Source: Candidatus Nomurabacteria bacterium GW2011_GWB1_43_19 (GTDB lineage: Bacteria > Patescibacteriota > Minisyncoccia > Phycocordibacterales > UBA9973). Taken from it: a DNA stretch of 47,695 nt. The position numbers were made by a program, and so were the translations under genes. Below, one piece after another: positions 1 through 47,695 of this stretch. The notes beneath the pieces were generated by a model. The model was not told the origin of the DNA. It searched no databases and worked only from the letters and a program-made list of their open reading frames with translations. Positions within the stretch are counted from its first letter, which is position 1. Each line of letters opens with the position of its first letter. The stretch covers positions 1 through 47,695 of the forward strand of contig LCGB01000002.1 in NCBI GenBank assembly GCA_000999465.1, written 5' to 3'.

Positions 1-39
1 TGCCATATGTTTTTCTCTTGCTAATTAAGGTGATTAAAG

Positions 40-93
40 ATGGTTAACCTTTGTCACCCCAATTTAGCATTTTTGTCACCCCATATGGTTAAC
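40..93. repeat. Tandem operator-like direct repeats upstream of secE
   Basis: TTTGTCACCCCA occurs at 50-61 and 72-83, start to start exactly 22 bp, about two helical turns. A second pair, ATGGTTAAC, flanks them at 40-48 and 85-93. The block ends 12 bp before the -35 of the secE promoter. An ATG on the minus strand at 6-4 may begin a divergent gene leaving the window, so the repeats could serve two promoters. The regulator is unknown. Confidence 0.5.
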
Positions 94-104
94 TCAACAA
101 AATA

Positions 105-133
105 TTGACTATTTGGCGGAAAAAGAGTAATCT
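105..133 (+). promoter_or_regulatory. Promoter of secE-nusG-rplK
   Basis: TTGACT at 105-110 and TAATCT at 128-133 are 17 bp apart, which puts +1 near 140. That is immediately before the hairpin at 141-154. Confidence 0.55.
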
Positions 134-163
134 TAAAAAAGCCCTGGGAGGGGCTTTTTTAAG
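132..163 (+). terminator. Promoter-proximal hairpin with U run in the secE leader
   Basis: The DNA has a perfect 13-bp inverted repeat (132-144 with 151-163) and a 6-nt loop. RNA starting near 140 keeps GCCC/GGGC (141-144/151-154) followed by six U. It looks like an intrinsic terminator or attenuator at the 5' end of the transcript. Confidence 0.6.
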
Positions 164-180
164 AGAATTAATTGGATAGC

Positions 181-224
181 GTCGCGCTTAAAGGACGGTT
201 GCGCGACATGATTCCGCAGAATCA
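181..224 (+). promoter_or_regulatory. Two small hairpins abutting the secE start codon
   Basis: GTCGCGC (181-187) pairs with GCGCGAC (201-207). TGATTC (209-214) pairs with GAATCA (219-224), ending on the base before the secE ATG. An out-of-frame ATG at 208 opens a 13-codon reading frame that overlaps the secE start. A translational role is inferred. Confidence 0.4.
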
Positions 225-410
225 ATGTCAAAAATTATTGAATATTTAAAAGAAACGAAGACGGAATTGAAACACGTGATTTGGCCCACCAAAAGCCAGA
301 CCTTTTACTACACTCTGATTGTCATTGCCCTATCCATTCTGATCGCATATTACCTAGGTGTTTTTGATTTTATTTTCTCGCAAATTCTGCAAAAAATAAT
401 TTCAATCTAA
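225..410 (+). CDS. secE: Preprotein translocase subunit SecE
   Basis: SecE is the small clamp subunit of the SecYEG channel in the cytoplasmic membrane. The 61-residue product has the short single-span form: an amphipathic N-terminal helix with the family motif around residues 12-24 (TELKHVIWPTKSQ), then one hydrophobic span at about 27-48. It is first in a secE-nusG-rplK run, the common bacterial order, with 20 nt before nusG. No SD precedes the start; two hairpins do. SecY is at 24549-25820. Confidence 0.95.
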   Translation: MSKIIEYLKETKTELKHVIWPTKSQTFYYTLIVIALSILIAYYLGVFDFIFSQILQKIISI

Positions 411-430
411 CGGCTATTTAATTTAAATTT

Positions 431-976
431 ATGTCCAAACAAGAAATACAAACAGTCAGAAATTGGTACGCAATACATACTTATGCCGGATACGAAAACG
501 TTGTTCTGCGCAATTTGCGCCAGCGCATTGATTCGCTCGGGATGAACGATAAAATTTTTAGTGTCATTGTTCCGGTTGAAAAGAAAATAAAAATCAAGGG
601 TGGTAAGCGCGTGGAGGTTGAAGAAAAAATTTATCCGGGTTACGTTTTAGTAGATATGATAGTTACGGATGATTCCTGGTATGTGGTAAGAAATACGCCG
701 CGGGTAACGGGATTTGTCGGCGCGGGAGTAAATCCCGTTCCCCTTAAAAAAGAGGAAGTTGATTATTTGTTCAAGAAAATGGATGCTGGCACTGCCAAGC
801 ACAACATAGATATGGCGCTGGGCGAAACGGTTTTGATTACCGACGGACCCTTCAAAGATTTGGAAGGCAAGATAAATTCCGTTGATCAGGACAGAGGCAA
901 GGTCAAAGTTCTGGTTTCAATGTTCGGACGTGAAACTCCAGTAGAGTTGGATTTCTTGCAAGTCAAGAAAATTTAA
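431..976 (+). CDS. nusG: Transcription termination/antitermination factor NusG
   Basis: NusG binds RNA polymerase, reduces pausing and couples transcription to Rho or to the ribosome. The 181-residue protein has an NGN domain (about residues 10-115, with YPGYVLV near 68 and RNTPRVTGFVG near 87) followed by a KOW domain from about residue 131 (DGPFKDLEGKI). Length and domain order are normal. It lies between secE and rplK, as in most bacteria. No SD is visible upstream. Confidence 0.97.
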   Translation: MSKQEIQTVRNWYAIHTYAGYENVVLRNLRQRIDSLGMNDKIFSVIVPVEKKIKIKGGKRVEVEEKIYPGYVLVDMIVTDDSWYVVRNTPRVTGFVGAGVNPVPLKKEEVDYLFKKMDAGTAKHNIDMALGETVLITDGPFKDLEGKINSVDQDRGKVKVLVSMFGRETPVELDFLQVKKI

Positions 977-994
977 GCTAATCTGTATATTCCA

Positions 995-1417
995 ATGGCG
1001 AAAAAGATAACCAAAAAAATAAAACTTCAAATTCAAGCCGCCAAGGCCACCCCGGCGCCTCCTTTGGGTCCCGCGCTTGGCCAGGCCGGGATTAATATCG
1101 GGGATTTTGTCACCAAATTCAACGCGGTAACTCAAAAAATGGCCGGAGACAAGGTCGGTGTATCAATCACCGTCTACGAGGATAGAAGTTATGATTTTGT
1201 CGTTAAGACCCCTCCGGTAACCGGACTTATTCTGAAGGCGGCCGGAGTGGAGAAAGGTTCCGGAAAAAACACCAATACCAAAGTGGGTAAAATCACCAGA
1301 GCGCAGGCATTGGAAATCGCGAATAAAAAAAGAGTTGATTTAAACGCCAAAGACGATGAAGGCGCGATAAATATCATTGCCGGTTCCGCCCGAAGCATGG
1401 GGATAGAAGTAAAATAA
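995..1417 (+). CDS. rplK: Ribosomal protein uL11
   Basis: uL11 forms the base of the GTPase-associated stalk on 23S rRNA. The 140-residue protein has the hallmark N-terminal [14 protein letters not shown] (about 22-35), and its C-terminal rRNA-binding domain ends in ARSMGIEVK. It starts 18 nt after nusG. The usual next genes rplA, rplJ and rplL do not follow; an ATP-grasp gene does. Confidence 0.97.
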
Positions 1418-1425
1418 TTAAAGCC

Positions 1426-2445
1426 TTGAAAAAAGGAAATAAACTTCCATATCTGACCAAACTTGTGAAAAAACTGGCGCCAAAAATAGGCGCCAGGGTG
1501 GTAGTGGAGCCGGAATGGGGCATTGCTTCGCAGATTATTTACAGAAACGGAGTGGTGCGGTCGCTCCGGATGTATTCTTTGGACCTGAATCATATTGCTT
1601 CTTCGGACATTGCGCGAGACAAAGATTACGCGAAATTTTTTATGAAGAAAAGGGGTTATCCGGTCGCGCTGGGCGTTACCATTTTTGAAGATAACTGGGC
1701 GAAAATTATTAAAAGCAATCGCACTATTTCCTATGCCGTAAAATATGCCAAAAAGCTTGGGTGGCCGTTAATCGCCAAGCCCAACAACAAGAGCCAGGGA
1801 GCAGGCGTGTCTCTGGCTTGGAACAAACAAGAATTGGTTTCTGCGCTCAAAGAGATTTTTAAAAATGACCGAGTGGCTTTGGTGGAAAAGTATTTGCCAG
1901 GACATGACTATCGTATTGTGGTTTTAGATAATGAAATTATTTCCGCTTATGAAAGAATTTCACTTTCAGTGCTTTGTGACGGCAAGAACTCTGTTCTTAA
2001 ACTTTTAAAATCAAAACAAAGAATTTTTATAAAAAATGGCCGAGACACCAGAATTGACTTCGGTGACAGGAGAATCAAATTAAAACTTAAGCACCTGGGG
2101 TACACACTTAACTCAGTTTTACCCAAAGATACAAGGGTTTACTTGCTTGATAATGCCAATCTCTCCACCGGCGGGGACTCGGTGGATGTTACCGATGTCA
2201 TGCATCCGAAATTCAAAAAAATTACCATCAACCTCACCCGTGATATGGGGCTCCGGATTGCCGGCGTGGATATCATGATTACGAAGGGGGATATTACGCA
2301 GACCCCAAAGAAAAACGGCTATTATATTATTGAAATCAACGCTGCCCCGGGGCTCGACCACTACGTCACGACCGGCAAAATGCAGAGAAAAATCGTGGAG
2401 AATATGTATTTGAAAGTTCTCAAGGCGCTTGGAAAAAAGGATTAG
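1426..2445 (+). CDS. ATP-grasp ligase of the cyanophycin synthetase/RimK type
   Basis: The 339-residue protein has an ATP-grasp core: KPNNKSQGAGVSL (118-130) for the nucleotide loop, EKYLPGHDYRIVV (154-166), NLSTGGDSVDVTD (245-257), close to the cyanophycin synthetase/GshAB signature, and the metal-binding IIEINAAPG (301-309). Such enzymes join an amino acid to a carboxylate via an acyl phosphate. The substrate cannot be read here, and Mur-ligase domains are absent. The start is TTG, 8 nt after the rplK stop, chosen because the N-terminal 48 residues look conserved and the first in-frame ATG would remove them. It occupies the place where rplA is normally found. Confidence 0.8.
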   Translation: MKKGNKLPYLTKLVKKLAPKIGARVVVEPEWGIASQIIYRNGVVRSLRMYSLDLNHIASSDIARDKDYAKFFMKKRGYPVALGVTIFEDNWAKIIKSNRTISYAVKYAKKLGWPLIAKPNNKSQGAGVSLAWNKQELVSALKEIFKNDRVALVEKYLPGHDYRIVVLDNEIISAYERISLSVLCDGKNSVLKLLKSKQRIFIKNGRDTRIDFGDRRIKLKLKHLGYTLNSVLPKDTRVYLLDNANLSTGGDSVDVTDVMHPKFKKITINLTRDMGLRIAGVDIMITKGDITQTPKKNGYYIIEINAAPGLDHYVTTGKMQRKIVENMYLKVLKALGKKD

Positions 2446-2463
2446 GAGGAGTATATTTAAGAA

Positions 2464-2958
2464 ATGAAAAAAGGTGCTAAACAAAAAAGGCCTTCCTGGG
2501 ATGAGTATTTCCTTAAAATGGTTGATATAGTTGGATCGCGTGGTACCTGTGACCGGGGGCGCTCGGGTGCGATTTTAGTTAAAGAAAAGAGAATTCTGGC
2601 TACCGGATATGTCGGTTCACCCGTTGGTATTGCTCATTGTGACGATGTGGGGCATGAAATGCATACTCTGACAAGAGAGAACGGAACAATTTCTAGGCAT
2701 TGTCTTAGGACCGCTCATGCTGAGTTAAATGCAATTGCCAATGCCGCGCGTTTTGGTGTTGCCATTAACGAATCAACATTATATTGCAAGATGGTTCCTT
2801 GTTATACTTGTGCAAAAACAATCATAAACGCGGGGATTAAACGCGTTGTTGCCTTGAAGGATTACCATGCAACAAAACAATCAAAAATTGTTTTTAAAAA
2901 AGCCGGAGTAAAACTAGAAATTATAAATAAAAACATTGAATCATATAAAGACCAATAA
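2464..2958 (+). CDS. dCMP/cytidine deaminase family protein (ComEB-like)
   Basis: Probably deaminates dCMP to dUMP, the substrate of thymidylate synthase. The 164-residue protein has the zinc site of the family, HAE (85-87) and PCYTC (112-116), with Glu87 as proton shuttle. Extra Cys/His residues (30, 59, 64, 80) fit the structural zinc site of dCMP deaminases. A purine-rich AGGAGG at 2446-2451 lies 12 nt before the ATG, too far for a typical SD. A MazG-type pyrophosphatase follows at once and ThyX lies opposite, giving a dTMP-synthesis neighbourhood. Confidence 0.87.
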   Translation: MKKGAKQKRPSWDEYFLKMVDIVGSRGTCDRGRSGAILVKEKRILATGYVGSPVGIAHCDDVGHEMHTLTRENGTISRHCLRTAHAELNAIANAARFGVAINESTLYCKMVPCYTCAKTIINAGIKRVVALKDYHATKQSKIVFKKAGVKLEIINKNIESYKDQ

Positions 2959-2962
2959 TTTT

Positions 2963-3292
2963 ATGATTGACTTAAAAGAGCTACAAAAAGAGGTAATGAG
3001 AAATAAATTGGAAAAAGGTTTCAATACCACCGATACCGCCTTGGAATTTTGTCGGGCGCACGAGGAACTCTCCGAAGCGTTTTCTAAGCACAATAAAAAT
3101 CACTCCGGCGTAGCCGAAGAGTTCGCCGATGTAATGATATTTATTCTCGGAATGTGCGAAAAGTTTGGTTTCGATTTAGAAAAGGAATTGGTCAGGAAAA
3201 TTGAAATAAATAAACAGCGAAAATATAAAAAAGAAAAATCTCCTGAAGGCAAAGATGTTTTTATTAGAATCAAGACCGACGAAGATCCTTAG
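2963..3292 (+). CDS. MazG-like nucleotide pyrophosphohydrolase
   Basis: All-alpha NTP pyrophosphatase, 109 residues, with the paired acidic motifs EELSE (34-38) and EEFAD (52-56) that bind magnesium. These enzymes cleave (d)NTPs to monophosphates; here dCTP or dUTP is the likely substrate, feeding dCMP deaminase and ThyX. I start at the ATG at 2963, 4 nt after the previous stop, because an earlier ATG at 2936 adds only nine unconserved residues overlapping the deaminase gene. It converges on thyX with one base between the stop codons. Confidence 0.8.
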   Translation: MIDLKELQKEVMRNKLEKGFNTTDTALEFCRAHEELSEAFSKHNKNHSGVAEEFADVMIFILGMCEKFGFDLEKELVRKIEINKQRKYKKEKSPEGKDVFIRIKTDEDP

Positions 3293-3293
3293 A

Positions 3294-4649
3294 TTATTTT
3301 AATACAATGTCATGCTCTCCGCGTTTGATGTCAAATCTGTCTATTTCTTTATCCAGGTGCATCACCAGCCCGAATTTGCCGAAGAGTTCCAGTAAGCTGT
3401 CGGCCATCATTTTTGCTTTTCTTCTTAAAGTCGGGTGAACAAATTGTGTCGCTCGTAGTTCCGACAGATATACCAAGGCAGGGATGTTTCCGGTTAATCT
3501 ATTGGAAATTTTATAGCCCATTGCTATGTAATATTGTTTTTCTTCTTTGGAAACATTGAGTTTGTTTATTTTTTCTTCCTGTTGTTTTAGAAAGATGCCA
3601 ACTTTTGACGAGATCTTTTTCGGCAATTCTCCCAAATACCATTTTTCAAACCCAATTTCCGTAGTCAAAAGCGGCATCCGCTGGACGACGGCGCGGTGTC
3701 TTTGAATGTCGCGGAATGAGCCGAAGTCCAGAAGAAATTTAAACTGCAATGTTCCCGCCTCCGCCATATATTTCGGTAGCTCCGTTTTCATCGGCCTATT
3801 CGCTAAAATTTCCCTAGGCAACAGATCCATATTTATAGAATTATTTGTAATTTTAAACTCCGGGCAATTTTTATCGTGATAATAATAATCTTTTTCCATC
3901 CACTCCTTGTTATAATTTTCCGTATTCTTATACTGCTCATGCCCGAATGAATTCGGGAAAGCCGTTTGTAGGGCTTTTTCCACCGCTTCCGCCATATCTC
4001 TGACTTCAACCAGAGGATGGTGGCGGAGCAGCATTATTTTATCTGCTGCCTGCCTTAGGTTGGTATGCCACGCAAAATTGGTGGTTGAACCGGCCGGAAG
4101 AAATCCTCTCAAGATATCAAAAGCTCGGGCAGCAATCGCCTTGGCGTAGATTCCTTCTTTTTCTCCGGCTCTCATCGGAAATTGCGCTCTCAGGTATTCC
4201 TTAGTTGGTTCCAGCGCCTCAATATAAAATTTTCTGTATGCTTCCAGAATTTCTTCTCCTTCCTTTGTTCCGGCCGGATTTTTAAATGGCTGGGTCTGAA
4301 AATCAACATACCTTGTAGAAGATTCTTGTCCCGAATAAAGCGGCCAGTCCTGTACCGCTTTTGACGCCAGCATTGAGACCCCTTCAATAAATATAGATGC
4401 GGTCCCGCAGTCCCCGATGGATTTATGTCCATAGCCGACATAAAAGTTCTTCATAAAGTTGTCCGGTCCCTTTTCGGAGAGAATTTTCAAATGGCTTTGT
4501 AGCCCTCCGACAGAACGAGAATGAAGCGCCTGAAGCATTGCTTCCGCCTCCGGACCTATCACAGCGCCGGTATCGAGCACGATAATTTTGCCTCCGTCTT
4601 TGATTTGTATTTGGCTGTGTTTTAGATTATCTATATTTATATTCGGCAT
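3294..4649 (-). CDS. thyX: FAD-dependent thymidylate synthase, long two-domain form
   Basis: ThyX methylates dUMP to dTMP with methylene-THF and FAD. The 451-residue product is about twice the classical length. The N-terminal half has YGHKS (73-77) and STRYVDF (111-117), but the residues aligned with the catalytic RHR are DWP (101-103). The second half has a bona fide RHR (317-319) inside RDIQRHRAVVQRM but lacks the usual SxNExSxR tail. Residues 171-200 carry the helical motif with FLPAGSTTNF. The active site may therefore be composite. A -10 ending 6 nt before the ATG predicts a leaderless mRNA. Confidence 0.82.
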   Translation of the reverse strand: MPNINIDNLKHSQIQIKDGGKIIVLDTGAVIGPEAEAMLQALHSRSVGGLQSHLKILSEKGPDNFMKNFYVGYGHKSIGDCGTASIFIEGVSMLASKAVQDWPLYSGQESSTRYVDFQTQPFKNPAGTKEGEEILEAYRKFYIEALEPTKEYLRAQFPMRAGEKEGIYAKAIAARAFDILRGFLPAGSTTNFAWHTNLRQAADKIMLLRHHPLVEVRDMAEAVEKALQTAFPNSFGHEQYKNTENYNKEWMEKDYYYHDKNCPEFKITNNSINMDLLPREILANRPMKTELPKYMAEAGTLQFKFLLDFGSFRDIQRHRAVVQRMPLLTTEIGFEKWYLGELPKKISSKVGIFLKQQEEKINKLNVSKEEKQYYIAMGYKISNRLTGNIPALVYLSELRATQFVHPTLRRKAKMMADSLLELFGKFGLVMHLDKEIDRFDIKRGEHDIVLK

Positions 4650-4655
4650 ATTCCA

Positions 4656-4661
4656 AGTATA
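4656..4661 (-). promoter_or_regulatory. Leaderless promoter of thyX
   Basis: TATACT on the minus strand ends 6 nt before the thyX ATG at 4649, so +1 is predicted on the A of the start codon. Confidence 0.6.
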
Positions 4662-4685
4662 ACTTTTTTCATGGATTTAATAAAA

Positions 4686-4725
4686 TTGACAATCAAGCAT
4701 TGATATGATATTCTTTAGATATCAT
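4686..4725 (+). promoter_or_regulatory. Promoter and overlapping inverted repeat of the DEAD-box helicase gene
   Basis: TTGACA (4686-4691), 17 bp, then TATTCT (4709-4714) with an extended TGA. ATGATAT (4705-4711) and ATATCAT (4719-4725) form an inverted repeat over the -10 and +1, a candidate operator or cold-sensitive 5' structure. The leader is about 55 nt. Confidence 0.65.
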
Positions 4726-4775
4726 TCTCATCTACTAATTAAAGAGAGTGACCATCCCGCCAGAGGCGAGCAAGT

Positions 4776-6035
4776 ATGTACACACGTCACTCCGTAGCGT
4801 CCAAGAAATTTGGACGACCAGCTTTTACTCATAAAGCAAAACCACATTTTAATAGTAAATTTAAACCTCGTTTAAAAAGCAACCACCGCCAAGGCGGAGC
4901 AAGCAAAAGGTCCCGTGGCGAGCGGATTAATTTTTCTCATTTCATTAAAAAAGGCACTCAGGTAGAAGAAAAGCCGTATGTTTCTACGCGTACTTTTGCC
5001 GATTTTCCGTTCAATCCACAATTGCATAAAAATATCACGAGAGCGGGATACATAAGCCCGAGGCCTATTCAGGACCAGGCAATGTTATCTATCATAGAAG
5101 GTAAGGATGTTTTCGGCCTGGCCAATACCGGCACGGGCAAGACCGCGGCCTTCCTTCTCCCTTTGATTGAAAAAATTTCTAAGACCAAGGGACAAAACAA
5201 GAGGGAAACCGTCCTGATCATGGCTCCGACCCGCGAACTGGCGCTCCAGATAGAGTCGGATTTTAAAAATCTCGCCTTCGGCTTCGGGATGTTTTCCGTC
5301 GCTTGCGTGGGTGGATTGCCGATAATGAAACAGATCAGGGAAATAAAAATGGGGGTTTCGTTCGTTATCGGCACACCGGGACGTCTGCGGGACCTGATTG
5401 ATAAAAAGGTTTTGGATCTGTCCAACTGCCGGAGCGTCGTGCTGGACGAAGCGGACAGGATGCTTGATATGGGATTCCGCGACGATATGGTCTATATATT
5501 GGGTTTTACTTCCAAAGAGCGCCAGACGCTTTTCTTTTCGGCGACTCTTTCTCCGGAAATAAAAAAGCTGACGGAGCAATACTTAAAAAATCCGGTTTTC
5601 ATTTCGGTGATTACGGGCGTTACGGCTAAAAATATTGACCAGGATGTTATCCGCGTTAGGAACAAAGAAGAAAAACTGGAAAAGTTACATGAGGTCTTGA
5701 AAAAAGATGGCTCGGATAAAGTCCTCATTTTTCGCGAAATGAAACACAGCGTGGATACGCTCGCCAAAGAACTTAAGCATATGGGATTCAAGGCGGAGGG
5801 AATCCACGGCGACAAAAGAAGCCGTGAACGCATTAAAATTTTGGATTCATTCAAAAAAGACCGCATCAATATACTGATTGCGACCGATGTGGCGGCCCGC
5901 GGGCTGGATATTCCGGACGTAACCCATGTTATCAACTACGATGTGCCGCAGACCTACGACACCTATGTGCACCGCATCGGCCGCACCGGCCGCAGCGGTA
6001 AAAAAGGCACCGCCCTTACCTTTGTTCCCCTCTAA
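4776..6035 (+). CDS. DEAD-box RNA helicase, RhlE-like
   Basis: ATP-dependent RNA helicase. Ordered motifs: Q motif PIQDQ (97-101), Walker A ANTGTGKT (116-123), PTRELALQ (151-158), DEAD (224-227), SAT (255-257) and HRIGRTGR (399-406). The 419-residue protein stops just after motif VI, so it lacks a C-terminal RNA-binding tail. Instead it has a basic N-terminal extension of about 70 residues. The palindrome CCGCCAAGGCGG (4886-4897) lies inside that extension, and a related CCGCCAGAGGCG is at 4758-4769 before the start. Ribosome assembly or mRNA unwinding is likely, but the target is unknown. Confidence 0.9.
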   Translation: MYTRHSVASKKFGRPAFTHKAKPHFNSKFKPRLKSNHRQGGASKRSRGERINFSHFIKKGTQVEEKPYVSTRTFADFPFNPQLHKNITRAGYISPRPIQDQAMLSIIEGKDVFGLANTGTGKTAAFLLPLIEKISKTKGQNKRETVLIMAPTRELALQIESDFKNLAFGFGMFSVACVGGLPIMKQIREIKMGVSFVIGTPGRLRDLIDKKVLDLSNCRSVVLDEADRMLDMGFRDDMVYILGFTSKERQTLFFSATLSPEIKKLTEQYLKNPVFISVITGVTAKNIDQDVIRVRNKEEKLEKLHEVLKKDGSDKVLIFREMKHSVDTLAKELKHMGFKAEGIHGDKRSRERIKILDSFKKDRINILIATDVAARGLDIPDVTHVINYDVPQTYDTYVHRIGRTGRSGKKGTALTFVPL

Positions 6036-6038
6036 TTT

Positions 6039-6290
6039 TTATTTTGTCTGTATCAGTCCAGCTTTAAGGAGTGTGGAGTAGGCGCCGCGCTTTTTCATTG
6101 TACGCATGCCGCGGGCGCTGACTTCCAGATTGATAGTTTTACCCAATTCAGGAATAAAAAGACGCTTCTTTTGGAGATTCGGGTATTTTCGGACTTTGCC
6201 GGTCGGGTTGAATTTGGTGGCGCGGGTCCGGTTGGAATATCCGCCCCCCACAATTGAACCCTTTTTGGTTATGGCGCACACTTTTTTCAT
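6039..6290 (-). CDS. rpmB: Ribosomal protein bL28
   Basis: Component of the 50S subunit near the E site. 83 residues, starting MKKVCAITKKGSIVGGGYSN and rich in the family pattern NRTRATKFNPTGKVRK, ending in KAGLIQTK. The N-terminal pair of cysteines found in zinc-binding L28 is reduced to one Cys, so this is a zinc-free form. It converges on the helicase gene with 3 nt between stop codons and diverges from the protease gene at 6319. Confidence 0.93.
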   Translation of the reverse strand: MKKVCAITKKGSIVGGGYSNRTRATKFNPTGKVRKYPNLQKKRLFIPELGKTINLEVSARGMRTMKKRGAYSTLLKAGLIQTK

Positions 6291-6300
6291 AATTTTTTTA

Positions 6301-6309
6301 TGCTATCAT
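6301..6309 (+). promoter_or_regulatory. Extended -10 before the site-2 protease gene
   Basis: TGC-TATCAT ends 9 nt before the ATG at 6319, so the leader would be about 3 nt. Confidence 0.45.
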
Positions 6310-6318
6310 ATAACTCAC

Positions 6319-6939
6319 ATGGACGCAACCAACGCAATTTTTTATATAGCCATACTGATTATGTCTATCGTCATTCACGAGGTCTCGCACGGCTTCATGG
6401 CGGAATACTTCGGCGACAATACCGCTAGGAGCGCCGGCCGCCTGACCCTGAATCCGATCAGGCATTTGGATTTGTTCGGCTCCATAATTCTGCCGGCTTT
6501 CCTAGTGATAACTCGCGCCGGATTTCTTTTTGGTTGGGCCAAGCCGGTGCCATACAATCCGAACAATTTAAGTGATAGAAAATGGGGGACCATCTGGGTT
6601 GCGGCGGCCGGCGTTCTTTCCAACTTTCTTATCGCAATAATATTCGGGATTATTATCCGCGCGACATCAGGAATGTCATTGTCGCCCGGCTTTTATTTCA
6701 TAACTTCGGCAATTGTAATTGTAAATTTAGCTTTGGGAATTTTCAATCTGATTCCGATTCCACCGCTAGACGGCTCCAAAATACTCTTTTCCTTTTTACC
6801 CGAGTCAGCCTTTTCTTATATGTTGGCTTTGGAGAGATATGGATTAATTTTACTGCTTGTTTTCATTATTTTCTTTGCCGAATATCTCTTTCCGGTACTA
6901 GCTTTTCTTTTTCATTTCATTACCGGATTACCGCTTTAA
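6319..6939 (+). CDS. Site-2 protease family (M50) membrane metalloprotease
   Basis: Intramembrane zinc protease of the compact M50 class, 206 residues from the ATG at 6319. HEVSH (about 19-23) carries the two zinc histidines, and PPLDGSKI near residue 150 gives the third ligand. Five or six hydrophobic segments surround them. There is no PDZ domain, so it is the minimal form rather than RseP. An open frame runs upstream to 6106, but that part is antisense to rpmB and was excluded. Such proteins cleave membrane-bound regulators or signal peptides; no partner is visible nearby. Confidence 0.87.
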   Translation: MDATNAIFYIAILIMSIVIHEVSHGFMAEYFGDNTARSAGRLTLNPIRHLDLFGSIILPAFLVITRAGFLFGWAKPVPYNPNNLSDRKWGTIWVAAAGVLSNFLIAIIFGIIIRATSGMSLSPGFYFITSAIVIVNLALGIFNLIPIPPLDGSKILFSFLPESAFSYMLALERYGLILLLVFIIFFAEYLFPVLAFLFHFITGLPL

Positions 6940-6942
6940 TAT

Positions 6943-7001
6943 TTGCAATTTTTCTTGTTTTGTATTATATTATCGCATGAGTCTTCGGACTCTTTTGTTT
7001 T
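6943..7001 (+). promoter_or_regulatory. rpsL-rpsG-fusA promoter with UUCG hairpin at +1
   Basis: TTGCAA (6943-6948), 17 bp, TATATT (6966-6971), predicted +1 near 6978. GAGTC-TTCG-GACTC (6979-6992) follows with TTTTGTTTT, a miniature terminator capped by a stable UUCG tetraloop. It ends 6 nt before the rpsL ATG. Confidence 0.6.
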
Positions 7002-7006
7002 AATTT

Positions 7007-7489
7007 ATGCCGACAATCAATCAATTAATCAAGAAGAATAGGATCAAAGTGCACTCCAAGCACAAGACCGTTGCTTTGGCCCGGGGGTTCAATGTCCTCA
7101 AAAACAGGCCGGTCTTTTTTTCGGCGCCGTTTAAAAGGGGTGTTTGCGTCAAGGTCTCAACTACCACTCCCAAAAAGCCGAACTCGGCTTTGCGGAAAAT
7201 CGCCCGCGTCCGGCTGACCAACGGCATGGAAGTTACCGCTTATATTCCGGGCGAGGGGCATAATCTACAGGAACACTCGGTGGTAATGCTCCGCGGAGGG
7301 CGCGTAAAGGACCTGATTGGAGTCAGATATCACATCGTGCGCGGAGTTCTGGACACACAAGGAGTTGAAAAGCGTCGACAAAGCAGATCACTTTACGGAA
7401 ACAAAAAGCCCAGAAAAGACGGGAAAGCCAGAGTGGAGCCCAAAGCAGAATCCAAAGTAGAACCCAAAATAGAACCTCAGGCGGCTTAA
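7007..7489 (+). CDS. rpsL: Ribosomal protein uS12 with extended C-terminal tail
   Basis: uS12 sits at the decoding centre. The core shows [21 protein letters not shown] and [14 protein letters not shown], and [17 protein letters not shown] marks the normal end. The product is 160 residues, whereas the family is usually 124-140. The extra tail from about residue 130 is a low-complexity charged stretch repeating Lys-Val/Ile-Glu-Pro-Lys. It is first in rpsL-rpsG-fusA, with 5 nt before rpsG. Confidence 0.96.
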
Positions 7490-7494
7490 AAATT

Positions 7495-7965
7495 ATGCGA
7501 AGAAAAATAAAAAATCGTAATATTGTGAATCCTGATTTTATTTATAACTCCCAAAAATTGGAGAAGTTTATCAACTACATTATGTGGTCCGGGAAGAAAG
7601 AAACCGCCCGCAAGGTCATGTATTCCGCTTTTGATGTTATTAAAGAAAAAACCGGCAATCCGAACCCGTTGGAGGTCTTTGATTTGGCGCTCCGCAATGC
7701 CGGTCCAACCACTGAAGTGCGCTCCAAGCGCATCGGAGGCGCGAACTATCAGGTGCCGATTGAAGTCCGTCCCGAGCGCCGGGTCGCTCTAGCCATGCGT
7801 TGGATTCGCGACGCGGCCCGTGGAGGAAAAGGCAAACCGATGCACTTGAAACTCGCCGATGAGCTGATTGCCGCTTCTAAGAACGAAGGCGCCGCTATCA
7901 AAAAGAAAGAAGACACGCACAAAATGGCGGAAGCCAACAAGGCCTTCGCTCATTTTGCCTGGTAG
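7495..7965 (+). CDS. rpsG: Ribosomal protein uS7
   Basis: Head protein that nucleates 30S assembly and contacts E-site tRNA. 156 residues, with conserved [17 protein letters not shown] near the start, [16 protein letters not shown] in the middle and NKAFAHFAW at the C-terminus. Normal length. It lies 5 nt after rpsL and 34 nt before fusA, the classical str order. No SD upstream. Confidence 0.96.
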
Positions 7966-7999
7966 TTCGACTATGCTCACTATAAATAATTAAAATAAT

Positions 8000-10150
8000 A
8001 TGGAAAGGGATTATCCGCTGGAAAAAGTCAGGAATATTGGAATTATCGCACACATTGACGCGGGCAAAACGACCACGACCGAGCGCGTGCTTTTTTATAC
8101 CGGCGTTTCGCACAAAATCGGCGAGGTGCATGAAGGCGATACGGTGACCGACTGGATGGAACAGGAGCGCGAGCGCGGTATCACTATCACTTCCGCGGCG
8201 GTAACTTGTTTCTGGACGCCGACCTATACGAGTCCCACCGACAAATCAAAAAAACACCGTTTTAATATTATTGATACTCCGGGACACATTGATTTTACCG
8301 TAGAAGTGAAGAGGTCTCTCCGTGTCTTAGATGGCGCCGTAGTAGTTTTTGACGGAGTGGCCGGAGTTGAACCCCAGTCGGAGACAAACTGGCGCTATGC
8401 GGACGAAGCAAAAGTTCCGCGCGTCTGCTTCATCAATAAATTGGACCGCATCGGCGCCTCTTTTGAACATTCATATGCGACCATTTTAGACAGATTGAGC
8501 AAGAAAGCCGTCCGCATGCAGATTCCGGTTGGGCTGGAGGAAAAGCACGAAGGTGTCATTGACTTGCTCCGCATGAAGGCCTACTACTTTGAAGGCGAAA
8601 TGGGTAACCAGGTTATTGAAAAGGAAATTCCGGAGAATTTGAAAGCGGACGCAGAAAAATACCATTCCGAACTGATAGAAAAAATCGTTGAAATGGATGA
8701 AGCGATGATGACTGAATACCTGGAAGGGGTAATTCCCGACCTTGATATTTTAAAGAAAACTCTCCGCAAGGCGGTGATCGCCAATGAAATTTTTCCGGTC
8801 TTTGCCGGCAGCGCGCTCAAAAACAAAGGCGTCCAGCTGGTGCTGGACGCCGTGGTGGATTATCTACCGGCGCCGACGGATATTCCGCCGATTCCGGGCA
8901 TAAATCCGGACACCGAAGAACACCTGGTGCGGCATGCTTCCGACTCCGAGCCCTTTGCGGCACTTGCTTTCAAAGTGGCGACCGATCCGTTTGTCGGGCA
9001 GATTATTTTCTTCCGCGTTTATTCCGGTTCCCTCTTGGCCGGAAGTTATGTTTACAATCCGCGCACGCGCAACAAGGAACGCATCGGGCGAATTTTAAGA
9101 ATGCATGCTAACGACCGCGAAGAAGTGAAACAGGTTTTTGCCGGAGAAATCGCGGCCGCGGTTGGGCTCAAAGATACGATTACCTCGGATACCATTTGCG
9201 ACGAGAACAATCCCATTGAATTAAACAGAATCGTCTTTCCGGAACCGGTCATCTCTCTTAGGATTGAGCCGAAGACCAAAGCCGACCAGGAAAAAATGGG
9301 CATGGCGCTTAATCGTCTGGCACAAGAAGATCCTACTTTCAAGGTCTCTACCGACCAGGAGACAGGCGAGACGATTATCGCCGGAATGGGAGAACTTCAT
9401 TTGGAAATTATCGTGGATCGCATGAAGCGCGAATTTACGGTAGAGGCGAACGTAGGGAAACCGCAAGTCGCCTATCGTGAAACCATCACCGGCAAATCTG
9501 AGGCCGAAGGAAAATATATTAAACAATCCGGCGGACGCGGAAACTACGGGCATGTGAAGATAAAAGTAAAGCCAATGGAAATGCTCTCCAAAGAAGAGCT
9601 GGAGGACCTGCCGAAGAACACCAAGCGCTCCGAAGGATTTGAATTCGTTAACAACATCAAAGGCGGAGTTATCCCGCAGGAATATATTGTACCTTGCGAA
9701 AAAGGATTCAAAGAAGGCCTGGACCGCGGGGTCTTGGCCGGATTTAAGATGGTTAATGTGTCGGTTGACCTCTGGGACGGGTCCTACCACGAAGTGGATT
9801 CCAACGAAATGGCTTTCAAAATTGCCGCGTCCATGGCCATTCAGGATGCCTGCAAGCGCGCCAATCCGGTAATCCTGGAACCAATGATGAAAGTGGAAGT
9901 TGTCACCCCGGAGAAATTCATGGGAGACGTTACCGGCAACCTTTCTTCCAAGCGGGCGCTGATTGAAGGCATGGAAGATCGCGGAATGAACAAAGTCATC
10001 AAGGCAATCGTGCCTCTCTCCGAAATGTTCGGCTACATGACGGGTCTGCGTTCTATGACCGAAGGCCGCGCTTCCTTCACAATGGAATTTTTTAGGTACG
10101 ATATAGTCCCACAAAATGTGGCTGAAACTATTATTGCTGCGAGAAAATAA
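8000..10150 (+). CDS. fusA: Elongation factor G
   Basis: Translocation GTPase, 716 residues. G1 is HIDAGKTT (18-25), DTPGH is G3, NKLDR is G4, and all five EF-G domains follow, ending in [11 protein letters not shown]. Normal length. Third gene of the str group. tuf does not follow: a terminator and a pyrimidine biosynthesis block lie between them. The starts MERDYPLEK... and [16 protein letters not shown] fit the usual N-terminus. Confidence 0.98.
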
Positions 10151-10175
10151 AAACTACTCAATTGAGTAGTTTTTT
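10150..10175 (+). terminator. Intrinsic terminator of the str operon
   Basis: Perfect 24-bp palindrome (AAAACTACTCAA at 10150-10161 and its complement at 10162-10173) ending in a T run. It begins on the last base of the fusA stop codon. Confidence 0.85.
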
Positions 10176-10183
10176 GCTACTAT
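10175..10183 (+). promoter_or_regulatory. Leaderless promoter of pyrD
   Basis: TGC-TACTAT ends 7 nt before the pyrD ATG at 10191 and overlaps the T run of the fusA terminator. Confidence 0.5.
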
Positions 10184-10190
10184 ACTAATA

Positions 10191-11276
10191 ATGCTTCACA
10201 CGCCCTTCTACGACCCGGAAAAATCATATGAAGAGAATTTTGAGCAAGGTCCTTTCGGAACTTTTTCTGACGGACAAAGTGTGCAAAGTGTGCAAAGTGT
10301 GCAAAGTTCGACTTTGCACAAATATGATTTTCTCGGCTTTAAAGTTAATTCGCCATTTGGCATTCCGGCTGGGCCGCTTATCAATGGGAAATTCGTGCAA
10401 GCGGCGTTTGATAAAGGTTTTGATATTTGCGTTTACAAAACGGTCCGCAGTAAAAAATATCCGTGCCATCCGTGGCCCAATGTGCTTTCGGTAAAAATTG
10501 ACGGAGATTTAACTCTGGAAAAAGCAAAAGGTAAATTAATTGCGGACAGAAATTATCATGAACCCCTCTCCATTACCAATTCTTTCGGTGTGCCTTCTTT
10601 TGAACCGGACTTCTGGCAAAAAGACCTGGCAGAGGCCGTAAAAAATGCGCAACCGGGGCAGGTCGTTGTCGGTTCTTTTCAGGGTACCAAAAAAGAAGGG
10701 CAAAGCGTTGAGGATTACATCAACGATTACCGTATTACGGCTAAAATGCTTAAAGATACCGGAGTGAAAGTGGTGGAAGTAAATTTAAGTTGTCCTAACG
10801 AAGGAACAAACAATTTACTTTGTTATGACACGAAGCGCAGCGTATTGGTGGCTCGGGCAATCAAGGAAGTCATCGGGAAAATTCCTTTGATAATAAAGAT
10901 TGCATATTTTAAAGACAGCGAAGAACTGAGCAATCTGGTAAAAGAAATTGGCAATATTGTGCAGGGCATTTCTGCTATCAACACTATTCCCGCAGAAATT
11001 GTGAATGAAGCGGGGGAGCAGACGCTTCCGGGGGAAGGAAGGTCAAAGAGTGGGGTCTGCGGGCATGCCATCAAATGGGCCGGACTGGAAATGGTCCGAA
11101 AATTAAAGAAGCTGCGCGAAGAATTCGGATACTCCTACACCATTATCGGTATCGGTGGAGTGATGAATGCGGATGATTTCTTTGAATACCGCAAAGCCGG
11201 GGCAGACGCGGTGATGTCGGCAACCGGGGCGATGTGGAACCTGCATCTTGCCAAGGAGATAAAATCCCGACTCTAA
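10191..11276 (+). CDS. pyrD: Dihydroorotate dehydrogenase
   Basis: FMN enzyme oxidising dihydroorotate to orotate, the fourth step of UMP synthesis. TIM-barrel landmarks: NSPFGIPAGPLING (53-66), NLSCPNEG (198-205), and IGIGGVMNADDFFEYRKAGADAV toward the C-terminus for phosphate binding. 361 residues, longer than class 1A enzymes because of an N-terminal segment that includes a threefold Ser-Val-Gln repeat (about 30-38) encoded by tandem 9-mers and a palindrome. No pyrK partner is nearby, so a class 1 enzyme is likely. First of pyrD-pyrE-pyrF. Confidence 0.9.
   Translation: MLHTPFYDPEKSYEENFEQGPFGTFSDGQSVQSVQSVQSSTLHKYDFLGFKVNSPFGIPAGPLINGKFVQAAFDKGFDICVYKTVRSKKYPCHPWPNVLSVKIDGDLTLEKAKGKLIADRNYHEPLSITNSFGVPSFEPDFWQKDLAEAVKNAQPGQVVVGSFQGTKKEGQSVEDYINDYRITAKMLKDTGVKVVEVNLSCPNEGTNNLLCYDTKRSVLVARAIKEVIGKIPLIIKIAYFKDSEELSNLVKEIGNIVQGISAINTIPAEIVNEAGEQTLPGEGRSKSGVCGHAIKWAGLEMVRKLKKLREEFGYSYTIIGIGGVMNADDFFEYRKAGADAVMSATGAMWNLHLAKEIKSRL
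10279..10320 (+). repeat. Tandem 9-mers and hairpin inside pyrD
   Basis: GTGTGCAAA is repeated three times in tandem (10279-10305). The last copy runs into a 10-bp perfect hairpin, TGTGCAAAGT (10298-10307), loop TCG, ACTTTGCACA (10311-10320). The insert keeps frame and encodes SVQ repeats. Confidence 0.85.
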
Positions 11277-11306
11277 CAAGTCGTGGATCCTCGACTAAAG
11301 TCGGGA
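11265..11306 (+). repeat. Palindrome spanning the pyrD stop, before pyrE
   Basis: TCCCGACT (11265-11272) pairs with AGTCGGGA (11299-11306), and AGTCG (11279-11283) with CGACT (11292-11296) inside. The outer arm overlaps the last pyrD codons. It ends 19 nt before the pyrE ATG, like the ribosomal cluster palindromes. Confidence 0.6.
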
Positions 11307-11325
11307 GAAAAGCTAGGATAAAGCC

Positions 11326-11949
11326 ATGAGTGAAACTATTGACATTCTTAAAAAGACCGGAGCGTTGCTGACCAACGGCCATTTCGTAGGGACATCCGGC
11401 CGGCATATTGATACTTATGTAAACAAGGATGCTCTTTATACCCACCCCAAAGAAACTTCCAGAATTTGCGAGTTGATGGCGGAAAAGGTAAAGAACCTTG
11501 ATATTGACGCAGTTGTCGGTCCCGCGCTCGGCGGAATAGTTTTATCGCAGTGGACCGCCTTTCATCTGTCCAAAATCAAACAGAAAGATATTTTAGCTCT
11601 TTATACCGAAAAAACTTCCGATGGCGGGCAGAAATTAACTCGGGGTTACAACAAAGCCGCGGCAGGAAAAAATATCTTGGTGGTGGAAGATGCTCCGACC
11701 ACCGGCGGTTCGGCCAAAAAAGTAATTGACGTTGTGAATACTGCCCAAGGCAAAGTGGTTGCCATGAGTGTGATGGTGAATAAAAATCCGAAAGAAGTCA
11801 CTTCTAATTTTTTTGGAGTTCCGTTTTTCCCCCTGGCGGAGTTTGAAATCCAGTCCTATGAAGCGGCCGATTGTCTGATGTGTAAAAAAGGTATTCCGAT
11901 AAATACTACGGTTGGCCACGGAAAAAAATTCTTGGAATCCAAAAAGTAA
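11326..11949 (+). CDS. pyrE: Orotate phosphoribosyltransferase
   Basis: Converts orotate and PRPP to OMP. The PRPP-binding motif is VVEDAPTTGGSA (119-130), and VVGPALGGIVLS (63-74) forms the nucleotide-binding loop region. 207 residues, normal for the family. The C-terminus carries a Cys pair (CLMCKKGIPINT) seen in some OPRTases. It lies between pyrD and pyrF on the same strand, so OMP passes directly to the next product. No SD. Confidence 0.92.
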   Translation: MSETIDILKKTGALLTNGHFVGTSGRHIDTYVNKDALYTHPKETSRICELMAEKVKNLDIDAVVGPALGGIVLSQWTAFHLSKIKQKDILALYTEKTSDGGQKLTRGYNKAAAGKNILVVEDAPTTGGSAKKVIDVVNTAQGKVVAMSVMVNKNPKEVTSNFFGVPFFPLAEFEIQSYEAADCLMCKKGIPINTTVGHGKKFLESKK

Positions 11950-11965
11950 ACTAGAATTAATTGTA

Positions 11966-11997
11966 TTATCAAAATTGACGGCCGTCAAAAGTGATAA
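11966..11997. promoter_or_regulatory. Inverted-repeat operator candidate before pyrF
   Basis: TTATCA (11966-11971) and TGATAA (11992-11997) flank a perfect palindrome TTGACGGCCGTCAA (11975-11988). A near copy with the same 20-nt inner spacing is at 46247-46278, and its outer half-sites recur over the promoter of the PaaX-like gene at 46785-46818. Confidence 0.55.
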
Positions 11998-12007
11998 CAA
12001 AAGTAAA

Positions 12008-12826
12008 ATGAGTATCCTGGACAAATACAACAAAAGAGCCAAAGAAATAAATTCACTTCTTTGTGTGGGGCTGGATTCGGATTATAAGAAAATACCCGAC
12101 AGATTTTTGACCAATGAGATGCCACAATTTGCCTTCAATAAATGGCTGATTGAGGAAACCCAAGAATACGCTGCGGCTTTTAAAATAAACATCGCTTTCT
12201 ATGAGGCGCGGGGAGACCAGGGCCTAAAGGAACTGAAAGAAACCATGGAATATTTACGGGTTTATTATCCGGACATATTTCTAATCTGTGACTCTAAAAG
12301 GGCCGATATCGGCAATACCAATCAGGGATATGTTAACGAACTTTTTGATTGGTTCGGCTTCGACGCGATCACTTTGCATCCGTATCTGGGCGGAGAGGCA
12401 TTACAGCCATTTTTGGACAGAAAAGACAAGGGCTGTATCATTTTATGTCGAACCTCAAATCCCGGCGCCGGAGAATTGCAGGATTTGGAATTAAGAAAAC
12501 CCTTCAATTCCGCTCAGAGCAAGCAACTTTGGCAAATTGTTGCCGAAAAAGTTTATTATGACTGGAATAAAAATAACAATTGTATGCTGGTTGTCGGCGC
12601 GACTTATCCGGAAGAAATGAAAAAAATCAGAAACATTGCCGGCGACATGACTTTTCTGGTGCCCGGCATTGGCGCGCAGGGGGGCAGCGTGGCAAAGGTG
12701 ATGAAAGCGGGACTCAATAGCCAAAACCTCGGCCTCATTATCAATTCTTCCCGCGGCATAATTTTTTCCGAAAATCCCAAAAAGGAGGCCCAAAGGCTTT
12801 GTGAAGAAATTCGCAGATTTATGTGA
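12008..12826 (+). CDS. pyrF: Orotidine-5'-phosphate decarboxylase, type 2
   Basis: Final step of UMP synthesis, OMP to UMP. DSKRADIGNT (95-104) carries the catalytic Asp-Lys-Asp set, and VPGIGAQGG and NSSRGI toward the C-terminus bind phosphate. 272 residues is the longer type 2 class. The ATG at 12008 is chosen; the open frame upstream (from 11912) overlaps pyrE and contains the operator-like palindrome. The TGA stop overlaps the extended -10 of the next gene. Confidence 0.9.
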   Translation: MSILDKYNKRAKEINSLLCVGLDSDYKKIPDRFLTNEMPQFAFNKWLIEETQEYAAAFKINIAFYEARGDQGLKELKETMEYLRVYYPDIFLICDSKRADIGNTNQGYVNELFDWFGFDAITLHPYLGGEALQPFLDRKDKGCIILCRTSNPGAGELQDLELRKPFNSAQSKQLWQIVAEKVYYDWNKNNNCMLVVGATYPEEMKKIRNIAGDMTFLVPGIGAQGGSVAKVMKAGLNSQNLGLIINSSRGIIFSENPKKEAQRLCEEIRRFM

Positions 12827-12832
12827 TATAAT
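12824..12832 (+). promoter_or_regulatory. Leaderless promoter overlapping the pyrF stop codon
   Basis: TGA-TATAAT, where TGA is the pyrF stop itself. The hexamer ends 6 nt before the ATG at 12839. Confidence 0.6.
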
Positions 12833-12838
12833 TAAATT

Positions 12839-13135
12839 ATGAATTTAGAAAGAAAAACAGGAGTATCGGAACAAAAAAAAGAGATACGCCTTTCCTGGTT
12901 TATCGGCAACGGCAGGGAAGGTGTCGGCATAGAGTCCGTATCTTTTTCCACGGAATTTGCCAATCTGGATGAAGCAAATATTATCCGGTGCATGATGGAG
13001 GGAGGGGAAGAGAACGAAAAAACGGTAAAAAGAATAACGGGTTTCAGTATTGATGAGCTAGAGCACAAAAGGATGGAATTGAAGAGGAGATACAGAGGAA
13101 AGACAAGAGCCCCGTTCAATTTTGATCTGGTTTAA
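12839..13135 (+). CDS. Hypothetical protein, 98 aa
   Basis: I do not recognise this protein. It is 98 residues, charged and soluble, with no signal peptide or membrane segment. The N-terminal half looks like beta strands with alternating hydrophobic residues (IRLSWFIGNG, GIESVSFSTEF). The second half is helical and basic (DELEHKRMELKRRYRGKTR). A consensus -10 exactly 6 nt upstream supports expression. It sits between the pyr genes and tuf without an obvious link to either. Confidence 0.6.
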   Translation: MNLERKTGVSEQKKEIRLSWFIGNGREGVGIESVSFSTEFANLDEANIIRCMMEGGEENEKTVKRITGFSIDELEHKRMELKRRYRGKTRAPFNFDLV

Positions 13136-13173
13136 CGATTCCGCTCCGCCGTAATTGCCGAATATCTCCCTAT

Positions 13174-13292
13174 TTGACAAAGCTTTTAAATTTGTTAGTA
13201 TACTAATAACTGCACTTTTTTGCAGTTTTTGTTTTGCCCGCGCTTAAGGCGGGGTAAAATTTATTAATTATTAGTTAATTTTACTAATAATT
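13174..13292 (+). promoter_or_regulatory. tuf promoter and structured leader
   Basis: TTGACA (13174-13179), 16 bp, TAGTAT (13196-13201) in the context TTTGTTAGTAT, +1 near 13208. A mini-terminator starts at 13210: CTGCA (13210-13214), TGCAG (13221-13225), then five T. Next come a GC hairpin CCCGC/GCGGG (13237-13253) and a 10-bp AT hairpin (13266-13275 with 13283-13292). The leader is about 140 nt. Confidence 0.65.
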
Positions 13293-13348
13293 AGGCCTTA
13301 GCGACTGGTTCTCGTACGTTAAGTTTTAGTTATTAGTCCAATTTGTAT

Positions 13349-14542
13349 ATGGCAGAAGAATTTAAGAGAGACAAGCCGCACATTAATGTCGGCACCATCG
13401 GCCACGTGGATCACGGCAAGACCACACTGACCGCCGCCATCCTTCACGTGCTCAATATGGCAGGAAAAACGGTGCGACTTCGCGGCGTTGACCAAATTGA
13501 CAATGCTCCCGAGGAAAAAGCGCGGGGAATTACAATTAACATTTCCCACAACGAGTACGCGACCGATGCCCGTCACTATGCGCACATTGACGCTCCCGGA
13601 CACGCGGACTATATCAAGAACATGATTACCGGCGCAGCCCAGATGGATGGCGCTATTCTCGTGGTTGCTGCCACCGATGGAGCAATGCCGCAGACCCGCG
13701 AACACGTGCTTCTTGCAAAACAAGTCGGTGTGCCAAAGATTATTGTTTTTCTCAATAAGTGCGATATGGTTGACGATAAAGATATGATTGATCTCGTTGA
13801 AGAGGAAATCCGCGAATTACTCACCAAGCAAGGCTTTGACGGCGCTGGCGCTCCGGTTATCCGTGGTTCCGCTCTCAAAGGACTTGAGGCAAAATCTCTT
13901 GACGACGAATGGGCAAAGAAAATAACGGAACTTGTGGAAGCTCTGGATACATATATCCCGATTCCCGAGAGAGACATCAAGAAACCCTTCCTTATGCCTG
14001 TTGAAGACATCTTTTCAATTGAAGGCCGAGGCACAGTAGTAACCGGTAAAATTGAGAGAGGAGTAGTGAAAGTCGGTGAAGAAGTGGAAGTTGTCGGAAT
14101 CAAACCTACCCAAAAGACCACCGTTACAGGAATTGAGATGTTTAACAAAAATCTTCAGGAAGGAATGGCTGGCGATAATGCCGGTATTCTCCTGCGAGGA
14201 CTCAAGAAAGAAGATATTACTCGCGGACAGGTTCTCGCTAAGCCGGGAACAGTTACTCCGCATGACAACTTTACCTGTGAAATATACGTTTTAAAAAAGG
14301 AGGAAGGCGGACGCCACACCCCGTTCTTCAAGGGTTACAAGCCTCAGTTTTATATCCGAACTACGGATGTGACTGGCGACGTGACTCTTGCCGAAGGCAC
14401 GGAAATGGTTATGCCGGGTGATACAGTAAAGATTACGGTTAAATTGGTTACCCCGGTGGCGTTGGAAGAAGCGCAGAGGTTTGCCATCCGCGAAGGAGGC
14501 AAGACCGTCGGCGCGGGAGTTGTTACAAAAATCTTGGGTTAA
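13349..14542 (+). CDS. tuf: Elongation factor Tu
   Basis: GTPase that delivers aminoacyl-tRNA. 397 residues from the ATG at 13349 ([18 protein letters not shown]); a TTG at 13343 gives two more residues but is unlikely. GHVDHGKTT is G1, DAPGH is G3, NKCDM is G4, and domains 2 and 3 are complete, ending in [10 protein letters not shown]. It is followed by rpsJ 33 nt downstream, the common tuf-S10 junction, but is separated from fusA by the pyr block. Confidence 0.98.
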
Positions 14543-14575
14543 TTGGTTAAATAATAGGTTTGAAATTTTAGTTCA

Positions 14576-15037
14576 ATGACAACAACAGAGACAAAAATAA
14601 AAAAACCACGCCCCACCGCCTCTGGTGGGGTCCCGCATAAGGCGGGAAAAACCGCCAAAGCTCCCAAAACGGCGAAAGTTTCCGTTAAAAAAGGGAAGTT
14701 TGCCCGCCGCGCCCCGGTCGGGGCCGAGAGCAAGGTAGTGTTGCGCATCAGGGTTCGCGCTTACGAGAGTAAGATTCTAGATGCTTCAGTCAAGCAGATT
14801 ATGGATACCGCGGTCCGATATGACGCTGTTATTATAGGTCCTGTTCCGTTGCCGACCGAAATAAAAAAATACACAGTCAATCGTTCCGCTTTTATTTACA
14901 AAAACACGCGGGAACAATTCGAAATAAGAGTGCACAAGCGGTTGATTGATATCATAAACCCGAATGCGAAGACCGTTGAGGCTCTGACTAATTTGACCTT
15001 GCCTTCCGGAGTGGATATTGATGTAAAAATGATGTGA
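14576..15037 (+). CDS. rpsJ: Ribosomal protein uS10 with N-terminal extension
   Basis: uS10 binds in the 30S head; its homologue role with NusB in antitermination is known in other bacteria. The core begins near residue 50 (VVLRIRVRAYESKILDASVKQI) and ends LPSGVDIDVKMM. The 153-residue product is about 50 longer than usual. The extra N-terminus is Lys/Pro/Ala-rich and partly encoded by two palindromes (14611-14646). Because an internal start cannot be excluded, the length of the extension in the cell is uncertain. Its TGA stop overlaps the rplC leader. Confidence 0.93.
   Translation: MTTTETKIKKPRPTASGGVPHKAGKTAKAPKTAKVSVKKGKFARRAPVGAESKVVLRIRVRAYESKILDASVKQIMDTAVRYDAVIIGPVPLPTEIKKYTVNRSAFIYKNTREQFEIRVHKRLIDIINPNAKTVEALTNLTLPSGVDIDVKMM
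14611..14646 (+). repeat. Twin palindromes within rpsJ
   Basis: CCCCACC (14611-14617)/GGTGGGG (14624-14630) and CCCGC (14632-14636)/GCGGG (14642-14646) lie in frame in the extra N-terminal segment of uS10. Confidence 0.7.
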
Positions 15038-15044
15038 GTATAGA

Positions 15045-15086
15045 CCACAGGTCGGACCTAGGGAGTTCCCCTAGGTCCGACCTGTG
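15045..15086 (+). repeat. 19-bp perfect hairpin before rplC
   Basis: Arms 15045-15063 and 15068-15086 are perfect complements with a 4-nt loop. The core is GTCGGAC...GTCCGAC. It ends 10 nt before the rplC ATG at 15097. This is the same family as the palindromes at 16721 and 20833. Confidence 0.9.
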
Positions 15087-15096
15087 GAACAAAATT

Positions 15097-15723
15097 ATGA
15101 AATTCATATTAGGGACAAAAGAAAATATGGCCGAGTATTTTTCCGAAAACGGTACTGTCATTCCAATAACGATACTTTCAGCTGGTCCTGTAACCATAAC
15201 GAGAATCTTTGAAAAATCCAAGGATGGTTACAATTCCGTGCAAGTCGGCTACGGCACACAAAAAAAACCCGCCCGACCGGATGACTCCGGTCATTCGGGC
15301 GGGGAAAGAAGAGTTCATAAGCTGTACAAGACGGTAAAAGAATTCAGGTTGAAACCGGCAGATAAAGTTGAAGCCAAAGAAGGGGATGTCATTGACGTTT
15401 CCATTTTTGTTCCGGGCGACAAAGTGACGGTAACAAGCGTTTCCAAAGGTAAAGGTTTCCAGGGCGTAGTTAAACGCCATGGTTTCCACGGCGGTCCGCG
15501 CACTCACGGACAGAAACATTCCGAACGCGAACCGGGAAGTATCGGTGGGGGTTTGCGAACCCATGTACCGAAAGGAACGAGAATGGCCGGCAGAATGGGC
15601 TCTGATCGCATCACGCAGAAAAATCTGCAAATTGTTTTTATTGATAAAGAAAATAATTTAATGCTCGTTAAAGGAGCGATTGCTGGACGGCGTGGAACCT
15701 TGGTAGAAGTAATAAACAGATAA
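15097..15723 (+). CDS. rplC: Ribosomal protein uL3
   Basis: uL3 reaches the peptidyl transferase centre. From the ATG at 15097 (MKFILGTKENMAEYF) it has 208 residues. An in-frame ATG at 15034 overlapping the rpsJ stop would add 21 residues encoded entirely by the palindrome, so it was rejected. The conserved centre GKGFQGVVKRHGFHGGPRTHG and GSIGG are intact. A 12-residue insert (about 57-69) in a surface loop is encoded by a nested palindrome. Start of the rplC-rplD-rplW-rplB run. Confidence 0.95.
   Translation: MKFILGTKENMAEYFSENGTVIPITILSAGPVTITRIFEKSKDGYNSVQVGYGTQKKPARPDDSGHSGGERRVHKLYKTVKEFRLKPADKVEAKEGDVIDVSIFVPGDKVTVTSVSKGKGFQGVVKRHGFHGGPRTHGQKHSEREPGSIGGGLRTHVPKGTRMAGRMGSDRITQKNLQIVFIDKENNLMLVKGAIAGRRGTLVEVINR
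15268..15303 (+). repeat. Nested palindrome inserted in frame in rplC
   Basis: CCCGCCCGA (15268-15276) pairs with TCGGGCGGG (15295-15303). Inside, overlapping the outer arms, GACCGGA (15275-15281) pairs with TCCGGTC (15286-15292). The element is 36 nt, exactly 12 codons, and encodes a Pro/Asp/Gly/Ser-rich loop absent from ordinary uL3. Confidence 0.85.
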
Positions 15724-15724
15724 T

Positions 15725-16384
15725 ATGGAAGCAAAAATATACAACCAAAAAGGCGCCGAAGCGGGCAATATAACTCTTCCGGCAAAAGTTTTTGGAGCTA
15801 AATGGCGCGCGGATTTAGTGCACCAGGTGGTGGAAGGCATGAGGAGCAATAAACGGGCGGGAACTGCTGATACCAAAAGCCGCGGAGAAGTGCGTGGTGG
15901 CGGCAAGAAACCCTGGAAGCAAAAGGGCACCGGACGCGCTCGACACGGCTCATCGAGGAGTCCCATCTGGGTGGGCGGAGGCGTTACCCACGGGCCGCTG
16001 GTGGAGAAAAATTACAAGAGAAAAATCACCAAAAAAATGCGCGCACAAGCTCTTTTTTCCGTCCTCTCCAAGAAATTGAAAGATAACGAAATAATTTTTG
16101 TAGATTCACTCTCTTTTTCCTCAATCAAAACCAAATCCGCCGTGGATGCAATGAAGAGCCTGGCTAAAGTAAGCGGCTTCAAACCTCTTGCGAATTCAAA
16201 AAAACCCCGAGTCTTAATCGCGCTAATGGAACGCAACGAAAAAGCGGAAAAAAGCCTCAGAAATTTGCCTCAGCTTGAAATAGTATTCCTTAAAAATTTA
16301 AATCCGATGGACGTGCTGAATTACCAGTATCTTTTAATAGAAAGTCCGATAGAGGCCGTTAAATTTTTAGAATCACGAGGTTAA
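15725..16384 (+). CDS. rplD: Ribosomal protein uL4
   Basis: uL4 lines the exit tunnel; in E. coli it also autoregulates the S10 operon. 219 residues with the tunnel-loop motif GGKKPWKQKGTGRARHGSSRSP (about 58-79) and GGGVTHGP following. It starts 1 nt after the rplC stop, so coupled translation is likely. Length is normal. No evidence for the E. coli type S10 leader was seen. Confidence 0.96.
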   Translation: MEAKIYNQKGAEAGNITLPAKVFGAKWRADLVHQVVEGMRSNKRAGTADTKSRGEVRGGGKKPWKQKGTGRARHGSSRSPIWVGGGVTHGPLVEKNYKRKITKKMRAQALFSVLSKKLKDNEIIFVDSLSFSSIKTKSAVDAMKSLAKVSGFKPLANSKKPRVLIALMERNEKAEKSLRNLPQLEIVFLKNLNPMDVLNYQYLLIESPIEAVKFLESRG

Positions 16385-16394
16385 AGAAATAAAC

Positions 16395-16430
16395 AGGTGT
16401 TGGACACCGGGATTCGGGTGTCCAACACCT
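16395..16430 (+). repeat. 14-bp hairpin before rplW
   Basis: AGGTGTTGGACACC (16395-16408) and its exact complement (16417-16430), loop 8 nt. It ends 20 nt before the rplW ATG. The same sequence family recurs before rplR at 23219-23252. Confidence 0.9.
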
Positions 16431-16450
16431 GGGATTCATAAAAAAACATT

Positions 16451-16720
16451 ATGACAACAATAATCAAAAATCCAAGAGTTACCGAGAAAGCGTCCAATGC
16501 AAACGAGCAGAACGTTTATACTTTTGATATTGCAAAATCCGCCAACAAAACGGAAATCAAAAAGGCCGTTTTCACCCTTTATAAAGTGCTCCCGGTCAGG
16601 ATTAACGTTTTGAGCGTTCCCAGAAAGACCATCATGTCCAAGGGCAAAATCGGGACAAGGGGTGGAGGAAAGAAAGCGGTTGTTTATTTGAAAGGAGGGG
16701 ATAAGATAGAATTTATATAG
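16451..16720 (+). CDS. rplW: Ribosomal protein uL23
   Basis: uL23 lies at the tunnel exit and docks SRP and trigger factor. 89 residues with the N-terminal IIKNPRVTEKA and the pattern NKTEIKKAVFTLYKV typical of the family. Normal length. The stop codon is followed directly by a 46-bp palindrome. Confidence 0.94.
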   Translation: MTTIIKNPRVTEKASNANEQNVYTFDIAKSANKTEIKKAVFTLYKVLPVRINVLSVPRKTIMSKGKIGTRGGGKKAVVYLKGGDKIEFI

Positions 16721-16766
16721 CCCATAAGTCAGACATATGGGAATTCCCATATGTCTGACTTATGGG
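16721..16766 (+). repeat. 46-bp perfect palindrome before rplB
   Basis: 16721-16743 is the exact reverse complement of 16744-16766. The core is GTCAGAC...GAATTC...GTCTGAC. It begins on the base after the rplW stop and ends 13 nt before the rplB ATG at 16780. Confidence 0.95.
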
Positions 16767-16779
16767 AAACAATAATATT

Positions 16780-17619
16780 ATGAAAACATACAAGCCGACA
16801 AGCAAATCAAGAAGACAGATGACCAACGTGAATTACCGGGGGGTCATTACGACATCAACGCCTACCAAGTCCTTAACCCATGGTTTCAAAAGAAGCGTCG
16901 GTCGCAACAGCCAAGGGCGCATTACCATGCGGCACAAGGGCTCGGGGCACAAGCGCCTCTACCGCGATGTGGACTTTTTATACGACAAGAAAAACGTGCC
17001 GGCGAAAATAAAATCCGTTGAATACGACCCGAACCGCTCGGCCTTTATTGGGCTGGCTGTCTACAAGGACGGAGAGAAGAGGTATGTTGTTCTGCCCAAA
17101 TCGGTTAAAGCCGGGAGTTCGTTTACCGTTTCGGACAAGGCCCCGCTGGAAGCGGGCAACCGCCTGCCTCTGAAAAACATTCCGGTTGGAACCTTTGTTT
17201 ACAACGTAGAAATCAAGCCCGGCGGCGGCGCCAAAATCGGCCGTTCGGCCGGAATCTTCGCGCAAGTCGTTGCCAATGCCGAGGGCTATACCAATTTGAA
17301 AATGCCTTCCACCGAGGTCAGAAAAATAAACGAGAATTGCTGGGCTTCCGTCGGCACCGTTTCCAACGAAGAGCATCATCTGGAAAATTACGGTAAAGCA
17401 GGCCGTAGCCGCTGGAAAGGAATTCGCCCGACGGTCCGCGGAACCGCGATGAACCCGGTGGATCATCCCTATGGAGGAGGAGAAGGCAGGCAAGGCAGGG
17501 GAACCAAGCGTCCGAAGACGATGTGGGGCAAGGTAACCGGCGGACGCAAGACCCGCGGACCAAAGAAATACTCAAATATCTTTATCGTCTCCCGCAGGAA
17601 GACTGGTAAAAATAAATAA
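16780..17619 (+). CDS. rplB: Ribosomal protein uL2
   Basis: uL2 supports the peptidyl transferase centre. 279 residues from the ATG at 16780 (MKTYKPTSKSRRQ); an ATG at 16762 inside the palindrome gives six extra residues and was rejected. RHKGSGHKRLYRDVDF, the GRAGRSRWKGIRPTVRG-type segment and MNPVDHPYGGGEGR with the key histidine are all present. Normal length. The next ribosomal gene, rpsS, is 405 nt away, separated by an inserted unit. Confidence 0.97.
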   Translation: MKTYKPTSKSRRQMTNVNYRGVITTSTPTKSLTHGFKRSVGRNSQGRITMRHKGSGHKRLYRDVDFLYDKKNVPAKIKSVEYDPNRSAFIGLAVYKDGEKRYVVLPKSVKAGSSFTVSDKAPLEAGNRLPLKNIPVGTFVYNVEIKPGGGAKIGRSAGIFAQVVANAEGYTNLKMPSTEVRKINENCWASVGTVSNEEHHLENYGKAGRSRWKGIRPTVRGTAMNPVDHPYGGGEGRQGRGTKRPKTMWGKVTGGRKTRGPKKYSNIFIVSRRKTGKNK

Positions 17620-17622
17620 AGA

Positions 17623-17678
17623 TGTTATAATGCGGATGGATTTGGTTCTTTCTCGCTTTCCCAGGCGAAACCAAATCC
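17623..17678 (+). promoter_or_regulatory. Promoter and 5'-terminal hairpin of the inserted mini-gene
   Basis: TGT-TATAAT (17623-17631) predicts +1 at 17638. GGATTTGGTT starts exactly there (17638-17647) and pairs with AACCAAATCC (17669-17678). The transcript would begin with this stem, directly followed by the SD. Confidence 0.65.
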
Positions 17679-17692
17679 GAGGAGGATAGACA

Positions 17693-17857
17693 ATGTCCAA
17701 TCACATTTCGGCGCAGAAGCGCCGAAAAAACGGTCGGTGGCCTATGGAACGTGAGGCCGCCGAACAGGCCGCGAAAGCGACCAAGGAGGCTCCTCCGGAG
17801 CCTCCTCGGATGTACTTGAACCGCCCCCAACCGGTTACACGGTTCGACCGGCGCTAA
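17693..17857 (+). CDS. SD-led 54-residue basic protein inserted in the S10 cluster
   Basis: Small gene: ATG at 17693, TAA at 17855. The SD AGGAGG (17680-17685) is 7 nt from the ATG, textbook spacing and nearly unique in this window. The product is very basic and polar: it starts MSNHISAQKRRKNGRWPMER, has an Ala/Glu/Pro-rich middle and ends in PVTRFDRR. No known domain is recognised. The stretch is GC-rich compared with its neighbours, has its own promoter, 5' hairpin and terminator, and splits rplB from rpsS. It looks like a late insertion, possibly from another replicon. Confidence 0.6.
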   Translation: MSNHISAQKRRKNGRWPMEREAAEQAAKATKEAPPEPPRMYLNRPQPVTRFDRR

Positions 17858-17912
17858 GCCGGTCACCCCCTCCGGCTGACTCTATCTAACAGTCAGCCTC
17901 ATTCCCATCCAG

Positions 17913-17957
17913 AGGGGCGCTCGTCGAGTGTATTCTCCGAGCGCCCCTTCCCACCTT
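17913..17957 (+). terminator. Hairpin terminator of the inserted mini-gene
   Basis: AGGGGCGCTCG (17913-17923) and CGAGCGCCCCT (17938-17948), 11 bp, followed by a pyrimidine-rich CCTTTTATTT. Smaller hairpins precede it: ACCGGC/GCCGGT around the stop codon and CTGACT/AGTCAG near 17877-17895. Confidence 0.65.
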
Positions 17958-17968
17958 TTATTTCACAA

Positions 17969-18023
17969 TTGACATTTTACGCTTATTTGTTAGTATGAAA
18001 TCAAGCTCGTTAGGGGCTTTTTT
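17969..18023 (+). promoter_or_regulatory. rpsS promoter with 5' hairpin
   Basis: TTGACA (17969-17974), 16 bp, TAGTAT (17991-17996) in the context TTTGTTAGTAT, identical to the tuf promoter. Predicted +1 at 18003 opens AAGC (18003-18006), which pairs with GCTT (18016-18019) and is followed by T runs up to one base before the ATG. Confidence 0.65.
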
Positions 18024-18024
18024 C

Positions 18025-18381
18025 ATGACCAGGTCAATCAAAAAAGGATTAAATGTTGATGAACGGCTTCTTAAAAAGATTGCGGGCAAAAACCCGCTTT
18101 CCACCCCGATGATCAAGACCTGGAAAAGGGCCTGCGTGATTTCTCCGGAAATGCTTGGTTTCACTTTCGGCGTCTATAACGGCAAAACGCATGTGGAAGT
18201 TCTTGTTACCGAAGACATGGTTGGACACAGATTGGGCGAATTTTCCCCGACCAAGAAATTCATGAAGCACGGCGGAAAGATGCAGAAAGAGCTGGAAATG
18301 AAAAAGAAAGAAACGGAAATCGCTCAAGCCAAGTCCGCCACTGCGGCGGCTGCAGATGCAAAAGACGCAGTAAGCAAATAA
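18025..18381 (+). CDS. rpsS: Ribosomal protein uS19 with C-terminal extension
   Basis: uS19 is a 30S head protein. From the ATG at 18025 (MTRSIKKG) it has 118 residues. An earlier ATG at 17995 is inside the promoter and is rejected. The conserved block RACVISPEMLGFTFGVYNG and GHRLGEFSPTKKFMKHGG is intact. The last 25-30 residues are a helical, Ala/Lys/Glu-rich tail not found in ordinary S19 (about 92 residues). It heads the second half of the ribosomal cluster from its own promoter. Confidence 0.94.
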   Translation: MTRSIKKGLNVDERLLKKIAGKNPLSTPMIKTWKRACVISPEMLGFTFGVYNGKTHVEVLVTEDMVGHRLGEFSPTKKFMKHGGKMQKELEMKKKETEIAQAKSATAAAADAKDAVSK

Positions 18382-18382
18382 T

Positions 18383-18772
18383 ATGAAAGCATTTTTGAAA
18401 AATTACAGGCAGTCCCCGAGAAAAGTCCGCCTGGTAGCCGGGTTAATTAGGGGGAAAAATGTAACCGAAGCCATTGCTGAGCTGGATTTTTTAGCAAAGC
18501 GCGCCGGACTTCCGATTAAAAAACTTCTGCTTTCGGCTGTAGCCAACGCCAAACAGATGGGCATAGAAACGGATAATTTATTCATAAAAGAGTTAAGAGT
18601 AGACAAGGGGATTGTAATGAAAAGAATGATGCCGGCGGCAATGGGTTCCGGACACAGGATAAACAAGCGCACCAGCCACCTGAATCTGCTTTTGGCGGAA
18701 AAGGTTGTGCCGGTCAAAAAGAGCAAGGTTGTGAAAAAACCCCACGTCGCTAAAGCTTTGCGGGGCAAGTAA
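18383..18772 (+). CDS. rplV: Ribosomal protein uL22
   Basis: uL22 lines the exit tunnel with a long beta hairpin. 129 residues; NYRQSPRKVRLVAGLIRGKNVTEA at the N-terminus and MKRMMPAAMGSGHRINKRTSHL for the hairpin. A short basic tail follows. It starts 1 nt after rpsS, so translational coupling is likely. Confidence 0.95.
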   Translation: MKAFLKNYRQSPRKVRLVAGLIRGKNVTEAIAELDFLAKRAGLPIKKLLLSAVANAKQMGIETDNLFIKELRVDKGIVMKRMMPAAMGSGHRINKRTSHLNLLLAEKVVPVKKSKVVKKPHVAKALRGK

Positions 18773-18776
18773 TTTT

Positions 18777-19496
18777 ATGTCAAAAATAGTCCATCCATAT
18801 GCGCATAGGTTAATCATTCTCCGGGACTGGAAGTCCCGCTGGTTTGCCGACCCTAAAAAATATGTCGCTTATTTGAAAGGTGATGTTTTAATCCGCCAAT
18901 ATTTGGAAAAGAAACTCCGCGGAATGTATATTTCAACCATTGAAATAGAAAGAAGTCGCAAAGCCACCCGTTTTATCATCAAGACCTCTCGACCCGGCCT
19001 ATTAATAGGCAGAAACGGAGAAGGAGCGGAAAAACTGAAAGCGGATATTTTAACAAAAATGGACAAACTGAAACTTCCCAGACCGGAGGATTTTAAGTTG
19101 GAAATCGTGGAAATAGCCAATCCGGAAGCGGATGCCGCTATCGTCGCTTACATGATTGCCGAAGCCCTGGAAAAAAGAATGCCTTATCGCCGGGTAATTA
19201 AGCAAATTATGGAAAAAGTAATGGCTGCTCACGGAGTGGAGGGTGCGAGGATTGTTGTGGGAGGCAGGCTGGGCGGAACTGAAATTTCCCGTACGGAAGA
19301 GCTGAAGCGTGGCAGTGTCCCTCTGCAAAGTTTCCGAGCGGATATTGATTTCAAGCGCGAACGGGCAACCCTTTCCTACGGAGTTATCGGAATCAAAGTT
19401 TGGATTTATCGTGGCAAGATTTTTGCCGACAAAAAGCCTGCCCGTTCCTTCGGTGGAAGAGAATCTTTACCAGAAAATAAAAAGGAAACGGACTAA
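18777..19496 (+). CDS. rpsC: Ribosomal protein uS3
   Basis: uS3 forms part of the mRNA entry channel. 239 residues. The type II KH domain has the GxxG loop IGRNGEG (78-84). ARIVVGGRLGGTEISRTE and the conserved RADIDF and GVIGIKVWIYRG mark the C-terminal domain. Normal length, 4 nt after rplV. Confidence 0.96.
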   Translation: MSKIVHPYAHRLIILRDWKSRWFADPKKYVAYLKGDVLIRQYLEKKLRGMYISTIEIERSRKATRFIIKTSRPGLLIGRNGEGAEKLKADILTKMDKLKLPRPEDFKLEIVEIANPEADAAIVAYMIAEALEKRMPYRRVIKQIMEKVMAAHGVEGARIVVGGRLGGTEISRTEELKRGSVPLQSFRADIDFKRERATLSYGVIGIKVWIYRGKIFADKKPARSFGGRESLPENKKETD

Positions 19497-19505
19497 AATA
19501 TTTTT

Positions 19506-19934
19506 ATGTTAATTCCCAAAAAAGTAAAATTTAGAAAATGGCAGACGGGGCGGAGTAACTCAAAAACCAGAGGAGCCGACACTCGCGGCACAAAGCTCTC
19601 TTTTGGCTCTTTCGGACTGAAATCGGAAACACAAGCGCGCGTGAAATCAACCCAAATTGAATCCGCCCGAAAAGTTATATCCCGCACCCTGACCAAAAGT
19701 GGAAAATACTGGGTTCGCATTTTTCCGGACCGTCCTTTTACCGCCAAGGCCGCAGAAGTGGGCATGGGAAAAGGAAAGGGAGACCCGCAAGGATATTGTT
19801 TTGATGTTTTTCCGGGAAGGATTATTTTTGAAGTGGACGGAGCGGAAGAAAAAGTCGCTCACGAAGCGTTGCGTAAGGCCGGTTCTAAACTGCCTCTTAA
19901 GACCAGAATTGTCGGAAGAGCGCATAAACAATAA
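19506..19934 (+). CDS. rplP: Ribosomal protein uL16
   Basis: uL16 contacts A-site tRNA. 142 residues with MLIPKKVKFRKWQTG at the start (HRKQ-type motif), WVRIFPDRPFTAKAAEVGMGKGKG in the centre, including the conserved glycine-rich loop, and a normal C-terminus. It lies 9 nt after rpsC. Confidence 0.95.
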   Translation: MLIPKKVKFRKWQTGRSNSKTRGADTRGTKLSFGSFGLKSETQARVKSTQIESARKVISRTLTKSGKYWVRIFPDRPFTAKAAEVGMGKGKGDPQGYCFDVFPGRIIFEVDGAEEKVAHEALRKAGSKLPLKTRIVGRAHKQ

Positions 19935-19958
19935 AATTTAATAAAAAATTTATTAAAT

Positions 19959-20174
19959 ATGAAAAAAGGAATAGAAAATTTAAAAAATATGAAAGTAGAC
20001 GAGTTAAAGAAACAGTTGATTCTTTTGCAAGAAGAAGTTAGGGTTATAAAATTCAAAGCTGAAGGTTCCAAATCAAAAAATGTAAAAGAAAACCGGACTT
20101 TGAAGAGACAAATAGCCCGGGTTATGACGGAAATAAATAAAAATAATGAGAAAAGCGACAGAAAAATGAAATAA
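19959..20174 (+). CDS. rpmC: Ribosomal protein uL29
   Basis: Small helical protein at the tunnel exit. 71 residues in two helices; [22 protein letters not shown] and [16 protein letters not shown] match the family layout. The first ten residues, to a second Met at 11, may be an extension. It lies between rplP and rpsQ in the standard order. Confidence 0.88.
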
Positions 20175-20178
20175 ATAT

Positions 20179-20442
20179 ATGGCAACCAAGACAGCAAAAA
20201 TTGAAGAGAACGCGGAAAAGACAGGGAAAATCCTGAAAGGTGTGGTAGTGTCCGATAAAATGGACAAGACCGTAGTTGTTTCCGTCTCCCGTTTCGTCAA
20301 GCATCCGCTCTACGGAAAGTTTTATAAGATCAGCAAAAAATACAAGGCGCACGACGAAGGCAACATTCACAAGGTCGGCGATAAGGTGGAAATCGTGGAG
20401 ACCAGGCCGATTTCCAAGGATAAAAGATTTCAGGTAATTTAA
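20179..20442 (+). CDS. rpsQ: Ribosomal protein uS17
   Basis: OB-fold primary 16S binder. 87 residues; [19 protein letters not shown] and [19 protein letters not shown] are diagnostic, followed by [18 protein letters not shown]. An N-terminal tail of about 16 residues is slightly longer than usual. It follows rpmC by 4 nt. Confidence 0.95.
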
Positions 20443-20451
20443 AATATACAC

Positions 20452-20823
20452 ATGATTCAAAATGAGACATTAGTAAAAATAACAGATAACGCCGGAGGCA
20501 CCGTGGGAAAGGTGTTTAAGATTTTGGGATCTTCAAAAAAGAGGTATGCCACTTTGGGCGAACTGGTAATTATTTCGGTCAAAGTCGCCTCGCCTCGAAA
20601 AATGGTAAAAAAGAAAGATGTTTTGGAAGCCGTTGTTGTGCGTACGCGGGGCGCCTACCGGCGAAAAGACGGGTCATATATCCGTTTCGACGACAACGCG
20701 GTAGTTGTCCTGGAAAAAGGCAAAAAAGACCCGAAAGCTGGTCGTATATTCGGACCGATTCCAAGAGAATTGGCGGAAAAAGGATTTCAGAAGATAATTT
20801 CCCTGGCGCAGGAGGTGATATAA
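20452..20823 (+). CDS. rplN: Ribosomal protein uL14
   Basis: uL14 is at the subunit interface (bridge B8). 123 residues starting MIQNETLVKITDNAGG, with VVRTRGAYRRKDGSYIRFDDNA and RIFGPIPRELAEKGFQKIISLA complete. Normal length. Nine nt after rpsQ; a palindrome separates it from rplX. Confidence 0.96.
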   Translation: MIQNETLVKITDNAGGTVGKVFKILGSSKKRYATLGELVIISVKVASPRKMVKKKDVLEAVVVRTRGAYRRKDGSYIRFDDNAVVVLEKGKKDPKAGRIFGPIPRELAEKGFQKIISLAQEVI

Positions 20824-20832
20824 AAATTAAGA

Positions 20833-20875
20833 CCCTATGTCAGACTTAGGGGAATCCCCTAAGTCTGACATAGGG
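20833..20875 (+). repeat. 20-bp perfect hairpin before rplX
   Basis: Arms 20833-20852 and 20856-20875 are exact complements with a 3-nt loop. The core is GTCAGAC...GTCTGAC. It ends 11 nt before the rplX ATG. Confidence 0.93.
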
Positions 20876-20886
20876 AACAAAAGATT

Positions 20887-21108
20887 ATGAAATTAAAGAA
20901 AGGAGACAACATAATAATAATAACCGGCAAAGATAAGGGTAAAAAGGGGAAAATTGTCCGTGTTTTGGTTAAGGAAAACAAGATTATTGTTGAAGGGCTG
21001 AATATGATGAAAAAGCACCAGCGTCCCAGAAAGTCCGGAGAGAAGGGTTCTATGGTGAACATCGCGATGCCGATTCACGCTTCCAACGTTAAAAAAGAAG
21101 ATAAATAA
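20887..21108 (+). CDS. rplX: Ribosomal protein uL24
   Basis: KOW-domain assembly initiator of the 50S subunit. 73 residues: KKGDNIIIITGKDKGKKGKIVRVL and the typical VEGLNMMKKHQRP. It ends right after NIAMPIHASNVKK, a short form without the C-terminal zinc or beta segment of longer L24s. It precedes rplE. Confidence 0.94.
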   Translation: MKLKKGDNIIIITGKDKGKKGKIVRVLVKENKIIVEGLNMMKKHQRPRKSGEKGSMVNIAMPIHASNVKKEDK

Positions 21109-21117
21109 AATTTACCT

Positions 21118-21184
21118 GTCCCGTACTAAATTTTTGATTACGGGACATAAAGACGAAGATTATTAATAAAATTTTAGTACTGGG
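21118..21184 (+). promoter_or_regulatory. Two-state leader before rplE
   Basis: GTCCCGTA (21118-21125) pairs perfectly with TACGGGAC (21139-21146). Alternatively GTACTAAA (21123-21130) pairs with TTTAGTAC (21173-21180), extended by UCCC with GGGA touching the AUG at 21185. The two folds exclude each other. A 21-nt stretch (21121-21141) is identical in the map leader (27063-27083). Confidence 0.65.
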
Positions 21185-21745
21185 ATGAAACATTTAACCG
21201 TAAAAGAAAAAGAGACAGAAGCGTTTTCCAAGATGAAAGAGTCCTTTCATTACAGAAACGCCATGGCAGCTCCGAAAATGACAAAGGTGGTTATTAACGT
21301 CGGTACCGGGATTTTAGTCAAGAAGGATAAAAATAAAAATGAAGCCGTTTCCGACCGCCTAGCAAAAATTACCGGCCAGAAGGCCGCGCTTAGAGGAGCC
21401 AAGCAATCCATCTCGTCTTTTAAAATCCGCCAGGGAGACCCGGTTGGAGTCGTTGTCACCCTGCGCGGCAAGAGGATGTACGCTTTTCTGGAAAAACTGA
21501 TAAATGTGGCTCTGCCCCGCACCAAGGACTTTCGCGGCATCTCCCAGAATGCCGTGGACAATGTCGGCAACCTGACCATTGGTGTAAAAGAACACACAAT
21601 TTTTCCGGAAACCGCCGATGAAGATATCCGAGATATTTTCGGTATGTCCGTGACCCTGGTTTCTTCCGCAAAAAATAAAAAAGAGGGATTGGCATTTTTT
21701 GAAATCCTCGGCATCCCTTTCAAAAAGGAAGAAGAGAAAAAATAA
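21185..21745 (+). CDS. rplE: Ribosomal protein uL5
   Basis: uL5 binds 5S rRNA in the central protuberance. 186 residues; KVVINVGTG, SISSFKIRQGDPVGVVVTLRGKRMY and RDFRGIS-type segment (KDFRGISQNAVD) identify it. The C-terminus is normal. Its start codon is preceded by a leader able to sequester it. The adjacent rpsN starts from a new promoter. Confidence 0.95.
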   Translation: MKHLTVKEKETEAFSKMKESFHYRNAMAAPKMTKVVINVGTGILVKKDKNKNEAVSDRLAKITGQKAALRGAKQSISSFKIRQGDPVGVVVTLRGKRMYAFLEKLINVALPRTKDFRGISQNAVDNVGNLTIGVKEHTIFPETADEDIRDIFGMSVTLVSSAKNKKEGLAFFEILGIPFKKEEEKK

Positions 21746-21749
21746 AGAT

Positions 21750-21906
21750 TTGACCTTTAAGCATTTATTTGCTAGTATCGGGGGTAAGGGAATAGTATTC
21801 TGATTAATCCGCTTTTTTCCTCCGACGCTCTAGGTGACTAGAGGCCCGGAGAAAAAAAGTGAGATATTAACAGGGCCTTCCCGCAGTATTTATTTTTGAT
21901 TTATTT
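21750..21906 (+). promoter_or_regulatory. Promoter and structured leader before rpsN-rpsH
   Basis: TTGACC (21750-21755), 17 bp, TAGTAT (21773-21778) in TTTGCTAGTAT; +1 near 21785. The 122-nt leader contains a large hairpin, roughly 21811-21860: a U run with CTCCG pairs with CGGAG and an A run, enclosing CTCTA/TAGAG. A small GAAT/ATTC hairpin lies near the 5' end. A ribosomal protein binding site is possible. Confidence 0.55.
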
Positions 21907-22092
21907 ATGGCCAAAACATCAGTCAAAGCCAGAGCTTTAAAGAAACCCAAGTTTTCAACCCGGGCCAAGAACCGATGTTTTCGCTGCGGCAGAGGTAATG
22001 CTTTTATGAGAGATTTTGGTATCTGCCGAATCTGCTTCAGAGAACTGGCCAATGAAGGAATGCTCCCGGGTGTCCGCAAGTCAAGCTGGTAG
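21907..22092 (+). CDS. rpsN: Ribosomal protein uS14, zinc-binding type
   Basis: 61-residue short S14 with an intact zinc ribbon, Cys24, Cys27, Cys40, Cys43 (CFRCGRG and CRICFRE), ending [11 protein letters not shown] as usual. Binds in the 30S head. It follows a long leader and a new promoter. Confidence 0.95.
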
Positions 22093-22098
22093 ATTAGT

Positions 22099-22196
22099 AG
22101 TTAAAAGTTATCAAGTTCATAAAGTCCATAAAGCAAATATTATTAATTCAAATCAAACTTTATAAACTTTCAACTTTATAACTTTATAAACTTATA
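22099..22196 (+). repeat. AT-rich inverted-repeat leader before rpsH
   Basis: The left half has GTTAAAAGTTATCAAGTT and CATAAAGTCCATAAAG; the right half has repeated ACTTTATAAACTT units, partly complementary to the left. The same vocabulary recurs before secY (24519-24540) and between rplT and rpmI (34884-34926), each before a start codon. Confidence 0.6.
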
Positions 22197-22199
22197 GCC

Positions 22200-22586
22200 A
22201 TGGATTCAATTTCAAACATGATAATAATAATGAAGAACGGAAGTCTGGCGGGGCTTGAGTCCGTATCCGTTCCGTATTCCAAAATGAAAAATGCCATCAG
22301 TGAATGCCTGTTGAAGGAAGGGTATATCAAACAAATTTCAAAAAAAGTAAAAAGAGGCCAGCCAATATTAGAAATAGGACTGGTTTATATAGATAAAAAA
22401 CCGAAGATTACGGAAGTGAAAAGAATTTCCAAACAATCCCGACGCGTTTACTTTGGGATGAAAGATATTCACTCCGTCCGCAACGGATCCGGGCTACTTA
22501 TCCTTTCAACACCTAAGGGAATTTTATCAGGAAAGGTCGCAAGAAAAGAGCAGGTCGGCGGCGAAGCCCTTTTTAGAGTTTGGTAG
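22200..22586 (+). CDS. rpsH: Ribosomal protein uS8
   Basis: Central-domain 16S binder. 128 residues, starting MDSISNMIIIMKNGSL and ending in GKVARKEQVGGEALFRVW, the family signature. Middle portion KRISKQSRRVYFGMKDI is conserved. Normal length. Confidence 0.95.
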   Translation: MDSISNMIIIMKNGSLAGLESVSVPYSKMKNAISECLLKEGYIKQISKKVKRGQPILEIGLVYIDKKPKITEVKRISKQSRRVYFGMKDIHSVRNGSGLLILSTPKGILSGKVARKEQVGGEALFRVW

Positions 22587-22588
22587 CA

Positions 22589-22624
22589 ACTTGGACATCC
22601 GATGTCCAAGTGGACATCGGATGT
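22589..22624 (+). repeat. Bistable palindrome before rplF
   Basis: ACTTGGACAT (22589-22598) pairs with ATGTCCAAGT (22602-22611). Alternatively ACATCCGATGTCC (22595-22607) pairs with GGACATCGGATGT (22612-22624). The two perfect hairpins (10 and 13 bp) share bases and cannot coexist. Ends 17 nt before the rplF ATG. Confidence 0.85.
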
Positions 22625-22641
22625 TCTGAAAAAGAAGTTAT

Positions 22642-23214
22642 ATGAGCAGAATAGGAAAACAAGAAATTTTAATACCGGTCGGAGTCAAAGTTGCCCAAGC
22701 TAACGGTGTTGTTACGGTAACGGGCCCGAAGGGCACGCTCAGTAAAACCTTCCGGGACGATATTACCATTGCCATTTCCGACCCCGCCAAGGACGGGGCA
22801 GGCAAGACCGTTAATTTAAATATAAAAAGGAACGACAAGTTTTCCCAATCGCTTTGGGGGACTTACGCTTCACACATAAAAAATATGATTAAGGGCGTGG
22901 AAACACCTTATCAAAAGAAATTAATATTGGAAGGAATCGGATTTAAGTCGGAAGTCAAACCCACCCGCGCAGGCGAGAGTGAAGAACTTCATTTTGCGCT
23001 TGGTTTTTCTCACCCGGTCATTGTATCCATACCAAAAGGCATTACCGCTACGGCTGTTAAAAACGAGATTACGATTGTCGGTATAGACAAAGAATTGGTT
23101 GGCAGTTTTACTGCAGCCATCCGCGCGCTGAAGAAGTCGGAACCGTATAAAGGAAAAGGGATGCGTTATGAGGACGAAGTTGTCAGGCGAAAGCAGGGAA
23201 AGAAAACCGTATAA
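22642..23214 (+). CDS. rplF: Ribosomal protein uL6
   Basis: uL6 lies near the sarcin-ricin loop. 190 residues; MSRIGKQEILIPVGVKV, GVTVTVKGPKG-type VVTVTGPKGTLSKTF, and the C-terminal KKSEPYKGKGMRYEDEVVRRKQGKK are diagnostic. A short Asp-Pro-Ala-Lys-Asp-Gly loop near residue 47 is encoded by a small palindrome (22782-22798). Confidence 0.95.
   Translation: MSRIGKQEILIPVGVKVAQANGVVTVTGPKGTLSKTFRDDITIAISDPAKDGAGKTVNLNIKRNDKFSQSLWGTYASHIKNMIKGVETPYQKKLILEGIGFKSEVKPTRAGESEELHFALGFSHPVIVSIPKGITATAVKNEITIVGIDKELVGSFTAAIRALKKSEPYKGKGMRYEDEVVRRKQGKKTV
22782..22798 (+). repeat. Small palindrome within rplF
   Basis: CCCCG (22782-22786) and CGGGG (22794-22798) with a 7-nt loop, in frame. Weak by itself, but of the same GC type as those in rpsJ and rplC. 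Confidence 0.45.
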
Positions 23215-23218
23215 ATAC

Positions 23219-23252
23219 AGGTGTTGGACACCCGAATTCCGGTGTCCAACAC
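23219..23252 (+). repeat. 12-bp hairpin before rplR
   Basis: GTGTTGGACACC (23221-23232) and GGTGTCCAACAC (23241-23252), loop CGAATTCC. It shares nearly the whole sequence of the rplW palindrome at 16395-16430. It ends 16 nt before the rplR ATG. Confidence 0.9.
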
Positions 23253-23268
23253 TTAGGGGATAAAGATT

Positions 23269-23610
23269 ATGCAAAAGAAAACTGACAAAAGAATAAGATT
23301 AAAGAAAAAGATAAGAGTAAAAATCCGAGGTACAGACGCGCGTCCAAGGTTGACTGTTTTCCGTTCCAACAAGTTTATTTATGCGCAGGTAATTAACGAT
23401 CTGAAAGGTAAAACTTTAGCCCAGGCGAATGACGTAAAGATAGCCAAAGGCACCAAGACCGAGAGGGCCAAGGAAGTCGGTCGCATGATCGGCGCAATCT
23501 GTCTGAAAGAAAAAATCAAGCAGGTCGTTTTTGACCGGAACGGATTTAAATATACCGGACGGATAAAATTAGTGGCGGACGAAGCAAGAGCTTCGGGTTT
23601 GGAGTTCTAA
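23269..23610 (+). CDS. rplR: Ribosomal protein uL18
   Basis: 5S rRNA binder. 113 residues: KIRGTDARPRLTVFRSNKFIYAQVIND and VVFDRNGFKYTGRIKLVADEARASGLEF are the conserved blocks. Normal length. Ten nt before rpsE. Confidence 0.95.
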   Translation: MQKKTDKRIRLKKKIRVKIRGTDARPRLTVFRSNKFIYAQVINDLKGKTLAQANDVKIAKGTKTERAKEVGRMIGAICLKEKIKQVVFDRNGFKYTGRIKLVADEARASGLEF

Positions 23611-23620
23611 AAATAATTTT

Positions 23621-24193
23621 ATGGAAAAACCAAAAGAAAACATAAGAGGGAAAAGAAATAGCGGTCGCCGGGGTTCCTCTTTCGCCCGGGTCAAGCCCGA
23701 GTTCGACCAGAAGATTCTGGATATCCGCCGCGTTACCCGAGTCGTGGCCGGTGGACGCCGATTTTCTTTCAGTGTTGCTCTGGTTGCCGGAGACAAGAAA
23801 GGAAGCGTAGGTTTGGGTCTGGGGAAAGCCGGAGACACCGCGCTCGCAATCAATAAAGCGCTCCGGAATGCCAAAAAAAATATGATCAAACTAAACCTTA
23901 CCAAAACAATGTCCATTCCCCACGAACTCTCCGCCAAATTCTCAAGTTCCTATGTCATATTAATGCCGAATAAAGGCCGTGGACTGGTAGCCGGTTCGGT
24001 AATCCGCGATATCGTAAAACTTTCCGGCATGAAAGACATTACCGGTAAAATTTTATCAAACAGTAAGAACAAACTAAATAACGCCAAAGCTGTTTTTAAA
24101 GCTCTTTCGCAGATTTCTTCAAAGTATACCAAGCCCCTTCCAGAAAGCGTCGTTATTGCCAATAAGGAAAAGGAAGCCGCTCCGGCAGAATAA
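23621..24193 (+). CDS. rpsE: Ribosomal protein uS5
   Basis: uS5 acts in decoding accuracy and mRNA entry. 190 residues with the dsRBD-like RVTRVVAGGRRFSFSVALVAGD and VGLGLGKAGDTALAINKA, then PNKGRGLVAGSVIRDIVKLSGM. A short Glu/Ala-rich tail ends it. rpmD (uL30), normally next, is absent; rplO starts 4 nt later. Confidence 0.96.
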   Translation: MEKPKENIRGKRNSGRRGSSFARVKPEFDQKILDIRRVTRVVAGGRRFSFSVALVAGDKKGSVGLGLGKAGDTALAINKALRNAKKNMIKLNLTKTMSIPHELSAKFSSSYVILMPNKGRGLVAGSVIRDIVKLSGMKDITGKILSNSKNKLNNAKAVFKALSQISSKYTKPLPESVVIANKEKEAAPAE

Positions 24194-24197
24194 TTTT

Positions 24198-24509
24198 ATG
24201 CAAATACATAATTTAAAAAGAACCCATAAAAATAAAAAAGACAGGATTGTCGGCCGGGGAGGCAAACACGCCAAGACTTCTGGCCGCGGAGGCAAAGGAC
24301 AGACGGCCCGCGCCGGCAATAAGCGCCGTCCGGAACTTCGTGATATCATTAAGAAACTGCCGAAAAATCGCGGTTATCGGTTTAAGTCCAAGAAAAAACC
24401 TTTTTTACTTACTTTGGATAAGATTTTCTTCACCGGAGATAAAAAAGAAAAATTTTCTGAAATTAGGAAACGCTTAAATATTAAAGGAAGGCACATCATA
24501 ATAAAGTAG
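24198..24509 (+). CDS. rplO: Ribosomal protein uL15, short form
   Basis: Assembly protein of the 50S core. From the ATG at 24198 (MQIHNLKRTHKNKK) it has 103 residues; an upstream ATG at 24156 overlaps rpsE and was rejected. The N-terminal glycine-rich segment VGRGGKHAKTSGRGGKGQ and KLPKNRGYRFK are present. The family is about 145 residues; here the protein stops after LNIKGRHIIIK, so most of the C-terminal globular domain is missing. No remnant or frameshift was found in the 39 nt before secY. Confidence 0.88.
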   Translation: MQIHNLKRTHKNKKDRIVGRGGKHAKTSGRGGKGQTARAGNKRRPELRDIIKKLPKNRGYRFKSKKKPFLLTLDKIFFTGDKKEKFSEIRKRLNIKGRHIIIK

Positions 24510-24518
24510 CTATAAAGT

Positions 24519-24540
24519 TAAAAGTTATAAAGTCCATAAA
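24519..24540 (+). repeat. AT-rich element before secY
   Basis: GTTAAAAGTTATAAAGTCCA followed by TAAAA, matching the left half of the rpsH leader element, lies just before the secY ATG. Confidence 0.5.
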
Positions 24541-24548
24541 ATAATACA

Positions 24549-25820
24549 ATGCAAAATTTTTGGAATAAATTAAAATTAATTTGGACAGACACAAGTTTAC
24601 GCAAGAAAGTTCTGTTCGTGTTTTTTGCCTTGATAATTTTCAGGTTACTCTCTGCTATCCCCATACCCGGAATTGATACATTAGAACTTTCCCGATTTCT
24701 TTCCAATAACCAATTTTTTGGCATTCTAAATATATTCGCCGGAGGTGGACTCTCCAATCTTTCCATTATAATGCTCGGCGTGGGTCCTTATATTACCGCC
24801 TCCATTATTATGCAACTTTTAACCATCATGGTTCCGTCTTTAAAGAGAATTTATCACGAAGAAGGCGAAGCCGGCCGAAAAAGATTTGCCCAATATTCCC
24901 GATTACTCACCGTGCCTTTGGCGGCCATTCAGGGTTTCAGCCTTTTATTTATTCTTGAACAACAAAACATCTTGGTTAATTTAACGTCTTTTGATCGCAT
25001 TACCAATTTGTTTATTATTGTTGCCGGGTCAATATTGTTAATGTGGATTGGCGAGCTTGTTTCCGAATTTGGTATTGGCAATGGAGTGTCACTTATTATC
25101 TTTGCCGGCATCGTTTCCAGCCTTCCTTCGCAAGTCAGCCAACTTATTTTTACTTTTGATGTGTCTCAAATTCCGCTCTATCTTATGTTTTTGGTGTTTG
25201 GAGTAATTGTTGTTGCCGGTATTGTTCTTGTGACCGAAGCAGAACGACCGATTCCTGTTACTTACGCGAAACGCGTCAGAGGCATGAAAATGTACGGAGG
25301 AGGTTCTACCTATTTACCGCTTAGAGTTAACCAAGCCGGAGTTATTCCGATAATTTTTGCGCTTTCCATTCTGCTTTTTCCGCAAATGATCGGAACTTTT
25401 TTAGCCCGATATTCAAATGTCGTTATTGCTAAAATTTCTCAGATGCTTCTCCTGTTTACACAGACGAGCTTTCTCTATGGGGTGCTTTATTTTATTTTTG
25501 TATTTCTCTTTACTTATTTTTACACCGCCGTCACTTTTGATCCCGAATCGCTTTCAACTAATTTACAAAAAAATGGCGCGTTCATTCCCGGTATTCGTCC
25601 GGGTGTATCAACTTCGGGTTATATTTCAAAAGTCCTGAGTCGTATCACGCTTTTAGGCGCGGTATTTTTGGGTTCCATTGCGGTTTTGCCTCTAATTATG
25701 CAATATGTAACAGGTATTGCCAGCCTGGCTTTAGGTGGCACTTCCATTCTCATTGTTGTTTCCGTTGTCCTTGACCTCATCAAAAAAGTTGACGCACAAG
25801 TATCAATGCGTGAATACTAA
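24549..25820 (+). CDS. secY: Preprotein translocase subunit SecY
   Basis: Central channel of the Sec translocon. 423 residues with ten hydrophobic segments. Landmarks: RLLSAIPIPGID, the plug/TM2 region LGVGPYITASIIMQLL, and the cytosolic loop YAKRVRGMKMYGGGSTYLPLRVNQAGVIPIIFA. It closes the spc-type cluster. The last 4 nt overlap the stop codon of the convergent kinase gene. Confidence 0.97.
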   Translation: MQNFWNKLKLIWTDTSLRKKVLFVFFALIIFRLLSAIPIPGIDTLELSRFLSNNQFFGILNIFAGGGLSNLSIIMLGVGPYITASIIMQLLTIMVPSLKRIYHEEGEAGRKRFAQYSRLLTVPLAAIQGFSLLFILEQQNILVNLTSFDRITNLFIIVAGSILLMWIGELVSEFGIGNGVSLIIFAGIVSSLPSQVSQLIFTFDVSQIPLYLMFLVFGVIVVAGIVLVTEAERPIPVTYAKRVRGMKMYGGGSTYLPLRVNQAGVIPIIFALSILLFPQMIGTFLARYSNVVIAKISQMLLLFTQTSFLYGVLYFIFVFLFTYFYTAVTFDPESLSTNLQKNGAFIPGIRPGVSTSGYISKVLSRITLLGAVFLGSIAVLPLIMQYVTGIASLALGGTSILIVVSVVLDLIKKVDAQVSMREY

Positions 25821-26386
25821 TTTTCAGCTATCCACTTTTTATATTCGAAAACGATGATGTCCACAACCTGCTCTAGGTTATTTTTGTTTGTGTCTACTAC
25901 CAAATCATACTGACTTTTATCCGCGTTGTTTATTTTATACAGGTCCCGATATCTCATTTGCTCGCTTTTAAAGCGTTCACTCATTTTTTGATAAATATCT
26001 TCTTCGGAAGAGACTTGTTCGCTCCGTTGTCGCAGTTTGTCTTCTTTTATACTGTTTAAAATTCTTGTTTTAGCGATTTCGGAAGGTAGGTCAAGATAAA
26101 CCTTGAATGATTCTGGAATCCAATGATAAGCGGTCCGGGAGTCAATCACCACTTTTTCGGCGTTTCTCATGTTTCTTAATTTTTCATCCGTCCGGTAGTC
26201 AATGTCCGGGTCGGTTTCCGCCCTTTTATTTATTTCATTTACGGATAAACCCAGTTCAAGGCCTGTCTGGCGGAAAAAATCCCCCGAAGAAAAATGTTGG
26301 AAACCCAAAATCTGGGCCACTTTTTTCGCCGTGCTGGACTTGCCGCTTCCCAGGCCTCCGCAGATGGTTATGATTTGTTTTTTCAT
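25817..26386 (-). CDS. Cytidylate kinase-like P-loop kinase
   Basis: 189-residue NMP kinase with Walker A GGLGSGKS (10-17) and FQHFSSGDFFR, resembling short archaeal-type CMP kinases. An acidic VVIDSRTAYHWIP segment and a LID-like Arg-rich stretch follow. It would phosphorylate CMP or dCMP, which fits the dNTP genes in the window. The start at 26386 (MKKQIITICGG) is preferred; eight residues upstream look non-coding. It is antisense between secY and adk, an unusual position. Confidence 0.75.
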   Translation of the reverse strand: MKKQIITICGGLGSGKSSTAKKVAQILGFQHFSSGDFFRQTGLELGLSVNEINKRAETDPDIDYRTDEKLRNMRNAEKVVIDSRTAYHWIPESFKVYLDLPSEIAKTRILNSIKEDKLRQRSEQVSSEEDIYQKMSERFKSEQMRYRDLYKINNADKSQYDLVVDTNKNNLEQVVDIIVFEYKKWIAEN

Positions 26387-26453
26387 TATCTTACAGACAT
26401 TAAAACACATTTTGCGACAAAAAGAAAACCTTGATTATTCAAGCCAAATTTTG

Positions 26454-26459
26454 TATTGT
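26454..26459 (+). promoter_or_regulatory. Leaderless promoter of adk
   Basis: TATTGT ends 6 nt before the ATG at 26466. Confidence 0.4.
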
Positions 26460-26465
26460 TGGTAT

Positions 26466-27053
26466 ATGCAAGGACAAACTTTCGTGTTTTTTGGAATAGT
26501 GGGTTCCGGCAAGGGAACTCAGGCCGGACTCTTAGTGGATTTTTTAAAGGCCAAGGACGGCAAAGAAATCGTTTATATTTCCCCCGGCAACGAGTACAGG
26601 AAGCTCATAGAATCCGACACTTTTACCGGTTCTCTTGTAGAAAGCCCGCTTTCTAACGGCGCGCTTCTCCCGGGGTTTTTAACCGATGCCATTGTTACCA
26701 ATCTGCTTATTTCTTTTTTGACTCCGGAAAAGAATTTAATAGCTGACGGCTACCCTCGTGCGGTTGCTCAATCCGTGAGTTTTGAAGAAATGATGAAGTT
26801 TTATCAACGAAAAAATATAAAAGTTATTTACATTGAAATATCCAAAGAAGAAGCCATCAAAAGGTTGAAGCTCAGAGGAAGGCACGATGACACGGATGAA
26901 GGGATTGGTAAGAGATTTGATGAGTATATAAACAATGTCATTCCAGCAATGAATTATTTTGAAGGCAAAGGAAATTACAAAATCTATAAGATAAACGGAG
27001 AACAATCAGTGGAAGATGTTCATAAAAGCATTATTAAATCTCTCGGATTTTAA
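26466..27053 (+). CDS. adk: Adenylate kinase
   Basis: Converts AMP and ATP to 2 ADP. 195 residues from the ATG at 26466. Walker A GIVGSGKGT (10-18), ADGYPRA (the AMP-binding DGFPR motif) near residue 94, and RLKLRGRHDDTDEGIGKRF as the short LID, without a zinc finger. The open frame continues upstream to 26202 but is antisense to the kinase gene, so it was cut. secY-adk-map is the usual spc order, here with an antisense gene placed between. Confidence 0.88.
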   Translation: MQGQTFVFFGIVGSGKGTQAGLLVDFLKAKDGKEIVYISPGNEYRKLIESDTFTGSLVESPLSNGALLPGFLTDAIVTNLLISFLTPEKNLIADGYPRAVAQSVSFEEMMKFYQRKNIKVIYIEISKEEAIKRLKLRGRHDDTDEGIGKRFDEYINNVIPAMNYFEGKGNYKIYKINGEQSVEDVHKSIIKSLGF

Positions 27054-27060
27054 ATGCCTG

Positions 27061-27128
27061 CTCCGTACTAAATTTTTGATTACAAACAATAACCACTCTT
27101 AATAACAACTTAAAATTTTAGTATGGGG
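27061..27128 (+). promoter_or_regulatory. Start-codon-sequestering leader of map
   Basis: 27061-27072 pairs with 27117-27128 as a 12-bp duplex with two G-U wobbles and one U-G at its edge, placing the AUG (27123-27125) inside the stem. 27063-27083 is identical to 21121-21141 before rplE. Confidence 0.6.
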
Positions 27129-27893
27129 ATAATTATTAAAACACCCGAAGAAATAAAAATACTGCGCGAAGGTGGAAAACATTTGGCGACCGTTTTCCGT
27201 AAGTTAAAGGAAAAAGTTATTCCGGGTGTTTCCACAAAAGATTTGGATATATATGCGGAGAAATTAATCCGCGAAATGGGAGACACTCCAGCTTTTTTAA
27301 ATTATCGCCCCGAGGGGGCTAACAATCCGTATCCGGCATCTCTCTGCGTCTCAGTCAACGATGAAGTTGTGCATGGAATTCCCCATAAAAACAGAATTTT
27401 AGAAGAGGGTGACATTGTTTCCATTGATTTGGGAATTAAACACCGCGGACTTTTTACAGACATGGCCCTAACCGTTCCCGTGGGGGTCGTAAGCAAAGAA
27501 AACACAAAACTTATGCGAATCACGGAACAGGCTTTGCAAACGGGCATTGATGCGGCCAGAGCGGGGAACACAGTAGGAGACATTGGTTACGCGATAGAAA
27601 ATTTTATTCACCCCCATAAATATGGCATTGTGGAAGTTCTATCAGGTCACGGTGTGGGGAAAGCGATTCACGAAGACCCGTATATTCCGAATTTCGGAAA
27701 GAAAGGAGCAGGCGCCAAGCTCGAGCCAGGTATGGTTATAGCCATAGAGCCGATGATAAATATCGGTACCAAAAATGTGACGATAGACAACGACGGATAC
27801 ACTTTTCGCACCGCCGACGGCAAAAACAGCGCTCATTTTGAACACACCATTTTGATTACCAACAAGAAAGCGGAAATTTTAACTAAAGTTTAG
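27123..27893 (+). CDS. map: Methionine aminopeptidase, type I
   Basis: Removes initiator Met from new proteins. 256 residues; the dinuclear metal ligands lie in SIDLGIKHRGLFTDMA (Asp, Asp), SGHGVGKAIHEDP (His), IAIEPM (Glu) and HFEHTIL (Glu). Normal length, no N-terminal zinc domain. The start codon is within a predicted stem shared with rplE. infA-rpmJ-rpsM, the common continuation, do not follow. Confidence 0.95.
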   Translation: MGIIIKTPEEIKILREGGKHLATVFRKLKEKVIPGVSTKDLDIYAEKLIREMGDTPAFLNYRPEGANNPYPASLCVSVNDEVVHGIPHKNRILEEGDIVSIDLGIKHRGLFTDMALTVPVGVVSKENTKLMRITEQALQTGIDAARAGNTVGDIGYAIENFIHPHKYGIVEVLSGHGVGKAIHEDPYIPNFGKKGAGAKLEPGMVIAIEPMINIGTKNVTIDNDGYTFRTADGKNSAHFEHTILITNKKAEILTKV

Positions 27894-27898
27894 TTTTT

Positions 27899-27907
27899 TG
27901 CTATAAT
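27899..27907 (+). promoter_or_regulatory. Leaderless promoter of the conjugation-type ATPase gene
   Basis: TGC-TATAAT, hexamer ending 6 nt before the ATG at 27914. Confidence 0.65.
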
Positions 27908-27913
27908 TAAGTT

Positions 27914-30682
27914 ATGGAAGGAACCTTCTTTAAGGAGATGCCCAAGTTTGAGAGCCCCGAAGAGGAGCTTAATTATTTGCGCGCTCATATGAAAATGCGC
28001 GAAGAACAACTCGTCGGTATGGGACACATAGAACACGCGCAAGAAAACGCTGCCCGGGATGTGATAGGCGAGTATAAAGATATTCCGGCGGAACAGATGC
28101 TTCACCCTGACAATATTATCGGCCAAAAAGAAACCGAAGGAATTGTCCTTAAACTTAAACCCGAACAGCACGATGATGTGATGGAGGAACTCCTGGGTAT
28201 TGTTCTTACTAAAGGAATTCGCAATGCGCTTTCTATTGTAAAGACCATGAGCAATCCGCACATTGACGATGATTTTCACCGAGTTCTTATCCAATATTTA
28301 AAGACCGGACAGGCCTTGCTTGATTTCAAGGAGGACTCATCCACTTATAAAGCTCTACATATGACCCTTTTTGAAATAACTTTACCACCACCAGAGAATG
28401 AAGCGGATAAATCAAAAAACTTTAAGGAATTTATCGGCGCGATGGAGCAATTTTATGCCGGGATGCAATCCATCGGAGAGGGCCGGTATAACGAAAAGGA
28501 AAATTATTTTACCTTGGAAGTGGCGCTTAGCAACCAAAATGACGAAGTTGTTGTTTATGCCGCGATTCCGAACAAACATATCGCGCTTTTTGAAAAACAA
28601 ATTCTGGCTTTTTATCATAATGCAAAAATCCACGAAATGACAGATGACTACAATGTTTTTAATGAGACCGGTGACTCGGTTGGTGCTTATGCTTCCTTTA
28701 CCGAACGTGCGGTTATGCCGATTAAAACTTATGACAGCATTGAGCACGATCCAATGAATCCGATATTGAATGTTTTTTCCAAACTTCAAACTATCGGCGA
28801 AGGTGCAGCGATTCAGTTTGTGATAGCGCCGGCCGGAGACAAATTTATAAACGAATTTCATATGATTTTGGATGATGTGAAGGACGGCATTTCAGTCAAG
28901 CACGCGGCGGATAATTTTTACAAATTCAACAAGGCGTTTATGAAAGCGGGCAAAGACCTGCTTTTTGGGCACAAAGAAAAAGGAGAAGAAGAAAAAAAAG
29001 AAAAATATATGAAAGGCAGACGTGCGGTAGACGAAGGAGCGGTGGAGAAAATAGGGAATAAAATAAAAAGTACCATAATGAAAGCAAATATCCGCGTAAT
29101 TGCCTCGGCTCAAACCAAAATCCGCGCTGAAGCTGTTTTGAGAGAAATAGAATCTTCTTTTAATCAGTTTTCCGAAACTGCCAGCAACTCTTTTGTTTTT
29201 GAGCAGGCCTCCGGAAGCGAACTTAAAAAGCTTTTTCATGATTTTTCTTACCGGACATTTTCACCCGACAGAATTTTACCGATGAATTTAAAAGAACTTT
29301 CCTCGGTATTTCATTTCCCGGTCGGCATCGGTAGTCAGCCGCAACTCAAAGAAGCCAAAGCTGGTATCGCGCCGGCGCCGATAGAGATGGGGACTGAAGG
29401 AATAGTTCTCGGAATAAACAGTTACCGAGGCAGAGATACGGAAATCCATCTGGCTCGCGAAGACCGCATGAGGCATTTTTATACCATCGGCCAGACCGGC
29501 ACCGGCAAGACCAATATAATGCTTAATATGATTACTCAGGATATAAGAAACGGAGACGGATGCTGCTACATTGACCCGCACGGCACCGATATTCAAACTA
29601 TTTTGTCGCGCATACCGAAAGAACGCATTGACGATGTTATTTATTTTGACCCTGCCTATACCGCCCGCCCGATGGGACTGAACATGCTGGAATACGACCC
29701 GAAATATCCGGAACAGAAAACCTTCGTAGTCAATGAAATGATGGGAATTTTCAACAAGCTTTTTGACATGAAAATCGGCGGTGGGGCAATGTTTGAGCAG
29801 TATTTCCGCAATAGCGCCTTTTTAGTCATGGAAGATCCGGAATCCGGCTCAACCCTGCTTGAAATTACCCGTGTCTTGGCGGACAAAGAATTTCGCGACT
29901 TAAAGCTCTCCCGCTGTAAAAATCCGATTATCAAGCAATTCTGGGTTTCTGCCGAGCAGACGACCGGCGACCAGTTGCTGGCCAACTTTGTGCCTTATAT
30001 TTCTTCAAAATTTGACAACTTTATTTCCAACGATATCATGCGTCCGGTGGTGCTCCAACAAAATTCCGTTTTTAATTTCAGAAAAATTATGGATGAGAAA
30101 AAAATTCTCCTGGTGAACCTCTCTAAAGGCCGACTCGGCGACATTAATGCTAACCTTATCGGTCTGGTTTTGGTGGGTAAAATCCAGATGGCCGCGCTCT
30201 CCCGGGTGGATATGTTCGGCAAACCGATGAACGATTTTTACCTTTATATTGACGAGTTCCAGAATGTCACTACTGACTCCATCGCTTCTATTTTATCCGA
30301 AGCCAGAAAATACCGGCTATCTCTTAATATCGCGCACCAGTACATTACCCAACTGGAAGAAAGTATCAAGAACGCAGTTTTCGGCAACGTCGGTTCAATG
30401 GCCGTCTTCCGCGTCGGCACCGAAGACGCGACATTCCTGGAACCGAGATTCAAGCCGCAATTTACCGCCCACGATATAACCAAATTGGATAATTACAACG
30501 CCTATGTCAGTATGTTGGTCCACGGCCAGCCGGTCAAGCCGTTTAACTTAAAAACCCTCGCTCCCGAGAAAGGCAATCTGAGTATTGTGGACAGTTTGAA
30601 AGAACTCTCTTATGTGAAATACGGCCGCGACCGCGCCGAAGTGGAAGCGGAAATTATGGCGAGATATCAGTCAATGGAATAA
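27914..30682 (+). CDS. Conjugation-type ATPase (TraG/VirD4/VirB4-like)
   Basis: 922-residue AAA-type motor. The C-terminal half has Walker A GQTGTGKTN (about 523-531), DPHG next to it, and Walker B YLYIDEFQN (about 776-784), followed by the sensor-like NIAHQYITQLE. This matches DNA-pumping ATPases of type IV secretion and conjugation. The N-terminal half (1-480) is unlike known domains; it has a tandem alpha/beta layout with a Lys-rich linker near 355-375. There are no obvious transmembrane helices at the N-terminus. No other secretion genes are nearby. A surface or DNA-uptake role is inferred only. Confidence 0.75.
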   Translation: MEGTFFKEMPKFESPEEELNYLRAHMKMREEQLVGMGHIEHAQENAARDVIGEYKDIPAEQMLHPDNIIGQKETEGIVLKLKPEQHDDVMEELLGIVLTKGIRNALSIVKTMSNPHIDDDFHRVLIQYLKTGQALLDFKEDSSTYKALHMTLFEITLPPPENEADKSKNFKEFIGAMEQFYAGMQSIGEGRYNEKENYFTLEVALSNQNDEVVVYAAIPNKHIALFEKQILAFYHNAKIHEMTDDYNVFNETGDSVGAYASFTERAVMPIKTYDSIEHDPMNPILNVFSKLQTIGEGAAIQFVIAPAGDKFINEFHMILDDVKDGISVKHAADNFYKFNKAFMKAGKDLLFGHKEKGEEEKKEKYMKGRRAVDEGAVEKIGNKIKSTIMKANIRVIASAQTKIRAEAVLREIESSFNQFSETASNSFVFEQASGSELKKLFHDFSYRTFSPDRILPMNLKELSSVFHFPVGIGSQPQLKEAKAGIAPAPIEMGTEGIVLGINSYRGRDTEIHLAREDRMRHFYTIGQTGTGKTNIMLNMITQDIRNGDGCCYIDPHGTDIQTILSRIPKERIDDVIYFDPAYTARPMGLNMLEYDPKYPEQKTFVVNEMMGIFNKLFDMKIGGGAMFEQYFRNSAFLVMEDPESGSTLLEITRVLADKEFRDLKLSRCKNPIIKQFWVSAEQTTGDQLLANFVPYISSKFDNFISNDIMRPVVLQQNSVFNFRKIMDEKKILLVNLSKGRLGDINANLIGLVLVGKIQMAALSRVDMFGKPMNDFYLYIDEFQNVTTDSIASILSEARKYRLSLNIAHQYITQLEESIKNAVFGNVGSMAVFRVGTEDATFLEPRFKPQFTAHDITKLDNYNAYVSMLVHGQPVKPFNLKTLAPEKGNLSIVDSLKELSYVKYGRDRAEVEAEIMARYQSME

Positions 30683-30711
30683 AAAATAAATTTTACAAAA
30701 CGGCCTTTTTC

Positions 30712-30720
30712 TGCTATAAT
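30712..30720 (+). promoter_or_regulatory. Extended -10 promoter of the long adenylate kinase-like gene
   Basis: TGC-TATAAT; +1 near 30727. The 43-nt leader contains TCAGC-GGAA-GCTGA, a small hairpin with a GNRA loop. Confidence 0.6.
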
Positions 30721-30769
30721 GCCCGCATTACTATCATTCAGCGGAAGCTGATTTTTATTTAAATTTGTC

Positions 30770-31852
30770 ATGAAAGGACCACTTACCCATTTTCCGGTTA
30801 CCCAGACCAAAGTCCCAAACCTGGACAAAAAGTTTGACCTGAACGATCCCAAGGACCGAAAGGAGTATTTCGGAGCCAAGGCGGGCGAGGAAATAAAAAA
30901 ACTGAAGAAATATTTTGCCAGCAATACTTTTGTGGCCTATCTTTTAGGGAAAAAGAATTCCGGCAAAGGAACTTATACCAAGCTGATGGCGGAAATCTTC
31001 GGCGCGGATAAAATCGGACACATTTCTGTCGGCGACTTGGTTCGTGAAACGCACAAAATTATTGAAAATCCGGAAGAAAGAAAAAAGATTGTCGGCTACT
31101 TGGAGAAAAATTATCGCGGATATATTTCCATCGATGACGCGATTGACGCCTTGGTCGGCAAAAACCAGAAAGTTCTTCTGCCAACAGAATTCATCCTGGC
31201 TCTCATTAAGCGGGAAATTGACAAGTTGGGCCGTAAGGCGGTATTTCTGGACGGATTTCCCCGCGACTTGGACCAGATACAATACTCGCTGTATTTCAGA
31301 GACCTGATAGATTACCGTTCGGATCCGGACATATTCGTTGCCATTAACATTCCCGAGTCGGCGCTTGACGAGCGCATGCGCAACCGCGTCGTCTGTCCCA
31401 AGTGCCAGGCGCCAAGGAATTTGACAACTTTTCCGACCAAGGAAGCGGGCTATGACGAGGAAACAAAGCGATTTTTCTTAAAATGCGACAACCCTGCATG
31501 CGAAGGCGCGAGAATGGTTGGAAAAGAAGGGGACAGCGCCGGTATTGAGAGCATCCGCGAGCGGCTGGAACTGGACGATAAATTAATCAAAAAAGTAATG
31601 TCGCTCCACGGGATTCCAAAAATCCTGCTCCGGAACGCCATCCCGGCCGATAGCATCAAGGATGGTGTCGTGGATGACTATGAGGTAACTCCCAAATACG
31701 TATTTAAATACGATGAAAAAACGGACAAGGTTACCATTGGAGAAGAGCCCTGGATTGTCAAAGATGACGAAGGCAACGACTCCTTCAGCTTACTCGCTCC
31801 GCCGGTGGTGGTGGGGCTCTTAAAACAGCTGGTAAAAGTCCTAGAACTTTAA
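30770..31852 (+). CDS. Long adenylate kinase-like nucleoside monophosphate kinase
   Basis: 360-residue paralogue of adenylate kinase. Walker A is GKKNSGKGT (60-68), DGFPRD (161-166) binds NMP, and the LID carries a zinc finger made by Cys209, Cys212, Cys239 and Cys244. It has about 50 extra residues before the core and about 75 after the LID (DYEVTPKYVFKYDEK...), so it is far longer than the usual 215. The substrate is unknown. It is separate from adk at 26466 and has its own promoter. Confidence 0.78.
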   Translation: MKGPLTHFPVTQTKVPNLDKKFDLNDPKDRKEYFGAKAGEEIKKLKKYFASNTFVAYLLGKKNSGKGTYTKLMAEIFGADKIGHISVGDLVRETHKIIENPEERKKIVGYLEKNYRGYISIDDAIDALVGKNQKVLLPTEFILALIKREIDKLGRKAVFLDGFPRDLDQIQYSLYFRDLIDYRSDPDIFVAINIPESALDERMRNRVVCPKCQAPRNLTTFPTKEAGYDEETKRFFLKCDNPACEGARMVGKEGDSAGIESIRERLELDDKLIKKVMSLHGIPKILLRNAIPADSIKDGVVDDYEVTPKYVFKYDEKTDKVTIGEEPWIVKDDEGNDSFSLLAPPVVVGLLKQLVKVLEL

Positions 31853-31886
31853 ATCATTCCAAAACAAAAAAGGGAATTCGTCTATC

Positions 31887-31914
31887 TTGCCAAAAAAACA
31901 GGAAGGCGTATACT
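31887..31914 (+). promoter_or_regulatory. Promoter of the structured RNA
   Basis: TTGCCA (31887-31892), 16 bp, TATACT (31909-31914). Predicted +1 is 31921, the first base of the closing stem. Confidence 0.6.
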
Positions 31915-31920
31915 CAAGGT

Positions 31921-32075
31921 AGGGTTATTTCCGATTATTACCTAGAACATTAATTTACGGGAGAGTCGATTGCGTTTGGCCTTGGCTTCTCGCATCTCTC
32001 ACCCACCTAGCTATAAGCTATGGTAATATATCAGAAATAGTCCTAAGAAGAACTCCGCATTTGGCGGATTTTTTC
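31921..32075 (+). ncRNA. ssrS: Structured non-coding RNA, 6S-like candidate
   Basis: A promoter-terminator unit of about 155 nt without an ORF. 31921-31942 pairs with 32022-32044 in a stem of about 20 bp with one bulge, one mismatch and G-U pairs. A second stem (GGGAGAG at 31959-31965, TGCG at 31971-31974, with CGCA at 31991-31994 and CTCTC at 31996-32000) makes a terminal hairpin. The strand between, on the 3' side, holds the small hairpin TAGCT-ATA-AGCTA. Closing stem, large central bubble with a small 3'-side hairpin and terminal stem is the 6S RNA layout that traps RNA polymerase. TCCGC/GCGGA (32054-32068) plus six T is the terminator. The symbol is provisional. Confidence 0.5.
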
Positions 32076-32084
32076 TTGGGAATA

Positions 32085-32093
32085 TGCTAAAAT
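32085..32093 (+). promoter_or_regulatory. Leaderless promoter of the 129-aa membrane protein gene
   Basis: TGC-TAAAAT, hexamer ending 6 nt before the ATG at 32100. Confidence 0.5.
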
Positions 32094-32099
32094 ATTAAT

Positions 32100-32489
32100 A
32101 TGGATAAGAAAGGGTTTTTGAAACATCTAGTATTCCTGATGTTTTTTATTTTTATAGCGGATTTGCTGGCCAGAAACTTTTATTGGTATTCTTTGATTTG
32201 GTATTTTGACATGATTATGCACTTCCTGAGCGGGCTATGGGTCGGACTGTTCTTTTTTTATGTTCTTTCCGTAAAAAGCCCTTTAGCACCATCATTTAAA
32301 TCATTTTTGAAAATTATTTTGCTTGTTTTGATAATCGGAATTTCATATGAAATTTTTGAGTTTATCATGAACGTTATTTCTGTCACTCCTTTTGACCCGG
32401 TAGACACCACCTCCGACCTATTTTTTGATATGCTCGGCGCCGCCGTTTCAATTTTCTATTTTATGAAAGTAGTTCGCCTTAAAAAATAA
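32100..32489 (+). CDS. Small integral membrane protein, DUF2238/VanZ-like
   Basis: 129 residues with four hydrophobic segments, at about 8-25, 38-60, 72-92 and 105-122. The pattern DMIMHFLSGLWVGL, GISYEIFEF and DPVDTTSDLFFDMLGA, with conserved Asp, His and Glu at membrane edges, resembles DUF2238-type proteins. Function unknown. The start follows a -10 at 6 nt. Confidence 0.6.
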   Translation: MDKKGFLKHLVFLMFFIFIADLLARNFYWYSLIWYFDMIMHFLSGLWVGLFFFYVLSVKSPLAPSFKSFLKIILLVLIIGISYEIFEFIMNVISVTPFDPVDTTSDLFFDMLGAAVSIFYFMKVVRLKK

Positions 32490-32495
32490 ATAAGG

Positions 32496-32501
32496 TACAA
32501 T
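32496..32501 (+). promoter_or_regulatory. Leaderless promoter of the beta-CASP gene
   Basis: TACAAT ends 7 nt before the ATG at 32509. Confidence 0.4.
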
Positions 32502-32508
32502 CAAGGGA

Positions 32509-33876
32509 ATGAAAAAGCAGGCCAAAATCACATTTTACGGAGGAACGGGGTCGGTCACCGGCTCCAATTTTCTTTTGGAAATTGACGGAGAGAGAATTCT
32601 GGTGGACTGCGGGCTGACTCAGGGATTTAAACTGGCCGACGACGTTAACTGGGATCCGTTCCCCTATGACCCCAAGGCCGTAGATATTCTTTTTGTGACG
32701 CATGCGCATGTGGATCACTTGGGCAGGATTCCGAAATTAATCAAAGAAGGATTTCGCGGGAAAATTTACTCCACGCAGCCGACCAAGGAACTTGCTTTGC
32801 CGATGCTGGAAGATACCGCGAGTATTTTAAGCAAGAATACCGACTTAGGACTAGATGAAATTTATACCGACGAAAACCTCAAGTTGACACTTTCGCTTTG
32901 GCGCGGGTTTGCTTATCATGAGAATATAAAAATTACCGACCATTTGCAGGCCTGTTTTTTAAATGCCGGGCATATTCTGGGCTCGGCCATGATTGAGTTC
33001 ATTTTTAACGGCAAGAAAATTCTTTTTACCGGGGACTTGGGCAACAGCCCTTCGCCGCTTCTTCCGGACACAGAAAAAGTTACCGATGTGGATTATTTGA
33101 TAGTGGAATCCGTCTATGGCGACAGAAATCACGAATCCAGGCCCGACCGCCGCCGATTCCTGGAAAAGACCATTGAAGATAATTACAAAAGAAAAGGAAC
33201 GCTGGTTATTCCCACCTTCTCCCTGGAGCGCTCACAGGAGCTTCTCTTTGAGCTTAATACGTTGGTGGAAAATAACCGCATTCCGATGATGCCCATTTTT
33301 TTTGATTCTCCTTTAGCCATCCGCTTGTCGGAAATTTTCAAGCACAACAAGAGTTATTTGAACGAAATGGCGCAAAAGACGATGTCGGACAGCGACCTGT
33401 TCCTGTTTGACTTTCCCGGCCTGCACAACACCTTAAAGGCCGAAGAATCAAAAATGATTTTGGATGTCCCGAATCCGAAAATTGTCATTGCTGGGTCTGG
33501 AATGTCCACCGGTGGGCGCGTCGTGCATCATGAGAAGAATTATCTGCCGGACCCGAACAACACCCTCCTTTTGACCGGTTACCAGTCGGTTGGCACTCCG
33601 GGGCGGCTGATCCGGGAGGGATTGAAAAAAATCCGAATAACGGGAGAGGACGTGGATGTGCGGGCGCACATTGTGACAATTTCCGGATATTCCGGACACA
33701 AGGACTCGGATGGCCTGCTTTCCTTCGTGGAAGACATGCAGGACACGGTGAAAAAGGTCTTTGTAGTTATGGGTGAACCGAAATCATCAATGTTTTTAGT
33801 TCAAAAGTTGAGAGACAATTTGGGAATTGAGGCCTATGCGCCGGAGCAGGGGAGCAGCGTAGTGCTAGATTGCTAA
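32509..33876 (+). CDS. MBL-fold beta-CASP ribonuclease-like hydrolase
   Basis: 455 residues. Zinc motif HAHVDH (64-69) opens the metallo-beta-lactamase core, NAGHILGSAMIEF follows and FTGDLGNS supplies further ligands. The beta-CASP insert has PTFSLERSQELLFEL, and the C-terminal part has GSGMSTGGRVVHH and SGYSGHKDSDG of the RNA-specificity (RMMBL) domain. The family processes or degrades RNA (CPSF-73, RNase J relatives). This is the shorter form without the RNase J C-terminal domain. Cytoplasmic. Confidence 0.87.
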   Translation: MKKQAKITFYGGTGSVTGSNFLLEIDGERILVDCGLTQGFKLADDVNWDPFPYDPKAVDILFVTHAHVDHLGRIPKLIKEGFRGKIYSTQPTKELALPMLEDTASILSKNTDLGLDEIYTDENLKLTLSLWRGFAYHENIKITDHLQACFLNAGHILGSAMIEFIFNGKKILFTGDLGNSPSPLLPDTEKVTDVDYLIVESVYGDRNHESRPDRRRFLEKTIEDNYKRKGTLVIPTFSLERSQELLFELNTLVENNRIPMMPIFFDSPLAIRLSEIFKHNKSYLNEMAQKTMSDSDLFLFDFPGLHNTLKAEESKMILDVPNPKIVIAGSGMSTGGRVVHHEKNYLPDPNNTLLLTGYQSVGTPGRLIREGLKKIRITGEDVDVRAHIVTISGYSGHKDSDGLLSFVEDMQDTVKKVFVVMGEPKSSMFLVQKLRDNLGIEAYAPEQGSSVVLDC

Positions 33877-33882
33877 TTTTAA

Positions 33883-33891
33883 TGTTATACT
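33883..33891 (+). promoter_or_regulatory. Leaderless promoter of the LOG-like gene
   Basis: TGT-TATACT, hexamer ending 6 nt before the ATG at 33898. Confidence 0.6.
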
Positions 33892-33897
33892 TACGAA

Positions 33898-34521
33898 ATG
33901 AATCCTCCACTTGCTTTTCCTCCCAAGCATGGGCATGGCCAGATAAAAATTTGTGTCTCCGGCGCGGCTGAAACGGGTCATTGCGGAATAGGCGCGTTGG
34001 ATAAAGCAAAAGAATTGGGACGCGAAATTGCCCGCCAGGGAGTTGTCTTGGTGACCGGAGCGACAACCGGGTTTCCGCTTTGGGTTGCGATGGGAGTTAA
34101 AGAAGAAGACGGAATTTCTATCGGCATTTCTCCGGCAGCCAGCGAGCGCGAACATGCGGAAATTTATAAGCTCCCGCTGGATTATATGGATTTGATTATT
34201 TATACTGGTTTCGGCTATGCGGGGCGCGACCTGCTCCTTACCCGCGCGGCTGACGCGGTTATTTGCGGTTGCGGAAGGGTTGGAACTATTCATGAATTTA
34301 CCATTGCTTTTGAAGACGGGAAACCGATCGGTATTTTGGAAGGACCGTGGGAAACGGATGTCCAACTTAAAGAAATAGTAGAGAAAGGGCATCGCCCCAA
34401 TACAAAGATTGCCACAGGTCCCGACCCAAAGAAACTTCTGGAAGATGTTATTGTCCTGGTTAAAAAAGATAAAACAACCGAATATAGAACCGTAAGAACT
34501 TCCGCATCCGATGCCCAATAA
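33898..34521 (+). CDS. SLOG/LOG-family Rossmann protein
   Basis: 207 residues of the LOG/TIGR00725-like fold. ICVSGAAETGH near residue 18 and LVTGATTGFPLWVAMG near 52 form the nucleotide-binding loops. GCGRVGTIHEFTIAFEDGKPIGIL (about 122-145) corresponds to the PGGxGTxxE region of LOG enzymes but with GCGRVGTIHE, so the catalytic signature is altered. It may sense or hydrolyse a nucleotide; the substrate is unknown. It shares a terminator with convergent rplT. Confidence 0.7.
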   Translation: MNPPLAFPPKHGHGQIKICVSGAAETGHCGIGALDKAKELGREIARQGVVLVTGATTGFPLWVAMGVKEEDGISIGISPAASEREHAEIYKLPLDYMDLIIYTGFGYAGRDLLLTRAADAVICGCGRVGTIHEFTIAFEDGKPIGILEGPWETDVQLKEIVEKGHRPNTKIATGPDPKKLLEDVIVLVKKDKTTEYRTVRTSASDAQ

Positions 34522-34543
34522 TCCCGCTGCCGGCGGGATTATT
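34517..34543. terminator. Bidirectional terminator containing both stop codons
   Basis: AATAATCCCGC (34517-34527) and GCGGGATTATT (34533-34543), loop TGCCG. The TAA of the LOG-like gene lies in the left arm and that of rplT in the right arm. Confidence 0.8.
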
Positions 34544-34883
34544 TCACCGCTTCCAGAATTTTAGCGAAGGTTTTCGGATGGTGTTCGGCGAAATCGGACA
34601 AAATTTTCCTATCCAGCATTATGTTATTCTTTTTGAGGGCGCCGATTAATTGTGAGTAAGACATGCCCAACTCGCGCGCGCCGGCGTTTATCTTGATATT
34701 CCAAAGTTTGCGGTTGTGGGACTTCTTGTCCTTGCGGTGCGCAAAAGCATAAGCACCGGCGTGCAAAAGCGCTTCTTTGGCCTGCCGCTCCTTGGTGCTG
34801 CGGCCATGGCGCATACCCTTCGTCTGTTTCAGGACGCTTCTCCTTCTTTTTAACGCATGGACTCCCTTTTTTACTCTGGTCAT
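34539..34883 (-). CDS. rplT: Ribosomal protein bL20
   Basis: 50S assembly initiator; in other bacteria it represses infC-rpmI-rplT. 114 residues; MTRVKKGVHALKRRRSVLKQTKG and RDKKSHNRKLWNIKINAGARELGMSYS are diagnostic, ending AKILEAVK. Last gene of infC-rpmI-rplT on the minus strand, 43 nt after rpmI across an AT-rich inverted repeat. Confidence 0.95.
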   Translation of the reverse strand: MTRVKKGVHALKRRRSVLKQTKGMRHGRSTKERQAKEALLHAGAYAFAHRKDKKSHNRKLWNIKINAGARELGMSYSQLIGALKKNNIMLDRKILSDFAEHHPKTFAKILEAVK

Positions 34884-34926
34884 ATGGATTAGTTAAAAGT
34901 TAACAAGTTTATAAAATTATAAAGTT
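34884..34926 (-). repeat. AT-rich element between rpmI and rplT
   Basis: Read on the minus strand it has ACTTTATAATTTTATAAACT and GTTAACTTTTAACT, the vocabulary of the rpsH leader. It could form a weak hairpin just before the rplT start. Confidence 0.45.
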
Positions 34927-35121
34927 TTAAGAAAAAGGCATTAAATGACTTTTTGGTTTATTTTTTATGACAAAATTTCTACCTTTGCGTCCGGCGAGCT
35001 GGGTAGTGCGGGACTGCTTGGCATTAAAATGATTGAAGCCTGGCTTACGCGAAAGGATCTTGCCGTTTTTGGTAAGTTTTAGCCGTTTGCTGTATGATTT
35101 GTTTGTTTTCATTCCTTTCAT
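34927..35121 (-). CDS. rpmI: Ribosomal protein bL35
   Basis: 64-residue 50S protein; GMKTNKSYSKRLKLTKNGKI and KPGFNHFNAKQSRTTQ match the family. The ATG at 35121 is chosen because family members start MPKMKT and this gives MKGMKT; the ATG at 35112 is an alternative. Its ATG overlaps the infC stop as TAATG, so translation is probably coupled. Confidence 0.92.
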   Translation of the reverse strand: MKGMKTNKSYSKRLKLTKNGKILSRKPGFNHFNAKQSRTTQLAGRKGRNFVIKNKPKSHLMPFS

Positions 35122-35627
35122 TATTTTGCTTTTTCTATGGTGGTGATTAAACCCTTCGGACCCCTTTTATACGCGTCCGATATTTTGTAATCCTCGGTAA
35201 TCAAATGCAGCACCCTATCCAAACGCTCTCTCAAAAATTTTTCATCCATATACTTGGCGCGGCCGGCAAGGAAAAGTTCTACTTTAACCCGGTGACCTTC
35301 CTTAATCCATTTGGAAGCGGTTTTTGCCTTCAGTTCCAAGTCGTGATCGCCGGTGCCGATTTTGATTTGAATCCCTTTCGTCTCCGTTCTGTTGGCTCCG
35401 GCTTTGGCCTTTTTCAGCTTCTTGTTGGCCTCATACTGATATTTGCCGAAATCCATCAGCTTGGCCAATGGGGGAGCCGCGTTCGGGCCTATCTCAATCA
35501 AGTCCAAACCTTTGCTCTGTGCAAGCTCCAGCGCGTCCCTTATGCTTAAAACACCGAGATTTTTGTTTTCACTGTCCAAAACCCGCAGTTCTTTCGCCCG
35601 TATTTGATTGTTTATTCTTTCTCGCAA
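35121..35627 (-). CDS. infC: Translation initiation factor IF-3
   Basis: IF-3 keeps the subunits apart and checks start codons. 168 residues in N and C domains joined by a Lys-rich linker; INNQIRAKELRVLD, DLIEIGPNAAPPLAKLMDFGKYQYE and GDHDLELKAKTASKWIKEGHRVKVELFLAGRA are conserved. It starts with TTG; an in-frame stop three codons upstream leaves no ATG. Rare infC start codons underlie its autoregulation in other bacteria, and the same could hold here. Confidence 0.95.
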   Translation of the reverse strand: MRERINNQIRAKELRVLDSENKNLGVLSIRDALELAQSKGLDLIEIGPNAAPPLAKLMDFGKYQYEANKKLKKAKAGANRTETKGIQIKIGTGDHDLELKAKTASKWIKEGHRVKVELFLAGRAKYMDEKFLRERLDRVLHLITEDYKISDAYKRGPKGLITTIEKAK

Positions 35628-35665
35628 TTGATATTAAAGTGTCTAGGAAAACTTTTGACTACAAG

Positions 35666-35725
35666 ATAATAGCGCAAATAGGTCCTAAAGTCAAATTGAC
35701 TTAATAGTGAAAAGGGAGATATAAT
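35666..35725. promoter_or_regulatory. Back-to-back promoters of infC and the 108-aa gene
   Basis: On minus: TTGACT (35689-35694), 17 bp, TATTAT (35666-35671) for infC. On plus: TTGACT (35696-35701), 18 bp, TATAAT (35720-35725), ending 6 nt before the ATG at 35732. The two -35s form the palindrome AGTCAAATTGACT with one base between, so one protein or polymerase could block the other. Confidence 0.65.
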
Positions 35726-35731
35726 GAAATT

Positions 35732-36058
35732 ATGGAAAAAAAAGGTGAATCGGGTTCTTTCTTGAAAAGAGGCGAAGCTGTGCCCAGGGATGAGGTTCAA
35801 GTACCAGAGATTGTTAGCCCCCTTGAAGGTTTAAGTCGTGTTGAAAAAATGCGGTTGGAAGCAGTCTTATATACACTTTTAAAATTTAAAACTGAAGGAA
35901 TTTATATCAAAGATGAAACTAAAGTTGGTAATATTATGACGATGGTTGATATGTTGAAAGGGGTTGAAGAAATATTAAAGAAATTGGGTGTATCGACCAG
36001 TATCAGGGATATTATGCATGCCTTAAAAGAAGATGAGGATCTTCATAAAGGCATTTAA
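35732..36058 (+). CDS. Hypothetical protein, 108 aa
   Basis: Not recognised. 108 residues. The first 35 are polar and probably disordered; residues 36-105 form predicted amphipathic helices (VEKMRLEAVLYTLLKFKTEGIY, MVDMLKGVEEILKKLG, RDIMHALKEDEDLHK). Soluble, no signal. A consensus divergent promoter and leaderless start support it. It lies between infC and smpB, so a translation-related role is possible but unproven. Confidence 0.6.
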   Translation: MEKKGESGSFLKRGEAVPRDEVQVPEIVSPLEGLSRVEKMRLEAVLYTLLKFKTEGIYIKDETKVGNIMTMVDMLKGVEEILKKLGVSTSIRDIMHALKEDEDLHKGI

Positions 36059-36124
36059 TTTATAATTTTTTGACTAACAGAAACAGTTTTAATGCATCTT
36101 CCGCTTTTTATTGTCTGAGTCAAG

Positions 36125-36133
36125 TGTTAATAT
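36125..36133 (+). promoter_or_regulatory. Leaderless promoter of smpB
   Basis: TGT-TAATAT, hexamer ending 6 nt before the ATG at 36140. Confidence 0.5.
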
Positions 36134-36139
36134 GTACAA

Positions 36140-36589
36140 ATGGCTTCTTACGCCGAAAACCGAAAAGCGAGATTCAATTATGAGATTCTGGGAAAATACG
36201 AGGCGGGTATTGAGCTGGCCGGCACGGAGGTGAAATCGGTGCGGGGAGGAGCTATGTCGCTCGAAGGCGCTTTTGTAATAATTCGCGGAGGCGAGGCATA
36301 CCTCATCAATGCCAACATTCCGCCCTATCAGCCGAAAAATGCGCCCCCGGATTACGACCCGCTCCGTAACCGGAAACTCCTCTTGACGAAAAAAGAAATC
36401 GCGGAGCTCGCGGGTAGTGAGAAAAACAAGAGTTTGACAATCGTGCCTATTTCAGTGTATAATAAAAACAGAAAAATCAAAGTGGAAATCGCCTTGGTCA
36501 AAGGCAAGAAGAAATTTGACAAGCGCGAAACCATAAAAAAGCGTGAAACTGACCGCGAGCTCCGCAGAGAATATTCAGCCCGGGGCTGA
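36140..36589 (+). CDS. smpB: SsrA-binding protein SmpB
   Basis: SmpB carries tmRNA to stalled ribosomes. 149 residues; NRKARFNYEILGKYEAGIELAGTEVKS and RGGEAYLINANIPPY form the OB-fold, and FDKRETIKKRETDRELRRE forms the C-terminal helix tail that enters the mRNA channel. Normal length. The tmRNA gene follows 38 nt later, and a promoter for it lies inside this gene. Confidence 0.96.
   Translation: MASYAENRKARFNYEILGKYEAGIELAGTEVKSVRGGAMSLEGAFVIIRGGEAYLINANIPPYQPKNAPPDYDPLRNRKLLLTKKEIAELAGSEKNKSLTIVPISVYNKNRKIKVEIALVKGKKKFDKRETIKKRETDRELRREYSARG
36434..36463 (+). promoter_or_regulatory. Near-consensus promoter inside smpB, toward ssrA
   Basis: TTGACA (36434-36439), 18 bp, TATAAT (36458-36463). 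Predicted +1 near 36470 gives a 158-nt 5' leader before mature tmRNA. Confidence 0.65.
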
Positions 36590-36627
36590 TCCGCCTTGGG
36601 AGGAAAAGGACGTTGATAAAAAAATAC

Positions 36628-37030
36628 GGGGATGCAAGGCATAGACAGTCGGCCTTTTGTCATTGATGCATGCCGAGAATGAACGCAATCTCGTGAAACT
36701 TCGTTCAATAGCTTAATTGCAAAATTAGCTTCCAAGGCGTTTGCGAAAATCTCTCCATACTTCGGTATGAATGACTTCGCTTACGCTTCAATTTCGGCTT
36801 CGGCCTAAGTTGATGTCTCTTTTATTGACTTCCGATATATAAGTAGAGGCATAATATTATCGGGATAGGAGAAAGAATGTCCTGGCTTTCTTTCGAAACA
36901 AAGGGGCTCGATTAAAAAATATTTGGCTCGTTTCTTAATTTTTTAATTTAAACAAAACAAGCGCGCTACGCATGTAGACTTCTTTGCAAAAACCTTCTGC
37001 ACACGAGTTCAATTCTCGTCATCTCCACCA
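36628..37030 (+). ncRNA. ssrA: Transfer-messenger RNA
   Basis: Ribosome rescue RNA, about 403 nt. GGGGATG (36628-36634) pairs with CATCTCC (37020-37026) with the G3-U70 pair needed for alanylation, followed by discriminator A and encoded CCA. The T arm is ACGAG-TTCAATT-CTCGT. The tag frame appears to start with GCA at 36719 and end with TAA at 36806-36808: 29 codons, beginning Ala-Lys-Leu-Ala and ending Ser-Ala-Ser-Ala. It is long, and the end differs from the common LAA. The resume codon was inferred from the only long frame. Confidence 0.93.
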
Positions 37031-37035
37031 CTTCG

Positions 37036-37067
37036 CTAAAAGCTCTTCAAAAATGAAGGGCTTTTAG
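37036..37067 (+). terminator. Hairpin after tmRNA
   Basis: CTAAAAGC (37036-37043) with GCTTTTAG (37060-37067), and CTTC/GAAG inside. No U run follows, so it may be a processing or stability element rather than a terminator. Confidence 0.5.
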
Positions 37068-37107
37068 CTTCGCGGTGCCGGTACCAAGAATGCGAAGCAG
37101 AAGTGGT

Positions 37108-37164
37108 GTCCCGCAGAGCCAAAACCCGCGAAGTTTTAACGAAGTGGGTTTTGCGGCGTGGGAC
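37108..37164 (+). repeat. Imperfect 57-bp palindrome before the GIY-YIG gene
   Basis: GTCCCGC (37108-37114) with GCGTGGGAC (37156-37164), and AAAACCC (37121-37127) with GGGTTTT (37146-37152). Confidence 0.6.
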
Positions 37165-37171
37165 TTTGTAA

Positions 37172-37177
37172 TATAAT
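37172..37177 (+). promoter_or_regulatory. Leaderless promoter of the GIY-YIG gene
   Basis: TATAAT ends 7 nt before the ATG at 37185. Confidence 0.55.
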
Positions 37178-37184
37178 TAGAAGA

Positions 37185-37424
37185 ATGTACTACACCTACA
37201 TTTTAAAAAGTTCCATTGATGGCACAAAATATATTGGACATACTTCTGATCTGAAAAATCGTGTAAAAGAACATAATAGGAGACAATCAAAATATACTTC
37301 CACAAAAGCTCCTTTTGTACTAGTTTGGTACTGTGCTTTTAAAACAAAAGAAAAAGCCATAAGTTTTGAAAGATATCTAAAAAGTTCTTCCGGTTTTGCC
37401 TTTGCAAATAAAAGGCTTATTTAA
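37185..37424 (+). CDS. Single-domain GIY-YIG nuclease family protein
   Basis: 79 residues, the whole GIY-YIG fold and nothing else (UPF0213/YhbQ type). YYTYILKS and KYIGHTSDLKNRVKEHN supply the GIY and YIG strands and the conserved Arg; the catalytic Glu is in AISFERYLK. Start at 37185 (MYYTYIL); nine residues upstream were rejected. It sits between the tmRNA 3' end and a partial copy of that end (37491-37505), suggesting a small mobile or once-mobile cassette. Confidence 0.82.
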   Translation: MYYTYILKSSIDGTKYIGHTSDLKNRVKEHNRRQSKYTSTKAPFVLVWYCAFKTKEKAISFERYLKSSSGFAFANKRLI

Positions 37425-37526
37425 GTGCCTACGAGTTCATTACCGGACTGAAATTCAAAAAAGTTACGAACTGAATCTGTGATAAATTTCTGCCATTTCC
37501 ACCACAAAATTAACAAGAGTAAACAA
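37421..37526 (+). repeat. Partial echo of the tmRNA 3' end
   Basis: GCCATTTCCACCAC (37492-37505) resembles GTCATCTCCACCAC at the tmRNA end (37018-37031), and ACGAGTTCA recurs at 37431-37439. It may be an att-like remnant bounding the GIY-YIG cassette. No tRNA can be folded here. Confidence 0.3.
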
Positions 37527-38414
37527 TTATGCCGCTTTCTCTTTACCGGCATTTTCTACCTTTGCCTCTTCTGGTAATGTTTTTGGTGTCATAAACTTAT
37601 CAATAATTTCATATATCAACTCAATCGGTACAACCTTTACAAGTCCAGTTTGTTCAGTAAAAATTATCTTGGCTTCACCTGTTTGTTGGCTAACAGCAAC
37701 ATCAGAATATGTGACACCAGCACTTACCACTCCTACAAGTCCGGCAGAGCTATTGCTGCCAGTTTCTCCTATGGCTACAACTTCTGGCTTATGGATCACA
37801 GGTCCACCGCTATTACCCGGGTAAGCAGAAGCGTCAATATAATAGAAACAATCCTCTAAAACTTCCTCATCAACGCGAGCAATAATTCCTTGTCTTACAA
37901 TTACAAAGTTCTTTGACTTGCCACTAATGTTCATAGGAAAACCGAGTACGAATAAACCATCTCCGGTAGATATTTTCTTTTCCTTAAAATCTTTTGCAAA
38001 AAATAGGTCAGTTGTGTTAAAAAAATGATACTCAACCTTAGCGTCTTTAATTACTTTTAGGTTGATAGGTAATACGGCTAAATCCACCTTTTTGTTTTCG
38101 TGTTGTAACCAAAGTGGCGTACCGTCTATTTTTAATAGACCTGTTTTAAAGTACTGGCTTGTATTCTCGGTAGTGTTGAAACGGAAGTGTACTTCTTTTA
38201 AAAAAATTTTTGTTTTTTCATTGTAAAATACATGCCTATTAGTTACAAGAAAAACTTTAAACAAAGGACTTCCTTTCTCGTTAGCTTTACCTGTTTTTTT
38301 CCCAACTAAAAATCCGGTTGCGATGGATACTTTTTCCAATTCGCCTTTGTCATTCTTCCTTTCAACTTCAATAGACACTACTGAATTTAAATAATGTGGT
38401 GGTATTAGAGCCAT
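37527..38414 (-). CDS. Trypsin-like serine protease domain protein, cytoplasmic
   Basis: 295 residues with the chymotrypsin-fold triad: His61 (TNRHVF), Asp111 (KVDLAVLP) and Ser202 (AYPGNSGGPV). It has no signal peptide, membrane span or PDZ domain, so it is not a typical HtrA. A C-terminal Glu/Lys/Ala-rich tail follows residue 275. A cytoplasmic, maybe defence-like or sensor-coupled, protease is possible; partner unknown. A TGA-TATAAT promoter gives a leaderless mRNA. It diverges from ftsH. Confidence 0.8.
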   Translation of the reverse strand: MALIPPHYLNSVVSIEVERKNDKGELEKVSIATGFLVGKKTGKANEKGSPLFKVFLVTNRHVFYNEKTKIFLKEVHFRFNTTENTSQYFKTGLLKIDGTPLWLQHENKKVDLAVLPINLKVIKDAKVEYHFFNTTDLFFAKDFKEKKISTGDGLFVLGFPMNISGKSKNFVIVRQGIIARVDEEVLEDCFYYIDASAYPGNSGGPVIHKPEVVAIGETGSNSSAGLVGVVSAGVTYSDVAVSQQTGEAKIIFTEQTGLVKVVPIELIYEIIDKFMTPKTLPEEAKVENAGKEKAA

Positions 38415-38420
38415 ATAAAT

Positions 38421-38429
38421 ATTATATCA
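38421..38429 (-). promoter_or_regulatory. Leaderless promoter of the trypsin-like gene
   Basis: Minus-strand TGA-TATAAT, hexamer ending 6 nt before the ATG at 38414. Confidence 0.65.
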
Positions 38430-38480
38430 TTTTATGGCAAAAGTCTTTTTATTTCCCCATTTCACTTTCCGCCTTTTTTA

Positions 38481-38489
38481 TGCTATTCT
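38481..38489 (+). promoter_or_regulatory. Leaderless promoter of ftsH
   Basis: TGC-TATTCT, hexamer ending 6 nt before the ATG at 38496. Confidence 0.55.
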
Positions 38490-38495
38490 AACGGG

Positions 38496-40418
38496 ATGGA
38501 TTTTAACTTTCTTAACCAAAAAGATATGCCAAATAAAGGCAAAAGAAGACAACCACCAACCCGCTGGGGAGGTAGCCTTTTGGGAGCGCTTCTTTTCTTT
38601 ATGCTTATCACAGCGCTATATTTGACAATTTCCGGCGAAGAGAAAGTCATTACAGAAGTTGCGATTTCAGACCTGGCAAAGAGTGTACAAACCGGAGAGG
38701 TGAAAAGTATTTTGGTAGAAGGCGATAAACTGACGATTACTTATAAAAATGACGAAGTGAAAACGGCCAAAAAAGAGGTTGGCTCGGCCCTTTCACAAAC
38801 ATTGTTTAATTATGGAGTAACGAGTGATGCTTTATCTAAAACGGAAATACAAATAAAAAACGAAAGCGGGTTCATGTATTGGCTGGTAAATGTCATGCCG
38901 TTTCTTTTGCCAATAGTTTTTATCCTACTTTTCTTCTGGTATCTGTCGCGGCAGGTAAAAGGCGCGGGCATGCAGGCGTTTTCTTTCGGGCAGTCCAAGG
39001 CGCGCATCACGGACCCGAACGACAAAAATAACCGGGTAACTTTCAAGGATGTTGCCGGATGCAAAGAAGCCAAAGAAGAACTGAAAGAAATCGTGGACTT
39101 TTTAAAGAGTCCGAAAAAATTCCTGGACATCGGAGCAAGAATTCCCAAAGGAGTTATTCTGACTGGCGCGCCGGGCACGGGCAAAACCCTACTTGCGCGG
39201 GCGGTTGCTGGGGAAGCCAGTGTTCCGTTTTTTCATCTTTCCGGTAGCGAATTCGTGGAGATGTTCGTCGGTGTGGGAGCTTCCCGCGTGCGGGACCTTT
39301 TTAAAATGGCCAAGAGAGCGGCGCCGGCGATTATCTTTGTGGATGAGATAGACGCGATTGGTCGGACCCGCGGAGGGGGATTCGGCGGAGGCAATGATGA
39401 GCGTGAACAGACATTAAACCAAATCCTGGTGGAAATGGACGGCTTTGAACCGAATGATAAAGTCATCGTGATGGCGGCAACCAACCGGCCAGATGTGCTT
39501 GATCCGGCGCTTATTCGTCCCGGGCGCTTCGACCGAAAAGTGCTCCTTGATTTACCCGACCGCGCCGACCGCGAGGAAATATTAAAAATTCACGCGGTAA
39601 GAAAACCTCTGGCAGAAGATATTAATTTGAAATTAATCGCCGAGCGCACACCCGGATTCTCCGGCGCGGACCTGTATTCGCTGATGAACGAAGGCGCTAT
39701 TCTTGCCGCGCGCGAAAACCGCAAGAAAGTTTTCCAGTTTGATTTGATTCGGGCGATTGAAAAAGTGATGCTCGGACCGGAGCGCAAAAGCCACTTGCTC
39801 TCCAAAAAAGAAAAAGAGATTACCGCTTACCATGAAGCCGGGCACGCCATTGTCGCTTCAGTGCTTCCTTTTGCCGATCCGGTGCATAAAGTTTCCATTA
39901 TTGCGCGCGGGAATGCCGGCGGATATACTCTGAAACTGCCCTTGGAAGAACGACGCCTGCAATCCAAAAAAGAATTTATTGACGATATCGCAATGTCGCT
40001 CGGCGGATACGTGGCTGAACAGATGATTTTCAAAGATATAACGACCGGACCGTCTAGTGATCTGATAATTGCAACAAATATCGCGCGCGCGATGGTAACG
40101 CGCTGGGGTATGTCCGATATCATCGGCCCGATAGCATTAGTTGATTCCGGAGGAAGACCTCAATATGGCGAAATAACTGAAAAAGAATTTTCCGAGACAG
40201 TTTCCACAAAAGTTGACGCGGAAGTTTCAAGAATTATTAATGAGGGACTTCGGTCTGCTGAAAAAGTTTTAACAGAACATAAAAAGGCGTTTACCGCCAT
40301 TGCCAAAAAACTGATAGAAGTGGAAACTTTAGAACAGGAAGAATATGAGAAGATTTTGACAGTTCACGGCATTATGCTAAAAAAGAAGGAAGAACCCGTC
40401 CTTAGCTCAGTTGGTTAG
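38496..40418 (+). CDS. ftsH: ATP-dependent zinc metalloprotease FtsH
   Basis: Membrane AAA+ protease that degrades membrane and regulatory proteins. 640 residues: two spans (about 26-46 and 126-152) enclose the external domain, then AAA with GAPGTGKT (about 224-231), Walker [13 protein letters not shown] and the SRH, then the zinc motif HEAGH (446-450). The last seven codons (PVLSSVG) and the TAG stop lie inside a tRNA gene on the same strand. FtsH is also a known route for destroying tmRNA-tagged membrane proteins. Confidence 0.96.
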
Positions 40419-40469
40419 AGCACAGAGCTTATACCTCTGGGGTCCTTGGTTCGAATCCAAGAGGACGGA
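40396..40469 (+). tRNA. tRNA-Ile(UAU)
   Basis: 74 nt. Acceptor CCGTCCT (40396-40402)/AGGACGG (40462-40468), D arm GCTC/GAGC, anticodon stem CAGAG/CTCTG with loop CTTATAC, T arm CTTGG-TTCGAAT-CCAAG, discriminator A at 40469, CCA not encoded. Anticodon UAU reads AUA. Most bacteria read AUA with a CAU tRNA modified by TilS, so this is uncommon. The C1-G72 pair is also unusual for tRNA-Ile. The first 23 nt overlap ftsH. Confidence 0.92.
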
Positions 40470-40509
40470 CATGAAAAAAGTTTATGATATAAAGTTTTTT
40501 CATGTCCGT
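40465..40509 (+). terminator. 15-bp hairpin sharing the tRNA 3' end
   Basis: ACGGACATGAAAAAA (40465-40479) pairs perfectly with TTTTTTCATGTCCGT (40495-40509). The left arm contains the last four acceptor bases and the discriminator. The stem could terminate transcription or compete with the acceptor stem. A third ACGGACA lies at 40572-40578. Confidence 0.7.
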
Positions 40510-40601
40510 GGGCGGAGACGCGTAGGCATTGAGCCGGGGTCGCGAAAATTTTCAGCAGAAAATTATTTGTGACGGACAAATTAAGTAATATATAAAAAAT
40601 T

Positions 40602-41081
40602 ATGTTTGAAGGGCCTGACCAAAACCTAAAGAAAGAGTGGGACAAAAAACTCAAGGAAGCCGGTTTGCCGTCCACAGTCAGGCGGCAAAAAATTCCTGTA
40701 CTTAATGAGCCCAACTTATCAGCGAAGGAAGTTTTTAAAAAATTTGTTTTAAACACTGAAGAGTTTTTGGAAAAGTTCGAAGCGTTGTCGCCCAAAATTC
40801 AAGAAGACATACTGACTGATGTGAAAGACAAAAGGAGTAAAATGTCACCCCAGGAAATTTTAGATCGCATCGAAATTTTACTTGCCAAAGGCGGAGAATT
40901 GGAGAGAATGACGGCAGATGATTCGGACAAAACTCATCACCAACCGGAACCTTCCAGAGAATATTCTGAAGATGATGGTGAAGCTACACGTAGGATTGTT
41001 GATAAATTTATTGAAAGAGCCGAGCAAATCAGAAAGCGAGACAACTTTATTCCCAAAGGAGTAGACAAGTACCTAAATTAA
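40602..41081 (+). CDS. Hypothetical protein, 159 aa
   Basis: No family recognised. Soluble, highly charged. Residues 45-95 are helical (KEVFKKFVLNTEEFLEKFEAL, PQEILDRIEILLAKGGELERM), followed by a polar low-complexity linker (about 105-125) and a C-terminal helix. Only helix prediction by eye; no catalytic motif. It lies downstream of the ftsH-tRNA unit with about 90 nt of leader. Confidence 0.6.
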   Translation: MFEGPDQNLKKEWDKKLKEAGLPSTVRRQKIPVLNEPNLSAKEVFKKFVLNTEEFLEKFEALSPKIQEDILTDVKDKRSKMSPQEILDRIEILLAKGGELERMTADDSDKTHHQPEPSREYSEDDGEATRRIVDKFIERAEQIRKRDNFIPKGVDKYLN

Positions 41082-41576
41082 TTATTTTAAGATTTTAAAT
41101 TTTTGCACTAGATTTGTGCGAGACCATACTTTTCCTATACCTAAATAGTCTCCCGAGTCGGACATCGTTAAACCGAACATGACCAATATATAAACAATGT
41201 GGTCATCAATGAAAGGATGGTTTTCGGGAGGTATTCCGACGGCTGTATACATTAGAAATAACATTATGATTCCTGTCAAACTCCCTAATTTCACAAAAAC
41301 GCCAAAGGTTAGTGTTATTCCGACGAAGAAAAGACCCAATAAAAACAGGTAATCCACCATTGGAACGCCAGCCAGTCCATGATAAAAGTCGGCAAAAGGA
41401 CCATGAACGCCGAATTTTAAGAATCCGGTAGTTGGAGAGCCACCCAGGAACCACGCCCCACTTCGCGCTGTTGCAAAACCCAACCCGAAAACCTTATCCA
41501 GAAAGGCCCATATGAAAATGAGGCCAAGCGCCAATCTTAGAAGTCCCCAAACATACCTTGTTTTATTTTCACTCAT
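41082..41576 (-). CDS. DoxX-like membrane protein
   Basis: 164 residues from the ATG at 41576 (MSENKTRYVWGLLRLALGLIFIW), with four hydrophobic segments at about 8-25, 65-85, 90-110 and 120-145. LLRLALGLIFIWAFLDKVFGLG near the N-terminus resembles DoxX/DoxD proteins. Function uncertain; a redox link is only suggested by the family. An ATG at 41609 adds 11 residues but the -10 at 41584-41589 favours 41576. Confidence 0.6.
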   Translation of the reverse strand: MSENKTRYVWGLLRLALGLIFIWAFLDKVFGLGFATARSGAWFLGGSPTTGFLKFGVHGPFADFYHGLAGVPMVDYLFLLGLFFVGITLTFGVFVKLGSLTGIIMLFLMYTAVGIPPENHPFIDDHIVYILVMFGLTMSDSGDYLGIGKVWSRTNLVQKFKILK

Positions 41577-41583
41577 GTTGTCT

Positions 41584-41589
41584 AAAATA
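41584..41589 (-). promoter_or_regulatory. Leaderless promoter of the DoxX-like gene
   Basis: Minus-strand TATTTT ends 7 nt before the ATG at 41576. Confidence 0.35.
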
Positions 41590-41628
41590 TTTTTTTTAAA
41601 AATTAACAAAAAAATTGGGGTTATCCAC

Positions 41629-41659
41629 TTTACATTAGGGGGCTAGTCTCGTGTATAAT
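41629..41659 (+). promoter_or_regulatory. Promoter of the cobalamin block
   Basis: TTTACA (41629-41634), 19 bp, TATAAT (41654-41659), leader about 93 nt with GTTGCAAC (41750-41757) just before the ATG. No B12-box and too short for a cobalamin riboswitch. Confidence 0.45.
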
Positions 41660-41758
41660 GACTTAGCGGTTGCAAAATCACACGAACCCAGTTAGTATTA
41701 TATAACTTTTATTTATTAAAACAAATTTTTATCAAACATTGGAAATAATAGTTGCAAC

Positions 41759-42334
41759 ATGGACACAAATAAAAAAAATTATCTTTCCGTCAGAGGCGGA
41801 TCCGCCTCCGGCGGAAAATTTTACCTAATGTTAGTTTTGTGTCTGCTCGTGCGCCTAATTCCATTCCGCACGCCAAACATTGAACCGATTCTTGCGGCCA
41901 CAATGCCTTTTAGTCGCGTTTATGGAGCATTTACAGCTTTTTCTTTCGCTGTTTTAAGCATTTTGCTCTATGACTTAGCAACCAGTACACTCGGAATGCA
42001 GACATTTTTTACCGCCGGGGCCTACGGAATAATCGGTTTGTGGGCCGCAAGCCATTTTAAAAAGCGAGAAGCGAATGCGTGGAACTATGTGCGCTTTGCC
42101 GTTATTGGAACTTTGGTTTTTGACGCGCTGACCGGGCTTACTGTCGGTCCGTTTTTTTTCCACCAATCTTTTCTCGGGGCTCTCGCCGGACAAATTCCGT
42201 TTACCGCTCTCCATCTTGCGGGTAATATTGCCTTCGCCTTTGTTCTTTCTCCCGCCATTTATAATTTTTTGATCAAGAAAAAGAAAAAAGAAAGACCGAC
42301 GATTATTAACGTCCTTCATCCCGAAACAATTTAA
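41759..42334 (+). CDS. ECF-type transporter S component, probable cobalamin uptake
   Basis: 191 residues with five or six hydrophobic segments, the usual size of an ECF S component. Segments near 25-40, 50-80, 95-112, 120-140 and 150-180; a basic tail ends it. It lies 3 nt before a B12-dependent reductase and is followed by a cobalamin adenosyltransferase, so the substrate is likely cobalamin or a precursor. That is context, not sequence proof. A 34-nt palindrome (41784-41817) is in frame near the N-terminus, encoding Val-Arg-Gly-Gly-Ser-Ala-Ser-Gly-Gly. The energising subunits are not in the window. Confidence 0.6.
   Translation: MDTNKKNYLSVRGGSASGGKFYLMLVLCLLVRLIPFRTPNIEPILAATMPFSRVYGAFTAFSFAVLSILLYDLATSTLGMQTFFTAGAYGIIGLWAASHFKKREANAWNYVRFAVIGTLVFDALTGLTVGPFFFHQSFLGALAGQIPFTALHLAGNIAFAFVLSPAIYNFLIKKKKKERPTIINVLHPETI
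41784..41817 (+). repeat. 34-bp palindrome inside the S component gene
   Basis: GAGGCGGATCCGCCTC (41793-41808) is a perfect palindrome, extended by TTTCCG (41784-41789) with CGGAAA (41812-41817) across a 3-nt mismatch. Confidence 0.85.
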
Positions 42335-42337
42335 ATT

Positions 42338-44632
42338 ATGAAAAAAACAAAAAAAATTTTAAAAAGCGAGTTGGCGAAAATAAAATCAATCCGAAGAAGA
42401 ACCGGCGAGGTTGTTTCTTTTGACTTGGAAAGAATTGCTCGGGCTGTTTTTAAGGCATTTGAAGTTACGGGTGAGGGAGGGGAACAGGAATCTTATGAAA
42501 TAGCAAAACGCGTTTTCAGAACTCTTCTTAATCTCCGAACCGAATTGGTTAACGCCAATAAAGGAGCAAAATTTTTACCGACAGTTGAACTTATTCAGGA
42601 TTCGGTGGAAAAGGAACTGATGAAAAATGGTTTTACCGATACGGCTAAAAAATATATTCTTTACCGCAACAAACGTTCGGAATTGAGAAAAGCTTTTGGC
42701 CCGGTATCGGACGCGGTTCGGCAGGTGGTTGAAGAATCCAGTAAATATTTTTCAAGCCCCTACTCCGAATATATTTTCTATCAGTTTTATTCCAGGTGGG
42801 TTCCGGAGTTGGGGCGCCGCGAAACATGGATAGAAACCGTTGACCGTTATATGGCTTATATGAAGGAGAATCTAGGAGATAAGCTCACAAAGGCGGAATA
42901 TGAAGAAGTCCGGGAAGCAATTTTAAAACAAGACATTTGCCCTTCCATGCGCCTTCTGTGGTCCGCAGGAAAGGCCTGCCGACAGTCCAATGTTTGGGCT
43001 TACAATTGTTCCTACATCGCTCCGACCTGTCCGCAGGATTTAGGGGAAATCATGTATATTTCAATGTGCGGAGCGGGATTGGGTTTTGCTGTTGAATGGG
43101 AAAATGTCCAGCAATTTCCGCAAATCAAAAAGCAGGTAAAAGAAAAAGCGGCTGTGCATATCATCATTGACAGCAAAGAAGGATGGGCGGATGCTTTTGT
43201 TCTCGGACTCAAAACTTGGTTTGATGGCAGGGATATAAAATTTGATTACTCAATGATTAGACCGGCCGGAGCGCGTCTTGAAACCGCGGGTGGCAGAGCG
43301 TCCGGACCGCAGCCATTGATGGACCTGATGGAATTCGCCAAAAGAAAAATTCTAGCCAAGCAAGGCCGCCGGCTCTCCAACATAGACATGCATGACATCA
43401 TCTGCCAAATTGGAATGATTGTAGTGGCCGGGGGCGTGCGAAGAAGCGCTCTCATTTCTCTTTCCGAACTTGAAGATACGGAGATGCGTGACGCCAAGAA
43501 AGGACAATTTTATCTGACCGAAGGACAGCGCTCCATGGCCAACAATTCCGCCGTCTATAATGCCAAGCCCGGAGCCGAAGAATTTCTGGATGAATGGACC
43601 GCGCTGGTGAAATCTAAATCCGGAGAGCGGGGAATTTTCAACCGGGCGGGATTGGAGAAACAAGTGCCGGCGCGCAGGTGGGAAGCCATTAAGGACGAAA
43701 GACAGATGGGACTCAATCCTTGCGGAGAAATTTATTTGCGCTCCAAGCAATTTTGCAACTTGACTAGCATCGTAATTCGTCCGAGAGACACAACGGCGAC
43801 CCTGAAAAGAAAAATGGAGTTGGCGACTCTGCTCGGGACCTATCAGTCCACCTTGACCAACTTCGGTTACCTTTCAAAAAAATGGAAAGAAAATTGCGAA
43901 AAAGAAAGGTTGCTCGGCGTGTCTTTGACCGGCTACTACGATAATCCAATTATTCGTGACGACAAAATACTTGATACTTTGAAAGTGGATTCAATTGAAA
44001 CCAACAAAAAATATGCCAAACGTTTCGGTATTAATCCTTCCACCGCTATTACCTGCGTAAAACCCCATGGCAATTCAGGCCAACTCCTGGGCGTCGGTTC
44101 AGGGATGCATCCTTGGTTTGCCCCTTACTTTATACGCCGGGTGCGCATTTCCCACACCGATACATTACTCCAGATGGCCCGCGACCAGGGAGTGCCTTGT
44201 TTACCGGAAGTTGGTCAGTCCGAATCAACCGCCACCACTTTTGTTCTGGAATTTCCGGTTAAGGCGCCGGAAGGAGCGATTTTCAAGGATGAGGTTTCGG
44301 CCCTTGATCTGATGAAAGAATGGAAGAGGCTTAAAGAGCACTATGTGGAACACAATCCTTCGGCAACTATTTATGTCGGCCCCGATGAATGGATTGCCGT
44401 CGGTAATTTCGTCTACGAAAACTGGGATTGGATTGGCGGATTGTCCTTTCTGCCTCGTTCCGAACATGTTTATCAATTGGCTCCCTACGAAGCAATTACC
44501 AAAGAAGAATACGAAAGACGCGTCCGAACCATAGGCAAAATTGATTTTTCCAAACTCTCCCAATACGAGGCGTCCGACAACACTACCGGCGCGAAAGAAT
44601 TCGCCTGTGTGTCCGGCGTTTGCGAAACCTAA
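42338..44632 (+). CDS. nrdJ: Adenosylcobalamin-dependent ribonucleotide reductase, class II
   Basis: Makes dNTPs from NTPs with coenzyme B12. 764 residues: N-terminal ATP cone (about 18-110, RTGEVVSFDLERIARAV), substrate-side Cys224 (AYNCSYI), thiyl Cys462 with Glu464 in NPCGEI, and Cys473, spaced as in the monomeric RTPR of Lactobacillus. C-terminal shuttle cysteines Cys757 and Cys762. GVGSGMHPWFAPYF is also typical. Class II works with or without oxygen, and no NrdAB or NrdDG is visible. Single subunit. Confidence 0.9.
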   Translation: MKKTKKILKSELAKIKSIRRRTGEVVSFDLERIARAVFKAFEVTGEGGEQESYEIAKRVFRTLLNLRTELVNANKGAKFLPTVELIQDSVEKELMKNGFTDTAKKYILYRNKRSELRKAFGPVSDAVRQVVEESSKYFSSPYSEYIFYQFYSRWVPELGRRETWIETVDRYMAYMKENLGDKLTKAEYEEVREAILKQDICPSMRLLWSAGKACRQSNVWAYNCSYIAPTCPQDLGEIMYISMCGAGLGFAVEWENVQQFPQIKKQVKEKAAVHIIIDSKEGWADAFVLGLKTWFDGRDIKFDYSMIRPAGARLETAGGRASGPQPLMDLMEFAKRKILAKQGRRLSNIDMHDIICQIGMIVVAGGVRRSALISLSELEDTEMRDAKKGQFYLTEGQRSMANNSAVYNAKPGAEEFLDEWTALVKSKSGERGIFNRAGLEKQVPARRWEAIKDERQMGLNPCGEIYLRSKQFCNLTSIVIRPRDTTATLKRKMELATLLGTYQSTLTNFGYLSKKWKENCEKERLLGVSLTGYYDNPIIRDDKILDTLKVDSIETNKKYAKRFGINPSTAITCVKPHGNSGQLLGVGSGMHPWFAPYFIRRVRISHTDTLLQMARDQGVPCLPEVGQSESTATTFVLEFPVKAPEGAIFKDEVSALDLMKEWKRLKEHYVEHNPSATIYVGPDEWIAVGNFVYENWDWIGGLSFLPRSEHVYQLAPYEAITKEEYERRVRTIGKIDFSKLSQYEASDNTTGAKEFACVSGVCET

Positions 44633-44641
44633 GACTTTTTG

Positions 44642-44740
44642 AGAATACAACTTTTCGCAGGGGTTTCGAACGCGACGGCGCGAGAATTTCAGGATTTTTT
44701 AAGCTTCAAAAAATCCGTACCGGAGAAAAGTTTGTATTTC
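44642..44740 (+). repeat. Long imperfect hairpin after the reductase gene
   Basis: Outer arms near 44642-44656 and 44725-44740 are largely complementary. Inside, GGATTTTTT (44692-44700) pairs with AAAAAATCC (44708-44716). Probably a terminator, maybe a MITE-like remnant. Confidence 0.5.
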
Positions 44741-44755
44741 AAAAAGGTATAAGAG

Positions 44756-44761
44756 TATAAT
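44756..44761 (+). promoter_or_regulatory. Leaderless promoter of the adenosyltransferase gene
   Basis: TATAAT ends 6 nt before the ATG at 44768. Confidence 0.55.
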
Positions 44762-44767
44762 AGAGTT

Positions 44768-45325
44768 ATGCTTTACACCAGAAAAGGGGACAATGGAACC
44801 ACCAAGACCTTCGGCTGCAACCAAAGGATTTCAAAGAGTTCCACCGTAGCGGAGGCGCTGGGCGCGCTGGACGAGGCGAACTCATTTCTGGGTCTGGCTC
44901 GGGCCCGAACAGAGGGCAAGAGTTTCAAGGTTGGAAAGGAAAGAATAAACTTCGCCGAACTTATTTTGGAGGTGCAACAGAATTTGTTTATTGTCCAGGC
45001 GGAAGTCGCTGGCGCGGAGTTATTTATCAGCGGGGATAAAGTAAAAAAGGTGGAGGATATCGTGGACGGGATAGAGAGGATTCTCCCGCCGATTAAAAAT
45101 TTCTTCATCAGCGGGGCCACCAAGGACGGAGCGGTTCTGGATATCACCCGGACCCTGGTCCGCCGCGCCGAGAGGAGAGTGGTGGCGGCCAAAGAGGAGG
45201 GCAAAATAAAAGTGAGCGATAAGACGATGGCCTACTTAAACCGGCTTTCCAGTTTGCTGTATGCCTTAGCCAGAATTTCCAGCCATCTCAAAGGCGCGGA
45301 GGAAATCAAGCCGGACTATAAATGA
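44768..45325 (+). CDS. Cob(I)alamin adenosyltransferase, PduO type
   Basis: Transfers adenosyl from ATP to cob(I)alamin, making the coenzyme the reductase needs. 185 residues; TRKGDNGTT (4-12) is the ATP-binding signature, and DITRTLVRRAERRVVA near residue 125 supplies the conserved arginines. Four-helix bundle, forms trimers. Own promoter after nrdJ, followed by an EamA transporter 4 nt downstream. Confidence 0.92.
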   Translation: MLYTRKGDNGTTKTFGCNQRISKSSTVAEALGALDEANSFLGLARARTEGKSFKVGKERINFAELILEVQQNLFIVQAEVAGAELFISGDKVKKVEDIVDGIERILPPIKNFFISGATKDGAVLDITRTLVRRAERRVVAAKEEGKIKVSDKTMAYLNRLSSLLYALARISSHLKGAEEIKPDYK

Positions 45326-45329
45326 AATT

Positions 45330-46220
45330 ATGAACCAAGACAGACAAGGAGAACTTTTGATTTTATTGGGCGCAATTTTCTGGGGACTCTTCCCAGTAAT
45401 TACCATTCTTTCGCTCAATTATCTTTCTCCTCTTGCATCATTGGCCTGGAGCACTCTTTTTTCAATACCAGTCTTCGCCCTAATTTTAGGTTTTAAAAAA
45501 AATTGGAAAGAAATCACAGACCCCTCCGCCTTAAGAGACATACTCTTGATGACTTTTTTTACTGGTATATTGTATTATGTTCTGCTCTTCTCCGGCTTGC
45601 GTCATACCAGCGCCGGCAATGCCGGCATTATTGCTTTAACCGAAGTATTTTTCAGCTTTTTGCTTTTTCATGTTTGGCATAAGGATTATATTTCTAAAGG
45701 ACACATAATCGGATCCTGTTTAATGCTGCTGGGTGCGATCGTCGTCTTGTATCCGAATTTGACAGAATTCAAAATAGGGGATATTTTGATTCTCCTGGCT
45801 GCATTTATTGCGCCCTTCGGAAACTTTTTCCAGCAAAGAGCCAGGAAAAAGGTAAGCAGTGAGACCATTTTATTTGTCCGGAGTTTGATTGCCACGCCAT
45901 TTTTGTTCGCAATTGCTTATGTGTTCGGCCAAACCTCAACCTTATCTGGCGTAAGAGAATCCGTTTTTTTGCTTTTATTAAACGGCCTCGTTTTGTTCGG
46001 TTTTACCAAGATTCTCTGGGTTGAAGGTATCCATCGGATAAGCGTTACCAAAGCCAATGCTCTCTCCAGCATCAACCCGCTTGTCACATTATTATTTGCT
46101 TGGCTGTTACTAAGCAATGTGCCTACCGTCTGGCAAATATTGTCCCTTGCTCCGATGATTTCAGGGCTGATTTTGCTCGGGATAAATAAGAGGCCGGTTG
46201 AAGAGAAAATTTATAACTAA
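45330..46220 (+). CDS. EamA/DMT-family transporter
   Basis: 296 residues with ten hydrophobic segments in two EamA repeats, spanning about 1-135 and 150-290. LLGAIFWGLFPVITILSL and SINPLVTLLFAWLLL are typical. Substrate unknown. Its start is 4 nt after the adenosyltransferase stop, so it is co-transcribed and might export or import something linked to B12, but the link is weak. Confidence 0.85.
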   Translation: MNQDRQGELLILLGAIFWGLFPVITILSLNYLSPLASLAWSTLFSIPVFALILGFKKNWKEITDPSALRDILLMTFFTGILYYVLLFSGLRHTSAGNAGIIALTEVFFSFLLFHVWHKDYISKGHIIGSCLMLLGAIVVLYPNLTEFKIGDILILLAAFIAPFGNFFQQRARKKVSSETILFVRSLIATPFLFAIAYVFGQTSTLSGVRESVFLLLLNGLVLFGFTKILWVEGIHRISVTKANALSSINPLVTLLFAWLLLSNVPTVWQILSLAPMISGLILLGINKRPVEEKIYN

Positions 46221-46246
46221 ATACAAATATCACTTGAAATAGAATA

Positions 46247-46278
46247 TTATCAAAACTGACGGCCGTCAAAAGTGTTAA
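46247..46278. promoter_or_regulatory. Second copy of the pyrF inverted repeat
   Basis: TTATCA (46247-46252) and TGTTAA (46273-46278) flank CTGACGGCCGTCAA, 20 nt apart as at pyrF. The element spans the 3' end of the PaaX-like gene. Confidence 0.55.
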
Positions 46279-46775
46279 TAGTGCTGGTTGTTTCTTTTTG
46301 TTATTTTAAAAGTTTTGATATTTTTCCTGATTTTTAGTTCCTCTAGGCGTTTCAAAAAGCGTGCAGGAAGAGGGCCAGGTCCTATCCACAAACTTTGTTG
46401 CAACATTTTATAACCGAATATTTTTATTTGATTTCGGAGCCAATCGCGGGTAATTCTCTGGGGCCCGGGAATATCAAAAGCAATGATAGTATTGCTTGGT
46501 GCATTTTCTTTAAAAGGAGAGGGTATATAAGAAAATAAATTAATTTCTTTTGTGCGCAGTATACCTTTTTGAGTTAAAGACCAATTACCATTAGTATTTC
46601 TACAATAACCTTTTTTACCCAAGCGCGAAAGTGATACCTGGACACTTCCTTTTTTATACCTTGCAAATTCTCGCTCTCGGATAATAGAGTAAAAAGTTTT
46701 AACACTTCTTCCGTTTAACAATGTTGCAATTAAAAGATCCGCAATTGTTGGCGAAAATTTTTGCTTATAATTCAT
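46275..46775 (-). CDS. PaaX/Cas2-like transcriptional regulator
   Basis: 166 residues: an N-terminal winged-helix-like region (about 10-75, VQVSLSRLGKKGYCRNTNGNWSLTQKG) and a C-terminal ferredoxin-like half (85-160, IIAFDIPGPQRITRDWLRNQIKIFGYKMLQQSLWIGP) like the Cas2-type domain of PaaX repressors. It is not a CRISPR protein: no Cas1, repeats or spacers are present. TTATCA/TGATAA half-sites cover its own promoter. Ligand and targets unknown. Confidence 0.75.
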   Translation of the reverse strand: MNYKQKFSPTIADLLIATLLNGRSVKTFYSIIREREFARYKKGSVQVSLSRLGKKGYCRNTNGNWSLTQKGILRTKEINLFSYIPSPFKENAPSNTIIAFDIPGPQRITRDWLRNQIKIFGYKMLQQSLWIGPGPLPARFLKRLEELKIRKNIKTFKITKRNNQHY

Positions 46776-46781
46776 ATTTAT

Positions 46782-46818
46782 ATCTTATCATATTTCAACA
46801 CCTGTGTAAAAGTGATAA
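46782..46818 (-). promoter_or_regulatory. PaaX-like gene promoter and half-sites
   Basis: Minus strand: TTTACA, 17 bp, TGA-TAAGAT (46782-46790), hexamer ending 6 nt before the ATG at 46775. TTATCA (46785-46790) and TGATAA (46813-46818) flank it with 22 nt, and AAAAGTGATAA matches the pyrF copy. Confidence 0.55.
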
Positions 46819-46865
46819 TAACTATTCAAAATGAAACTCACCGGCCTTTTCGCGAACTTTAGACG

Positions 46866-46909
46866 AAAACACTGCGGTTGGATTCCTCCAAATCACCGCA
46901 GTGTTTTTT
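46866..46909. terminator. Strong hairpin terminator
   Basis: AAAACACTGCGGT (46866-46878) pairs with ACCGCAGTGTTTT (46895-46907), with GATT/AATC inside and a T run on the plus strand. It lies between the PaaX-like gene and the secreted protein gene and may serve both strands. Confidence 0.8.
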
Positions 46910-46910
46910 C

Positions 46911-46939
46911 ACAAACTTGTCTCAGAATGACAAGTTTGT
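46911..46939 (-). repeat. Hairpin spanning the stop codon of the secreted protein gene
   Basis: ACAAACTTGTC (46911-46921) pairs with GACAAGTTTGT (46929-46939); the TGA stop is within the loop/arm. Confidence 0.75.
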
Positions 46940-47584
46940 GATGATGTAGACCCTGACGAAATCTCTGTCGTGGCCTTTTTTGAATTGATAGGTGGTTACT
47001 AACCCCACCTTCAGCGCTTTGGCCCTTACAGGGAGGGGAAGGGGAAGAACCACTCTCGGGCCGATGCTGTGAGCATTGGTTTTCCCGAAGGAATGGATGT
47101 GTTCCGTCTCCACACCGGCCCGCATTCTCCACATATGCACTGGAGTATCCGCTGCAACCCACCAGAAAAATCTCTTTCTCTCGTTTCTGAAGGATTGCTG
47201 GATCTCGCCGGCGATTGCCACATGCGGAACTTGGTTGTTCACGAACCGCATGTTAAGAATCGAGTCCTTGTAGCCGTTCTGGTCGCGCTTTTGTCCCACA
47301 AGAAGCTCCAACCAGTTTTTCTTGTCGTGTTGCCATACGAAGCCACCGACAAGAAGCGTTGCTAGGCCATTATCTTTTACCGTTCCATCCGGTAGAATGT
47401 TCTCCGCCGTCACATCCGGTAGTATTCCCCAGAAGGCCAGACCGAAGCGGTTTTTTGTCTCGGGGTCGGCCTTGGGGAGAACCTGGATGTGAACGGGGAT
47501 GCGCACCTGGGGGTCCGGCCCCTCCTGAGCGAATACCGAAGTCGGGAGGAGGGCCAAAAACAGAAGCCAAAACATTGATTTCAT
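46922..47584 (-). CDS. SD-led secreted beta-rich protein, barrel-like
   Basis: 220 residues. MKSMFWLLFLALLPTSVFA is a clear Sec signal peptide with cleavage before QEGPDPQ. The rest alternates hydrophobic and polar residues (beta strands, e.g. LATLLVGGFVWQHDKKNW, FFWWVAADTPVHMW) and ends in ITNLSF, with a terminal Phe as in outer-membrane barrel proteins. The AGGAG SD is 7 nt before this ATG, while a GTG at 47587 would be too close. GC-rich, next to a transposase end. CPR cells lack a classical outer membrane, so transfer is suspected. Function unknown. Confidence 0.7.
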   Translation of the reverse strand: MKSMFWLLFLALLPTSVFAQEGPDPQVRIPVHIQVLPKADPETKNRFGLAFWGILPDVTAENILPDGTVKDNGLATLLVGGFVWQHDKKNWLELLVGQKRDQNGYKDSILNMRFVNNQVPHVAIAGEIQQSFRNERKRFFWWVAADTPVHMWRMRAGVETEHIHSFGKTNAHSIGPRVVLPLPLPVRAKALKVGLVTTYQFKKGHDRDFVRVYIITNLSF

Positions 47585-47602
47585 CACTATCTCCTTATTG
47601 TT

Positions 47603-47695
47603 TTAGGCACACACATATGGCGGTTTAATTAATTGATAATTGGCCAGAAATTCATTTGGTGTTTGTCCGTTTAAACCGCAATGTTCTAAATCATT
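47603..47695 (-). mobile_element. 3' end of an integrase-core transposase, cut by the window edge
   Basis: Minus-strand frame open from the edge to a TAA at 47605-47603: 30 residues including DLEHCGLNGQTPNEFLANYQ, the end of an rve-type transposase (IS481/IS3-like: the [..]RPH..L...TP.EFL pattern). Inverted TTAAACCGC/GCGGTTTAA copies occur near 47622 and 47670. A full element probably continues to the right, and repeats at contig ends are common. Confidence 0.6.

Follow-up and report, generated by a model that had tools for sequence, protein, structure and literature searches.

Small basic ribosomal proteins such as bTHX, bL34 and bL36 are short and strongly basic, are encoded in or beside the ribosomal protein cluster, and form families that keep their sequence. 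SgrS/SgrT is a dual-function RNA, a structured transcript with a small ORF. Here we analysed a compact unit between the genes for the ribosomal proteins L2 (rplB) and S19 (rpsS) in a Candidatus Nomurabacteria bacterium with a 623-kb genome in 24 contigs. The window, by which we mean the whole stretch of DNA that was analysed (47,695 nucleotides), is contig C2 of this genome. Among named sequences, its rplB is closest to those of Candidatus Nomurabacteria metagenome genomes. In the window, the rplB stop codon lies at 17619, a complete mini-gene follows at 17623-17960, and rpsS comes next, with its own promoter.

An earlier note on this DNA had described the unit as self-contained, and its TGTTATAAT promoter, 5'-terminal hairpin, perfect AGGAGG and 54-codon ORF could indeed all be read in the sequence (Table 1). 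The predicted transcription start, at about 17638, coincides with the exact base of the 5'-terminal hairpin, within which an inner hairpin carries TTTCCCAG. The combination AGGAGG-N4-10-ATG occurs a single time in the window, in this unit. By itself, the AGGAGG-N-ATG motif is no rarer than expected by chance; when the 349-bp stretch was dinucleotide-shuffled 5000 times, an ATG ORF of 54 codons or more behind an AGGAGG appeared twice. The unit is also as unusual in composition and codon use as had been stated, with a GC content of 0.59 across its transcript compared to about 0.45 downstream, and a codon preference of the ORF unlike that of the host (0.016 versus 0.08-0.16). The gene at 46922-47584, said to share the style of the Shine-Dalgarno sequence (SD), does so roughly, its SD being AAGGAG and not AGGAGG. 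The 11-bp terminator of the earlier note has the perfect arms ascribed to it, but we grade it as just a likely terminator because the T-tract after the hairpin is poor. An antisense ORF of 94 codons lies at 17582-17866.

Table 1. Features of the unit and of the start of the rpsS transcript (positions in the window)
Feature	Position	Strand	Basis or remark
Extended -10 promoter TGTTATAAT	17623-17631	+	Read directly; directly after rplB stop
Weak -35 CTGGTA	17603-17608	+	Inside rplB
5'-terminal hairpin GGATTTGGTT...AACCAAATCC, 10-bp outer stem	17638-17678	+	Folding, arm search
Perfect Shine-Dalgarno AGGAGG, 7 nt ahead of ATG at 17693	17680-17685	+	Read directly
ORF, 54 aa (MSNHISAQKRRKNGRWPMEREAAEQAAKATKEAPPEPPRMYLNRPQPVTRFDRR), net charge +7	17693-17857	+	TAA at 17855-17857
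ORF-internal hairpin TTTCGGCGC/GCGCCGAAA, 9 bp, perfect	17706-17727	+	Folding, arm search
ORF-internal hairpin GGUGGCCU...AGGCCGCC	17734-17763	+	Folding
ORF-internal hairpin; 3' arm region CCTCCTCGGAT at 17801-17811	17784-17806	+	Folding
Hairpin GACCGGC/GCCGGTC, stop codon in loop	17846-17864	+	Sequence, folding
3' hairpin GGCTGACT/AGTCAGCC	17874-17898	+	Folding, arm search
Terminator-like hairpin AGGGGCGCTCG/CGAGCGCCCCT, perfect 11-bp arms, modest T-rich run after	17913-17948	+	
rpsS promoter TTGACA (17969-17974), 16 nt, TAGTAT (17991-17996)	17969-17996	+	Conserved in congeners
5'-terminal hairpin of rpsS transcript AAGCTC-GTTAG-GGGCTT	18003-18019	+	52/52 leaders found by search

That rpsS begins from a promoter of its own, as claimed earlier, was borne out. 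TTGACA-n-TTTGCTAATAT-n-AAGCTCGTTAGGAGCTTTTT is conserved ahead of rpsS through the genus, while the sequence before it varies, and it is the predicted promoter that drives rpsS. The rpsS transcript, like that of the unit, is predicted to start at its own 5' hairpin. This hairpin (AAGCTC-n-GAGCTT) shows the exchanges AGGCTC/GAGCCT and AGGCC/GGCCT, with A-T and G-C pairs swapped, and is a possible conserved ribosomal protein leader. In the region 17995-18024, the longest rpsS ORF takes its start from an ATG within the promoter of rpsS; S19 probably starts at 18025. Within this Nomurabacteria genus, a transcription boundary between rplB and rpsS is native. Elsewhere in the ribosomal protein cluster, near-perfect palindromes with related cores (GTCAGAC, GTCGGAC and TTGGACACC) lie in the spacers at 15045-15087, 16394-16431, 16721-16766, 20833-20875 and 23221-23252. 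They may form a family of short palindromic repeats and also lengthen predicted ORFs, for example at the N-terminus of the rplC ORF.

We searched 80 genomes of the genus, counting the window's own. The surroundings of rpsS were obtained from 77 genomes, and the distance from rplB to rpsS could be measured in 62, the window's genome among them, with one further locus being unusable (labels such as L055 denote congener loci, and L231-L263 order-level relatives). The rplB-rpsS spacing, which the earlier note had proposed to check in relatives, ranged from 72 to 2098 bp over the 62 congeners. A unit that is built alike and differs in sequence is present in the gap in 29 of the 62, a tally made partly by eye because weak SDs and leaderless cases such as L056 escape the automatic caller. 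The congener units consist of a promoter, often a 5' hairpin (for example GTGGACTTTTAGTCCAC in L040 and GTGCACTGCTTACGCAGTCCAC in L084), an SD (GGAGG), a short Lys/Arg-rich ORF and a GC-rich terminator hairpin, which ends the unit directly ahead of the rpsS promoter. Their promoter combines TTGCNTTATTTT, a spacing of about 17 nt and an extended -10, and occupies the position that the promoter has in the window. The TTGCNTTATTTT -35 is missing from some congener units and was not found in the window's own genome, where the extended -10 stands alone. The pattern TTGCNTTATTTT-N4-10-TATA gave 23 matches in the 80 genomes, 9 of them in the rplB-rpsS gap or just upstream of rpsS, and its reversed control gave 13. 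The window's unit agrees with this design in lying between rplB and the rpsS promoter, in having its own promoter, and in its SD-led short ORF with a net positive charge (+7 in 54 aa). Elevated GC is no rule of the class, with a mean of 0.465 in 21 unit gaps versus 0.452 in rplB. DnaA-box-like sequences (TTATCCAC/TTTTCCACA) are located just upstream of the unit promoter in L041, L047, L066, L080, L082, L087 and others, and are not present in the window.

In 50 rplB-rpsS gaps of at least 250 bp, an automatic caller looking for SD-led ORFs of 18-95 aa returned 39 from the coding strand, compared to 7 from the opposite one and 3.7 for each shuffled set. When K+R had to reach at least 25%, the corresponding numbers were 24, 0 and 0.25; the window's ORF, which contains acidic stretches, lies just below this bar with a K+R of 0.24. 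In a control of about 400 kb of DNA sampled from the window's and eight other genomes, with about 99 intergenic gaps of at least 150 bp, SD-led ORFs with a K+R of at least 0.3 were confined to the rplB-rpsS gap. We also mapped unit presence on a species tree made from L2 and S19, in which many branches are weak. The curated list required 6 changes (shuffled mean 20.7, minimum 16) and the automatic list 11 (shuffled mean 16.5, minimum 11); hence, units follow clades in the curated list, and the automatic list gives just a weak trend in that direction.

Overall, the signals and their order, the position, composition and folding, the congener units, their clustering on the tree and the excess of basic ORFs are all features of the sequences themselves, and the unit is real and probably functional. 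We consider it moderately likely that the window contains its copy of a genus-wide rplB-rpsS unit, a gene complete in itself that encodes a small, polycationic and probably disordered protein. It is probably a lineage-specific, fast-diverging gene, whose product we infer to bind RNA and to be made from a stable, structured mRNA. Transcription from the extended -10 would begin at the base of the 5' hairpin and thereby give a protected mRNA end, the strong SD would drive translation and, with a stable mRNA, lead to high output, and the internal and 3' hairpins may add to mRNA stability or serve as binding sites for the product. As a polycation lacking a conserved fold, the protein could act on RNA, be it the ribosome, rRNA or its own mRNA, with the nucleoid as another candidate target, and its sequence could drift almost freely because it would bind RNA mainly through charge. 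A bolder version, which we hold to be less likely than not, is that the gene product is selected just for shortness and positive charge, and its mRNA for folding, and that the pair evolves past sequence recognition between sister species. As part of the same tentative version, such a gene, positionally fixed in the ribosomal protein cluster, might represent a ribonucleoprotein-like pair of gene and transcript.

The earlier note had overlooked the strong folding of the whole unit RNA, which has a free energy of -159.9 kcal/mol and a z of -12.6 (-10 in a separate run). The ORF RNA had a value of -77.9; permuting its codons 300 times gave -56.8 +/- 4.4 and never so low a value. The ORF's z of -5.2 is the most extreme of 30 ORFs from the window and congener units, which had a mean z of -1.9 against synonymous permutations, while control stretches of rplB and rpsS gave -0.04 +/- 1.02 (n=126). 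Such folding would be expected of a structured non-coding RNA, possibly dual-function, in which the ORF is incidental or secondary, and the codon use unlike that of the host and the second unit of L087, which appears ORF-free, are consistent with this alternative. It is nevertheless unlikely in view of the SD-led Lys/Arg-rich ORFs, which occur across congeners far above chance, and of L056, where the basic ORF is kept without an SD. In addition, the unit hairpins are conserved among congeners neither in sequence nor in place, and the unit and 19 congener loci gave sub-threshold, chance-like matches alone in Rfam 15. The 5' hairpins of the window's unit, L055 and L066 have the loop T[TA]TCCCAG in common, but a shared RNA element was rejected, three cases being too few and MAFFT being unable to align them.

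Looking up the 54-aa protein and the whole unit in CPR and phage data, as the earlier note had advised, yielded no relative. The protein gave a single chance-level match and nothing else against 41 relatives, no relative in GTDB contigs, viral contigs or phages, and no match in Pfam, NCBIfam, PHROGs (loose thresholds) or any PDB chain. The unit DNA gave chance matches of 15-36 bases and nothing longer against the 80 congeners, and no match in phages. Compared to the congener unit proteins, the window protein reached a z of 2.6 at best, with no significant alignment, and the L055 ORF, which looked similar by eye, was dropped as it fell outside the eight best-scoring comparisons. A few of the 969 protein pairs exceeded a z of 5, a weak similarity between some congener units (L084/L075, from one clade, with 5.6, and L066/L062 with 5.4); L068/L048 was also among the top pairs and was discounted for its very low raw score. 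In the sister species L084 and L086, most codons of the units differ, while 536 bp of the gap have 85% DNA identity. The small protein of L048 had a sub-threshold match to DUF7239 (E 8e-4, 20 bits versus a cut-off of 24.6). A search of the open-access literature found no paper describing such an rplB-rpsS unit.

The missing congener homologue, the high GC and the codon use unlike that of the host could also indicate a cassette recently inserted at a tolerant spot, and the gap does take other genes in some congeners. L056, L057, L063, L084, L085, L086 and L090 carry cargo that we named by eye as HicB/HicA-like and Phd-RelE-like pairs, a NUDIX-like gene and a GIY-YIG-like gene, and the rplB-rpsS junction also tolerates ordinary small genes. 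We regard a foreign cassette as quite improbable, given the same architecture and place in many congeners, the clade-wise presence, a promoter mostly at this locus, the lack of matches in phage, viral and GTDB collections, and unit ends without flanking direct repeats beyond short chance ones. The earlier note had seen an intruder splitting a conserved gene order; the variable spacing, the genus-wide rpsS promoter and the like units in congeners argue against this, and the claim is further weakened by related Paceibacteria families, in which the junction is open too, with 47 bp to more than 2.9 kb between the two genes. Open junctions are frequent outside the genus, with hundreds of bases to >2.9 kb in Taylorbacteria, Kaiserbacteria and others; in Giovannonibacteria, Harrisonbacteria, Azambacteria and Portnoybacteria the gap measures 1-68 bp, and other phyla mostly stay below 100 bp. 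Among the order-level relatives, many Paceibacteria families have a wide gap where a few bases are usual. In the open junctions of the extra-genus relatives examined, the caller reported no strongly basic SD-led ORF. Native origin had been tied to finding the same unit at this place in all relatives, with the host's own codon use: the design is shared by many, but the sequence is not, and the codon preference of the window's ORF is unlike that of the host. The unit is native in kind and orphan in sequence, and an intruder is the less likely reading.

A cis-acting leader or attenuator for rpsS would fit a structured element directly upstream of rpsS, with an SD/anti-SD alternative in which 17801-17811 is perfectly complementary to the SD region at 17675-17685. 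We rejected this switch, as the SD-paired fold falls short of the optimum by 12 kcal/mol. Between the unit and rpsS lie the terminator-like hairpin and the separate, conserved rpsS promoter with its 5' hairpin. A leader role is very improbable, since rpsS is supplied with its own promoter even where a congener lacks the unit (L029, L036 and L072). Decaying or chance sequence, which an orphan protein might suggest, is hardly credible given the rarity of such an ORF in shuffles, the intact and ordered expression signals and the class-wide statistics.

Homology-based annotation is blind to genes of the kind we favour here, as each copy looks like an orphan; position, promoter and composition revealed them as a class beside the ribosome genes in very reduced genomes. 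The locus also cautions that orphan and foreign-looking are different things. Very reduced genomes would not be expected to keep a strongly expressed unit that is dispensable, and one can now test whether the ribosome or nucleoid of these bacteria includes disordered polycations as a functional component.

Like SgrS/SgrT, the window's unit has a structured transcript in which a good SD precedes a small ORF; unlike SgrS/SgrT, it has no RNA family match, much of its structure lies inside the ORF, and no conserved RNA core was found. With bTHX, bL34 and bL36 it shares a short, basic product and a place adjoining ribosomal protein genes, but the unit proteins vary in sequence and match no ribosomal Pfam model (ten small proteins of the set scanned, the window's included). 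Orphan or de novo small genes are likewise lineage-restricted and short, have no homologue, and have their own promoter and terminator. The unit differs from them in that its sequence does not recur, whereas its position, promoter type and amino-acid composition recur across the genus.

Follow-up and report, generated by a model that had tools for sequence, protein, structure and literature searches.

Promoter, predicted transcript and terminator of the intergenic locus

The stretch of Candidatus Nomurabacteria DNA analysed here (the window, 47,695 nucleotides) contains a gap of 247 bases between two open reading frames (31853-32099) in which a promoter-like sequence, a set of potential stems and a terminator follow one another on the forward strand, raising the question of whether the gap contains a gene for a structured RNA and, if so, to which family that RNA belongs. 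The product is very probably a single-copy homologue of 6S RNA (SsrS) of Candidatus Nomurabacteria, with its own sigma70-type promoter and an intrinsic terminator. The elements that delimit it are:

31887..31892, + strand: -35 element TTGCCA (TTG in 34/34 and TTGC in 32/34 full-length genus copies)
31909..31914, + strand: -10 element TATACT, 16 bases past the -35 element (spacer length and TA.A.T in 34/34 copies)
31921..32075, + strand: 6S RNA homologue, predicted transcript (covariance models R1, R2 and R3, described below, match 31918-32050)
32045..32077, + strand: intrinsic terminator, with a stem at 32054-32068 and then TTTTTTCTT

The arrangement TTGCCA-16-TATACT, proposed in a sequence-only reading of this DNA, was found at these positions, and the same -35 element, spacer and -10 element recur in all 34 full-length copies from the genus; most of the spacer columns between the two elements are just 32-62% identical. 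The predicted start of transcription is A31921, which lies 6 bases past the -10 element and is invariant in the 34 genus copies; the predicted closing stem begins at this likely start, in agreement with the earlier placement of +1 on the first base of a long closing stem. The 3' end is likewise a predicted position, and a run of at least four T residues comes after the closing stem in 34/34 genus copies. The length of 155 nt that had been given for the gap fits the predicted transcript (31921-32075), but the gap between the flanking open reading frames is 247 bases.

Conservation and covariation

A DNA similarity search recovered the RNA stretch from 36 of 60 genomes, comprising its own genome and 35/35 others of the genus, and from none of the 24 genomes representing other families of the order; because DNA similarity is absent beyond the genus, covariance models were needed to go further. 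The named genome collection yielded 64 stretches with the genus pattern, mostly labelled Candidatus Nomurabacteria or Paceibacterota, and the pattern was absent from the viral contigs searched. One contig labelled Burkholderiales (L234) carries the genus 6S RNA and its neighbours, and is probably a mislabelled metagenome bin.

Two alignments were used to assess whether changes in the arms compensate each other. A1 is a plain MAFFT alignment of the 34 full-length genus copies, from which two copies cut by contig ends (G006 and G032) were omitted, a terminator-only match of 28 bases in G027 also being disregarded. On A1, with a structure drawn up from the same sequences, 94.1% of cells pair, versus 87.5% in shuffles and 34-43% in slid versions, and 16/42 pairs have changes on both sides (117 cells, versus 43 in shuffles). 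A3, which superseded an earlier alignment (A2, in which 7/105 rows were antisense), takes in 92 loci at one row each, including a single genus locus, from among the 115 genomes with a match to R1; it shows both-side changes in 37/40 pairs (803 cells, versus 233 in shuffles), counts that lean towards the model's structure, to which A3 was fitted. The rod, in which a central bubble separates the closing stem from the apical stem, and its 3'-side hairpin are thus backed by covariation far above the shuffled and slid controls. Covariation in relatives, which the sequence-only reading had named as a check, is present in the genus and order alignments alike, the paired arms being conserved with compensatory changes.

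Relationship to the Rfam 6S family

The other check named in that reading, a search with the Rfam 6S model RF00013, gave no match: applied to the window and to the locus, the model left the window copy undetected, below the curated cut-off of 46.4 bits that serves as the detection threshold, and homology was shown through intermediates instead. Because the copy falls below this cut-off, we class it among the 6S homologues and not as an RF00013 match. Two sub-threshold chance matches to other Rfam families (isrK and rsmX) aligned to the terminator region and were discarded.

Three covariance models, for which E-values are rough, served as intermediates: R1 was built from the genus, R2 from the order, and R3 from 28 Rfam-detected copies only. 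In aligning the Rfam-detected copies, MAFFT alone put the GGG block out of register at some points, so the sequences of R3 were aligned with the structure of R2 (alignment A5), and the structure of R3 is therefore not independent of R2. From the Rfam side, RF00013 gave 12 weak matches at E<=1 among 297 genomes drawn across the order, none of them over the cut-off; nine share place and strand with R1 matches, and two more, in G158 and G266, fall where R2 has a match, so that 11/12 coincide with R1 or R2, the twelfth (G202) lying in a genome without an R2 match. Among 379 genomes drawn across the phylum, RF00013 gave 30 matches at E<=0.1, four of them over the cut-off; 20/30 have an R2 match at their own place and strand, and when 28 of the 30 loci were searched alone with R2 at the laxer threshold of E<=0.1, 28/28 were matched at the same place and strand. 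In the opposite direction, R3 recovers the window RNA with 79.5 bits, its sole match in 47.7 kb at E<=1, and also 33/33 of the other genus copies given to it. Since RF00013, R1 and R2 pick the same loci and R3 finds the window RNA, the RNA is a true 6S RNA homologue, a relationship that the chain of models in both directions establishes without a direct Rfam match. The window copy also has, around its apical stem, the GGGA...CCCACCU block with unpaired A's beside the GGG:CCC helix that is common to the RF00013 consensus. The 6S-like layout proposed earlier is accordingly borne out by the covarying arms and by homology via intermediates in both directions; the window RNA is a divergent form of 6S RNA, and the standard RNA library misses 6S RNA in this group.

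The lineage models extend the family well beyond the genus. R1 has a match in 115/297 order genomes (E<=0.1), and R2, at E<=0.01, in 229/297 order genomes, representing 136/165 genera, and in 111/379 phylum genomes; at the same threshold R2 is without a match in 68/297 and 268/379, respectively. The R1 and R2 searches were run with stricter filters, which lose weak matches. By comparison, the Rfam cut-off is reached in 0/297 order genomes versus 229/297 with a lineage-trained model. There is mostly one model match per genome; six order genomes (G072, G083, G095, G116, G166 and G218) have two R2 matches each, the additional one being a second copy or antisense.

Other stable RNAs were considered for the locus and for the genome. 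Signal recognition particle (SRP) RNA was rejected as the identity of the locus, with no match at E<=10 on 31853-32120, and none was found in the genome by the bacterial SRP models RF00169 and RF01854, which a divergent SRP RNA has probably escaped. RNase P RNA was likewise rejected, as it lies elsewhere in the genome, at 99.2 bits, just below its cut-off. A tmRNA gene at 36628-37030 has an Rfam match of 117 bits and is not reported by ARAGORN.

Predicted fold and comparison with known RNAs

The strand beginning at A31921 folds at -51.4 kcal/mol, versus -33.2 kcal/mol for shuffles (z -4.5; 0/200 shuffles as stable), into one closing stem, a bubble, a small hairpin on the 3' side, an apical stem and a terminator hairpin. 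The central bubble, 3'-side hairpin, terminal stem and intrinsic terminator of the sequence-only reading are thus all present in a predicted fold far more stable than shuffles. The parts are:

31921..31942, + strand: closing stem, 5' arm (predicted fold and covariation)
31943..31958, + strand: central bubble, 5' side, unpaired in the minimum free energy fold
31959..32004, + strand: apical stem-loop with a CUUG loop (covariation and RF00013 alignments)
32005..32021, + strand: central bubble, 3' side, with a small hairpin (stem of 32008-32011 with 32017-32020)
32022..32044, + strand: closing stem, 3' arm (G32022-U32024 pair with 31940-31942 or with A32005-C32007)

The 5' bubble side contains a UAGAACAC-like block that is nearly invariant across the genus. 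The GGG:CCC helix of the apical stem is present in nearly all copies, with compensatory changes above it, and the GGGAG...CACCC block of 31959..32004, with its opposed unpaired A's, is shared with RF00013. A fold of about the same quality is predicted for the reverse strand, and the covariance models match the antisense of some copies too, at much lower scores; the reverse strand was rejected as the RNA strand, since the plus strand is favoured by the promoter and the terminator as well as by score.

Like the 6S RNAs of Patescibacteria that exceed the RF00013 cut-off (L182-L185), the window RNA has a closing stem, a central bubble, a 3'-side hairpin and an apical stem, with the GGGA...CCCACCU block and its opposed unpaired A's, and as a rule one copy per genome. 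It differs in being compact, with about 133 positions without the terminator versus 187 model positions in RF00013, in having a shorter, AU-rich closing stem, and in scoring below Rfam detection, unlike L182-L185. In the RF00013 consensus the closing stem has a GUUCG...CGGCA block, which several Rfam-detected copies from the Candidate Phyla Radiation (CPR) also show; this block is absent from the window copy and from the genus alignment.

Among known 6S RNAs, the 6S-1 RNA of Bacillus subtilis resembles the window RNA in having a small hairpin in the 3' bubble side of the free RNA, as described in PMC8876501; the hairpin of the window RNA can be extended once the closing stem gives up some of its bases, whereas that paper reports no such extension for 6S-1. 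The 6S RNA of Escherichia coli, according to the same paper (PMC8876501), acquires an extended 3'-bubble hairpin once its downstream helix opens, as predicted for the window RNA, but this is a hairpin of 9 bp arising from a 3' bubble side that is essentially unstructured in the free state, whereas the window RNA has a short hairpin already in its predicted free state.

A 6S-like rod is shared also with Ms1 RNA of Actinobacteria, and the window RNA might on this basis be an Ms1-like RNA that binds RNA polymerase core without a sigma factor and stores the enzyme. Ms1 binds RNA polymerase, as the core enzyme, and PMC9130861 describes it as structurally related to 6S RNA, so that structure alone cannot separate the two; the window RNA is set beside it here by description. 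This identity is very improbable, since the window RNA shares a primary-sequence block and a covariance profile with the Rfam 6S family and Ms1 is described from Actinobacteria (PMC9130861). Assignment to the 6S family is preferred on these grounds.

Gene neighbourhood

The genes that flank the 6S RNA homologue are:

30770..31852, + strand: adenylate-kinase-like protein, upstream neighbour, outside the RNA gene (Pfam PF00406; near the RNA in only 4/64 named loci)
32100..32489, + strand: DUF2238-like membrane protein, downstream neighbour (PF09997 at 24.2 bits, just below cut-off; in at least 53/64 named loci)
32509..33876, + strand: beta-CASP metallo-hydrolase, second downstream neighbour (in at least 60/64 named loci)

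Counts over the 64 loci with the genus pattern are lower bounds, as some loci end before the neighbour is visible. Upstream genes vary among these loci; a TraG/TrwB-like coupling ATPase (27914-30682) lies upstream on the same strand in 43/64. The beta-CASP hydrolase (32509-33876) reaches 390 bits with the NCBIfam model of type VII CRISPR Cas14 and 292 bits with aCPSF1, falling short of the cut-off in each case, and is a stand-alone relative of Cas14 and aCPSF1.

The constancy of the downstream pair, found in 53/64 and 60/64 named loci, together with the end of the terminator about 20 bases upstream of the next open reading frame, would fit a structured leader in which attenuation at the terminator controls the DUF2238-like and beta-CASP genes. 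Such a leader is slightly less probable still than an Ms1-like RNA: the RNA occurs in 136/165 genera of the order and matches 6S loci, and the predicted fold offers no obvious alternative pairing of the RNA with the terminator stem. Read-through into the downstream genes could nevertheless occur alongside a 6S function. A chance arrangement of promoter, hairpin and terminator without function, to which one might be led by a promoter scan that by itself performs at chance level (3 found versus 2.3 expected), is refuted by conservation in 35/35 other genus genomes with the promoter in 34/34 copies, and by compensatory changes that greatly exceed those in the shuffled and slid controls, leaving it hardly any probability.

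Proposed mechanism of the 6S RNA homologue

By mimicking an open promoter, 6S RNAs bind RNA polymerase that carries the housekeeping sigma factor; they template short product RNAs, and release follows when the product RNAs open the downstream helix (PMC8876501). We infer that the window RNA likewise binds RNA polymerase and supports synthesis of product RNA. The genome has two open reading frames with sigma70 region 2, of 419 and 168 amino acids, of which the former is of RpoD size and is the likely partner of the window RNA. By analogy, the 5' arm of the closing stem (31921..31942) would be the template strand: when nucleotides return, the polymerase would make a short product RNA by copying from the 5' bubble side into the closing stem, and this copying would open the stem and free the enzyme. 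As the stem opens, G32022-U32024 would quit their 5' partner and join A32005-C32007, lengthening the 3'-side hairpin.

Three observations bear on this last step. In the fold of the whole RNA, which represents the closed form, G32022-U32024 are paired with 31940-31942, and when bases 32004-32026 are folded alone an extended hairpin forms in which they pair with A32005-C32007. The pairs of the extended hairpin are kept in 95.5% of cells across the order, with covariation; for example, columns 253 and 284 of the order alignment are seen as C-G, U-A, A-U and G-C. In the genus copy L028, the closing stem, its 3' arm and the hairpin side read ACU/AGU/ACU instead of ACC/GGU/ACC, a triple change. Together, the fold of the hairpin alone, the order-wide covariation and the triple change suggest, within the limits of structure prediction, an E. 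coli-like switch upon release of the window RNA.

Tentatively, and with the balance of probability somewhat against so specific a proposal, the Patescibacteria of this order may possess a compact class of 6S RNA with a closing stem reduced to a stack of two AU-rich helices and with release driven by the switch of G32022-U32024; such an RNA would be a minimal mimic of the open promoter, moulded by the reduction of the genome and by an episymbiotic life of feast and famine.

Implications for Patescibacteria

The open-access literature yielded no paper describing 6S RNA in the CPR, in agreement with the earlier remark that it is not well described there; subscription papers were outside this scope, and earlier surveys (2005 and 2014) may mention it. 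Of two open-access papers, one that names Patescibacteria applies the name '6S RNA' to SRP RNA, and another that names both TM7 and 6S RNA mentions them apart. Annotations may already exist for some 6S RNAs of the CPR, because 4/379 phylum genomes pass the Rfam cut-off.

6S RNA has been described as nearly universal among bacteria. If the identification made here is true, a global brake on RNA polymerase has been retained in bacteria with genomes of approximately 0.6 Mb, where the Rfam cut-off has missed it, and the lineage models would offer a direct route to annotating 6S RNA in the order.
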